Notes: generated by a model from the sequence alone, not told the origin. A stretch of DNA of 42,700 nt from Balneolaceae bacterium (GCA_017643365.1 JAEPNO010000022.1:1-42700); one strand, 5' to 3'. Positions 1 to 42,700 are shown, counted from the stretch's first letter. Program-made: numbers and translations.

Positions 1-38
1 CTCTGTGATTCTTGAACGTTTATAATACCTGTTAATCA

Positions 39-443
39 TTGGGCAGCAATATGTTACTTATAATTATAACATGCTGTACTTCCCTAGACCCTTATATATT
101 TATGGGTGATTTAAATACGATGGGATTAAATTATTACCCATCGAAAACGTACGATATCCCTGCAGAAGGCGAAGTGGCTGAATTGCATAGAAAATGCCGG
201 TATCGTGCGATGAAAGTGTTATCCAAAACACATCCATTTACTTATAACAACGGGAGTCAATCGTCTTATAAACCTGCAAATCTTGATCATATAGTTGCCG
301 CTGATCACTTAAAGTTCAAACAATTTGATGGGAATGATGTTGCATTAAAAGGCTGGACGGAGTTTGATCAAATTGGACATCAAGATACCTGGATCAAAAA
401 TTATTCTGACCACGCCTTACTCTATTTCGAAGTTGAAAAGTGA
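39..443 (+). pseudogene. C-terminal remnant of an endonuclease/exonuclease/phosphatase (EEP) family protein
   Basis: The product matches only the second half of the EEP fold: a GDLN motif shortly after the start, then NLDHI, and the terminal SDHALLYFEVE, which carries the usual catalytic Asp-His pair. EEP proteins are normally about 250 to 350 residues, and the N-terminal half with the metal-binding Asn and Glu is absent. All three plus-strand frames carry stops within the first 35 bases, so the missing half is not simply cut off in frame by the window edge. The open frame begins at a TTG after a TAA at 33-35. The first 20 or so residues are hydrophobic and unlike the family, so they are probably decayed sequence. 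A frameshift upstream of the window or a sequencing error could also explain it. Confidence 0.6.
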
Positions 444-532
444 TTTGCAGCAAATCGGAATTTCTTGTTAATTCACTGAGTCTCAATATACTATTGCGAT
501 TTTTATCATTATCAATTTAAACAGAGGTACAA

Positions 533-946
533 ATGGAAGGAATTAATTGGTTGGCGGTAGTTGCCGCCTCTCTTGTTGGATTCGTTGTTGGAGCTTTGTG
601 GTATGGACCACTTTTTGGAAAAGCTTGGATGGCTGAATCGGGTATGACTGAAGAAAAAGCTGCAGAAGGTAATATGCCTAAAATATTCGGTTTATCTTTT
701 GTGTTTCAGTTCATCATGGCGTATTGCTTAGCTATGTTTTTCTTTGGAACACCGGAAGGAGCTGCACAGATGACGGTAGGCAGTGCTACATTTTATGGCT
801 TTTTAACCGGTGCAGGTTGGATATTACCGGCGTTTGCAATAAGTGGATTGTTTGAGCAAAAATCATGGAAACTCATTTTAATCCACGGTGGATATTGGGT
901 AATTACATTTACTCTGATGGGCTTAGTGCTTGGCCTCTGGCGATAA
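533..946 (+). CDS. DUF1761 family membrane protein
   Basis: The 137-residue protein has about four hydrophobic segments (near 5-25, 53-75, 83-105 and 112-135). Its opening, with a VGALWYGPLFGKAWM stretch followed by a short charged helix, is typical of DUF1761 proteins. No catalytic motif is visible and the function of the family is unknown. The ATG is well placed behind an AGAGG ribosome-binding site at 524-528. The gene stands alone and converges with the minus-strand gene that ends at 960. Confidence 0.75.
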   Translation: MEGINWLAVVAASLVGFVVGALWYGPLFGKAWMAESGMTEEKAAEGNMPKIFGLSFVFQFIMAYCLAMFFFGTPEGAAQMTVGSATFYGFLTGAGWILPAFAISGLFEQKSWKLILIHGGYWVITFTLMGLVLGLWR

Positions 947-959
947 GAATTAGAACAAT

Positions 960-1589
960 TTAGATATCTAGACCGGCTTCTTCGAGATCTGAACTTAGAT
1001 CAACAAATGCCGGTTTTTTTATGTTGATGAGTGGCAAAAACAATCCTACCAGCAAACAGGCCACTCCAATCGAAAACAGAATCCATGCAATCGCCATATA
1101 ATAATCGAGTAAACCCATTTGATTGAGCATGTTTGTAAAGTCGTGCGCCGATTTTGGGAGATTCCCGATAAGAGGGAGGTTTTGATATTTTGCATCAGAA
1201 CAATAAGCAGCGGTATCCAACCAGCTAAATCCCAACCAAAAAAGTGAAAGCTGCATAAGCCATTTTTGTCGATTCCAGTAAGCAGAGGCAAGAATTAAAG
1301 TAGGTATCAATATTTGTAGAAGAGTTCCTCCAAGTATTGCTAAAAATCGAAATCCAAAAATGCCAAAGATGGTGTGCCCGGCTTCGTGAATAAATAAAGT
1401 TACCCAATCTAACGTGATCAGCATTGGTGCAAACAGGAGAGGATATTCGTAATTAACAGCCATTAAAATATTGCGAGCAATGGCCAACCAAAATTGGTGG
1501 ATAATCAAAATCGTTGGTATAAACAGAAGTGCAGTTATAATCCACTTTTTCGCAAACAGAAGATATTTTTCTGTTTGATCGGTCATCAT
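960..1589 (-). CDS. Integral membrane protein with an HExxH motif (possible M50-like metalloprotease)
   Basis: The 209-residue hydrophobic protein has about five predicted membrane segments. HEAGH at residues 68-72 lies inside a hydrophobic stretch, followed by a glycine-rich GIFGFRFLAILGG segment. HExxH within a membrane helix is the zinc site of site-2-protease-like (M50) enzymes, so intramembrane proteolysis is possible. The second M50 motif (NPDG-like) was not found, so the enzyme class is unproven. The start codon ATG overlaps the TGA of the upstream glycosyltransferase (ATGA), which implies translational coupling and possibly a shared role at the envelope. Confidence 0.6.
   Translation of the reverse strand: MMTDQTEKYLLFAKKWIITALLFIPTILIIHQFWLAIARNILMAVNYEYPLLFAPMLITLDWVTLFIHEAGHTIFGIFGFRFLAILGGTLLQILIPTLILASAYWNRQKWLMQLSLFWLGFSWLDTAAYCSDAKYQNLPLIGNLPKSAHDFTNMLNQMGLLDYYMAIAWILFSIGVACLLVGLFLPLINIKKPAFVDLSSDLEEAGLDI
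972..1020 (+). terminator. Possible rho-independent terminator of the DUF1761 gene
   Basis: ACCGGC (972-977) pairs with GCCGGT (1009-1014), and an inner GATCT/AGATC pair shortens the loop. A run of seven T follows. It lies within the 3' coding end of the convergent gene on the other strand. The long interior loop makes it a tentative call. Confidence 0.35.
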
Positions 1590-2599
1590 TTACTTATGAA
1601 ATCAGTGTACTTTTTTCTACCTAAAACAAAGTAATGCCAGATAATTAAAACCGGTTCTAGTACTCGAGTATTTCCAGAACGAGTTATTGCTTTACGTTTT
1701 TGCTGTAATTTCGAAATGGAAGAGTAAAAGCGGATGTGAGCCTTGAAAATGACTTTAAATTCTTCGGGGCGACCACCCAACAAAGAACGAATTGCGGCGA
1801 TTCCATCTAGTTTCATTCTTAGAGGAAGCTTATACCAAAGTTGGGTGGCAGGGAGGTTTTTCCAGAGCATATACAAGCTATTTCGGAAGTTGTAATACAC
1901 TTTGCGGGGCGATCCCATAGGTAATGAACCACCACCTAAATGAAAGACTGTACTTTCCGGTGTGTACATGGCTTTATATCCCGAGTTCAACGTGCGCCAA
2001 CACAGGTCAATTTCTTCCATATGGAATTCAAAGTCTTCGTCGAAACCACCAAGGCGTGTAAATACATCTTTACGAATGGCAAATGCAGCTCCCGAAGCCC
2101 AGGTTATTTCTGTGGATTGATCATACTGACCTAGGTCTTGCTCTACGGTGTCGAGAACTCTTCCGCGGCAAAATGGGTAACCTAACGTATCAAGGTAGCC
2201 ACCTGCTGCTCCGGCGTATTCAAAGTGATCCGGCTCCTCAACACTAAGCAATTTTGGTTGGGCAATGGCAACTTGTTCATTCGATTCGAAAACAGCGGAT
2301 AAACCATGCAACCAATTCGGGGTAACTTCTACATCGTTATTTAGAAAAAGTAGAAGTTCTTTTTCGGCATAGGGAACGGCTCGGTTATTGCCTCCGGTAT
2401 AGCCGTAGTTGTCGTCGAAGGCTGCAATTTTAACATCAGGATAGTGCTCTTTCAGCCATTCTTTAGTACCATCGGTAGAATTATTATCAGCGATAATGAT
2501 TTCAAAATCCGGATAATCGGTAGCAGCAACCGAAGGGAAAAATCGCTTCAGGTGATGCAATCCGTTCCACGTAACAATTATGATACTGAAGCCTTGCAA
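1586..2599 (-). CDS. GT2 family glycosyltransferase (rhamnosyltransferase-like)
   Basis: The N-terminus reads SIIIVTWNGLHHL, the nucleotide-sugar binding start of GT-A glycosyltransferases. IIADNNSTDGT follows, then LFLNNDVEVTPNWL carrying the metal-binding Asp, and further on HMEEIDLCWR, which is typical of the WcaA/rhamnosyltransferase-like subgroup. It most likely transfers a sugar from a nucleotide donor to a lipid or polysaccharide acceptor at the inner face of the membrane. The start is a TTG at 2599; an in-frame TAA just upstream rules out a longer protein, and no strong ribosome-binding site is seen. It overlaps the downstream HExxH protein gene by four bases. Donor and acceptor cannot be read from the sequence. 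Confidence 0.85.
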   Translation of the reverse strand: MQGFSIIIVTWNGLHHLKRFFPSVAATDYPDFEIIIADNNSTDGTKEWLKEHYPDVKIAAFDDNYGYTGGNNRAVPYAEKELLLFLNNDVEVTPNWLHGLSAVFESNEQVAIAQPKLLSVEEPDHFEYAGAAGGYLDTLGYPFCRGRVLDTVEQDLGQYDQSTEITWASGAAFAIRKDVFTRLGGFDEDFEFHMEEIDLCWRTLNSGYKAMYTPESTVFHLGGGSLPMGSPRKVYYNFRNSLYMLWKNLPATQLWYKLPLRMKLDGIAAIRSLLGGRPEEFKVIFKAHIRFYSSISKLQQKRKAITRSGNTRVLEPVLIIWHYFVLGRKKYTDFISK

Positions 2600-2703
2600 T
2601 GGAATAAAAAGTTAGCCTTTTTGGTTATTGTTTTTGTAGGAGAAGACGACGAAAAGTCCTTACTTTATCCGCCTAACAACAGCCATGATGATACCAAAAT
2701 TGT

Positions 2704-3219
2704 ATGATCAAAATCGGTCTTATTTCAGACACCCATAACTTCCTGGACCCTCAGGTGTTCGATTATTTTAAAGGATGCGACGAGATTTGGCATGCCGGTG
2801 ATTTTGGTACGATAAAAATCGCCAATCAGCTGAAGAAAATAGCACCGGTTCTTGGAGTTTACGGGAACATCGATGGAAAAGACATCCGCGATGAGTATCC
2901 TTTGCATCAGCGTTTCACTCGAGATGGCATCGATTTTTGGATGACCCACATTGGAGGGATTCCCGGCAGATATTGTATCCCAATTCGCGAAGAAATGGAA
3001 AACAATCCACCCGATGTTTTCATTTGCGGACATTCGCACATCTTGAAAGTGGCCCGTGATCAGAATCTGAACAAGATGCTGTTTATAAACCCCGGTGCAG
3101 CAGGTAAGCAAGGTTTTCAGGAAATGAGAACCATACTTCGCTTCGAAATTGAAAACGGGAAACTCCAGAATGTGGAAGTTATCAATCTTGGAAAAATGGG
3201 AAATACACTCCCAATCTGA
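2704..3219 (+). CDS. YfcE/MJ0936-type metallophosphoesterase
   Basis: The 171-residue protein carries the calcineurin-like phosphoesterase motifs in order: GLISDTHN at the N-terminus (DxH), HAGDFG (GD), VYGNID (GN[HD] variant), then TH and a late GHSH. This matches the small YfcE/MJ0936 phosphodiesterase family, which binds two metal ions and cleaves phosphodiester model substrates; the physiological substrate is usually unknown. Length and motif spacing are normal, so it should be an active cytoplasmic enzyme. It is divergent from the glycosyltransferase gene and ends four bases before the convergent desaturase gene. Confidence 0.88.
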   Translation: MIKIGLISDTHNFLDPQVFDYFKGCDEIWHAGDFGTIKIANQLKKIAPVLGVYGNIDGKDIRDEYPLHQRFTRDGIDFWMTHIGGIPGRYCIPIREEMENNPPDVFICGHSHILKVARDQNLNKMLFINPGAAGKQGFQEMRTILRFEIENGKLQNVEVINLGKMGNTLPI

Positions 3220-3222
3220 TAA

Positions 3223-4695
3223 CTATTTTTCGTAGCGATTAATCAATTCTACCGCATTAAGAGCTGATTGAACTACTAATGGAATTCCACCACCCGGATG
3301 GGTTGAACCTCCCACCAAATACAGTCCGTTTAAGCCTTTGAATTTGTTTCTGGGTCGGACAAATGCCGAAAATTTACTATTTGATGAAGTACCATAAATG
3401 GATCCTTTGTTGGATGAATATTTTCGATAAAAATCAGTGGGAGTGATGCATTCCTTAATTTTAATATGATCAGAAAGGTTATCCAATCCTCGTTCTTCCA
3501 ATTGACGAATGATAAAATCCCCATAAGATTCCTTTTTTGATTCCCAATCGTAGGCTTCGGAGAGATAGGGGGCATTTACCAACACAAACAGATTTGAACC
3601 ATTCTCGGGAGCGTGTTTGGGATTGGAATACGATGTATTTGCCACATAGATGGTCGGGTCGTTCGGCATTACTTTCGCATCGAATATTTGATCGAATTCT
3701 CGCTCATAATTATTACTAAAATAGATGTTATGATGTGCAAGTTGTTCGAATTTTGTATCCAACCCCAAGAGAAGCACAAAACCGGAGCATGATGGTTCGA
3801 TGTTCGCCGCTTTTTGTTTTTTTGATGCTGAAACCGCGCCCGTATCCAACAACCTTGTGATGGTTTCGGTGGCATCACTATTTGAAACAACGAAATCGGA
3901 TTCAATAATTTGATCGTTAACTTTAATGCCGGTTACGGTTTTATTTTTAGTGATAATTTGCTGAACTGTTGAATCAAAATGAAAAACCACCCCAAGAGAT
4001 TCCGCGAGCTTTTGTAACGACTCGGCCAATAGATATAACCCGCCATCGATATAAAAACCGCCTTGATTGATTTCAACATGAGGAATTACGTTGAGCGTTG
4101 CCGGTGCTTGATAAGGAGAACTTCCATTGTAGGTTGTAAATCGCTTGAAAAACTTTCGCAGGTATTGAGACTTGAACTTCTGATCCACTCGATCAGATAC
4201 TGTACTGAAGGCATCAATCCCAAAAAATGAAAACAAGTCTAATTGCCTAAAATCGGAAAGACTGTAAAGAGGATTGTAGATAAAGGCGTCGGCAGTTTTA
4301 TTATAAATATCTTCCGCGTAGTTCAGAAATTTGGTGTATGCGAGTTCATCTTCAGGTGCTATTTTCCGGATTTCCTCAAGAGTTTGTAGTCTATCATCAA
4401 AACAATTAAACACCGTTCCATCTTGATAAAAATACCGACAAATAGGAGATAACTCTTGTAACGATAGTTCATTCTCTAAACTTGAACCACAGTTCTGATA
4501 TAGTTTTTCGAGGATGTGGGGCATAGTAAGCAGGCTCGGCCCGGTATCGAATACGAATCCATCTTTTTCAAAACGATTCATTTTACCACCCACATTAGCC
4601 TGCTGCTCGAATACATTAACCTCATGGTTTTCAGCCGCGAGTAAACAAGCTGAAGCCAAGCCACCAATTCCGGCTCCGATTATACTTACCTTCAA
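3223..4695 (-). CDS. CrtI-family phytoene/carotenoid desaturase
   Basis: The N-terminus has an FAD dinucleotide-binding motif, IIGAGIGGLASACLLA, followed by VFEQQANVGGKMNRF and FDTGPSLLTMP, as in CrtI-type desaturases. The C-terminus has LYLVGGSTHPGGGIPLVVQSA, the second FAD-contact motif of this family. At 490 residues it has the usual length. It should introduce double bases of unsaturation (C=C bonds) into a carotenoid. A CrtD-like 3,4-desaturase is as likely as a true phytoene desaturase, since no crtB lies nearby. The predicted start is a TTG at 4695 with AAAAGG about ten bases upstream; no in-frame ATG is available. Confidence 0.85.
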   Translation of the reverse strand: MKVSIIGAGIGGLASACLLAAENHEVNVFEQQANVGGKMNRFEKDGFVFDTGPSLLTMPHILEKLYQNCGSSLENELSLQELSPICRYFYQDGTVFNCFDDRLQTLEEIRKIAPEDELAYTKFLNYAEDIYNKTADAFIYNPLYSLSDFRQLDLFSFFGIDAFSTVSDRVDQKFKSQYLRKFFKRFTTYNGSSPYQAPATLNVIPHVEINQGGFYIDGGLYLLAESLQKLAESLGVVFHFDSTVQQIITKNKTVTGIKVNDQIIESDFVVSNSDATETITRLLDTGAVSASKKQKAANIEPSCSGFVLLLGLDTKFEQLAHHNIYFSNNYEREFDQIFDAKVMPNDPTIYVANTSYSNPKHAPENGSNLFVLVNAPYLSEAYDWESKKESYGDFIIRQLEERGLDNLSDHIKIKECITPTDFYRKYSSNKGSIYGTSSNSKFSAFVRPRNKFKGLNGLYLVGGSTHPGGGIPLVVQSALNAVELINRYEK

Positions 4696-4728
4696 AATTT
4701 CGGTACCTTTTGCATTATCGCATTAATT

Positions 4729-5916
4729 ATGATTCAGTCACTCCGTAACCCCAAAGTAATTCAATTCATTCGAGAAAATCTGCATGTAAATACGGCAGAT
4801 TTGGTGTTGGCATCTTCAAAAAATACAGAGCTACCCATCAAGGAAATTGCTGTCCAAATTGAATCGCGACAAAGGATAAAGACTAAACTGCCATCGTGGT
4901 ATGCAAATTTTGAGCTGATTTTACCTAGAAAAGTGAATCTTGAGCAGGCAAGTTCTGAGGCAACAGCTGAATATAAAGCGATGTTGTTTAAAGGAAATCG
5001 ATTCCTGGATTTAACCGGAGGTAGTGGCGTAGATGCAGCTGCCTATGCAAAGAAGTTCAAACACATTGTTTACGTAGAACCTAACGAAGAGCTATGTGAG
5101 CTTGCCAAGCATAATTTTAAGGTACTTGGCATTAATGCGGATGTTGTTCACTCAACGGCAGAAGATTTTATATCGTTAAATAACGAGCATTTCGATCTCG
5201 TTTATTTAGACCCATCACGTAGAAGTGATTCAAAATCCAGATTAGTGGCACTAGAGGATTATCACCCGAATGTGATTGAATTGCAGGAGCAGCTTTTCAA
5301 TTTCACCGATCGAATAGTTGTGAAGGCATCACCGATGCTGGATATCAAAAAATCCATGAGACAGCTAAATCACATTGAGAAAGTAATTTGCCTTTCGGTT
5401 GATAATGAAATGAAGGAAGTTCTGTTCGTTTTGAATAAGAATGCAGGATCACAACCACCTGAGATCATCTGCGAGAACTTGGGAGCGCCAAAGTCAGCTC
5501 AGTTTACAATGACTTTGCAGGAGGAGAATAATGCCGTTTCAACCTATTCAGAACCATCTACGTATTTGTATGATCCGTTAACTGCAATTAGAAAGGGGGG
5601 TGGTTTTAATATTTTTTCCCAGCGTTTCAAGCTAGAGAAATTAGCCCCAAACACTCATTTATATACTTCTGATGTATTGAATGAGGAGATTCCGGCCAGG
5701 ATATTTAAAGTGATAAATGAGGTGACGCCGTCTTCAAAAGCGATCAAAAAAACTGCCAAAAATGGATATATAAATGTGATCTCTAAGAATTATCCTTTGT
5801 CAGCAAATGAGATCAAGAAGAAATACAAGATTAATGATGGGGGAGAAAGGTTCTTGATTTTTTGTACAACCCAACGAAATAAAGTGGTTTTACTATGCGA
5901 GGCTGTGTCTTCTTAG
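4729..5916 (+). CDS. THUMP-like/PG1098-type class I SAM methyltransferase
   Basis: The 395-residue protein has a central Rossmann methyltransferase domain. FLDLTGGSGVDAAAYA (about residues 87-102) is SAM motif I, YVEPNEELCELAKHN follows, and LVYLDPSRRS is in the position of the catalytic (D/N)PP(Y/F) motif. The N-terminal helical part and the C-terminal PG1098 ferredoxin-like and THUMP-like regions match a family common in Bacteroidota. RNA methylation is likely from the domain layout, but the target is not known. It is transcribed divergently from the desaturase gene, with only about 33 bases between the starts. Confidence 0.8.
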   Translation: MIQSLRNPKVIQFIRENLHVNTADLVLASSKNTELPIKEIAVQIESRQRIKTKLPSWYANFELILPRKVNLEQASSEATAEYKAMLFKGNRFLDLTGGSGVDAAAYAKKFKHIVYVEPNEELCELAKHNFKVLGINADVVHSTAEDFISLNNEHFDLVYLDPSRRSDSKSRLVALEDYHPNVIELQEQLFNFTDRIVVKASPMLDIKKSMRQLNHIEKVICLSVDNEMKEVLFVLNKNAGSQPPEIICENLGAPKSAQFTMTLQEENNAVSTYSEPSTYLYDPLTAIRKGGGFNIFSQRFKLEKLAPNTHLYTSDVLNEEIPARIFKVINEVTPSSKAIKKTAKNGYINVISKNYPLSANEIKKKYKINDGGERFLIFCTTQRNKVVLLCEAVSS

Positions 5917-5936
5917 AAAGGGATGGAAGAATAAAC

Positions 5937-6986
5937 CTAGCGCTTTAAAAGAGTATCAATGTTCGATTCTTGGCCTAATTCGTTTGCTATAAACTGGAAA
6001 TTCAAACGGAATTTATCAACGGTTTCTAAAGTGTAGGTACACTCAAGCTGTTGGAGCTGTAATTTAATGAGTGTTTGGCCAAGGTTGGTTGAATTTTCAA
6101 AGGAAACGTTCGTACCATATCCTTGCCCATCGTCTTCGTAAACAAACCTTAATTCACGATCGATGGCTGCCATACTAATATTGATGTTGCCTTCATCACG
6201 ATTAGCAAAGGCGTATTTCACACTATTAGTTAGGAGCTCGTTAAACATCAAACCAAGTGGAATACATTGATTCATATCCAAACGATAATCAGGTACATCG
6301 ATATGCAAATTAATGCTTCGATCCCCCTGAATTGTTTGTTGAATACTTGGCAAAATTCGCTGCAAATATTCGTTGATGTTAACAGAATCCATATCATTCG
6401 AGTCGTAGATTAACTCATGCACTTTGGCGATAGAATGAACTCTGTTTATGCTCTGTTGAAACGGGAGCTTGATGCTTTGGTCGTTAAATTCATTAACCTG
6501 TAATTCAAGTAAACTCGAAATAATTGTTAGGTTGTTTTTAACTCGGTGATGAATTTCGGCAAGTAGGATGGAGGCTTTATCCTGCAGGTAATATTGTTGA
6601 AGTCCACGATCTACTGTGAGTAGAAAGTCTTCCTCGTTCCAGGGCTTGGTGAGGTAGCGATATAGATCAGCTTTATTGATGGCATTCATTGCCGAATCTA
6701 GAGCAGCCTGCCCGGTTAACAGAATTTTTATACTTTTTGGGTAACGTTGATGGAAAATAGTTAGGAACTCATCGCCATACATTCCCGGCATAATTTGATC
6801 AGAAATTGCCATAACCACTGTTTGGCCCATTTTGTCTAGCTCTTCAACAATTTCGAGGGCTTCTTCGCCACTTTCTGCAAATTCGTATTCAAATCGAGTA
6901 CCAAACCTGCGAATAAGCTGCTTGCTTAATGAATTCAGAATGATCTGTTCATCATCAATACAGAGTATAACATCCTTTTTATTCAT
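5937..6986 (-). CDS. Hybrid regulator: receiver domain fused to a HisKA_2 histidine kinase
   Basis: Residues 1 to about 125 form a receiver domain with the acidic pair D11/D12, phosphoacceptor D63 (AISDQIMPG), T91 and K114. A HisKA_2 dimerisation domain follows with EIHHRVKNNL (likely phosphohistidine near 147), then a GHKL ATPase with the N-box FNELLTNSVKYAF and a G-box DDGQGYG. There is no DNA-binding output. It therefore probably takes phosphate from a kinase and passes it on, or is switched by it. The gene overlaps the upstream sensor kinase by eight bases and is the last of the porin/binding-protein/kinase unit. It is a paralogue of the protein at 11138-12196. Confidence 0.85.
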   Translation of the reverse strand: MNKKDVILCIDDEQIILNSLSKQLIRRFGTRFEYEFAESGEEALEIVEELDKMGQTVVMAISDQIMPGMYGDEFLTIFHQRYPKSIKILLTGQAALDSAMNAINKADLYRYLTKPWNEEDFLLTVDRGLQQYYLQDKASILLAEIHHRVKNNLTIISSLLELQVNEFNDQSIKLPFQQSINRVHSIAKVHELIYDSNDMDSVNINEYLQRILPSIQQTIQGDRSINLHIDVPDYRLDMNQCIPLGLMFNELLTNSVKYAFANRDEGNINISMAAIDRELRFVYEDDGQGYGTNVSFENSTNLGQTLIKLQLQQLECTYTLETVDKFRLNFQFIANELGQESNIDTLLKR

Positions 6987-8889
6987 AATTTAGCTGTGCA
7001 TCTTCAATTTCTGTACCATCTTCTGTTGGTATATCAATGTTCTTATCGGCAGCTTTCTTAGGTTTGATAACAGGGATCTTAATTTTAAAACAAGTTTTTC
7101 CGGGTTCAGTTGTTATTTCAATTTCACCTGAATGTTCTTCTATAATTTCTTTCGTAATACTCAATCCCAATCCGGTTCCTTCACCTTTAGCGTTGGTTGT
7201 GAAATATGGGTCGAAAATATGTGGTAGCACGTCATCAGGAATGCCAGGGCCGTTATCTTCTACTTCAACTGAAACCCAATCTTTGTCGATATTTTTTAAC
7301 CGAAGTATTATAGTTCCGCTACCGTTCATTGCTTGGATAGAATTATGAATGAGGTTGGTCCAAACTTGGTTTAAACGCCCTGGGTAGCACTTAATATTAG
7401 GTAGTTCTTCGAATTCCTTTTCGATAGTTATTGCACGCTTGGTTTTGTTGTGCAAGATTATGAGCGTGTTTTCGAGGTCATCTTTCAACGAAGTGAATGA
7501 CTCAGTTTCGTTATCGATTCTGGAATAGGTTTTGAGTGCTTTAACCAGTTGAATGATTCGCGAAATTGCAATTCTGATATCTCTCACATGAATTTGAGAC
7601 ATTCCTATGTTATGGAATGAATTGATTACCATAGGCCCATATTCATGGCTGAAAAGGGGCTCGATTTCTTTTATCGAATTATCAGTAAAACCAACTTGAG
7701 CTAACAAACGGCTATAAAATGCCGAGTCGGATAAAGAATTAATAACCTCAAGATTCTTTATTGCACGCGCTTGTTTTCTAACTTCAGATGTTGAATACGT
7801 TTTGTTCGTTCCGATGATCTTTTTGCACGTATTTAAATACATCACTTTTTTGTCTTCGGGCAGGGTATCGGTAACGATAATCAGATCGTTTAAAATGTCG
7901 ACGTAATCGCGGTTAATTTCATCGATAGCGCTATTAATGGCCCCGGATGGGGTGTTAATTTCATGTGCAACGCTTGCCACAAGCTGACCTAATGCCGCCA
8001 TTTTCTCGGATTGTACCAACTTGACCTGAGTATTCTTCAGATCGTTGAGCGTGTTTGTTGCTTTCTCTTTTTCCTCTTTTAGTTGTTTACTTTGTTTCTC
8101 GAGTTTAGAATAAGCTTTCGAAATACTTTTATTGCGCTCAGAGAGAGAAACATTAAACTGTTCCATCTCAAGAATTCTTTGCTGTTGAGTCTCAATCATT
8201 GTGTCGAGCATGGTATTAAATGAACGAGCAAGTACTTTGATTTCTAAACTACCTTGTTGTTCATTCGCACGTACTTCGGGGTTCTCGATAGAAAATTCCT
8301 GAGCGATATTTTTTAGAGCTTCAACGGGGCGCGTTATACTATTTGCCACAATAAATGCACACATGGAAGCGCCAATTGCAATTATTATAGTTAAAAATGT
8401 GAGGTTAATTGCTGCAGTTCGCTCAGAATCTTGAATGTATTGAGTATTAAAACCCAAGTAGATGGTTCCGTCACCTGAAATAGATGAATACCATTGAATC
8501 TGCTTCACAAAGACATCCGCATCTTTATCGATATATCGAGGAATTTCATCCAGATTTAAATTTTCAATAGATAGCGTATCCGGATAGCTCGCCAACAACT
8601 CTTCATCTTCGTCATAAATAAGTATGAAGTCGATATTTTCATTTCGGGTAGCCCAGGAAAATACCTCACTGATACTTTCGTAATTCTCTTCTTTTAGCCC
8701 AATTTCTAATCCAAGGCGTACTGCTTCTAGTTGAAGCTGCGCGCTTGAATCATATTCCTTATACACCAATCTGTTTTGAATTGCACCATTTATATAGGCG
8801 AACAATACAGTTGCAACAACGGCAATGGCTGTTACAATCACCATAAGTTGGTGTTTTAATGGTATATCGTAGTTTGGCTTAAAGATCAT
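6979..8889 (-). CDS. Transmembrane HAMP sensor histidine kinase
   Basis: There is an N-terminal membrane helix (about residues 10-32), a periplasmic segment of about 125 residues, and a second helix (about 160-182). A HAMP domain and a coiled coil (about 240-290) follow, then an H-box SVAHEINTPSGAI and a complete HATPase: NLIHNSIQAM, DNGPGIP, FTTNAKGEGTGLGL. About 110 residues separate the H-box from the second DHp helix (RIIQLVKALKTYSR), far more than in ordinary HisKA domains. The start is taken as the ATG at 8889 (636 residues), overlapping the TAA of the upstream gene by 11 bases. A TTG at 8901 would add four residues. The small periplasmic domain probably reads the binding protein encoded just upstream. 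Confidence 0.85.
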   Translation of the reverse strand: MIFKPNYDIPLKHQLMVIVTAIAVVATVLFAYINGAIQNRLVYKEYDSSAQLQLEAVRLGLEIGLKEENYESISEVFSWATRNENIDFILIYDEDEELLASYPDTLSIENLNLDEIPRYIDKDADVFVKQIQWYSSISGDGTIYLGFNTQYIQDSERTAAINLTFLTIIIAIGASMCAFIVANSITRPVEALKNIAQEFSIENPEVRANEQQGSLEIKVLARSFNTMLDTMIETQQQRILEMEQFNVSLSERNKSISKAYSKLEKQSKQLKEEKEKATNTLNDLKNTQVKLVQSEKMAALGQLVASVAHEINTPSGAINSAIDEINRDYVDILNDLIIVTDTLPEDKKVMYLNTCKKIIGTNKTYSTSEVRKQARAIKNLEVINSLSDSAFYSRLLAQVGFTDNSIKEIEPLFSHEYGPMVINSFHNIGMSQIHVRDIRIAISRIIQLVKALKTYSRIDNETESFTSLKDDLENTLIILHNKTKRAITIEKEFEELPNIKCYPGRLNQVWTNLIHNSIQAMNGSGTIILRLKNIDKDWVSVEVEDNGPGIPDDVLPHIFDPYFTTNAKGEGTGLGLSITKEIIEEHSGEIEITTEPGKTCFKIKIPVIKPKKAADKNIDIPTEDGTEIEDAQLNYE

Positions 8890-9322
8890 TTCTAATCTCA
8901 AAAATAACTTTAACCTCAGGCGGTACTCTAGTTATTGGTACATAGCCAATTGTTCCCGGATTATTTTTAACCAAATCAATCATATCTGAAATTGAATCGA
9001 CAACCTTTGGGGGAACAGTTCTACCGGTAAACTGCGCACGTAGCCACAGCTTCTTTATAGTTCTTGGTGTTAAATTCAACGAATTATAAAAGAGTATACG
9101 AAGGTAATTTTCGCCTTTATAATCAGCTACCTTTATTCGGTTTTCGTCGCTCCAGTTATGATTAGAGAGTGTATAGATTTCTAACAGGTCTTTTTCAGAC
9201 AATAAATTAGTTTCTATACTTTCGTGAACGATAACAGCGATGTTTTCTACGAATTCTTGTGCAGTTAAATTACTAACAACAGCAAACGAGATAATAAATA
9301 TTAGTAGAGTTACTTTATTCAT
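8879..9322 (-). CDS. PstS-like periplasmic substrate-binding domain protein
   Basis: The 147-residue protein has a signal peptide (hydrophobic run then NLTAQ) and one PBP-like domain. The stretch SEKDLLEIYTLSNHNWSDENRIKVAD and the closing GTIGYV resemble phosphate-binding PstS-like proteins that lack the full two-lobed transporter form. No ABC permease or ATPase lies nearby, so a sensory or chaperone role with the neighbouring kinase is more likely than transport. This is inferred from context. The ATG at 9322 follows the porin stop (TGA, 9325-9327) directly; a TTG at 9328 would overlap that stop. It overlaps the sensor kinase at its 3' end. Confidence 0.7.
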   Translation of the reverse strand: MNKVTLLIFIISFAVVSNLTAQEFVENIAVIVHESIETNLLSEKDLLEIYTLSNHNWSDENRIKVADYKGENYLRILFYNSLNLTPRTIKKLWLRAQFTGRTVPPKVVDSISDMIDLVKNNPGTIGYVPITRVPPEVKVIFEIRNDL

Positions 9323-9324
9323 TA

Positions 9325-10560
9325 TCAAAAAATTGTGCTTATTCCAACACTGAGCATATCAATCGTATATCCCAGATAGTTGTTGTCTCTTACGTAACTC
9401 TGTAAAAACTGTACTTTTATTGATGTATTCTCAAAAGGGCGCCATCCTCCACCAAAACTTGTTACTACAACTCCTGCAGCTGAAGGCGTGCCTTCTTTTA
9501 CCATTTCAAAAGATTGATCCTGATGAAAGCTTGAGTACCCAAAAGCATAAAAGTCATCATTAAAATTGTACGTAAGATTTGCGTACACGAAGTATTTATT
9601 CAAATTTACAAGTGCAAATGCCGGATTTTCACGGATTTCACTATGATTATGGAATACTCCGATGTATTCTGCCTCGAAAGCAATTTTATCGAGCGAGAAA
9701 GACAAATCGTAGCCAATTCGATACCGCTTTACTTCACCTAAAATTGGTGTGGTAAAACTGGGCAAACGGAATATAGAGGTTACTTCTTCGGTTCGGTTGT
9801 CCTCATCATAAGTAAATGATACACCTGTTTTGAAGGTCTCGTATTGATTAATAATCCCAAGTCGACCACCAAAAAGAAGGGCTGTATTCATATTTTCGCC
9901 AAGATAAAAAGCAGTTGCTGCCTCTTCATCATCGGCACTTCCAACCGGTGTTCTAGATAGAAATGAGTTTTCTGCATTGCCAATATAGAATGCGTATTCG
10001 AAATACTTATTAACAAAAAGTTGTGTACTACCTGCTAGCTGGAAATAAGCATTTTGGGGATTATAATCTTCAGGCGTAACTAAATTATTTAACAAGGTTT
10101 CGTACATAATCGGTCGAATCAAATAAGGAAAAAGGGGTAACCGATTTTTGATCTCTGTAAGGTTATTGAATTTAGGAAGTAGTAAACCGGCTTTAACTTC
10201 CAAAAGCTCACTAAATCGGTACGATATCCATCCCTCTGGAATTTCTAAATACCCACTCGGGATTTTTGAAGAATATGAGCCTGTAGCTTCTAAATTCAGG
10301 AAGAAAATACTACGTTCGTTAATAGGCTTTTGAAAAAAGAGATTAACTTGGTGGAGCGCGAAAGAAGTAGAATTAAACGTATTTCCATATGGGAATGGAA
10401 TTTCATCAGATTCATATACATTATAGCTAACCGATTTTGTATTCAACAAAACCTGGCTAAAACCAAATATATATAAATCATCATCGTATTGTGCTTTCGT
10501 ATTATTCGAGAAGGAAAACACTAACACTAATATTAATAATAATGTGAGGGTACGATTCAT
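9325..10560 (-). CDS. Outer-membrane beta-barrel porin-like protein
   Basis: A clear signal peptide ends near TKAQ (residues 1-23). The remaining roughly 390 residues alternate polar and aromatic residues with many Tyr/Phe at strand ends, for example YVFAYNLTYNFNDD-like segments, and the protein ends in a C-terminal Phe (ISTIF), the classic barrel insertion signal. No TonB-dependent plug is present. It heads a tight unit with the PstS-like protein, sensor kinase and receiver-kinase, which suggests that it lets the sensed ligand into the periplasm. The ligand is unknown. Confidence 0.7.
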   Translation of the reverse strand: MNRTLTLLLILVLVFSFSNNTKAQYDDDLYIFGFSQVLLNTKSVSYNVYESDEIPFPYGNTFNSTSFALHQVNLFFQKPINERSIFFLNLEATGSYSSKIPSGYLEIPEGWISYRFSELLEVKAGLLLPKFNNLTEIKNRLPLFPYLIRPIMYETLLNNLVTPEDYNPQNAYFQLAGSTQLFVNKYFEYAFYIGNAENSFLSRTPVGSADDEEAATAFYLGENMNTALLFGGRLGIINQYETFKTGVSFTYDEDNRTEEVTSIFRLPSFTTPILGEVKRYRIGYDLSFSLDKIAFEAEYIGVFHNHSEIRENPAFALVNLNKYFVYANLTYNFNDDFYAFGYSSFHQDQSFEMVKEGTPSAAGVVVTSFGGGWRPFENTSIKVQFLQSYVRDNNYLGYTIDMLSVGISTIF

Positions 10561-10678
10561 TAAATGGCCAACTTCATAAATGTTTCGAATTATTTACTGT
10601 GTATTTATCGGTCAGGATTAACTAATATTAAATAGAGGACGATAAGGGAGTATACTTTAATTTAAATTAGTTACATAA

Positions 10679-11128
10679 ATGAAATTTTTTACACTAGGCT
10701 TATTATTAATTGTTGGTGCGGCGTGCAGTTCAACACCATCTGGGACTGCAGAATCAGACCCTGAAGTGTTAATTTTAGGCTCTTGGGTGGTAAGCAATGC
10801 ACAGGTAGATGGTAGTAGTTATCCAATAACAACTCCCGGATTCGGCCAAATAGAAGCTAATTTCGAGAGTGATTTGTTTACTTACATTTATCCGGAAGTG
10901 GGCTCGAATGGAATGCCGAATGGTAGAACAGATACACTTTATGCTAACTGGAGCTTTAACGCTGCTTTCGATACACTCAGTTTTACTTACTTAAATAGTT
11001 CTGAGTTTGTATTTATTTGGCATGTTAAAGAGTTGCAAGTGGGGCGTTTATCCACCGATTATATCTCGCGATCTGCTGACAATCCTGATCAGCAATCTAA
11101 ATATGATATCAACTATAGACTAAAGTAA
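10679..11128 (+). CDS. Small secreted lipoprotein, lipocalin-like
   Basis: The 149-residue protein has a lipoprotein signal peptide with lipobox VGAAC (Cys16). The mature part starts with a Ser/Thr-rich linker and then ILGSWVVSNAQVDG. This is the opening of lipocalin-like small beta-barrel lipoproteins seen in Bacteroidota, where a weight-of-evidence G-x-W motif begins the first strand. It probably sits in the envelope and binds or shields an unknown ligand. The gene is divergent from the porin and convergent with the second receiver-kinase. Its stop codon forms part of the shared hairpin at 11119-11142. Confidence 0.65.
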   Translation: MKFFTLGLLLIVGAACSSTPSGTAESDPEVLILGSWVVSNAQVDGSSYPITTPGFGQIEANFESDLFTYIYPEVGSNGMPNGRTDTLYANWSFNAAFDTLSFTYLNSSEFVFIWHVKELQVGRLSTDYISRSADNPDQQSKYDINYRLK

Positions 11129-11142
11129 GGCGTTACTTTAGT
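11119..11142. terminator. Bidirectional terminator-like hairpin containing both stop codons
   Basis: ACTAAAGTAA (11119-11128) and TTACTTTAGT (11133-11142) form a perfect 10-bp stem around GGCG, followed by TTTT on the plus strand. The stems contain the TAA of the lipoprotein gene and, on the other strand, the TAA of the receiver-kinase gene. The stem is AT-rich, so its strength is uncertain. Confidence 0.6.
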
Positions 11143-12196
11143 TTTGTGGCTTCATATGATGGAGGGCGTTGTCAACTCTTTTGGCGCGTCCGGCATCAAA
11201 TGAAAAATTAAGTTCGAAGGTATTATTAGTGTTCAATGTGTAGATACTCTCTAATTGCTGCAATTGAATATTTATCAGCATAAGCCCTAATGAATTTGTA
11301 TTTCTAAGCGATCCAGAGCTTTCAAATCCCGGTCCGGAATCTTTATAGCTGAAAGCTAATCGATTGCCTTCTACGCCCATCGTAATTACAATTTTCCCTT
11401 CATTACTTTCATTAAAAGCATACTTAAACGAATTGGTTATCAACTCGTTAAATATTAATCCCAAGGGAATAGCTTGATTTACTTTCAATTTATAGCTGGG
11501 GATATCGAACTCGAATTCGATATTTTTAGCATAATCTTGCAGGGTAGAATGAATAGTTGGAATAATTTTTTCGAGATATTTTTTAATATCTACACTGGTC
11601 ATATCCTCTGATTCATAAATCAGTTCATGTACTTTGGCAATGGAATTAATTCTATTTATGCTTTGCTGGAAGTATGATTTACTACCGGCATCATCAATTT
11701 CATTAATTTGCAATTCCAGTAGGCACGTAATAATGGTAAGATTATTTTTAACTCGGTGGTGAATTTCACCAAGTTGTAATTCAATATTCTCTTTTATATA
11801 AAATTGTTGAATACCGCGGGATACAATGTTGATGAAATCAACTTCATCCCAAGGCTTAATCATGTAACGATAAATTTCAGCTTCATTAATAGCAGCAATT
11901 ACCGATTCAAAATCAGATTTACCCGAAAATAAAATTTTAATTGCATACGGAAAGGTTAAAGCAAGCTCAGTAAGAAACTCCGTACCTTGTTTACCAGGTA
12001 AGATTTGGTCAACGATGGTCATAACCAACCGTCGTTTCTCATCTTTTAAATTTTTAATTATCACTTCTGCTTCTTCGGCTGTTTCAACGAACATGAAATC
12101 GAATTGCTCACCGAAATGACCGACTAATTGAGCCTTCATTAATTTTAAAATGATTTGCTCATCGTCGATGCAGAGGATTACATCTTTATTATTCAT
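11138..12196 (-). CDS. Second receiver-HisKA_2 hybrid kinase, paralogue of the 5937-6986 gene
   Basis: The order is the same: a receiver (CIDDEQ, phosphoacceptor D63 in VDQILPG, IKPW lysine), then EIHHRVKNNL of HisKA_2, then a GHKL ATPase (FNELITNSFKYAF, DSGPGF). Roughly half the residues are identical by eye to the protein at 5937-6986, which points to a duplication within the locus. The usual Thr of the receiver active site is replaced by Ser (ILFSG). There is no DNA-binding domain. The gene lies between the lipoprotein gene and the PAS kinase and is transcribed from its own ATG with a 111-base gap upstream, so it could be cotranscribed with the PAS kinase. Confidence 0.85.
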   Translation of the reverse strand: MNNKDVILCIDDEQIILKLMKAQLVGHFGEQFDFMFVETAEEAEVIIKNLKDEKRRLVMTIVDQILPGKQGTEFLTELALTFPYAIKILFSGKSDFESVIAAINEAEIYRYMIKPWDEVDFINIVSRGIQQFYIKENIELQLGEIHHRVKNNLTIITCLLELQINEIDDAGSKSYFQQSINRINSIAKVHELIYESEDMTSVDIKKYLEKIIPTIHSTLQDYAKNIEFEFDIPSYKLKVNQAIPLGLIFNELITNSFKYAFNESNEGKIVITMGVEGNRLAFSYKDSGPGFESSGSLRNTNSLGLMLINIQLQQLESIYTLNTNNTFELNFSFDAGRAKRVDNALHHMKPQN

Positions 12197-12307
12197 TCTG
12201 TACTACCTTTTTATAAAAACGGAGCGTCTATCTTTAAGTCCGTTATTTTACTTATCGGCAGTGTTTAGTTAGGTATTAATAAGAATTGAAATATTAATAA
12301 ACGCTAA

Positions 12308-14443
12308 TTAAATAGAATCTTTGAAACTGATAGTGTGTGAAAAGCCGTTTTTGCTATCAAAACTGCGGGTTGCATCAATTTGATCACATAGAGTAGCAAC
12401 CAAATTTAATCCCATTGAGTGCGCATTATTGTGTGTAAAGTCTCCAGAAATTCCGGGACCATTATCTTTAATGGTTAAAATGATGTTAGATTCGATTTTG
12501 TGTAATTGTATCCAAATTTTTGGGTCAGAATGATTATTAATAGCGTGTTTAAAACAATTAGACAAAAGTTCATTTAGAATCAATGCGCAAGGCAGCGCTT
12601 GGTTAATATCCAAGAAAAGGGGAGCAAGATCGTATTCGATTTTAACTTCAGCCTGTGTAGTTCGGCTATCTTTTAACATGTTCACCTGATCTCGAATGAA
12701 CTGAGAGAAACTAATTTTCGAGAAATCTTGCGATCGATATAATTCTTCATGAATCGTAGCAATACTTTTAATACGATTCATATTGATAGAAAGTCGATCT
12801 TTTAGTTCTTCATTATCGGTATCGATAACCTGCAGGTACATTAACCCTGCAATAACAGCAAGATTATTTTTTACACGATGATGAACTTCTGCAACCAAAG
12901 AGTCTTTCTCTCTCATCGATTGTTTCAATAATAATTCCCTTTCCATTCGATCTGAAATATCCTGCACCGTACCAATAACTCGTTCCGGCTCATCATCAGC
13001 ATTATAGATCAATTTACCGGTAGAGTTTAACCAATGGATACTTCCATCAGCCCAAACAACACGATAATCAACATTGTAGAATGTGTCATTTTCTAAGGCG
13101 TTTTGATAATTTTCATCAACCTTTTTCCGGTCATCAGGGTGCACGCAATCTAAAAACGTCTGATAATCCCAATGTGGATGAAAGTTAGTGAAGCCAAAAC
13201 AGCGATCATGTTCTATAGTACGCATGGTTTTTAGGGTGGTGAGGTCTAAATCCCAAATACCAATTTTGGTGGATTCTAAAATAATTCGCAACCGTTGTTC
13301 GCTTTTTAGCACCATATTTTGAGCTAACTCTAATTCGGTGATGTCTTTCACTGTTGCGATATAGCTTATTACTTCACCTTCGTCGTTTAACACTTTTGAA
13401 GGGGATACAATAACCGGAAATATTTCACCATTTTTGCGCTTAAACTTCAGTTGAAACTCACTTTTTTCGCCCGAGATAACTTTTCCAAAGGCTTTTTGTA
13501 TGTCTTCAAGGTGTTCTTTTGGCCAGTATTTATGCGGAACACCGCTGCCAATTAATTCGTGTTCTTCGAATCCAAGCATTTCACAGAATGCAGAATTAAC
13601 CATTAAGTGATTTCCTTCTACATCGAGCATGGAAAATCCGTCGTTCATACTCTCTAACACATTCGCTGTTAGATGCTGGGTTTTTTCAAGCTGACTCTCG
13701 GCATGTTTTCGTTTAGAGATATCACGTGCATTTGCAATTATGTACCCAACATTATCAATGATTTCATGACTAATCGTTATCTCAACGGGAAATTGTTTAC
13801 CAGTAGAAAGATTGGTATTGGTGCTTTCGAAAATCATTCGCTTAACTTGTTTCATTTCTGAAACATGGTCTTGCCAATCTTTTATAGATTTAAAATCATC
13901 TTCGAAATCACAAACATGAGTTGAGCGAATATCATCTTTAGAGATGCCCAGTTGCTTTAAACCCACATCATTAACATATACTAAGTATCCATCTTCTCTG
14001 GCAACCTGAAAAGAATCGAAGCTGTTATCTAAAAACTTGTTGTAAAGTTGAAAAATTTCGAGTTGCTGGGTAGTTTTATTCTCTTTATTAACTTCTTTTG
14101 TTACATCAGTAAAAATTATGGTTAATCCATTTTCTGTAGGGTAAATACGATTGTCGAACCATCTATCCCAAGGGTTATAATATTCGCGAATGGATTGTAC
14201 TTGCTTTGTTTCTAATGCTAATAATGAAATTTCGTAGATAGCCTGATTTTTGGCCTCAGGAAATACTTCCCATATACTATTTCCTATTAATTGCTCCTGA
14301 TCTTTTCCGAGTAACTTACAAGCTGCTTTATTTACAAAAGTGTATTTCCAATTGGAATCTAAACAGACAAATCCATCCGCGATATTCTCCAATATCTCTA
14401 TACTCAATAGATTTAACTCATAGCTTAAGCGAGATTCCGGCAT
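12308..14443 (-). CDS. Soluble four-PAS HisKA_2 sensor kinase
   Basis: Four PAS/PAC modules lie in tandem (about residues 12-120, 125-245, 253-370 and 380-500), each ending in a DIT/DIS-type helix such as IIFTDVTKEV, NARDISKRK, TVKDITELE and TVQDISDRM. The kinase core follows with EVHHRVKNNLAVIAGL and a GHKL domain containing LNELLSNCFKHA and DNGPGISG. No membrane segment is present, so it senses a cytoplasmic signal such as a small ligand or redox state. The H-box is nearly the same as in the two receiver-kinases nearby, which suggests that they work in one network. The length of 711 residues is normal for multi-PAS kinases. Confidence 0.85.
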   Translation of the reverse strand: MPESRLSYELNLLSIEILENIADGFVCLDSNWKYTFVNKAACKLLGKDQEQLIGNSIWEVFPEAKNQAIYEISLLALETKQVQSIREYYNPWDRWFDNRIYPTENGLTIIFTDVTKEVNKENKTTQQLEIFQLYNKFLDNSFDSFQVAREDGYLVYVNDVGLKQLGISKDDIRSTHVCDFEDDFKSIKDWQDHVSEMKQVKRMIFESTNTNLSTGKQFPVEITISHEIIDNVGYIIANARDISKRKHAESQLEKTQHLTANVLESMNDGFSMLDVEGNHLMVNSAFCEMLGFEEHELIGSGVPHKYWPKEHLEDIQKAFGKVISGEKSEFQLKFKRKNGEIFPVIVSPSKVLNDEGEVISYIATVKDITELELAQNMVLKSEQRLRIILESTKIGIWDLDLTTLKTMRTIEHDRCFGFTNFHPHWDYQTFLDCVHPDDRKKVDENYQNALENDTFYNVDYRVVWADGSIHWLNSTGKLIYNADDEPERVIGTVQDISDRMERELLLKQSMREKDSLVAEVHHRVKNNLAVIAGLMYLQVIDTDNEELKDRLSINMNRIKSIATIHEELYRSQDFSKISFSQFIRDQVNMLKDSRTTQAEVKIEYDLAPLFLDINQALPCALILNELLSNCFKHAINNHSDPKIWIQLHKIESNIILTIKDNGPGISGDFTHNNAHSMGLNLVATLCDQIDATRSFDSKNGFSHTISFKDSI

Positions 14444-14560
14444 TCTGTTTCCCTTGTTTTAGTCTTTTAAGGAGCGATCTCTCAAATTATTCTGTACTTA
14501 AGGGATAATAAATAGAATTAAGTTCCTAATTGTAATTAATTGGATAAAATTAATGGACAT

Positions 14561-14590
14561 AAAAAAAGCGGGCTTTCACCCGCTTTTATA
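14561..14590 (-). terminator. Strong hairpin terminator after the amidohydrolase operon
   Basis: GCGGG (14568-14572) and CCCGC (14579-14583) form a GC stem around CTTTCA. It is flanked by seven A on one side and four T on the other, so on the minus strand the stem is followed by a T tract. It lies 20 bases beyond the stop of the last amidohydrolase and could also stop transcription in the other direction. Confidence 0.8.
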
Positions 14591-14609
14591 ATTTTATTTC
14601 GTAAAGATA

Positions 14610-15920
14610 TTACTGATCCGTAGTTACCGGGTTTTTATTTAATCCGGGAACGCGATCCAAAAACTCATTATACAATTCAATTTGTCGAGAGGTCATTGGG
14701 ATTTGATATCCATCAATAAACACTTCGATAATTTGAGTTGAAGTTTCAAAAGGATCGCCGGTAGCCACAAATAAATTCGCTTTTTTGCCCACTTCAATAG
14801 AGCCGAGTTGGTCTTCTAATCCCATTATCTCAGCGGCATTAATTGTAATGGCTTTTAGCGCTTCTTCACGTCCCATGCCATACGCAGCAGCGAAGCCGGC
14901 ATGATAGGGGAGGTTGCGTGAATTTTCGGTGTCGTTGGTTCTAAGCGCTACTTTAATACCGGCTTTTTGCATAACCGATGGGTTTTTGTAAGCTGCATCA
15001 AATGCATCGCTACTGCGAGTTGGCACGCTTTGCACAGGACCCGTAATAACAGGAATACCTGCCTCAGCAAGCTCTTCAGCAACACGCCAGCCTTCAGAAA
15101 CACCGGTGAAAACCACATCCGTCAATCCTTTTTCTTGTACCCATTCGATGGCACTTAGGATGTCTTTAGCGGCATTTACTTCGATGTATGCTTTCATTTC
15201 GCCTTTAATTACACGGGCAAGTGCTTCCATTTCAGGATAGTACCGTGCACCATCGGTATCTTCGATTTTCGCATAAAGTTCGGCTTTATCCCAGGTGTCG
15301 TTCAAGGTTTTTAAAGCACGTTCGCGAGCGCGATCAGCTTCTTCCTGAGTTTGTCGCCATCTACGCCCACTGTTAGGGAAGTTGATGACCAAGCCTTTTG
15401 AGCCTGCAAACATTTGATCCGGTGTGTAACCGAATAAATTTATTGTTGCTGCAGTTCCGGGGAAAACACCACCACTTGGCCGAGTTATAACCGTAGTAAC
15501 ACCGCTAACTCGTGTGACAGGTATGGCCTCAGAATTTGGATTTACCGCTGTTAAAGCTTCCATCTGCGGAGTTATGTCGCCAAATTCGCGGATGTCTTGT
15601 GCTTCAGCAATACTGCCGATTTCAACCAAGCCCAATTGAGTACCGGAATCGATCATGCCCGGATAAATTTCCTGCCCGTCGTAATCGATTACGATGGCAT
15701 CGGAAGGGATGGTAACATTGGCGCCAACGGCTTCAATAATTCCGTTAGAAATTACGATAGTACCGTTTTCGATAACACCATTGGTTACGGTATAAATCTT
15801 TGCGTTCGTAAGCGCAAACTTCTCAGCTCTAGCTTGGCGCATAATATCGTTTTGCGCCACAGAAAGGGTAGTGCTGAGTAACAAAACAAGGATCGTAAGT
15901 AAAAATTTCGTGGATCTCAT
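14610..15920 (-). CDS. Secreted amidohydrolase-superfamily protein lacking the HxH motif
   Basis: A signal peptide ends near SVAQ. The N-terminal beta-sandwich strand (FALTNAKIYTV) and the C-terminal LGSIEVGKKANLFVATGDPFE are typical of imidazolonepropionase-like amidohydrolases. At the first metal motif, where PGxIDxHxH is expected, the protein reads PGMIDSGTQLG, so both histidines are absent. The central histidines are also not evident. It may be a noncatalytic partner of the middle gene. Its start overlaps the stop of that gene (TAATG). Confidence 0.75.
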   Translation of the reverse strand: MRSTKFLLTILVLLLSTTLSVAQNDIMRQARAEKFALTNAKIYTVTNGVIENGTIVISNGIIEAVGANVTIPSDAIVIDYDGQEIYPGMIDSGTQLGLVEIGSIAEAQDIREFGDITPQMEALTAVNPNSEAIPVTRVSGVTTVITRPSGGVFPGTAATINLFGYTPDQMFAGSKGLVINFPNSGRRWRQTQEEADRARERALKTLNDTWDKAELYAKIEDTDGARYYPEMEALARVIKGEMKAYIEVNAAKDILSAIEWVQEKGLTDVVFTGVSEGWRVAEELAEAGIPVITGPVQSVPTRSSDAFDAAYKNPSVMQKAGIKVALRTNDTENSRNLPYHAGFAAAYGMGREEALKAITINAAEIMGLEDQLGSIEVGKKANLFVATGDPFETSTQIIEVFIDGYQIPMTSRQIELYNEFLDRVPGLNKNPVTTDQ

Positions 15921-17299
15921 TATTTCTCCTCGTTAACTAATTCATAAAAATTGACAAGCGATTCTTCATGCATACACATGTCGAAGTCTTCTCGACTAAA
16001 GATCACAACATCTTCGATGGTTGATTCAGGATCAATCATAATACGTTGATCGGCTTCATCGGTGTTGATGTCGAAGTACTTTACGCCATCTACAAAAGTC
16101 ATTTGCGGAATAGCATAGGTAGAAAGTGGGTGTTTATCGAAAATGGCGATGTCACCGTCTTTTCCTACTTCGATTGAACCAACGCAATTATCAATTCCCA
16201 ACTGCATAGCAGGGTTTATGGTGATAAGAGCGAGTGCTTCATTGTCAGATAGTCCACCATATTTTTGCGACTTAGCCGCTTCGTGGAATAAATGACGAAT
16301 CAGTTCACCAGAATCTGAGTTGATAGAAGTATTCACACCATTTCTGGTTAAGATAGCTGCATTGTACGCTGTTGAATAGTACACTTCGAGTTTGTACGCC
16401 CACCAATCAGAAAAGATGGAAGCAGAAGCACCAAAGGCAGCTAATTCAGGGGCAACTTTGTAAGCTTCATTTGCATGCTGAAAAGTTAGCTTGTCGATTC
16501 CGAAATCGGAAAATACACGCATTAACATGTAGATTTCATCTGCTCGATAAGAGTGGCAGTGTACCAGAATTTCACCTTCAAGAATATCAACAAGTGTTTC
16601 CATTCTTAAATCGAATTCGGGTGCAATTTTACGATTGCTTCGGTTCGAATTGTAATCCGCCCAAGCTTCGCGATATTTAATTGCATCGTTGAAAGAATTA
16701 CGGATCATAGCTTCAACACCCATTCGAGTTTGAGGTTGAATTCCTCTTTGACGACCACCGCGTGTTGGATTTTCACCCAATGCAAATTTGATGGTTCTTG
16801 GAGCACCTTCAAACCGTAAGTCATCCGGATTGGTTGTTCCGTAGCGAAGCTTCATGGTTTCGTTTTGGCCACCAATTACATTTGCAGAGCCATGCATTAG
16901 GTGAATGGATGTAACTCCACCGGCTAAGGCTCGATAAATCGAAACGTCCATTGGGTTTACAACATCTTCCATGCTTACTTCTGCGGTAACCTGGCTGGTT
17001 CCTTCGTTGATGGAAGTTCCGGCAATGTGCGAGTGCGCATCGATAATTCCGGGCATCACAAACATACCTTCAGCATCAATTACAGTCACATTATTAGGTT
17101 GACGTAAATCTTTGCCAATGTTTTTGATTTTACCGTCTTCGATTAGAATATCGGTGTTTTCAAGAGTTCCATTGGTGATGGTTAAAACAGTAGCGTTTTG
17201 GATGAGCACATCACCTTTTGGAGCTTGAGCTTTTGCATCGTTAATTGAAAACAAAAGCATCAGAATGGTAAAAATACTTGTAAGTCTTAATGTTTTCAT
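15920..17299 (-). CDS. Secreted metal-dependent amidohydrolase with intact active site
   Basis: A signal peptide ends near DAKAQ. The metal motif is present as PGIIDAHSHIAG (HxH), followed by the mid-domain histidines HCHSYRAD and FQHANEAY and the Asp in SINSDSGEL. The C-terminus reads CVGSIEVGKDGDIAIFDKHPLS. This is a complete amidohydrolase set, so it should hydrolyse a cyclic amide, peptide or related bond in the periplasm. The substrate cannot be told. It is translationally coupled to both neighbours, with ATGA upstream and TAATG downstream, and they are probably made in equal amounts. Confidence 0.82.
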   Translation of the reverse strand: MKTLRLTSIFTILMLLFSINDAKAQAPKGDVLIQNATVLTITNGTLENTDILIEDGKIKNIGKDLRQPNNVTVIDAEGMFVMPGIIDAHSHIAGTSINEGTSQVTAEVSMEDVVNPMDVSIYRALAGGVTSIHLMHGSANVIGGQNETMKLRYGTTNPDDLRFEGAPRTIKFALGENPTRGGRQRGIQPQTRMGVEAMIRNSFNDAIKYREAWADYNSNRSNRKIAPEFDLRMETLVDILEGEILVHCHSYRADEIYMLMRVFSDFGIDKLTFQHANEAYKVAPELAAFGASASIFSDWWAYKLEVYYSTAYNAAILTRNGVNTSINSDSGELIRHLFHEAAKSQKYGGLSDNEALALITINPAMQLGIDNCVGSIEVGKDGDIAIFDKHPLSTYAIPQMTFVDGVKYFDINTDEADQRIMIDPESTIEDVVIFSREDFDMCMHEESLVNFYELVNEEK

Positions 17300-18981
17300 T
17301 GTTCAGGCTCTCCTTTGGTAGCAGTTATTGGAATCGACATGTTAAATGCGTCTATGGTCGCAGTACCAACAAACGTATCCCCGTCGATATCTCCCGATAC
17401 AAACACGGTTAGCATTTGGCCACCTGCATCGAAAGCAAATTCGTAGCTAAGCGAATTGTTAGCAAAGTTTAGGTTTTCCATATCGGTATCTGCCAGACCG
17501 GAAGGATCATTACTTGTAAATACTCCGGTTAATGCACCGGTTTCAGTTGAGAAAATCCACTTACCGGTTTGTTCACCTTCAGGTGTTGTTAAAGAATAGT
17601 TCCAAGTACCTATTAGTACCGATGCAACTTCATCGCTAACCGGTGTGCTTGAATTTTCTTTAATCTCAAAATCGTACTTATCACCGTTTACGAATACCAT
17701 TTTTACGTCCGAGTCGGAAGAGAAATATGGTCCGGTCGAAACTAAGGCATTTCCCATTTTTCCGGTTTCTAGTGTGCCGGTAATTGCATCAATACCTAAT
17801 AATTGAGCAGGGTGCGTAGTTAACGCTGCAAGCGCATCGGTAGAATCAAAACCGAATTCTTGCAATGCAATAAAGTTCTTTTTGATTTTCGAACTAGTAA
17901 CCCCATGCGTTGAAAACCCGAACTTAATTCCGGCCGCTTTTAAAGCTGCAAATTGCTCCATGTGGCGATTGTAGAACTCTAAACGTCGTGCTTCAAGGTT
18001 AGCAACTTCTTCAGATTTATCTTCATCATCGTTTTCCTCAGGCTTTTCTGGGATATCTAGTGATAAGAACACCGAAACATTGTTGTTGTCTAGTTCATCA
18101 ATGATTTCCCAAGATTGCTCAAGGTTACCGATCATCAAATTGAATCCCATTTCTTTTTGAAGTTGAATTGCACGGCGAGCTTCAAGCAATGAGGAAGCAT
18201 TAAATAAAATCGGCTGTGATTTTTCTACAACCGGGTAGAAAGCTTCTGAAACACGATCGTTCATCGGTCTGGCTAATCCGGTTGGATTAGAAGCATAAAG
18301 CTCGGTGTTTCTTTTCGACAATTCAGCATTGCGATAAATGTTTCTCCACTTTGCCATAATACCCAGCGTGTTTCCAGGGTATGCACCGGGTGCGCCAACA
18401 AATTGTGAAACGGTAGACACATCCTTTTTTAGAATCAGATGATCCACATGCTCAGCATCAGAAAGTAGAATTAGCGAGCTTTTCCCGGGGAGCATACGTC
18501 CGTGCGGGATTGTGTGCGACACTGTAAAACCAATTTTCCGCATACTACTGATGCTGCTCTCTGTAATATCTAACTGTTCGATAACCGAAATATGAGGCGT
18601 AACTCCTGCATAATCGTTGGGTGGATCCGGTGTGAATAAATTATCCGGGCGTTCCATCGGTTCCGGACGATTTGCGCCAGTATTAGACATTGCGTCGATA
18701 AACCCAGGGTAAACCCAAAGGTCGGTTCCATCAATTACTTCAGCATGGCTGGGGATAGTAACATTGGTTCCAATGGCGGTTATTACGCCGTCTGATATTA
18801 TAACTGTACCACTGTCGATTTTGGCACCGGGCGAAGGGATGATTGTCGCTTTAGTTATTGCATAGGTACGAGTAACCGGTGATTTACCGGTTGGGTCGCT
18901 TTGTGCAATTACTAAAGTTGATGCCATCAAGAAGGGTAGAAGTACGAACAGACGAAAAGTAAATTTTCGTAGAAGTTTCAT
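17296..18981 (-). CDS. Secreted amidohydrolase-like protein with degenerate metal site and extra C-terminal domain
   Basis: A signal peptide ends near VIAQ. The amidohydrolase core is recognisable from the N-terminal beta strands, the PGFIDA stretch, and late TTHPAQLLGIDAITGTLETGKMGNALV. The first metal motif reads PGFIDAMSNTG, so HxH is lost. About 120 residues at the end (from about 440) form a separate beta-rich domain starting LIGTWNYSLTTPEGEQTGKW, of a kind seen in secreted Bacteroidota proteins. A linker near residues 310-325 is acidic (EENDDEDKSEE). It is first in the three-gene unit. Confidence 0.75.
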   Translation of the reverse strand: MKLLRKFTFRLFVLLPFLMASTLVIAQSDPTGKSPVTRTYAITKATIIPSPGAKIDSGTVIISDGVITAIGTNVTIPSHAEVIDGTDLWVYPGFIDAMSNTGANRPEPMERPDNLFTPDPPNDYAGVTPHISVIEQLDITESSISSMRKIGFTVSHTIPHGRMLPGKSSLILLSDAEHVDHLILKKDVSTVSQFVGAPGAYPGNTLGIMAKWRNIYRNAELSKRNTELYASNPTGLARPMNDRVSEAFYPVVEKSQPILFNASSLLEARRAIQLQKEMGFNLMIGNLEQSWEIIDELDNNNVSVFLSLDIPEKPEENDDEDKSEEVANLEARRLEFYNRHMEQFAALKAAGIKFGFSTHGVTSSKIKKNFIALQEFGFDSTDALAALTTHPAQLLGIDAITGTLETGKMGNALVSTGPYFSSDSDVKMVFVNGDKYDFEIKENSSTPVSDEVASVLIGTWNYSLTTPEGEQTGKWIFSTETGALTGVFTSNDPSGLADTDMENLNFANNSLSYEFAFDAGGQMLTVFVSGDIDGDTFVGTATIDAFNMSIPITATKGEPEQ

Positions 18982-19139
18982 TCTTAATGAGTTAGTTAAA
19001 TATTGTAGCTATTAAATAATAGTTCTGAAGTGCTTAGAATAGGATAAATCACTTCAAAATGGAATAAGAATGAGTATAAAAGAAAAAAGGAACTGAAATG
19101 TAGTTTTAACTGCGAATTACAAAAATTTGCATGCCTAGC

Positions 19140-19913
19140 TTAACGATGGAAGTGTAATCCGAATTGGGGGTTTGTAAAGTGAAACCCAAAGTAATTATAT
19201 AAGTTCAACACCGGAGTATTCGATGAGCTGATTGTGGTGTTGATGGAAGCATTTGTAGACAATTTCAGTAGAGTATCAGCCCAAAAACTGTACGATAAAT
19301 GCTGGAAATTTGATTTAACTCCCCCAAACAACAATTGAGCTTTATCTTGCTCTTTTACCTTCCATGCCATAAAGCCAATCGCTTTTTCTTTTTTAAGTAG
19401 GATATTGAAATCAGCACCTTGAGAAATAAGGTTATCTATCCAGTTTCGATTTCTAAGGGAAGCCTGTTCTAAAGTTATTTTCGGATCTTCGTGAAATCGG
19501 CCAAAATTGAACGACTCACTTGCAATGCTTTTAACCGCATCAAGTTGATCGCTAACATTTGGTGTGGTTGTAACAGGGATTCGCTGCAGAAGTTCTTCCG
19601 CTAAATTTGTATCGAAAGAACTGCTTGTTACATCTAAGGTGTGTTCTACAATTTGAAACCCAATATTTTGCAGTGCAAGTTTTAATTGGTGGTTATCTGC
19701 AGGAATACGAGCCGAATAAAATTCATCACCGGTAATAGTAGTTGAGGCTAAAAAAGAGGCTAAAAGCGACTCATAGTTTTTCGAAGCCGTATCAATTTTA
19801 AGGATAGCCAGAGCCGGTTTATTTAAAACTTTGGCGTCCCAAGGAGTGCGTTGGAAGGAGAGGCTGCCGTCTTCCACTTCAAATAATTGAGGTGAAAAAT
19901 CAGATGGTTCCAT
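19140..19913 (-). CDS. GNAT acyltransferase, WecD-like
   Basis: The 257-residue protein opens with LSFQRTPWDAKVLNKPALAIL, the conserved start of dTDP-fucosamine acetyltransferase (WecD/RffC-like) proteins. It ends in a GNAT-like half with AIGFMAWKV, LLFGGV and a LYNYFGF motif near the C-terminus. It should transfer an acyl group to an amine, most likely on a sugar nucleotide, and the neighbouring ACP may supply the acyl group. It overlaps the upstream SDR by 14 bases and is the last gene of the unit. There are 158 bases before the next operon, with no clear terminator seen. Confidence 0.65.
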   Translation of the reverse strand: MEPSDFSPQLFEVEDGSLSFQRTPWDAKVLNKPALAILKIDTASKNYESLLASFLASTTITGDEFYSARIPADNHQLKLALQNIGFQIVEHTLDVTSSSFDTNLAEELLQRIPVTTTPNVSDQLDAVKSIASESFNFGRFHEDPKITLEQASLRNRNWIDNLISQGADFNILLKKEKAIGFMAWKVKEQDKAQLLFGGVKSNFQHLSYSFWADTLLKLSTNASINTTISSSNTPVLNLYNYFGFHFTNPQFGLHFHR

Positions 19914-20622
19914 TATCGATAAATATGTTTTGTCCGGTGATAGATTCGGACTTATCTGAAAGTAGAAAATCTATGGTATCAGCCACGGATTGAATCGATA
20001 CTTCTTTTTTGAGTGAGGTACGCCGATATATTTTAGCCTTTTGTTCATCGGTTAAAGCGCTACTCATTTCTGTTTCCATAAAACCTGCAACCACACAATT
20101 TGATCGAATTCCTTTCGAACCCCACTCGCGAGAAATGTTTTTCGAATAAGCTTCTAAAGCTCCTTTGGTGGATGCGTACATCGAAAGCCCTTTATATCCG
20201 GTATGAACACTTATCGAAGATAAATGCACCAAACTTCCCGCAATGTTGTGCAGTAGCATTTGGCGGATTGCATATTTAGAAAGTATGATTGGAGAATACA
20301 CATTCACTTTGTACATGGCCTCGAGCGCATTTAAATCGGCGTTTGTGGCGATGTCATCGTAGGCAATAGCGGCGTTATTAACTAAACCATGAATGGGAGT
20401 TTTTAATCCAATAAACTGTTTAAAAACGATATCTCGAATACTTTCAGCGTCAGAAAGATCGAATGAAACCCAATGTATTGACTGTGGAAACTCGTTCAAT
20501 AATTGTTCAAGAGCGTCAGTTTTTGATCTGCTGATTCCATAAACATTATACCCTTGATTGAGCAAAGTTCTTGCTACTTCTAATCCCAATCCTTTTGAAA
20601 CACCGGTTACGATTACATTCAT
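19900..20622 (-). CDS. SDR family oxidoreductase (FabG-like)
   Basis: The Rossmann motif TGVSKGLGLEVA at the N-terminus, NNAAIAYDD, the catalytic Ser in LSSISVHTGY and the YASTKGA active-site Tyr/Lys pair are all intact, and the length (240) is normal. Closest by pattern are 3-oxoacyl-ACP reductases. Between an ACP/ligase pair and a GNAT, reduction of an acyl thioester or a keto sugar is plausible. The substrate is inferred only from context. Its start overlaps the ligase stop (ATGA). Confidence 0.8.
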   Translation of the reverse strand: MNVIVTGVSKGLGLEVARTLLNQGYNVYGISRSKTDALEQLLNEFPQSIHWVSFDLSDAESIRDIVFKQFIGLKTPIHGLVNNAAIAYDDIATNADLNALEAMYKVNVYSPIILSKYAIRQMLLHNIAGSLVHLSSISVHTGYKGLSMYASTKGALEAYSKNISREWGSKGIRSNCVVAGFMETEMSSALTDEQKAKIYRRTSLKKEVSIQSVADTIDFLLSDKSESITGQNIFIDNGTI

Positions 20623-21854
20623 GCTACTTTGCGATCTATTTTTCCGGTTGAGGTTGTCGAAATTTCATCCACAAATTTAAACATTCGAGGGATTTTGGCT
20701 TCTTGAACTTTTGAGGCTAGAAAAGTACGAATCTCTTTTTCAGAGATAGAATGACTTGCTATAATTTCTGCACACAGTAGGTTTCCTAATACCGAGTTAG
20801 GCTTAGCGAACACGCGTGACTGTTTAATTGCGGGATGTTGCTTTAAGACTTCTTCAATTTCTAGCACATTAACTTTAAAGCCACCAATATTAACCTGATC
20901 AGATATTCTGGCTTTAAATTTAAATTGAAGCGGAGATTCAGAGATAATTTCCACCAAATCGCCGGTTGAATACCACTCAATGTTGTTCTGCATCGATTTA
21001 CCCAATAGTGATGAATGCAGGATTAATTCCTCATCTTTAAAGCGAACAAAATCTTTAATCGATTCAGAAACATGAAAAACTTCACCTTTCGCGCCAAAAA
21101 GTGCTCCACCTTCAGTTGATGCATACACGTTTGTAAATGTAGCATTGGGGAAAGTTTTAGAAATTTCAGCTTCCAGTGAGGCTTCAAATTTTTCGCCACC
21201 GCTTGTTATTTTTTGAACAGTTGGGAAAGGCTCATCGGTTGGCAACAGTAAGCGATAAAAAGTAGGTGTTGCCGATATATGCGTGACGTTGAATTTTTGT
21301 ATTGATTCGATTTGGTCTTTTTTTGATAAGCCGATCAATCGAACCATGGAATCACCGTTCAATAGAGCTTGCAAAAACACCTGTACACCGGCCATATGTG
21401 TTGGTAGGTACGAAAATCCCCAAATTTTTGGTGAGTCAGTGTGTGGATAAAGTCGAGTATTTCGAGTTATACTTTTAAATGAGTGAGTTATAGCTTTAGG
21501 CTTATTCGTAGTACCGGAAGTAAACAAAGTTAACTCCCACGAATCTGATGTATTTCTAAGGCTTTGTATTAACTCATGTTTGGTTTTTGGTATACGAACA
21601 GATGATGTGGGCTCTTCGAAAGAAGCAAAATCGGAATGCCCTGTGAGGTCTTTTAGGCTTTCGGAACTTAGATCCGGATCAAGCAGAGTGATTTTTTTTC
21701 CGCTTAGCATGGAAAAAATTATCCTCAAAAACGTTTGATAATACCCTTGTTCGAAACAATAAGGGGAGTGCTTTGAAATATTCGAGAGGTCGGTAATTAA
21801 ATCAGAGTATGAAATATGTTGCTCAGACGAGATATCTGAATAAAACAAACTCAT
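20619..21854 (-). CDS. Short AMP-dependent acyl ligase (ANL superfamily)
   Basis: The ATP-binding P-loop LFTSGTTNKPKAITHS (about residues 131-146), the YASTEGGALFG motif, YSTGDLVE and the C-terminal catalytic lysine region STTSTGKIDRK are in the order expected for acyl- and aryl-activating ANL enzymes. At 411 residues it is about 100 shorter than typical acyl-CoA ligases, mostly because the N-terminal subdomain is reduced. This is seen in ligases that load a dedicated acyl carrier protein. The overlap with the ACP gene (ATGA) suggests that the ACP is its partner. Confidence 0.8.
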   Translation of the reverse strand: MSLFYSDISSEQHISYSDLITDLSNISKHSPYCFEQGYYQTFLRIIFSMLSGKKITLLDPDLSSESLKDLTGHSDFASFEEPTSSVRIPKTKHELIQSLRNTSDSWELTLFTSGTTNKPKAITHSFKSITRNTRLYPHTDSPKIWGFSYLPTHMAGVQVFLQALLNGDSMVRLIGLSKKDQIESIQKFNVTHISATPTFYRLLLPTDEPFPTVQKITSGGEKFEASLEAEISKTFPNATFTNVYASTEGGALFGAKGEVFHVSESIKDFVRFKDEELILHSSLLGKSMQNNIEWYSTGDLVEIISESPLQFKFKARISDQVNIGGFKVNVLEIEEVLKQHPAIKQSRVFAKPNSVLGNLLCAEIIASHSISEKEIRTFLASKVQEAKIPRMFKFVDEISTTSTGKIDRKVA

Positions 21855-22081
21855 GCTTTCTGCATTAAACGTTCTTTGATTTCCTCAACGGTATTTACCA
21901 AACCATTTTCAAAAACATCAACGTCAAATTCAGCTTCTATTCGAACGGTAAGTTCAGCAAGATCAAGAGAATCGAAGCCAATATCATCTCTAAAATGATC
22001 TGAGTCTTTTAGTTCAGAAATCGTTGGTTTCGATCGATTGTCTAACACTGTGTTGATAATGCCCAATAAAGTAGTATCCAT
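21851..22081 (-). CDS. Acyl carrier protein, stand-alone
   Basis: The 76-residue acidic four-helix protein has the phosphopantetheine attachment motif GFDSLDLAEL with the invariant Ser. Length and charge pattern fit ACPs. It is not next to fabF or fabD-type housekeeping genes but directly upstream of a ligase, an SDR and a GNAT, so it is probably a specialised carrier for one acyl group rather than the fatty-acid ACP. It follows the rlmD-type gene by 19 bases. Confidence 0.88.
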   Translation of the reverse strand: MDTTLLGIINTVLDNRSKPTISELKDSDHFRDDIGFDSLDLAELTVRIEAEFDVDVFENGLVNTVEEIKERLMQKA

Positions 22082-22100
22082 GGCTAAGTGGTTATTCTGA

Positions 22101-23519
22101 TTACGATTTTAGCCGAAGTTGTGCAACTGCTTCAACATGGTAGGTTTGCGGAAACATATCTACCGGTTGAACTTTCACAACTTCATATGTTTCTGCTAGG
22201 ATAGACAAATCCCGTGCCATAGTTGAACTATCGCAACTCACATAAACGATACGTGGAACTTTTAACTCGCATAACCGAGCAACTACATCAGGGTGCATGC
22301 CCGCACGCGGAGGGTCTGTAATTAGAACATCAGGTGCGCCAAATTCTTCAACCATCTCTTTAGTGAAAACATCTTTCATGTCGCCGCGCACAAAGGATAC
22401 ATTTTTCACATCGTTTTCTTCGGCGTTGTATCGGGCGTTTTCAACGGCAACATCAACCAACTCGATCCCAAGCACTTTACTTGCCTTTTGGCTCATATAT
22501 AAACTTAGTGTTCCTACACCACAGTATAAATCATACACTACATCATCTTGCTTGAGGTCGGCATATTCTCGAGCAACATCGTAAAGCTTTTCTGCCTGAG
22601 CTGTGTTGGTTTGGAAGAATGCATTGGGATGAATCTTAAATTCAAACTCCCCAATTTTATCACGAATGTAACCCGGACCATAGTACACGTTTTCGAAGCG
22701 TCCGATTGCTGTAGGATTGTGCTGATCGTTTACGTTGTTTACAACGGTGGTGATTACCGGAAATTCCTTAATCAGGGCATCGGTAATGCCTTTCATGGTT
22801 TGAGGCTCATCTCTAAAAGTGACGAGATTAACCATAAAATCATCGGTGTGATAGGCCGTTCTGATCATCACATGACGCAAAAAACCCTCTTTTTCAAAAA
22901 TATTGAACGGCTCAATATCGTGCTCCAAACAATAGGCTTTTACAAACTGGAGGATTTGAAAAGATTCTTCGCGTTGCAAATGACATTCATTCAAATTCAG
23001 GATTTTATCGAATCGGCCCGGAGCATGTAAACCGGCGGCGAACGCGGTATCGTCAACAAAGTCTTCGCTTCTAATTTCTTCTTCAGTAAGCCACCGCTTA
23101 TTACTGATACTGTACTCCATTTTATTGCGATAATAAAATTCCTGGTCGGAGCCAATTGCCGGAAATACTGGCGTATCCAATCTTGCAATCCTACGAATGT
23201 GATCGGTAACCTGGCCGGTTTTAAATTCCAGTTGTTTTTGATAGGGCACATGTTGCCAACTACAGCCACCACAAATCGTTGCGTGTTGGCATTTTGGAGT
23301 TATTCGATCCGGACTTTCTTCCAGCAATTCCAGCATTTTTGCTTCGCGATAGCTTTTCCGTCGTTTCACTATTCGGGCTCTAACTACATCGCCGGGCATA
23401 GTTCCGGGAACAAAAATGGCGAGACCATCAACTTTGGCCACGCCTTTTCCTTTAAATGCGGCGCTTTCGATAGTTAATGTAAGTTCGGCACCTTTTTTTA
23501 AACTGATAGGGGAGTTCAT
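22101..23519 (-). CDS. rlmD: RlmD-type 23S rRNA (uracil-5)-methyltransferase
   Basis: The protein begins with a TRAM-like RNA-binding domain (about residues 1-65) and then four Cys for a 4Fe-4S cluster, including CQHATICGGCSWQH. The SAM motif is VYDLYCGVGTLSLYMS (about 320-336), followed by DPPRAGMH and the catalytic YVSCDSSTMARDL. This is the TrmA/RlmC/RlmD family; RlmD methylates U1939 of 23S rRNA in E. coli. Which uridine is used here, or whether it is RlmCD-like, cannot be seen. Its start overlaps the stop of the cNMP gene (TAATG). Confidence 0.88.
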   Translation of the reverse strand: MNSPISLKKGAELTLTIESAAFKGKGVAKVDGLAIFVPGTMPGDVVRARIVKRRKSYREAKMLELLEESPDRITPKCQHATICGGCSWQHVPYQKQLEFKTGQVTDHIRRIARLDTPVFPAIGSDQEFYYRNKMEYSISNKRWLTEEEIRSEDFVDDTAFAAGLHAPGRFDKILNLNECHLQREESFQILQFVKAYCLEHDIEPFNIFEKEGFLRHVMIRTAYHTDDFMVNLVTFRDEPQTMKGITDALIKEFPVITTVVNNVNDQHNPTAIGRFENVYYGPGYIRDKIGEFEFKIHPNAFFQTNTAQAEKLYDVAREYADLKQDDVVYDLYCGVGTLSLYMSQKASKVLGIELVDVAVENARYNAEENDVKNVSFVRGDMKDVFTKEMVEEFGAPDVLITDPPRAGMHPDVVARLCELKVPRIVYVSCDSSTMARDLSILAETYEVVKVQPVDMFPQTYHVEAVAQLRLKS

Positions 23520-24055
23520 TACTCTTTTTGTGGTTCGTAATATGCGTCAAATTCTATTTTAACCGCGGTGTAAGCATCGCTTAATTCTTCAATTTTATTT
23601 TGCGCGGTTTCTAGTTGTCGGAGAGCAATATTGGTTAGTGTTTGAAGAAATTTCACAGCTATTGCAGGATGTCGTTCCATCAAAACTTCGAAATCTGGTT
23701 TAAAGAATCCAAGTAAAGTTGCATCGCTTAAACATTTAGCAGATGATTTTCGACGAAGATCGTAACCGATTGAAAGTGCCCCGAAACTGTCAGAGCTTTC
23801 CAGTATAAAGCCTTCTTTCAAGTCTTCGGGTGTTTCTTCGCCCAGATTAAACGTTAATTCGATGGACCCTTCCTCGATAAAATACATACCGGTTCCGGGA
23901 TCGTTTCTATAGAACACATACTCGCCTTCTTTGTACTTTCTTCGATGGCATAGCTGAAGAAATTCGTAGCGTTCAGCCGGCGAAAAGTTCTTCAGAAACT
24001 TCGACTTAAATACTACGTTCGCTTGATTTTTAATCCGTTTGAATTTGTCTTTCAT
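23519..24055 (-). CDS. Cyclic-nucleotide-binding domain protein without an output domain
   Basis: The 178-residue protein is mostly one cNMP-binding fold: FSPAERYEFLQLC then a GEYVFYRND entrance, GMYFIEEGSIEL, and an SFGALSIGYDLRRKSSAKC phosphate-binding-cassette-like stretch. It ends in a long helix with coiled-coil character. No helix-turn-helix follows, unlike CRP/FNR regulators, so it may act through another protein or as a regulatory subunit. The ATG at 24055 is chosen because it lies just beyond the BamA-like stop (24072); a longer frame reaching 24133 would overlap that gene. Confidence 0.75.
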   Translation of the reverse strand: MKDKFKRIKNQANVVFKSKFLKNFSPAERYEFLQLCHRRKYKEGEYVFYRNDPGTGMYFIEEGSIELTFNLGEETPEDLKEGFILESSDSFGALSIGYDLRRKSSAKCLSDATLLGFFKPDFEVLMERHPAIAVKFLQTLTNIALRQLETAQNKIEELSDAYTAVKIEFDAYYEPQKE

Positions 24056-24071
24056 AATGTGAACCTGATCT

Positions 24072-26474
24072 CTAAAAGGAATGGCCGATGCCAAAACTAA
24101 AATACATTTTCTTGTTGTTAAACCAACCCACATCTAAATCGTTGGCACGAAATGCAAAATCAAATCTAACTACAACGTATTCCCAATCTAAGCGCAAACC
24201 TAATCCGGAACTTACAGCCAATTGATTGTAGAAATTGTCGATAGTAAATCGCCCTTGCTCCAGTTGATCGGTATTATCTTGATCGCGGAAGTCGTTTCTA
24301 GGGCCATACCAAACGTTGCCGGCATCAACAAACCATGATGCAATCCAATTTGCACTTAATAAATCACGAACAAAAGTTTGCCGTGCTTCTGTCTGAGCTA
24401 ATAACTTAATTTCACCACCATTAATAGTGATGTCATCGGAATTGATAGAACCCGGTCCTAATTGAAAGGGAGCGTATCCACGAATATCGTTACTTCCACC
24501 TGCGAAAAAACGACGGTTTAGCGGTATGGAAGTATTTTTCCCGTAAGGGTGGGCGAATCCGCCAAAAAGTCGCCAAGCAAATACCGAAGAATTCGAAAGC
24601 GGATAATACCTTCTGTAGTCAGCGGTTAAGGCAAAAAACCTACTGTAAGTAAGTTCATTATCACTAAGCTTAAATAAAGCTGGTAAATCGCCTTCCACCG
24701 TGCCCGGAGTTACAATAAAGCGATCTATAGCATAGGGTATATTCCCGGCTGCAGCAATCGAATATTCGCTAAAATAACCATGGTCTTTTTTTATAAGATC
24801 GGTTCTTTGGCTTCGAATGGTGTATCGAATAATGGATGATATCTGCGGTTCGAAATCTTGCAATAACCTGATGTACTCAAACGAATTTTCCCCAAATTTA
24901 TCGATAAGAGACTGGGTGTATTCATCAGAAGGGTTGGTGTCGATGATGTCCAATTCGATCAAATCTAAAAAGGAAGACAGACGATTATTATGCTGAACTT
25001 CGTAGCGATAGTTGAAGCGTACATCAGAATTAATATCGAAAAGTAACTGATCAGATCTACTGTAGGCCAGTGTATATCGAGTGATACCATTGGTGAAGAA
25101 ACGCTGATTGTCTAAAAAGCTGAAAGGCCATGAAATCCTTGGTACCGAATATTCGGTTCTGAGCTCATAGCTTCTAAAAAAAGACGATTGGGTGGTATCA
25201 GGAGCAATATCCTCTAGGGTGGATGAACTCACAAATTCGAAACTCGCATTAGCCCCAATAACCAGTTGTTCTGCTTTGCCAAACACATTGTTGTTGGTGT
25301 AATCAACGCCAATACCGGTACCAAAACCGTATCTTTTCATCCCAAAAAATTCGGTACTTATATTGTGCTTCGTGTAAGTCTCCAGATCAAAATAAGTGGG
25401 TATTACCGGTTTACTGAAATCTGGACGAACCCCATTTTCTGCCTGACCAAACCTTCGAATGTATAAGTTTCCGAGGTTTTGAAATTCTTTTACGGTTTCC
25501 AAATAGAGTTCTTCGTTGTAAAGCTCACCGGGCTTAAATAACAGTTGGTCGCTAAGTAAGCTCAGTTTTGTATCTGTATCGGGTTCAATCATTAATACCG
25601 TTTTTAAGGTATCGGTATCCCGATGAACACCATCAATTTCTCTCCGATCGGTGTAATTATCGGGTGGATAGGGATCGGCTAGTTTTACTTGAATATCCCC
25701 AAAACGATAAATATTTCCCGGATCAACGCGGTATAGAACATGTAAGGAGTAGGAATCGGCAGAATCTGGCCGTACGTATGCAATCACCGAATCGCGTTCT
25801 GCAGCAGCGTACCCATTATTTCGGAGGAAGTTGATGATTCGTAGCTGCTCGTCTTTTAGCTCTTGAGCGTTAAACTGTCGATTTACCCGGAAAGTACTGT
25901 CGTTCAAGCCTAATCCGGTAATTGGACTTTGAATAAAGAATCTACGCCTGCGATCTTGTTCATTATAAAGTGGAAATCCGGAATAAGTTACCGTTTCGAT
26001 ACGAGATGGAGTACCCTCTCGAATAATAAAAGATACCTCAATTCTATCCGTTCGATATTCTACAATGGTAGTGTCAACTTGTACTTCTCTGTAACCAAGC
26101 GACTGGTAATACAACACAATTCGCTCCATATCGGCGGCAACTACATCGCGATCGAGCAGAGCCGGTGCTTCTCCAAAGCTTCCTTTACTTACCCGATGGA
26201 AGAAGTACCAAGGGGTAAAGCCGGGAACGCCCAGAAATTCTCTGTTAGTTTTGGTTCTTACTAAGTTTTCAAGCGTTCGATCTTTTACAAAACGGTTCCC
26301 CGAAAACCGAACTCTGCGCACAACATCATCTGATTGTACTTGCTCTTGAGATTGATCTTGAGCAAATACAACAGAGTTTGTTGGATAAAAGAATGGTAGA
26401 AATAGCACTATCATGGCAACTCGAACAGAGTTGCGAAGTGCACGAATTAACAAAATAGCAATAGATTGCCACAC
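24072..26474 (-). CDS. BamA/TamA-family outer-membrane assembly protein
   Basis: At 800 residues it has a signal region near 1-38, POTRA-like repeats of about 75 residues (VRRVRFSGNRFVKDRTLE near 50, then RIETVTYSGFPLYNEQD and further on YRFGDIQVKL), and a C-terminal 16-strand barrel. The conserved L6 loop motif reads GGSNDIRGYAPFQLGPG. The protein ends in FGIGHSF, a C-terminal Phe typical of barrels. It should insert beta-barrel proteins into the outer membrane. Whether it is the main BamA or a TamA-like second copy is not certain. It lies 20 bases after the DUF2795 gene. Confidence 0.85.
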   Translation of the reverse strand: MWQSIAILLIRALRNSVRVAMIVLFLPFFYPTNSVVFAQDQSQEQVQSDDVVRRVRFSGNRFVKDRTLENLVRTKTNREFLGVPGFTPWYFFHRVSKGSFGEAPALLDRDVVAADMERIVLYYQSLGYREVQVDTTIVEYRTDRIEVSFIIREGTPSRIETVTYSGFPLYNEQDRRRRFFIQSPITGLGLNDSTFRVNRQFNAQELKDEQLRIINFLRNNGYAAAERDSVIAYVRPDSADSYSLHVLYRVDPGNIYRFGDIQVKLADPYPPDNYTDRREIDGVHRDTDTLKTVLMIEPDTDTKLSLLSDQLLFKPGELYNEELYLETVKEFQNLGNLYIRRFGQAENGVRPDFSKPVIPTYFDLETYTKHNISTEFFGMKRYGFGTGIGVDYTNNNVFGKAEQLVIGANASFEFVSSSTLEDIAPDTTQSSFFRSYELRTEYSVPRISWPFSFLDNQRFFTNGITRYTLAYSRSDQLLFDINSDVRFNYRYEVQHNNRLSSFLDLIELDIIDTNPSDEYTQSLIDKFGENSFEYIRLLQDFEPQISSIIRYTIRSQRTDLIKKDHGYFSEYSIAAAGNIPYAIDRFIVTPGTVEGDLPALFKLSDNELTYSRFFALTADYRRYYPLSNSSVFAWRLFGGFAHPYGKNTSIPLNRRFFAGGSNDIRGYAPFQLGPGSINSDDITINGGEIKLLAQTEARQTFVRDLLSANWIASWFVDAGNVWYGPRNDFRDQDNTDQLEQGRFTIDNFYNQLAVSSGLGLRLDWEYVVVRFDFAFRANDLDVGWFNNKKMYFSFGIGHSF

Positions 26475-26494
26475 ATTAGCAGAGGAGGGGAGTT

Positions 26495-26749
26495 TTAAAC
26501 GTCGTCGTAATCGAAACCTTCGTCTTCTTCGTTGTGGAAGAAGTCTTCTTTTCGAATATAATCAGGCCAAATATCCTCGATGCTTTCATAAACGGTGTTT
26601 TCACCTTCATCTATTTCTTCAAGCTCTTCGAGGTTTACGATAACCTGATTCGGTAACCCGTTTCTCTCTGCCCATTCAATTAACTCTTCCCGACTGGCCG
26701 GAAAAGGGGCTTCATCTAAGGCAGCAGCTAGTTCAACTGTCCAAATCAT
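26495..26749 (-). CDS. DUF2795 family small acidic protein
   Basis: The 84-residue protein begins IWTVELAAALDEAPFPASREELIEWAERNG, the core of DUF2795, and ends in an acidic tail (HNEEDEGFDYDDV). The domain has no proven function; its small helical fold resembles nucleic-acid or protein interaction modules. It is the first gene of the unit that continues with the BamA-like gene. There is a 165-base region upstream shared with the divergent tatA. Confidence 0.85.
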   Translation of the reverse strand: MIWTVELAAALDEAPFPASREELIEWAERNGLPNQVIVNLEELEEIDEGENTVYESIEDIWPDYIRKEDFFHNEEDEGFDYDDV

Positions 26750-26800
26750 AGTGTTCCTTACGTTGTTTTCTTTATTTTTTAAGGATTCGATGTATTAAAC

Positions 26801-26824
26801 ACTTGAACGAATTAAAATTCAAGT
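26801..26824. promoter_or_regulatory. Dyad in the tatA/DUF2795 divergent promoter region
   Basis: ACTTGAA (26801-26807) and TTCAAGT (26818-26824) form a perfect 7-bp inverted repeat with ten bases between, about 50 bases upstream of the DUF2795 start. It could be an operator for the divergent genes. No regulator is known, and in AT-rich DNA such a dyad can arise by chance. Confidence 0.3.
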
Positions 26825-26914
26825 ATTCAATGAATTATTTTATACTAAAAATCGTGCCGAAAATATTGCTATCTTAGCACAAATACATCAACAATTTCCA
26901 ATCAGGTTTATTAT

Positions 26915-27130
26915 ATGTTTAATGGTATAGGAGCACCCGAAATTATTATCGTCGCTATTTTCGTGCTTGTTTTTTTTGGAGCTAAGCGAATTCCCGAATT
27001 AGCAAGAGGTCTGGGACAAGGAATTAAAGAGTTTCGACAAGCGTCAAAAGATATCAAAAAAGAGATTGAAGAGAGCTCAAAAGACATTGACGACGCAGTA
27101 AATTCAGACGAAAAGACAACCACAAAGTAA
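26915..27130 (+). CDS. tatA: TatA/TatE-type twin-arginine translocase subunit
   Basis: The 71-residue protein has the N-terminal helix IGAPEIIIVAIFVLVFFGAK, then the RIPELARGLGQGIKEFR amphipathic helix, then a charged tail: the standard TatA layout. It would form the Tat pore in the inner membrane together with TatC, which is not in the window. It heads a plus-strand run, and gatA follows 11 bases later. Together with the divergent DUF2795 gene it shares the 165-base intergenic region. Confidence 0.9.
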   Translation: MFNGIGAPEIIIVAIFVLVFFGAKRIPELARGLGQGIKEFRQASKDIKKEIEESSKDIDDAVNSDEKTTTK

Positions 27131-27141
27131 TCGACGATACC

Positions 27142-28674
27142 TTGATCCCGAATACAATTCAGGATGCCAGAGCACAAATTTTAGCTGGTAATCTAAAACT
27201 CACCGACCTAGTTGAGCACTATTATACGAACATTGATGCCTCTAATGAGGAAATAAATGCCTTCGTTTATCTCAATAAAGAAGATGCGTTAAAACAAGCA
27301 CAAGAAATTCAGAAAAAAGCAGATGCCGGAAATCACGGACCTTTGATGGGTGCCGTGATGGGAATCAAAGATGTAATCTGCGAAAATGGAAAGCCTACAA
27401 CTTGTGCGTCAGAAATGCTGGGCGATTTCCATAGTGTGTACGATGCAACAGTTATCGAGCGCTTGAAAGCTGCCGATGCGATTATTGTTGGGCGAGTAAA
27501 CATGGATGAATTCGCCATGGGCTCTACTAACGAATACAGCCGATACGGTGCTGCTAGAAACCCTCACGATACTACTAAAGTTACCGGAGGCTCGTCTGGC
27601 GGAAGCGCTGCAGCTGTTGCCGCGAACATGGCAAACACTACCTTAGGATCAGATACAGGTGGCTCTATTCGCCAACCTGCTTCATATTGTGGCGTTGTGG
27701 GAATCAAGCCTACATATGGACGAGTTTCTCGCTTTGGCTTAGTTGCTTTTGCCTCTTCGTTCGATTCCATCGGGCCATTGGCACATTCGGTTGAAGATGC
27801 CGCAGCTGTTTTACAAGCAATTGCCGGCTTCGATGAGCGCGATAATACTTCCGCTCAATTAGAAGTGCCCGATTTTGTTGCTGCTGCACAAAATCCGAAG
27901 AAAGATATTAAAATCGGTGTGCCTGAAGAGTTTTTTGGTGAAGGCTTGGATGAAGGAGTTAAAGCCATCGTTGAAGCAAACATCAAAAAATTGGAAGAAA
28001 ATGGGGCTGAAATTGTACCCATACATTTGCCGCACACCAAATACGGTTTAGCTACTTATTATATTCTTGCTACAGCCGAAGCTTCTAGCAACCTAGCGAG
28101 GTTTGATGGAATCCGATACGGACATCGTGCCGACAAAAATGCTGTGCTTGATGAATTAAAAGCTGAAGAAGCAGAAATCAAGGCACGACTAAAAGCAGCT
28201 TCGGATGAGGAAAAACCTAAAATCGAAACCGAGCTCGAAAAACTAGATTCTGCTTTAACTCGCTTATATAAGAAATCTCGAACCGAAGGCTTTGGTCCGG
28301 AAGTGAAGCGCCGCATTATGCTTGGTACCTATGTGTTGAGTGCCGGTTATTACGATGCGTATTACGGGAAAGCTCAACGCGTTCGCCGACTGATTCAAAA
28401 CGATTTTAAAGAAGCGTTTAAACAAGTTGATGTTATTGTAAGCCCAACTGCTCCAACCACGGCGTTCGATATCGGTTCAGAGATCAACGACCCTTTGCAA
28501 ATGTACTTGAACGATGCCTATACGATTTCGGCGAATCTTGCAGGAATATGTGGGATAAGCGTTCCTGCGGGGACTCACGAAAACGGATTGCCTGTTGGAA
28601 TTCAGTTTTTAGGGGATGTTTTTCAGGAAGAAAAAATCATCAATGCCGGTCGATTGGTTGAGTTACTCCGATAA
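27142..28674 (+). CDS. gatA: Asp/Glu-tRNA amidotransferase subunit A
   Basis: Amidase signature motifs are intact: MGIKDVI with the catalytic Lys (about residue 76), VTGGSSGGSAAAVAAN with the cis-Ser (about 150), and GSDTGGSIRQPAS with the nucleophile (about 175). KPTYGRVSRFG follows. The length of 510 is typical. It supplies ammonia from glutamine for transamidation of Glu-tRNA(Gln) and/or Asp-tRNA(Asn), as a complex with GatB and GatC, which are not encoded nearby. The start is a TTG at 27142; no better start is seen between it and the tatA stop. Confidence 0.92.
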   Translation: MIPNTIQDARAQILAGNLKLTDLVEHYYTNIDASNEEINAFVYLNKEDALKQAQEIQKKADAGNHGPLMGAVMGIKDVICENGKPTTCASEMLGDFHSVYDATVIERLKAADAIIVGRVNMDEFAMGSTNEYSRYGAARNPHDTTKVTGGSSGGSAAAVAANMANTTLGSDTGGSIRQPASYCGVVGIKPTYGRVSRFGLVAFASSFDSIGPLAHSVEDAAAVLQAIAGFDERDNTSAQLEVPDFVAAAQNPKKDIKIGVPEEFFGEGLDEGVKAIVEANIKKLEENGAEIVPIHLPHTKYGLATYYILATAEASSNLARFDGIRYGHRADKNAVLDELKAEEAEIKARLKAASDEEKPKIETELEKLDSALTRLYKKSRTEGFGPEVKRRIMLGTYVLSAGYYDAYYGKAQRVRRLIQNDFKEAFKQVDVIVSPTAPTTAFDIGSEINDPLQMYLNDAYTISANLAGICGISVPAGTHENGLPVGIQFLGDVFQEEKIINAGRLVELLR

Positions 28675-28716
28675 TTTGGAGTATTTAAAGCCTGTAATTC
28701 ATAATCTATCATCACT

Positions 28717-29484
28717 ATGAACAGACTTTCAGGAAAGCAGGTATTAATAACCGGTGCAACTTCAGGAATTGGTAAAGCCATTGCAGAACAACTTGCTACG
28801 ATGGGATGCCATTTGGTAATTACCGGTCGCCGTACAGAACGATTGCAAGAGCTTGCGAATACCTTGATCGAAAAGCACAAAGTAAACGTTCGAACATTTG
28901 CTTTCGATATTCAAGATCGAATTGCCATTGAAGCTTTTAAGGTAAGTGTTAAGGGCATCAAATTTGATATCCTCATCAATAACGCCGGATTAGCAAAAGG
29001 AGTAGATCCGGTTCAGTCTGGTTCATTCGATGATTGGGATATGATGATCGATACCAATGTGAAAGGATTGTTAGCAATGACGCGCCTTTTTCTTCCTGAT
29101 ATGATCGAGCAAAACAGTGGTCACATCATCAATTTAGGATCCACAGCCGGGCACGAATCTTATCCGGGCGGATCGGTGTATTGCGCTACAAAGCATGCAG
29201 TTAAGGCAATCACCGAAGCCACTAAGAAAGATGTACACGGAACCAATGTTCGTGTGAGTATGGTTTCTCCCGGACTGGTTGAAACTGAGTTTAGTAATGT
29301 CCGTTTTGATGGGGATCAAGATAAAGCAGATTCTGTGTACAAAGGCATGCAGCCTTTAACGGCTGAAGATATCGCCGAAATTGTGGTGTTTGTGGCAAAC
29401 CGTCCTGCACACGTAAATATTTTAGATTCAATAGTGATGCCGGTAGCTCAGTCTTCGGCGCAAATGGTTCATCGAAATGAATAA
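28717..29484 (+). CDS. SDR family NAD(P)-dependent oxidoreductase (YdfG-like)
   Basis: ITGATSGIGKAIAEQLA is the cofactor motif and the following ITGRRTERL suggests NADP(H). NNAGLAKG, NLGSTAGHESYPGG with the catalytic Ser, and YCATKHAVKA with Tyr/Lys complete the classical SDR set. The sequence resembles YdfG-type enzymes, which act on 3-hydroxy acids such as serine or 3-hydroxypropionate. The exact substrate cannot be read here. It overlaps the M28 lipoprotein gene by eight bases. Confidence 0.85.
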   Translation: MNRLSGKQVLITGATSGIGKAIAEQLATMGCHLVITGRRTERLQELANTLIEKHKVNVRTFAFDIQDRIAIEAFKVSVKGIKFDILINNAGLAKGVDPVQSGSFDDWDMMIDTNVKGLLAMTRLFLPDMIEQNSGHIINLGSTAGHESYPGGSVYCATKHAVKAITEATKKDVHGTNVRVSMVSPGLVETEFSNVRFDGDQDKADSVYKGMQPLTAEDIAEIVVFVANRPAHVNILDSIVMPVAQSSAQMVHRNE

Positions 29485-30445
29485 ATTTTTCTACTTATTA
29501 GTTGCCATCTTTTTAATTCAAGCATGTAGCAACGAGCCCAAAACAGGACTTCAATTTTCTGAGAAAGGTCGATCAGTACCAGAATTTTCGGGAGATTCTG
29601 CCTTTCAGTTTGTTCAAGCTCAGGTTGATTTTGGTCCGCGTGTGCCCAATACCTACGGTCATGTTGAAACCAAGAAGTATTTGATGAATAAACTCCGTGA
29701 TTATGCCGGAGAACAAATGGTGTTTGCCCAAGAATTTACCGGCGATAGTTATTCAGGAACAACCCTAGAAATGGCGAACATCATTGCAGCTTTCAATCCT
29801 ACAGCTGCCGATCGGATTATGCTTTGCGCACACTGGGATACTCGTCCAAGAGCGGATATGGATACCGTACGAACCGCTGATTACATTCCCGGTGCAGATG
29901 ATGGTGGAAGTGGAGTTGGGGTTTTGATGGAACTAGCCAGAATTTTTGCGGATGATCCTCCACCAATTGGAGTAGACATTGTCTTTTTTGATGGCGAGGA
30001 TTACGGCGCGCAAGGCGACTTAGCCAATTACTTTTTAGGATCTCGCTTCTGGTCGCAAAACCCACCGGTTCCGGGTTATTCTCCACGTTTTGCTATTCTT
30101 TTGGATATGGTTGGCGCGAAAGACGCTTTGTTTCCGAAAGAAGAATACTCAATCGGATATGCACCAAATTTAGTGGATGAAGTTTGGAATATAGCTAGTG
30201 AAAAGGGCTACGAGAATCTTTTCCCTAACGAAGTTGGAGCAGGAGTACTCGACGATCATTACATTATTGATCAATACACTGATATTCCGATCATAAACAT
30301 CATCAATCATCAGCGTGGTGAGGATGGTAATATCGTATTCGGATCGCATTGGCATACGCATCAAGATGATATGCCGATAATCGGAAAAGAGACTTTACAA
30401 GGTGTTGGCGATGTATTGCTAGAACTTATTTATAATCGACTATAA
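29477..30445 (+). CDS. M28 family glutaminyl-cyclase-like lipoprotein
   Basis: A lipobox LIQAC (Cys15) gives a lipoprotein. The metal ligands of M28 are in order: CAHWDTRPR (HxD), GADDGGSG (bridging Asp), FFDGEDYG (Glu) and HWHTHQDDMP (His). The DTRPRAD stretch and the QDDMP ending fit glutaminyl-peptide cyclotransferases more than aminopeptidases. These enzymes turn N-terminal Gln into pyroglutamate on exported proteins. Aminopeptidase activity is not excluded. The next gene, prmA, starts at the last base of its stop codon. Confidence 0.82.
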   Translation: MNKFFYLLVAIFLIQACSNEPKTGLQFSEKGRSVPEFSGDSAFQFVQAQVDFGPRVPNTYGHVETKKYLMNKLRDYAGEQMVFAQEFTGDSYSGTTLEMANIIAAFNPTAADRIMLCAHWDTRPRADMDTVRTADYIPGADDGGSGVGVLMELARIFADDPPPIGVDIVFFDGEDYGAQGDLANYFLGSRFWSQNPPVPGYSPRFAILLDMVGAKDALFPKEEYSIGYAPNLVDEVWNIASEKGYENLFPNEVGAGVLDDHYIIDQYTDIPIINIINHQRGEDGNIVFGSHWHTHQDDMPIIGKETLQGVGDVLLELIYNRL

Positions 30446-31278
30446 TGGATTATTTACGCGTTTACTTATCAATCCCTGACGAATTCCAAGAACTGCTGAT
30501 TGCCGAGCTTTTTGATATGGATTTTGAAGGCTTTGAAGAAGAAGAACATCGCATTATAGCCTCGATCCCCGCCAAAGATTTCAACGACTACAAGCGCGAA
30601 GAAATCGAACGTATTTTGATGCATTACGGTGATGGCGCATACCTCGAAAAAGAAGAATTAGTGGCCCCGCAAAACTGGAACGCCAACTGGGAGCAAAGTA
30701 TAGAGCCGCAGACCATCGGGAAGTTTTATGTGCGCCCAACGTGGGGCGAGGCCTACCACGGCGATGAATTCATCGAGTTGCTCATTGATCCTAAAATGGC
30801 TTTTGGAACCGGTTATCACGCTACAACCCGATTGTTATTGGAATGGATTCCTGAAGTTGTAAAAGGCGGAGAGGATGTACTCGACGCCGGAACCGGAACT
30901 GGAATTCTGGCCATCGCAGCTTTAAAAGCAGGGGCAGAGCAGGCTTTCGGATTTGATATTGACGAGTGGAGTGAAGAAAACGCCCGGGAAAATATGGAGC
31001 TGAATAACATCGAAAAATTTGATGTGAAATTGGGCTCTACCGAAACCATACCTGAAGGCAAAGAATACGATTTGATTTTAGCGAATATCAATCGAAATGC
31101 ATTGATGGAGCTCATCCCTGTGTTAAACACATACCTAAAACCGGGTGGTAAATTGTTACTATCAGGATTGCTGGAAGCAGATGAATCGACTATTCTAAAA
31201 ATTACAGATAAACAGCTGCTTACGCATGTATCTACACGTCAGCAAAAAGAGTGGATTGCAATCCTATTAAGAAAATGA
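30445..31278 (+). CDS. prmA: Ribosomal protein L11 methyltransferase
   Basis: The protein has an N-terminal substrate-recognition domain with the FEGFEEEEHRI pattern (about residues 29-39), a linker with NWEQSIEPQTIGKFYVRP, and LIDPKMAFGTGYHATTRL. The SAM motif DAGTGTGILAIAAL and the active-site-like LANINRNALMEL follow. This is the PrmA layout and the size (277) is right. It trimethylates lysines and the N-terminus of ribosomal protein L11. Its TGA overlaps the next start codon (ATGA). Confidence 0.9.
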   Translation: MDYLRVYLSIPDEFQELLIAELFDMDFEGFEEEEHRIIASIPAKDFNDYKREEIERILMHYGDGAYLEKEELVAPQNWNANWEQSIEPQTIGKFYVRPTWGEAYHGDEFIELLIDPKMAFGTGYHATTRLLLEWIPEVVKGGEDVLDAGTGTGILAIAALKAGAEQAFGFDIDEWSEENARENMELNNIEKFDVKLGSTETIPEGKEYDLILANINRNALMELIPVLNTYLKPGGKLLLSGLLEADESTILKITDKQLLTHVSTRQQKEWIAILLRK

Positions 31279-32198
31279 GAGCAGCCATAGATATTGGAAC
31301 CAATACGGTTCTACTTTTGATTGCAAAAGAGGGAGAATCCTCGTTAGAAGTACTTGAAGAAGGCTATCGAATGCCTCGCCTTGGAAAAGGTGTGGATGCC
31401 AATCATAACCTAAATACGTCGAGTATTCGACGTGTACTGGATGTATTAAATGAGTATCAGCAAATTATTGAAGAGAAGTATCCGGAATGCGAAAAGGTAA
31501 TCGTTACCGCCACAAGTGCAGTTCGTGACGCCGAAAATCGCGATCTGTTCTTATCGAAAGTAAAAGAAGAAACCGGATTTGACGTCAGATTATTAAGTGG
31601 TGATGAGGAAGCTCAGTATACCTATCGCGGGGCACTTGCTACCGTTGATCATCTTTCGGATGATGAAGCATTTGTTGTATTGGATATAGGTGGTGGTAGC
31701 ACCGAAATTGCAGCAGGATTTGAAGGAGCACTCTCAAGGTTTACATCACTAGATGTTGGTTGCGTTCGCTTCACAGAGCGATATTTAAAGCATAATCCAC
31801 CATATACCGAAGAAATTTTTGAGTGCAGAGAAGCGATTCGTGAAGCTCTTGCAAAGCAGAAAGTTAAAATCCCTAAAAAAGCGATAGCACTGGGTGTTGC
31901 TGGAACCATGACTTCGCTTGCGGCTATTGATCTTCAAATTGACGAAACCCAGATTAGCCGTTTAAACGGACATAAGATTGATCGCGAAAAGTTATCTAAA
32001 AGCATTGAAGTTTTTAGCTTACATACTTACGATCAACTGCTGGAATTAAATCCATCGGTCTTAAAAGGTAGAGAGGATGTGTTTTTAGCCGGATTATTGA
32101 TCCTCGATGAGTTTTTGAAATTCTACTCTTTAGATGAAATTTTGGTATCCACAGGTGGCATGAGACATGGAGCACTTTTGATGGATAAAAAAGATTGA
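31275..32198 (+). CDS. Ppx/GppA-family phosphatase (exopolyphosphatase or pppGpp phosphatase)
   Basis: The ASKHA-fold motifs are MRAAIDIGTNTVLLLIA at the start and VVLDIGGGSTEIAAG in the middle, with LGVAGTMTSLAA between the lobes and a late STGGMRHGAL. At 307 residues it is a short Ppx/GppA protein made only of the catalytic lobes, without the C-terminal HD domain of E. coli Ppx. It should degrade polyphosphate and/or pppGpp. The ATG at 31275 is chosen over a start at 31251 because the motif begins there and it couples to the prmA stop. Confidence 0.87.
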   Translation: MRAAIDIGTNTVLLLIAKEGESSLEVLEEGYRMPRLGKGVDANHNLNTSSIRRVLDVLNEYQQIIEEKYPECEKVIVTATSAVRDAENRDLFLSKVKEETGFDVRLLSGDEEAQYTYRGALATVDHLSDDEAFVVLDIGGGSTEIAAGFEGALSRFTSLDVGCVRFTERYLKHNPPYTEEIFECREAIREALAKQKVKIPKKAIALGVAGTMTSLAAIDLQIDETQISRLNGHKIDREKLSKSIEVFSLHTYDQLLELNPSVLKGREDVFLAGLLILDEFLKFYSLDEILVSTGGMRHGALLMDKKD

Positions 32199-32217
32199 AA
32201 ATTCGGATTTTCATTTT
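32196..32217 (+). terminator. Hairpin at the end of the Ppx/GppA gene
   Basis: TGAAAAT (32196-32202) and ATTTTCA (32207-32213) form a 7-bp stem around TCGG, followed by TTTTG. The stem begins with the TGA of the phosphatase gene. It is AT-rich, so it may be a weak terminator before the sigma factor gene. Confidence 0.4.
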
Positions 32218-32258
32218 GCCTAAGCTTTGTATTTTAGTCGACTAAATTAACCCCATTG

Positions 32259-32891
32259 ATGCAGGACAACTCAAAACCAATTACCAACACTTCACCGCGC
32301 GAAAATGCCTCTGCTAGCAGTATCGAAGACGATAAGCTAGTTTCGGAAGCACTATCAGGTCGCGAGGATTCTTACAAGAAGTTGGTAGAAAAATACGATC
32401 GCCCAATCTTTTTTCACATTCGCAAAATGATCCGCGAACAGGAAATGGTTGAAGATTTGGTGCAGGAAGTGTTTATGAAGGCTTTTAAAAACCTGGGGAG
32501 TTATAGCAACGAGTATGCCTTTTCAACATGGTTATACCGTATTGCTACCAATCATACCATCGATTATCTGCGCAAAAAGAAGCTGCAAACCTTCTCAATT
32601 AGTGATCCCATCAAAATAAAAGATGGGGAGATGGAAGTTCAGATTCTGGATAATTCGTTTGCTACAGATGCGCCGGTGATCAAAAGTGAACGTAAAGCCA
32701 TCGTTCAAAATGCCATTCAAAATCTACCGGAAAAATATCGTCGCGTTATCCAAATGCGCCACATGGATGAGCTCAGCTACGATGAGATTGCAAACGAACT
32801 TGATTTGCCTCTCGGCACGGTAAAGGCACACATTTTTCGTGCTCGTGAGCTTCTGTATAAGGCTTTGATTGATAAGAAGGATAAGTTTTAG
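32259..32891 (+). CDS. ECF-type RNA polymerase sigma factor
   Basis: The 210-residue protein has a Ser/Asn-rich N-terminal tail. Region 2 follows with LVEKYDRPIFFHIRKMI, EDLVQEVFMKAFKNL and FSTWLYRIATNHTIDYLRKKK. Region 4 has LPEKYRRVIQMRHMDELSYDEIANELDLPLGTVKAHIFRARELLYKAL. These are standard ECF sigma regions with no region 3. No anti-sigma gene is adjacent: a repeat island starts right after the stop. The ATG at 32259 is used, not the TTG just before it. What it controls is unknown. Confidence 0.9.
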   Translation: MQDNSKPITNTSPRENASASSIEDDKLVSEALSGREDSYKKLVEKYDRPIFFHIRKMIREQEMVEDLVQEVFMKAFKNLGSYSNEYAFSTWLYRIATNHTIDYLRKKKLQTFSISDPIKIKDGEMEVQILDNSFATDAPVIKSERKAIVQNAIQNLPEKYRRVIQMRHMDELSYDEIANELDLPLGTVKAHIFRARELLYKALIDKKDKF

Positions 32892-32927
32892 GGATAGATT
32901 TGAGCCTTGAGATTTGAGGGGTGAGCC

Positions 32928-32940
32928 ATGAGGAATGAGG
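32928..32940 (+). repeat. 13-bp inverted repeat, left outer copy
   Basis: ATGAGGAATGAGG here has its exact reverse complement at 35448-35460, so the pair brackets the repeat island. The motif is low in complexity (a short tandem of ATGAGGA), so a chance match is possible. Confidence 0.45.
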
Positions 32941-33146
32941 CTTACAACCATTCACGACGAAGTTATCTCAGTAGATTGTAAGTACGGGACTAAAGTCCCT
33001 TCTTGATTATGTTCTAGCTAGAGCTAGATTAATAACATATAGAGAGCTAAGTACTTAGATAATTCATTTAATAAACTTGATTCAAAGCTCCTGAGTTAGC
33101 CCATTGTTATATCAACAAGTCCTCCTCCTAATGTACGAGGAGACAG

Positions 33147-33182
33147 ACCTGCCTGCCAAAGGGAAGTTCGGTCCGCAGGCAG
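33147..33182. repeat. 36-bp palindromic insertion inside long repeat copy A
   Basis: CTGCCTGC (33149-33156) and GCAGGCAG (33175-33182) form an 8-bp stem. The whole 36 bases are missing at the matching place in copy B, where GAGACAG is followed directly by AGGAGG. CAG lies on both sides. It looks like a small mobile palindrome. Confidence 0.6.
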
Positions 33183-33214
33183 AGGAGGTTAAAAAAAGCA
33201 TTAGATATACTCAT

Positions 33215-33245
33215 TCCATCATTTCGCTGAAAGCGGGGTGATGGA
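33215..33245. repeat. REP-like hairpin, copy 1
   Basis: TCCATCA and TGATGGA pair as an outer 7-bp stem. Inside, CGCT and AGCG form a 4-bp stem with a GAA loop, and TTT/GGG make an internal loop. Three further copies occur at 33470, 35382 and 42097. Confidence 0.8.
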
Positions 33246-33283
33246 GCTTATCAAAAGCCAAGAATTGATGTTTTGACGTAGAT

Positions 33284-33414
33284 TCCATCAGCCGTGCATT
33301 CGCCCGACAGATAGGTTGAATTCTCCACAGTCATCCCTGCGAAAGCAGGAATCTAAAGTTTGATAAAACATCAGCCATTATTACGTTTTAGATTCTCACC
33401 TTCGTCGGAATGAC
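33284..33414. repeat. 131-bp direct repeat, left copy
   Basis: It matches 34996-35126 over the full 131 bases with three mismatches. It begins TCCATCAGCCGTGCATTCGC. The last 85 bases (33330-33414) hold two related hairpin units in opposite orientation, GTCATCCCTGCGAAAGCAGG and the reverse type ending GGAATGAC, like a bipartite REP pair. Together with the right copy it flanks the orphan kinase gene in direct orientation. Confidence 0.85.
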
Positions 33415-33469
33415 TTTTAAAAGAGATCATATTTTTAGAATAAAATTGATGCCTGAACGAGTTTAGATA

Positions 33470-33500
33470 TCCATCATTTCGCTGAAAGCGGGGTGATGGA
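33470..33500. repeat. REP-like hairpin, copy 2
   Basis: This is an exact copy of the 31-base hairpin at 33215-33245. With the following 33539-33572 it forms a second roughly 103-bp unit parallel to 33215-33318. Confidence 0.8.
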
Positions 33501-33538
33501 GCCTTTTAAAAAGCCAAGAATAATGTTTTAACGTAGAC

Positions 33539-33572
33539 TCCATTAGCCGTGCATTCGCCCGAAAGATGGGTT
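33539..33572. repeat. Partial copy of the start of the 131-bp repeat
   Basis: TCCATTAGCCGTGCATTCGC and a few more bases match the beginning of the 131-bp repeat with a few changes. The remainder, including the double hairpin, is not present here. Confidence 0.7.
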
Positions 33573-33643
33573 TATTAATACTTACCCTTATGCTTCTACG
33601 CCAGGTATCGGAGTGGAATAAATTACTCGATGCTTTCTTCCAA

Positions 33644-34720
33644 CTACTGAGGTATAGAAAAGTAAAAGGTAGTGCCTTTTCCAAGTTCAGAGTCGAGCCA
33701 AATCTTTCCATTATGTAGCTCTACGACTTTCTTACAGTGAGCAAGTCCTACACCGGAGCCTTCGTATTCTTTAGTACTATGCAAGCGTTGGAACATGCTA
33801 AAAATCTTGTCCTTGTTTTCCTCGGCTATTCCAATTCCATTGTCTTGTACTGAGAATGTCCATCCATTTTCGTTTTTCACACTTAACGTGATATTGGGAG
33901 TGGTACCTTCTTTTTGAAATTTGATGCCATTGCTAATCAAATTCTGAAACAATAATCGCAGTTCAGTTTTATAGCCATTAATAATCGGCAATGTCTCAAC
34001 TTGGAAATTGGTTTGAGTGTTTTTGATTTTGGCTCCTAAATCATTCTGAACATTTTCAATTAACTCGTTACAATCGATGGAAGTCTTTTCTTTTCCTTGC
34101 CCTAAACTATTGAAATCGAGTAATTCAGTAATCATAGTTCGCATCCTAGTTGTAGAATCGGTCAAATACTTGAAAAACTTATCAAGTTTATCATCTAGTC
34201 GTCCCGCATATTCACGTTCAATTAATTGAAGAACGATGGTAATACTATTTAAAGGATCTTTAAGATCGTGTGATACGATAGAGACATATTGATTTAGCTC
34301 TTTATTTTTCCGCTCCAATTCAATTTTTTTCTGCTCGAGTTCTGTTACGTTTCTAAGCATCACGTACACATAGTTATCCTGAATATGATGAACGGAACAT
34401 TCGTAGGTGCCGGCTACTTCTTCATTCGAATATTCAACCAATCCCAAGTTTACATCTTCGCCGGTTTCGGCAACTTTTCTATAGGTTTCGATAACTGCTA
34501 AGCCCCCTTCGTGTTCGTAAGCTTCAGGAGCGACTTCAATAATCTTCTTTCCAAAAACCTCGTCGCGGGTTTTTCTCATTTCGTACAAAACCACCTTATT
34601 CATGAACACATAACGAACACTTTTAATGTCGTTTATGTCTTCAATTTTGAAAATTCCAACTCCAACCGGTAAATCATCAAACGTATTTTTAAGAATCTCA
34701 AGATTTAATAAATCTTTCAT
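33644..34720 (-). CDS. Soluble PAS sensor histidine kinase, orphan
   Basis: The N-terminal PAS domain (about residues 10-125) starts FDDLPVGVGIFKIED and ends VMLRNVTELEQ. A short coiled coil follows, then the H-box IVSHDLKDPLNSI, an N-box NLISNGIKF, DNGIGIAE and GSGVGLAHCKKVVELHNGKIW. The order and length (358) are those of bacteriophytochrome-like or PAS-HisKA kinases without membrane segments. No response regulator is adjacent. The gene is enclosed on both sides by the repeats, and 131-bp direct repeats flank it. The ATG is at 34720. Confidence 0.85.
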   Translation of the reverse strand: MKDLLNLEILKNTFDDLPVGVGIFKIEDINDIKSVRYVFMNKVVLYEMRKTRDEVFGKKIIEVAPEAYEHEGGLAVIETYRKVAETGEDVNLGLVEYSNEEVAGTYECSVHHIQDNYVYVMLRNVTELEQKKIELERKNKELNQYVSIVSHDLKDPLNSITIVLQLIEREYAGRLDDKLDKFFKYLTDSTTRMRTMITELLDFNSLGQGKEKTSIDCNELIENVQNDLGAKIKNTQTNFQVETLPIINGYKTELRLLFQNLISNGIKFQKEGTTPNITLSVKNENGWTFSVQDNGIGIAEENKDKIFSMFQRLHSTKEYEGSGVGLAHCKKVVELHNGKIWLDSELGKGTTFYFSIPQ

Positions 34721-34995
34721 ACACTGTACCTGTTTGGTAAAAAAATGCAGACAGAAATAAAACCAATTGCCAAAATTCGGCTAATCTGTATGCGTAAATA
34801 TGTACCTGAATAATTAGTGTTTTTATCGTTATCGGAACTTATTTTAGTTCCTTTAATCAATTAGCAAATGAAATAACAAATTACCTGCCAAAGACTTAGT
34901 GCTAGTGACATCGGCTACTATCAATTCTCAAAAAGTGTGTAATAGAATCTAACACTTGCCCCGATGTATGCAGGTTGAGGAGGATAAAAATAGAA

Positions 34996-35126
34996 TCCAT
35001 CAGCCGTGCATTCGCCCGACAGATAGGTTGAATTCTCCACAGTCATCCCTGCGAAAGCAGGAATCTAAAGTTTGATAAAACATCAGCCATCATTACGTTT
35101 TAGATTCCCACCTTCGTGGGAATGAC
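34996..35126. repeat. 131-bp direct repeat, right copy
   Basis: It matches 33284-33414 in the same orientation with three mismatches. In this copy the second hairpin is perfect (CCCAC-CTTC-GTGGG), whereas in the left copy two of the three changes break it. Confidence 0.85.
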
Positions 35127-35189
35127 TGTTAAATGAAATTCAAGGTACAGGACCAAGAGAAATTGAATCAGATTGGGTTAAGTAAGGGC

Positions 35190-35437
35190 GGGACTAAAGT
35201 CCCTTCTTGATTATGTTCTGGCTAAAATTAGATAAATAAGTCTTTGGGTGCCTGCGTACTTCGATAATTCATTTATAAACTTGATTCGAAGCTCCTGAGT
35301 TAGCCCATTGCTATATCAACGAGTTCTCCTCCTAATGTAGGAGGAGACAGAGGAGGTCAAAAAAGCATTAGATATATTCAGTCTATTATTTCGCTGAAAG
35401 CGGTGTGATGGAGCTTTTCAAACATCAAGAATTGAAG
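35190..35437. repeat. Long intergenic repeat, copy B
   Basis: It has the same order of blocks as 32986-33276: GGGACTAAAGTCCC at 35190-35203, the CTCCTCCTA/TAGGAGGAG dyad at 35326-35346 (perfect 9-bp stem here, one mismatch in copy A), GCATTAGATATA, and the REP-like hairpin. It lacks the 36-bp palindrome found in copy A. Relative to the 131-bp repeat the order is reversed: it follows it here and precedes it on the left. Confidence 0.8.
35382..35412. repeat. REP-like hairpin, copy 3 (diverged)
   Basis: The outer left arm reads TCTATTA instead of TCCATCA, while the right arm is still TGATGGA. Both changes turn a C-G pair into a U-G wobble on the RNA level, so the stem can still form. One base in the internal loop is also changed. 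Confidence 0.75.
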
Positions 35438-35447
35438 TTTTTATCTT

Positions 35448-35460
35448 CCTCATTCCTCAT
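35448..35460 (-). repeat. 13-bp inverted repeat, right outer copy
   Basis: CCTCATTCCTCAT is the reverse complement of 32928-32940. It ends four bases before the queG stop codon. Confidence 0.45.
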
Positions 35461-35463
35461 TCC

Positions 35464-36405
35464 TTATTCTAAATTTCCCCTCACAATCTCCAAATTCCGT
35501 TCAAACCCACTCCATTTGGTGCGGCGAACCGGCGAGCCGGCAAATAACTCGTTGAAGGATTCTTCTTCTAAACTTTGAAATCGCGTATCAGCTGCATCTA
35601 ATACTTTTTGGCGGGGATGAAGATCAACCAATTGCGCTAGCTTAGCTTTGCTGTTCCACGGACAAACATCCTGGCAGATATCGCAACCGAACACCCAGTT
35701 TTGAATATCAGTGTGGTAGCGTTGGTCTATCTCGCCTTTATGCTCGATAGTGAGGTAAGAGATGCACTTGGTAGCATCCACGCGGTAGGGCTCGTATATG
35801 GCATCTGTAGGGCATGCATCGATACAGCGCTTGCACGTTCCGCAATGATCAGTGGTAGGGGCATCATAATCTAATTCTAAATCGATGATCATCTCGGCGA
35901 TGAAAAACCAAGAACCCAGATTCTTATTCAAAATATTGGAATTTTTGCCCACCCAACCGAGTCCGGCTTGCACCGCCCACGCTTTATCCAAAACCGGTGC
36001 CGAATCCACAAACACACGACCTTCCAATCCACCTACCAAATCAGCCGTAAAATTGAATAACTCTTGCAGCTTTTTCTTTAACACTTTGTGATAATCTCGC
36101 CCTTGTGCATACTTTGCAACCAACGGAGTTTTGGTAATCCCAATTTGTTGATTGTGGGTGGGATGATGATAGCTCGCAAGGAGGGAAACCACGGTTTTAG
36201 CTCCGGGGACAAGTACAGTAGGATCAATCCGTTTATCGAAATTGTTACCCATCCATGCCATGGTTCCGTGTCGATCTTCTTTCAACCATTGCTCCAGACG
36301 GCGGGCATCATCGGTAAGTTCGCGAGCTTTCGCAAAACCACATGCATCAAAGCCGAGAGATAATGCCTGATTTCGAATGTGTTGGGTAAGAGTTGAAGTA
36401 TTCAT
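35464..36405 (-). CDS. queG: Epoxyqueuosine reductase
   Basis: The 313-residue protein has the cobalamin-binding N-terminal domain with DSAPVLDKAWAVQAGLGWVGKNSNIL (catalytic Asp). The two 4Fe-4S cysteine sets follow: HCGTCKRCIDACPTDAI (about 192-208) and FGCDICQDVCPWN (about 240-252). This is QueG, which reduces epoxyqueuosine to queuosine in the tRNA wobble position. It lacks the C-terminal HEAT repeats of longer homologues. The ATG at 36405 is preferred to a GTG just before it. It is the last gene of the GWxTD/pdxA unit, 22 bases after ftsE. Confidence 0.92.
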   Translation of the reverse strand: MNTSTLTQHIRNQALSLGFDACGFAKARELTDDARRLEQWLKEDRHGTMAWMGNNFDKRIDPTVLVPGAKTVVSLLASYHHPTHNQQIGITKTPLVAKYAQGRDYHKVLKKKLQELFNFTADLVGGLEGRVFVDSAPVLDKAWAVQAGLGWVGKNSNILNKNLGSWFFIAEMIIDLELDYDAPTTDHCGTCKRCIDACPTDAIYEPYRVDATKCISYLTIEHKGEIDQRYHTDIQNWVFGCDICQDVCPWNSKAKLAQLVDLHPRQKVLDAADTRFQSLEEESFNELFAGSPVRRTKWSGFERNLEIVRGNLE

Positions 36406-36427
36406 CACAGGATGAATATACGCAGAA

Positions 36428-37138
36428 TCACGCTCGGGGCATGACAGGAACTAACTTATCGCCTTTCCAAGCGAGGTCTTGCACTTTACCGTCTAAAATG
36501 CGCACCGTGCGATAGGGATATTTCTTTACGATGGAGTAATCGTGCGTGATCATCAACACAGCAGTTCCTCGATTGTTGATGTGCTTGAGGATCTCCATGA
36601 TGTCTTTGGTGGCTTTGGGATCAAGATTTCCTGTGGGCTCATCAGCCAAAAGGATTCGAGGTTCGTTGGCTAACGCTCGGGCAATCACTACTCGTTGTTG
36701 CTCGCCTCCGGATAAATCTCCCGGCATGTTTTTGCTTCGATGGGAAAGTCCTACCATGCTGAGTACTTCCAAAACGCGCTGCTTAATGTATTTTGGTTTT
36801 TCGCCGGTTACCTGAAGGGCAAAAGCCACATTTTCAAACACATTACGATCCTGTAGCAATTGAAAATCCTGAAAAACGATGCCGAGTTTTCTTCGGAGGA
36901 TGGGCACCTGTTTCATGCTGAGTTTATTTACAGGCATGTCGGTTACTCGAACGGTTCCGGAATCGGGTTCTACATCGCGATACAACATTTTGAGGATCGA
37001 ACTTTTCCCGATACCCGTGGGACCGATCAAATAGCAAAATTCGCCGTTTCGTAGCTTAAAGTTTACTCCTTTTAAAACCTGACGATTTTCGTAGCTGAGC
37101 GAGATATTACTGAGTTCGATTACTGTGTTTTCTGACAT
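36428..37138 (-). CDS. ftsE: FtsE-type cell-division ABC ATPase
   Basis: The 236-residue ABC ATPase has Walker [11 protein letters not shown]-loop VFQDFQLL, signature [15 protein letters not shown], Walker [14 protein letters not shown] and the H-loop [20 protein letters not shown] and the wording of the Walker regions match FtsE rather than lipoprotein or macrolide exporters. FtsE acts with the membrane protein FtsX at the divisome to control cell-wall hydrolases. No ftsX is adjacent, which is often so in Bacteroidota. LolD-like function is a less likely alternative. It overlaps the methyltransferase gene upstream by 19 bases. Confidence 0.85.
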
Positions 37139-37902
37139 CGAAGAACTATGGTTACACGTGCACTGTTTTCATTGGCTTCCACTAAATCGAAGCCATCGTA
37201 TTTTGCCACCAGATGATAGGAGGTTTGATCCAAAATTGACAGCATTTCTGATAAAGTATATGCCCGCTGCCTATGCGTTTCATTCCACATGGAAATTACC
37301 TTTTTGGTGGATGGATCCAGTTCTTCGATTTCGAAGTCGTTGACATGAATTTTATCGTCCGGTTGGTACCAGCTTTTTCTGAAAAAACGAATGTTACCGC
37401 GTTCGCCTTCGGCTTCATTCAAATAATCTACCGACTCGAGTGAATTTTTAGGCGTTGAAAAATCGAAAATAAATAAACCTCCGGGTTTCAACGATCGATG
37501 TATAGCTTCCAGCGATTTCAGGATTTCATTTTCTGAATGCAGATAATTGATGCTGTCGAACACCGAATACACGCAATCAAACTGATTTTGATAGGGGAGA
37601 TCCTTAAACGCGTAAGCTTCGAAAGGAACGTTGTATTCCATGTCCTCGGCTTTTTGTCTGGCTACTTGTACCATTTCTTCCGACATATCCGTACCTGTAA
37701 GTCGATAGCATTCCAACTCGGCTAGACTCAGAATTACGCTTCCCGTTCCACATGCGGCTTCCATCACATCGAAGGGATCGGGGTGATGAGTTTGCATGAT
37801 TTCATCGATGTAATCGGCCCACGATTCGTAATCAACGTCGCCCATCAGAGTGTCGTACAATTGCGCCAGTTTCGAATACAGACCGGTTGCTTTAGGCTCC
37901 AT
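37120..37902 (-). CDS. Class I SAM-dependent methyltransferase
   Basis: Starting at MEPKATGLYSKLAQLYDTLMGDVDYESW, the protein has SAM motif VMEAACGTGSVILSLAEL (about residues 40-57), then LTGTDMSEEMVQVARQKA and, after VYSVFDSINYL, LKPGGLFIFDFSTP. This is a small-molecule type methyltransferase; the substrate is unknown. The ATG at 37902 overlaps the last codons of pdxA, and the longer frame reaching 37998 runs through pdxA and is not likely. It ends inside the first codons of ftsE. Confidence 0.75.
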   Translation of the reverse strand: MEPKATGLYSKLAQLYDTLMGDVDYESWADYIDEIMQTHHPDPFDVMEAACGTGSVILSLAELECYRLTGTDMSEEMVQVARQKAEDMEYNVPFEAYAFKDLPYQNQFDCVYSVFDSINYLHSENEILKSLEAIHRSLKPGGLFIFDFSTPKNSLESVDYLNEAEGERGNIRFFRKSWYQPDDKIHVNDFEIEELDPSTKKVISMWNETHRQRAYTLSEMLSILDQTSYHLVAKYDGFDLVEANENSARVTIVLRCQKTQ

Positions 37903-38881
37903 ATTTGCGCTCCGCCATTTGCACTGCGAGCGAATATGCTTGCGTGAATGAAGTTGGATTTGCCACGCCCTTGCCTGCAATGTTGAACGCCGTTCCATGA
38001 TCCGGACTAGTGCGGATGATCGGTAAACCAGCGGTGAAATTTACTCCATGTCCGAACGAAAGCAACTTAAATGGAGCGAGCCCTTGATCGTGATACATGG
38101 CAAGAATGGCGTCGAATTGAGAATGTAATTGTTGCCCAAAAAATCCATCGGCTGGGAAAGGTCCGGTAAGCGGCAACATACTTTGTTCGGCATGACGAAT
38201 AGCCGGTTCAATCACTTCGATTTCTTCCCGACCGATTACTCCTCCATCACCCGCATGGGGATTCAATCCAAGTACTGCAATTTTTGGGAATGAAAGTCCG
38301 AAATCGTACTTCAAACTATGATACAAAAGCTGCGATTTGCGAAGAATTAGTTCTTCGGTTATTGCTGCGCTGATATCTTTTACCGAGATGTGAGCCGTAA
38401 CTAAAGCCACTCGTAGATTATCTGAAACCAGCATCATCAGCACTTCATCAACGCCGCACTCTTCAGCTAAAAATTCGGTATGCCCGGGGATATCATAGCC
38501 GGCAAGGTTTACGGCTTCTTTCGAGATAGGAGCGGTTACCATGGCTTGAGCAACGCCTTTCATGCACAAATCTATGCATCGTTCTATCGATTGCATCGCA
38601 ATTTTACCACCGGATACACTTTGCACTCCGGGTGTAATTTCCACTTCCGAATCATCGAAACTTAATACGTTTATTTGGTTTGCAATGATTTCAGAAGGAT
38701 CAGATATCTTAACGAAGTCCAATTCTAATCCAATCGCTTTACAATAAAAATCAATGACTTCAGGTGGTGATACGATGACGGGCGTAGTTCTGCTGAGATC
38801 TAGATTGCTCAGGGATTTAATCACCACTTCCGGTCCAATCCCATTAATATCTCCAATACTAATCGCTACAATGTGCGGCAT
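37892..38881 (-). CDS. pdxA: 4-hydroxythreonine-4-phosphate dehydrogenase
   Basis: The protein begins MPHIVAISIGDINGIGPEVVIKSL. It carries the metal-site histidines in YDIPGHTEFLAEECG, GLNPHAGDGGVIGREE and AMYHDQGLAPFK, and ends with GTAFNIAGKGVANPTSF. These are the standard PdxA motifs and the length (329) is right. It oxidises 4-phosphohydroxythreonine in the DXP-dependent pathway to pyridoxal phosphate, together with PdxJ, which is not in the window. The ATG at 38881 is used rather than the GTG before it. Confidence 0.93.
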   Translation of the reverse strand: MPHIVAISIGDINGIGPEVVIKSLSNLDLSRTTPVIVSPPEVIDFYCKAIGLELDFVKISDPSEIIANQINVLSFDDSEVEITPGVQSVSGGKIAMQSIERCIDLCMKGVAQAMVTAPISKEAVNLAGYDIPGHTEFLAEECGVDEVLMMLVSDNLRVALVTAHISVKDISAAITEELILRKSQLLYHSLKYDFGLSFPKIAVLGLNPHAGDGGVIGREEIEVIEPAIRHAEQSMLPLTGPFPADGFFGQQLHSQFDAILAMYHDQGLAPFKLLSFGHGVNFTAGLPIIRTSPDHGTAFNIAGKGVANPTSFTQAYSLAVQMAERKYGA

Positions 38882-38929
38882 CACTTTTTTTGATAGAAGT
38901 TACGAGCCTATGCTCGCAAATCACAGTTT

Positions 38930-40318
38930 CTATTCGGTTCCAATCAACACAAAATCGCCAAATCCGGTGCTCGCCTCAAATACAAAGCGCTTATTGCCAT
39001 ATTTCCAAATTTCGATGACTTCCCCGTCCTTCGGAAACTGACGATCTTTGGCGTCGGGCGGACCAAAATTAATGTACACTTTTCCCTGGTCGCTTTCGTG
39101 GCCGGCAAGGTTTCCTCGATTCCCGAATTCCTTAAATGCATAATCAATTCGGCGGTAATATTCGGCCATCAACTCGTTGTAAACGGTATTTTTTGAAGGA
39201 TCTCTCTTTTCCCAGAATTCTCTGAATTTTTGCTCTTTTTCAGCGTCCGAACCCGATTTAATTTGTTTAAGCTGATCGTCTTCCAAAATATATTTCAGAT
39301 GATTGATCGCAATATCGAGGTTATACAAACTCGCCGGCATATCTTGCCAATACGATCGGAAGAACTTTTTTGCGATGGCTTTATCGCTTCCCGATTTCTT
39401 TAACTCAATGGTATACGCCGCGTTCTGATAATTGGAATGTGGAATTTTAACGAAAGCATAGGTATATCCTAAATCTGAGTCTTCAAAAACCAACGATGGT
39501 TCGGTTCCTTTTTTTAGTTTTGGATGCTTTCCGGTTATCAAATCTGAATCAGAAATTACTAATTCATCAATTAATTCACCTCTTGACGTATCACGACGGC
39601 TGGTTCTCATTTTATAAATTTGGGCCGAATAATCCGCTGTGGCATCATAATTTGGGATGCGCATCAAAGCATAAAAATCATTCCCGAACAGAATATTATC
39701 CCCTAAGTTGGTGAGTGGAAGGGGCGTTTCTGCCGAAATATTTGGTTTATTTTTAATCGTGTAAATCTCGCCGGTTGCTTTAGCTTGCCAATCCGGAACC
39801 TGAACATTTCTAAAATTCGAGTTTCGATCGTTGGTGTTTTCGATCAGGCTGAGTTGTAGCACATAATGATACATGCCCGGATCAAGTTGAACAGATAGTG
39901 AGCCCGATGCATATAACTTTGCAGATTCGGTTTGTTCGAAGGTTTCTGTATAAAGCGTATCCACCCACATATCTCTGCTTACAACATTCACATTGGTAGT
40001 TCGCCGATTACGCTCTGCGCGACCTTTAAACACTTCATTGTTCAATCGCACGATGGAATAAAAACCGGCTCCTTCAGGCGCATTTAGCTTGGCCGAGGGG
40101 GTGATTTTTTTATACGGAAGAAAATCGTTGTTAAACCTAAAAATGATTCCAAGCTCGGCGTTGCCATCAGCCGTGGGTAAAATGATGTTATCAATAAAGA
40201 TCTGGGGAGTCGACGATCGATTTATTAAATCGAGGTAGGTAACCCGTTGGCGCTGTGCCTGGCTAAAAGTGGTTGAAATAAGTAATAATGTAAAAAGAGC
40301 AAGTAGTTGTTTACGCAT
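38930..40318 (-). CDS. Secreted GWxTD-domain protein
   Basis: A signal peptide ends near FSQAQ. The 462-residue protein has beta-rich N-terminal domains and a C-terminal GWxTD-type domain. KFREFWEKRDPSKNTVYNELMAEYYRRIDYAFKEF matches its helical core and VYINFGPPDAKDRQ its following strand. The domain is found in secreted or envelope proteins of Bacteroidota and related phyla; no biochemical function is established. It opens a minus-strand unit, with pdxA starting 48 bases downstream. A promoter-like sequence is at 40391-40398. Confidence 0.85.
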   Translation of the reverse strand: MRKQLLALFTLLLISTTFSQAQRQRVTYLDLINRSSTPQIFIDNIILPTADGNAELGIIFRFNNDFLPYKKITPSAKLNAPEGAGFYSIVRLNNEVFKGRAERNRRTTNVNVVSRDMWVDTLYTETFEQTESAKLYASGSLSVQLDPGMYHYVLQLSLIENTNDRNSNFRNVQVPDWQAKATGEIYTIKNKPNISAETPLPLTNLGDNILFGNDFYALMRIPNYDATADYSAQIYKMRTSRRDTSRGELIDELVISDSDLITGKHPKLKKGTEPSLVFEDSDLGYTYAFVKIPHSNYQNAAYTIELKKSGSDKAIAKKFFRSYWQDMPASLYNLDIAINHLKYILEDDQLKQIKSGSDAEKEQKFREFWEKRDPSKNTVYNELMAEYYRRIDYAFKEFGNRGNLAGHESDQGKVYINFGPPDAKDRQFPKDGEVIEIWKYGNKRFVFEASTGFGDFVLIGTE

Positions 40319-40390
40319 TGATCATTTTTTTTTGCTTACACAAGTAAGACATAAAAAGGGAAGTGGATAATTCCTATTTTGAACGTCGGA

Positions 40391-40398
40391 CAAATATA
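40391..40398 (-). promoter_or_regulatory. Bacteroidota-type -7 promoter element before the GWxTD gene
   Basis: On the minus strand the sequence is TATATTTG, an exact match to TAnnTTTG, about 70 bases ahead of the ATG at 40318. A TTTG lies about 25 bases further upstream, a little more distant than the usual -33 spacing. Confidence 0.4.
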
Positions 40399-40429
40399 AA
40401 CTAGTATATAAAAACATCGACATCAAACT

Positions 40430-42061
40430 ATGAGTAGTACGGCTGATTCATCTAACTCACATTGGTTACAAGCATTAATCGAAGATTTACGATCTCAAGA
40501 AGAAGAAATTAAAAAAGGGGGCGGCGAAAAACGCATCGAAAAAGAGCACGCCAAAGGTAAATTAACCGCTCGCGAGCGCATTAATTTATTAACCGATGAT
40601 GGAAGCGCTTTTTATGAGCTTGGACTGTGGGCCGGCTACGAAATGTACGAAGAAGTGGGTGGCTGTCCTGCCGGTGGCGTTGTTACCGGGATAGGTTCGG
40701 TTGCCGGACGTAAATGCATGATTGTTGCCAACGATGCCACTGTTAAAGCCGGAGCTTGGTTTCCGATTACCGCAAAAAAGAATCTCAGAGCGCAGGAAAT
40801 CGCGATCGAAAATCACATACCGTTGATTTATCTGGTGGATTCTGCTGGTGTGTTTTTACCGATGCAAGACGAGATTTTTCCTGATAAAGAACACTTCGGG
40901 CGCATGTTTAGAAATAATGCGGTGATTTCAGCCAAAGGAATTCCGCAAATTGCAGCCATCATGGGTAGCTGCGTTGCCGGTGGAGCCTATCTACCGATTA
41001 TGAGCGACGAAGCACTGATTGTGGATGGAACAGGAAGCGTGTTTCTGGCCGGAAGTTATTTAGTGAAAGCAGCAATTGGGGAGTCGGTAGATAACGAAAC
41101 TTTAGGCGGAGCGACCACTCATACTGAAATCAGCGGTGTTACCGATTATAAGATGAAAGACGACGAAGAATGCATCGCAACCATCAGAGATTTGGTGGAT
41201 AAATTAGGTCCGTTTGATACAGCAGGCTTCAACCGATCGGAATCCAAAGACACCCAACGTCCGGCAAGTGATTTGTTCGATTTGATTCCTGAATCACGGA
41301 CATCACCCTACAACATGTACGATGTAATCGATTGCATGATTGACGAGGGAAGCGCCACAGAATTTAAAAAAGGATACGGAAGTACGATTATAACCATGTA
41401 CGCGCGGATAGACGGCTGGAGTGTTGGGATTGTGGCCAATCAGCGAACCATCAGCAAAACCAAAAGTGGTGAAATGCAGATTGGCGGCGTGATTTATTCT
41501 GAGTCTGCCGATAAAGCCGCTCGATTTATCATGAACTGCAATCAGAAGAAAATCCCGTTAGTGTTTTTGCAGGATGTAACCGGCTTCATGATTGGAAAAC
41601 GAAGCGAACATGGTGGGATTATCAAAGATGGCGCCAAAATGGTGAATGCCATGGCAAATTCGACAGTGCCTAAAATCACCATTGTGTTGGGGAACAGCTA
41701 CGGAGCCGGAAATTACGCAATGTGTGGTCGAGCTTACGATCCACGTTTTATGTACGCGTGGCCAACGGCGAATATCGCGGTGATGAGTGGAGCATCCGCA
41801 GGTAAAACACTCACTCAAATTCAGATTGCTGCGATGAAAAAGAAAGGCAAGGAAGTGAGTGCAGAAGAGCAGGCCGAGCTTCAAAAAACCATCACCGACC
41901 GTTACAACAAACAAACCGATGTACGTTACGCGGCGTCAAGACTGTGGGTGGATGGCATCATCCATCCGCTAGAAACACGAGCTCGCATCTCTAAAGCAAT
42001 AGAAGTGGCGAACTTGAATCCGAATATTGAGGAGTATAAGACGGGAGTTATTCAGGTTTAG
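40430..42061 (+). CDS. Acyl-CoA carboxylase carboxyltransferase (beta) subunit
   Basis: The 543-residue protein starts with the N-terminal helix and GKLTARERINLL, followed by VTGIGSVAGRKCMIVANDATVKAG. The first acyl-CoA binding lobe has PQIAAIMGSCVAGGAYLPIMSDE. A second lobe has IPLVFLQDVTGFMIG, GNSYGAGNYAMCGRAYDPRFMYAWP and INVMSG-like NIAVMSGASAG. This is the two-lobe crotonase-like carboxyltransferase of methylcrotonyl/propionyl-type enzymes. MCC-beta-like is likely but the acyl group is not certain. It needs a biotin-carrying alpha subunit, which is not in the window. Confidence 0.9.
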   Translation: MSSTADSSNSHWLQALIEDLRSQEEEIKKGGGEKRIEKEHAKGKLTARERINLLTDDGSAFYELGLWAGYEMYEEVGGCPAGGVVTGIGSVAGRKCMIVANDATVKAGAWFPITAKKNLRAQEIAIENHIPLIYLVDSAGVFLPMQDEIFPDKEHFGRMFRNNAVISAKGIPQIAAIMGSCVAGGAYLPIMSDEALIVDGTGSVFLAGSYLVKAAIGESVDNETLGGATTHTEISGVTDYKMKDDEECIATIRDLVDKLGPFDTAGFNRSESKDTQRPASDLFDLIPESRTSPYNMYDVIDCMIDEGSATEFKKGYGSTIITMYARIDGWSVGIVANQRTISKTKSGEMQIGGVIYSESADKAARFIMNCNQKKIPLVFLQDVTGFMIGKRSEHGGIIKDGAKMVNAMANSTVPKITIVLGNSYGAGNYAMCGRAYDPRFMYAWPTANIAVMSGASAGKTLTQIQIAAMKKKGKEVSAEEQAELQKTITDRYNKQTDVRYAASRLWVDGIIHPLETRARISKAIEVANLNPNIEEYKTGVIQV

Positions 42062-42096
42062 ATAGTAATTCGTTCAGAGTTAGGAAGATAAAATCT

Positions 42097-42127
42097 ACCA
42101 TCATTTCGCTGAAAGCGGGGTGATGGA
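42097..42127. repeat. REP-like hairpin, copy 4
   Basis: It is the same as copies 1 and 2 except for A in place of the first T. It lies 35 bases after the carboxylase stop and right beside the IS3-type element; the bases following TGATGGA differ from those in the other copies. Confidence 0.8.
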
Positions 42128-42212
42128 TGACTGTTTGAAATGGTTTGGTCCTACTACATTATAGTAGACGGTGAGTTAAGGTACAATTGAGTAGTTTTAA
42201 TCAAACGTAATA

Positions 42213-42527
42213 ATGACACCAGCTATGACACGCAGGCAATTTAGTAAGGAATATAAATTAGACGTGATTCAGCAGAGTTATCTGTGTGATAACATTCGCG
42301 AATTAGCCAACGAGCTTGGGATACGCCCTGCCTTAATTTATAAGTGGCGGGCTGACTATGAGAGCTCCAAGCAAGGCGAGCGTCCTTCATTTCCGGGTAA
42401 TGGCCATCCCGCCTTGAGCCCCGAACAGCAAGAGATTGCCCAATTAAAGCGTCAACTCGCCGATACGCGAATGGAACGCGATATCCTAAAAAAGGCCATT
42501 GGCATCTTCGGCAAGAACGATGGGTAA
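42213..42527 (+). CDS. IS3-family transposase OrfA
   Basis: The 104-residue protein has an HTH_Tnp_1-type helix-turn-helix: RRQFSKEYKLDVIQQSYLCDN then RELANELGIRPALIYKWRADYE. A leucine-zipper-like helix follows, ending in RMERDILKKAIGIFGKNDG. This is the DNA-binding subunit that recognises the element ends. ATG or the second ATG (42228) are both possible starts. Near its 3' end the mRNA carries the A AAA AAG slip site. Confidence 0.9.
   Translation: MTPAMTRRQFSKEYKLDVIQQSYLCDNIRELANELGIRPALIYKWRADYESSKQGERPSFPGNGHPALSPEQQEIAQLKRQLADTRMERDILKKAIGIFGKNDG
42488..42494 (+). promoter_or_regulatory. Programmed -1 frameshift site A AAA AAG
   Basis: In the orfA frame the codons are CTA AAA AAG. After a -1 slip reading goes on as GGC CAT TGG CAT and enters the orfB frame without a stop (GHWHLRQERWVIFEFMAQHRH). 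This is the standard slip motif of the IS3 family. Confidence 0.85.
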
Positions 42528-42538
42528 TCTTTGAGTTT

Positions 42539-42700
42539 ATGGCCCAGCACCGCCATACGTTTCCCATTCTGAAGATGTCGAAGGTATTTGGAGTTTCCGC
42601 CAGTGGCTACTACCGCTGGCTTAACCGCCCACCGAGTGCCCGGGCCCGGCAAAATCGACAGCTCATGCAAGCTATTCGCCATGCCTGGAGTGCCTCGCGC
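42539..42700 (+). CDS. IS3-family transposase OrfB, N-terminal part (cut by window end)
   Basis: From MAQHRHTFPILKMSKVFGVS the frame reads on through ASGYYRWLNRPPSARARQNRQ to the window edge. This is the HTH_21-type N-terminal part of IS3 OrfB; the DDE catalytic domain lies outside. It is open in the -1 frame from the slip site at 42488, so it is probably made mainly as an OrfAB fusion rather than from its own ATG. Confidence 0.85.
   Translation, partial: MAQHRHTFPILKMSKVFGVSASGYYRWLNRPPSARARQNRQLMQAIRHAWSASR

Follow-up and report, generated by a model that had tools for sequence, protein, structure and literature searches.

The window, 42,700 nucleotides from a Balneolaceae bacterium, is the whole of contig C14 of a 3.77 Mb genome (G000). 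On the minus strand, at 19140-22081, it carries four genes predicted to encode an ACP, a short AMP-forming acyl ligase, an SDR and a GNAT N-acyltransferase, with successive overlaps of 4, 4 and 14 bp (Table 1). The first-pass annotation of this DNA had described four overlapping open reading frames here, and all four were found at the same coordinates; its assignment of the first three to the ACP, ligase and SDR families agrees with Pfam matches for each. The four genes are co-transcribed, and scans for promoters and terminators returned matches no commoner than in shuffled sequences.

Table 1. Genes of the cassette and borders of the slot that contains it, in window coordinates.
Feature	Position	Strand	Evidence or remark
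First gene of amidohydrolase trio, downstream slot border	17296..18981	-	directly follows rlmD in G305 and G187
Conserved intergenic sequence TGCAAATTTTTGTAAT, downstream slot edge	19116..19131	-	alignment of G000, G123, G305 and G187
WecD-like GNAT N-acyltransferase, 257 aa	19140..19913	-	AlphaFold and WecD structural match
SDR, FabG-like beta-ketoacyl/hydroxyacyl reductase, 240 aa	19900..20622	-	PF13561 (adh_short_C2), E 2.6e-46
Short AMP-forming acyl ligase, 411 aa	20619..21854	-	PF00501, E 9.3e-20; PF13193 (AMP-binding_C), E 1.2e-10
ACP, 76 aa, GFDSL phosphopantetheine site	21851..22081	-	PF00550 (PP-binding), E 3.3e-8
rlmD, upstream slot border, 19 bp before ACP gene	22101..23519	-	TIGR00479, 372 bits vs 183.6

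Read by eye, the characteristic motifs are intact in the ACP (GFDSL), the ligase (TSGTTNKPK, STGD and STGKIDRK) and the SDR (TGxxxGxG, NNA and S..YxxxK). Based on general family profiles, the ligase resembles acyl-CoA ligases; we predict that it loads the ACP. Its AlphaFold model was poor (pLDDT 52) and was left out of the analysis. The cassette lacks a KAS III gene and has the AMP ligase in its place. D-alanylation of the Dlt type was considered and ruled out, as the DltA model TIGR01734 gave 61.9 bits against a cut-off of 559.85. The GC content of the cassette (35-39%, compared with mostly 41-45% in neighbouring genes) hints at a foreign origin; however, a conserved neighbour gene is equally low, so we discount this hint.

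The GNAT had no match in Pfam, and it matched the WecD equivalog model TIGR02382 below threshold (E 3.6e-6; 26.7 bits vs a cut-off of 195.1). AlphaFold produced a confident model (pLDDT 90.8), for which both aligners returned E. coli WecD, the TDP-fucosamine acetyltransferase (2fs5), as the best PDB match, with Z 20.5 and an rmsd of 2.6 over 216 of 222 residues; the next entry reached Z 17.1. In the structural comparison the two-part WecD fold covers the whole length of the GNAT, and WecD ranks first (E 7e-20) against a profile of WecD-like proteins that includes the cassette GNAT. The predicted fold is therefore clearly WecD-like, as the first-pass annotation had claimed. A WecD-profile search of its own genome identified the cassette GNAT as the sole match. 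A scan of the genome contigs with the single GNAT sequence had no match, and a scan with a two-sequence GNAT alignment matched only Gracilimonas mengyeensis DSM 21985 (G278).

In proteins of this kind, an R/QxxGxG/A loop normally grips the pyrophosphate of CoA, and WecD itself uses acetyl-CoA as donor. The GxG/A of this donor loop is kept in 11 other WecD-like proteins in our alignment (A3); its glycines are gone in the window GNAT, which reads QHLSYS, and in that of G. mengyeensis, which reads GMYAPF. Because both of these GNATs are encoded beside an ACP, the loss of the loop suggests, at the level of sequence, that the donor may be acyl-ACP.

No sugar-synthesis genes adjoin the cassette, as had been noted earlier; the WecE of this genome is encoded instead among flagellins on contig C50, not on C14. 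The protein passes TIGR02379 (502 vs 434.9) and NF008687, its best PDB matches are WecE structures, and it is 63% identical to the WecE of G. mengyeensis. The gene order on C50 is fliD, fliS, a gene for a 1560-aa glycosyltransferase, WecE and four flagellins, and no acyltransferase was found in this island. Aminotransferase and transferase genes linked to flagellins, as in a viosamine-type island, are thus present on C50, away from the cassette. The glycosyltransferase has a GT41 domain and a C-terminal GT56 domain, and WecF, which transfers Fuc4NAc in the synthesis of enterobacterial common antigen, is a member of GT56. Encoded at L032:11378-16060 on C50, this flagellin glycosyltransferase combines TPR, GT41, a methyltransferase-like region and the C-terminal GT56 (WecF family) in a single protein. 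GT56 also occurs in the WecE-bearing islands of G. mengyeensis, a congener of our strain (G123) and three further genomes (G258, G302 and G085), in the last three of which it lies on a split second, adjacent open reading frame. In G089, where the island contains CDP-sugar genes and lacks a WecE-type aminotransferase, a search of the C-terminal part of the equivalent protein detected no GT56 domain. The hexapeptide transferase that adjoins WecE in genus g4 had no match in G000 or G123.

A search for the four-gene order in other genomes, which the first-pass annotation had proposed, found all four families together in one relative, G. mengyeensis, where they lie adjacent to one another behind WecE in a flagellin-glycosylation island. 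This island begins with fliD and fliS (divergent), followed by a large glycosyltransferase, a hexapeptide transferase, WecE and the GNAT; after the GNAT come the ACP, the ligase, the SDR, a methyltransferase, a sulfotransferase-like gene (called by eye, with no Pfam match) and three flagellins. The order ACP-ligase-SDR is common to the window and G. mengyeensis; the GNAT gene is last in the former and first in the latter. The proteins encoded in the window are 42.5% (SDR), 32% (ligase) and 27% (GNAT; E 3e-21) identical to their counterparts in G. mengyeensis. Because a second acyltransferase, the hexapeptide one, also stands beside WecE there, the G. mengyeensis GNAT may act on a different acceptor.

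Across 394 genomes of the phylum and a plasmid collection, the ACP-ligase-SDR order was found in at least 10 other loci, often with overlapping genes, and in most trio loci seen the ACP is kept beside the ligase. The cassette shares with these loci the three families in adjacent or overlapping genes. Many of the relatives, as well as G. mengyeensis, have the trio within an amino-sugar or flagellin locus, which is not the case in the window. The loci contain PglC-like and PglD-like genes, hexapeptide transferases and aminotransferases, and others are nonulosonic-acid loci. Plasmid-borne trios occur in Qingshengfaniella and in Azospirillum brasilense Sp7, whose plasmid p3 carries ACP-ligase-SDR-KAS III immediately ahead of a flagellin gene, with pseI close by (L204:7450-12937); this arrangement suggests that the trio serves acylation of the flagellin glycan in that bacterium. 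Since the ACP-ligase-SDR order recurs and all four families occur together in one relative, the gene order of the cassette is not due to chance.

The closest relative of the window trio is in G384 (L190:8470-11209; 49% aa identity for the ACP, 41% for the ligase and 55% for the SDR), where a hexapeptide-like gene lies alongside and no sugar genes lie nearby; a stand-alone trio is therefore not unique to the window. In trees, the ligase and SDR of the window group with those of G384 (100/100 and 99/100, respectively), apart from those of G. mengyeensis. Two separate trio lineages are thus paired with one GNAT family; such pairing points to a functional link between trio and GNAT, albeit with paired GNATs that are themselves distant. 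A cluster in G311 was ruled out as a closer relative, as the trees place its ligase and SDR in a separate clade with strong support and its GNAT had no similarity to the window GNAT in a pairwise search. That cluster (L016:3560-8235) reads GNAT-ACP-SDR-metallohydrolase (MBL)-KAS III-ligase, followed by sugar acetyltransferase and aminotransferase genes, and represents a richer, though more distantly related, form of the module.

The cassette is bordered upstream by rlmD, a CRP-like gene and an Omp85 gene, and downstream by three amidohydrolase genes. The first-pass annotation had placed it downstream of rlmD and bamA-like genes; the first of these identifications stands (TIGR00479), whereas the Omp85 gene is nearest the TamL model, not BamA (E 1e-93, below that model's cut-off). 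Orthologues of rlmD are present in 86 of 92 family genomes. We compared the region between rlmD and the amidohydrolase trio in four genomes. The sequence TGCAAATTTTTGTAAT directly follows the last gene of this slot, or rlmD itself, in G000, G123 and G305, and it has one difference in G187. In G305 and G187 the slot is empty, with 148 and 136 bp, respectively, between rlmD and the amidohydrolase trio, and a WecE search had no match in either G187 or G305, the latter a genome that is 82% complete. In the congener G123, which has a WecE 92% identical to ours in the same flagellin island, the slot (L097:7777-9138) holds a WbqC gene (PF08889) and a formyltransferase gene (PF00551). In G147, G246 and G301, all of genus g6, WbqC proteins 50-53% identical to that of G123 are encoded next to GT56-rmlA-WecE, which hints at a role for WbqC in the dTDP-Fuc4N pathway, although in this genus WbqC also adjoins a separate PglD-like transferase. 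Based on these loci and the G. mengyeensis set, relatives of both slot contents travel with WecE elsewhere. Slot content and WecE correlate in all four genomes compared, a small sample, and the full cassette was found in the slot of one strain and its distant four-gene relative in one other. The location had been called unexpected; this puzzle is largely resolved, since what follows rlmD is a slot whose contents can be exchanged.

Taken together, we consider it probable that the cassette serves ACP-dependent N-acylation of a flagellar sugar of the dTDP-Fuc4N type and is unlinked from the island that it supplies. The ligase would adenylate a short acid, possibly a hydroxy acid or one with a 3-oxo group, and load it onto the ACP. 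The SDR would set the oxidation state of the acyl group, by 3-oxo reduction or the reverse, either on the ACP or after transfer. The GNAT would then move the acyl group to the 4-amino group of the dTDP-4-amino-4,6-dideoxyhexose (Fuc4N type) produced by WecE, and the C-terminal GT56 domain of the flagellin glycosyltransferase would add the acylated sugar to the flagellin glycan, whose final form would carry this acyl group. Because the slot after rlmD has its content exchanged from species to species, the acyl decoration of the same sugar would vary accordingly. The first-pass annotation had suggested an acylated amino sugar of a surface glycan; this is favoured by the trios in amino-sugar loci and by the position of the G. 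mengyeensis set after WecE, although flagellin is a likelier destination than O-antigen. Counted against a flagellar role are the low identity of the window GNAT to that of G. mengyeensis (only 27%), the separation of the cassette from WecE, and the placement of its ligase and SDR with G384, whose trio has no visible sugar context.

A broader and more tentative reading, which we regard as possible but somewhat doubtful, is that the rlmD slot is a dedicated exchange site for cassettes that N-modify a constant Fuc4N-type sugar, and that the GNAT has switched from acyl-CoA to acyl-ACP. The alternative contents under this reading, all in Balneolaceae, would be hydroxyacyl-ACP/GNAT, WbqC plus formyltransferase, or none.

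The cassette could instead acylate another surface glycan unrelated to flagella, such as an amino sugar of the polysaccharide locus on contig C22, which contains rmlB, rmlA, FdtA/QdtA-like genes, an aminotransferase, KAS III and an LpxD-like hexapeptide acyltransferase; elsewhere, too, the trio often serves polysaccharide loci. However, C22 is already equipped with an acyltransferase and a KAS III of its own, the GNAT is WecD-like, the nearest four-gene relative sits with WecE at flagellins, and the WecE of this genome is on C50 rather than C22, which together make this reading unlikely. Within C22, the KAS III, the LpxD-like hexapeptide acyltransferase and two FdtA/QdtA-like genes (L035:2333-5555) form a second, independent acyl-amino-sugar system.

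A product other than a glycan, whether an N-acyl amino acid, a lipid or a small specialised metabolite, would fit the non-sugar genes that surround both the cassette and the stand-alone G384 trio, and GNATs that use acyl-ACP are generally known to make such products in other bacteria. We consider this rather improbable, as the fold is nearer to WecD than to any other entry (Z 20.5 vs 17.1), trio relatives are for the most part situated in amino-sugar or flagellin loci, and relatives of each alternative slot content accompany WecE. The N-acyl sugar could also arise by an ordinary acyl-CoA route, in which ligase and GNAT use coenzyme A and the ACP is a mere side carrier. This reading draws on the family resemblance of the ligase and on the donor of WecD, but is quite improbable given that translation of the ACP and ligase genes is coupled, that the two stay adjacent in most trio loci seen, and that the CoA-pyrophosphate loop of the GNAT has lost its glycines.

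For the favoured role in N-acylation of a flagellar Fuc4N-type sugar, the best functional precedent is the viosamine island of P. syringae (vioA, vioM, vioT, vioS, vioB, vioR and acp), in which an ACP, a ketoreductase and an N-acyltransferase give N-(3-hydroxybutyryl)viosamine on flagellin, and whose glycosyltransferase VioT rejects the unreduced N-acetoacetyl sugar (PMC3927599). Common to both systems are an ACP, a 3-oxoacyl-ACP reductase and an N-acyltransferase for a dTDP-4-amino-4,6-dideoxyhexose of flagellin, as well as variable content, since the viosamine island differs among P. syringae strains. Unlike that island, the cassette has an AMP ligase in place of the KAS III VioS and a WecD-like GNAT in place of VioB, the aminotransferase is of the WecE type, and the genes for acylation lie apart from the island.

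The group II islands of Aeromonas and the FGIs of Enterobacteriaceae contain an ACP, an AMP-dependent synthetase/CaiC and FabG, for which fatty acid synthesis and a 'liposugar' have been suggested; luxC/luxE are also found in these islands (PMC7874193, PMC4875605), and the enterobacterial flagellin islands have formyltransferases in addition to Acp, CaiC and FabG. The likeness, drawn from the gene descriptions, lies in the trio of ACP, 3-oxoacyl-ACP reductase and AMP-dependent synthetase, whereas the cassette has no luxC/luxE, includes a WecD-like GNAT and is located outside the island. In Bacteroidota glycan loci and on A. brasilense p3, the trios match the cassette in all three families and in their order, often with overlapping genes, but their partner acyltransferase is usually hexapeptide or PglD-like rather than a WecD-like GNAT. 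With the WecE-WecD-WecF branch that makes Fuc4NAc for enterobacterial common antigen, the strain shares a WecE orthologue, the WecD fold and a GT56 domain; it differs in the predicted acyl-ACP donor (not acetyl-CoA), the fusion of GT56 to GT41 and the destination, which would be flagellin and not the common antigen.

Earlier work has already described the trio itself in flagellin islands, where it was linked to possible lipid synthesis; new here are the slot, a putatively ACP-adapted WecD homologue and a probable link to Fuc4N in this phylum. If our reading is correct, the ACP, ligase and reductase genes of such islands would have a specific role in supplying N-acyl groups for an amino sugar, and the GNAT would offer a testable case of a shift from CoA to ACP donors. 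Flagellar surface variation could then be driven by a small exchange site distant from the flagellar genes. Fuc4N, known from enterobacterial common antigen, would also occur on flagella in another phylum; a prediction of Fuc4N exists for the flagella of Clostridium butyricum, where it was called not previously reported in flagellar glycans (PMC13317340).

Elsewhere in the window, several closely spaced response-regulator/histidine-kinase genes fall within 5937-14443, with similar kinase modules at 5937-6986, 11138-12196 and 12308-14443. An IS3-like transposase OrfA, called by eye, lies at the end of the contig (42213-42527) and is probably the reason that the contig stops there.
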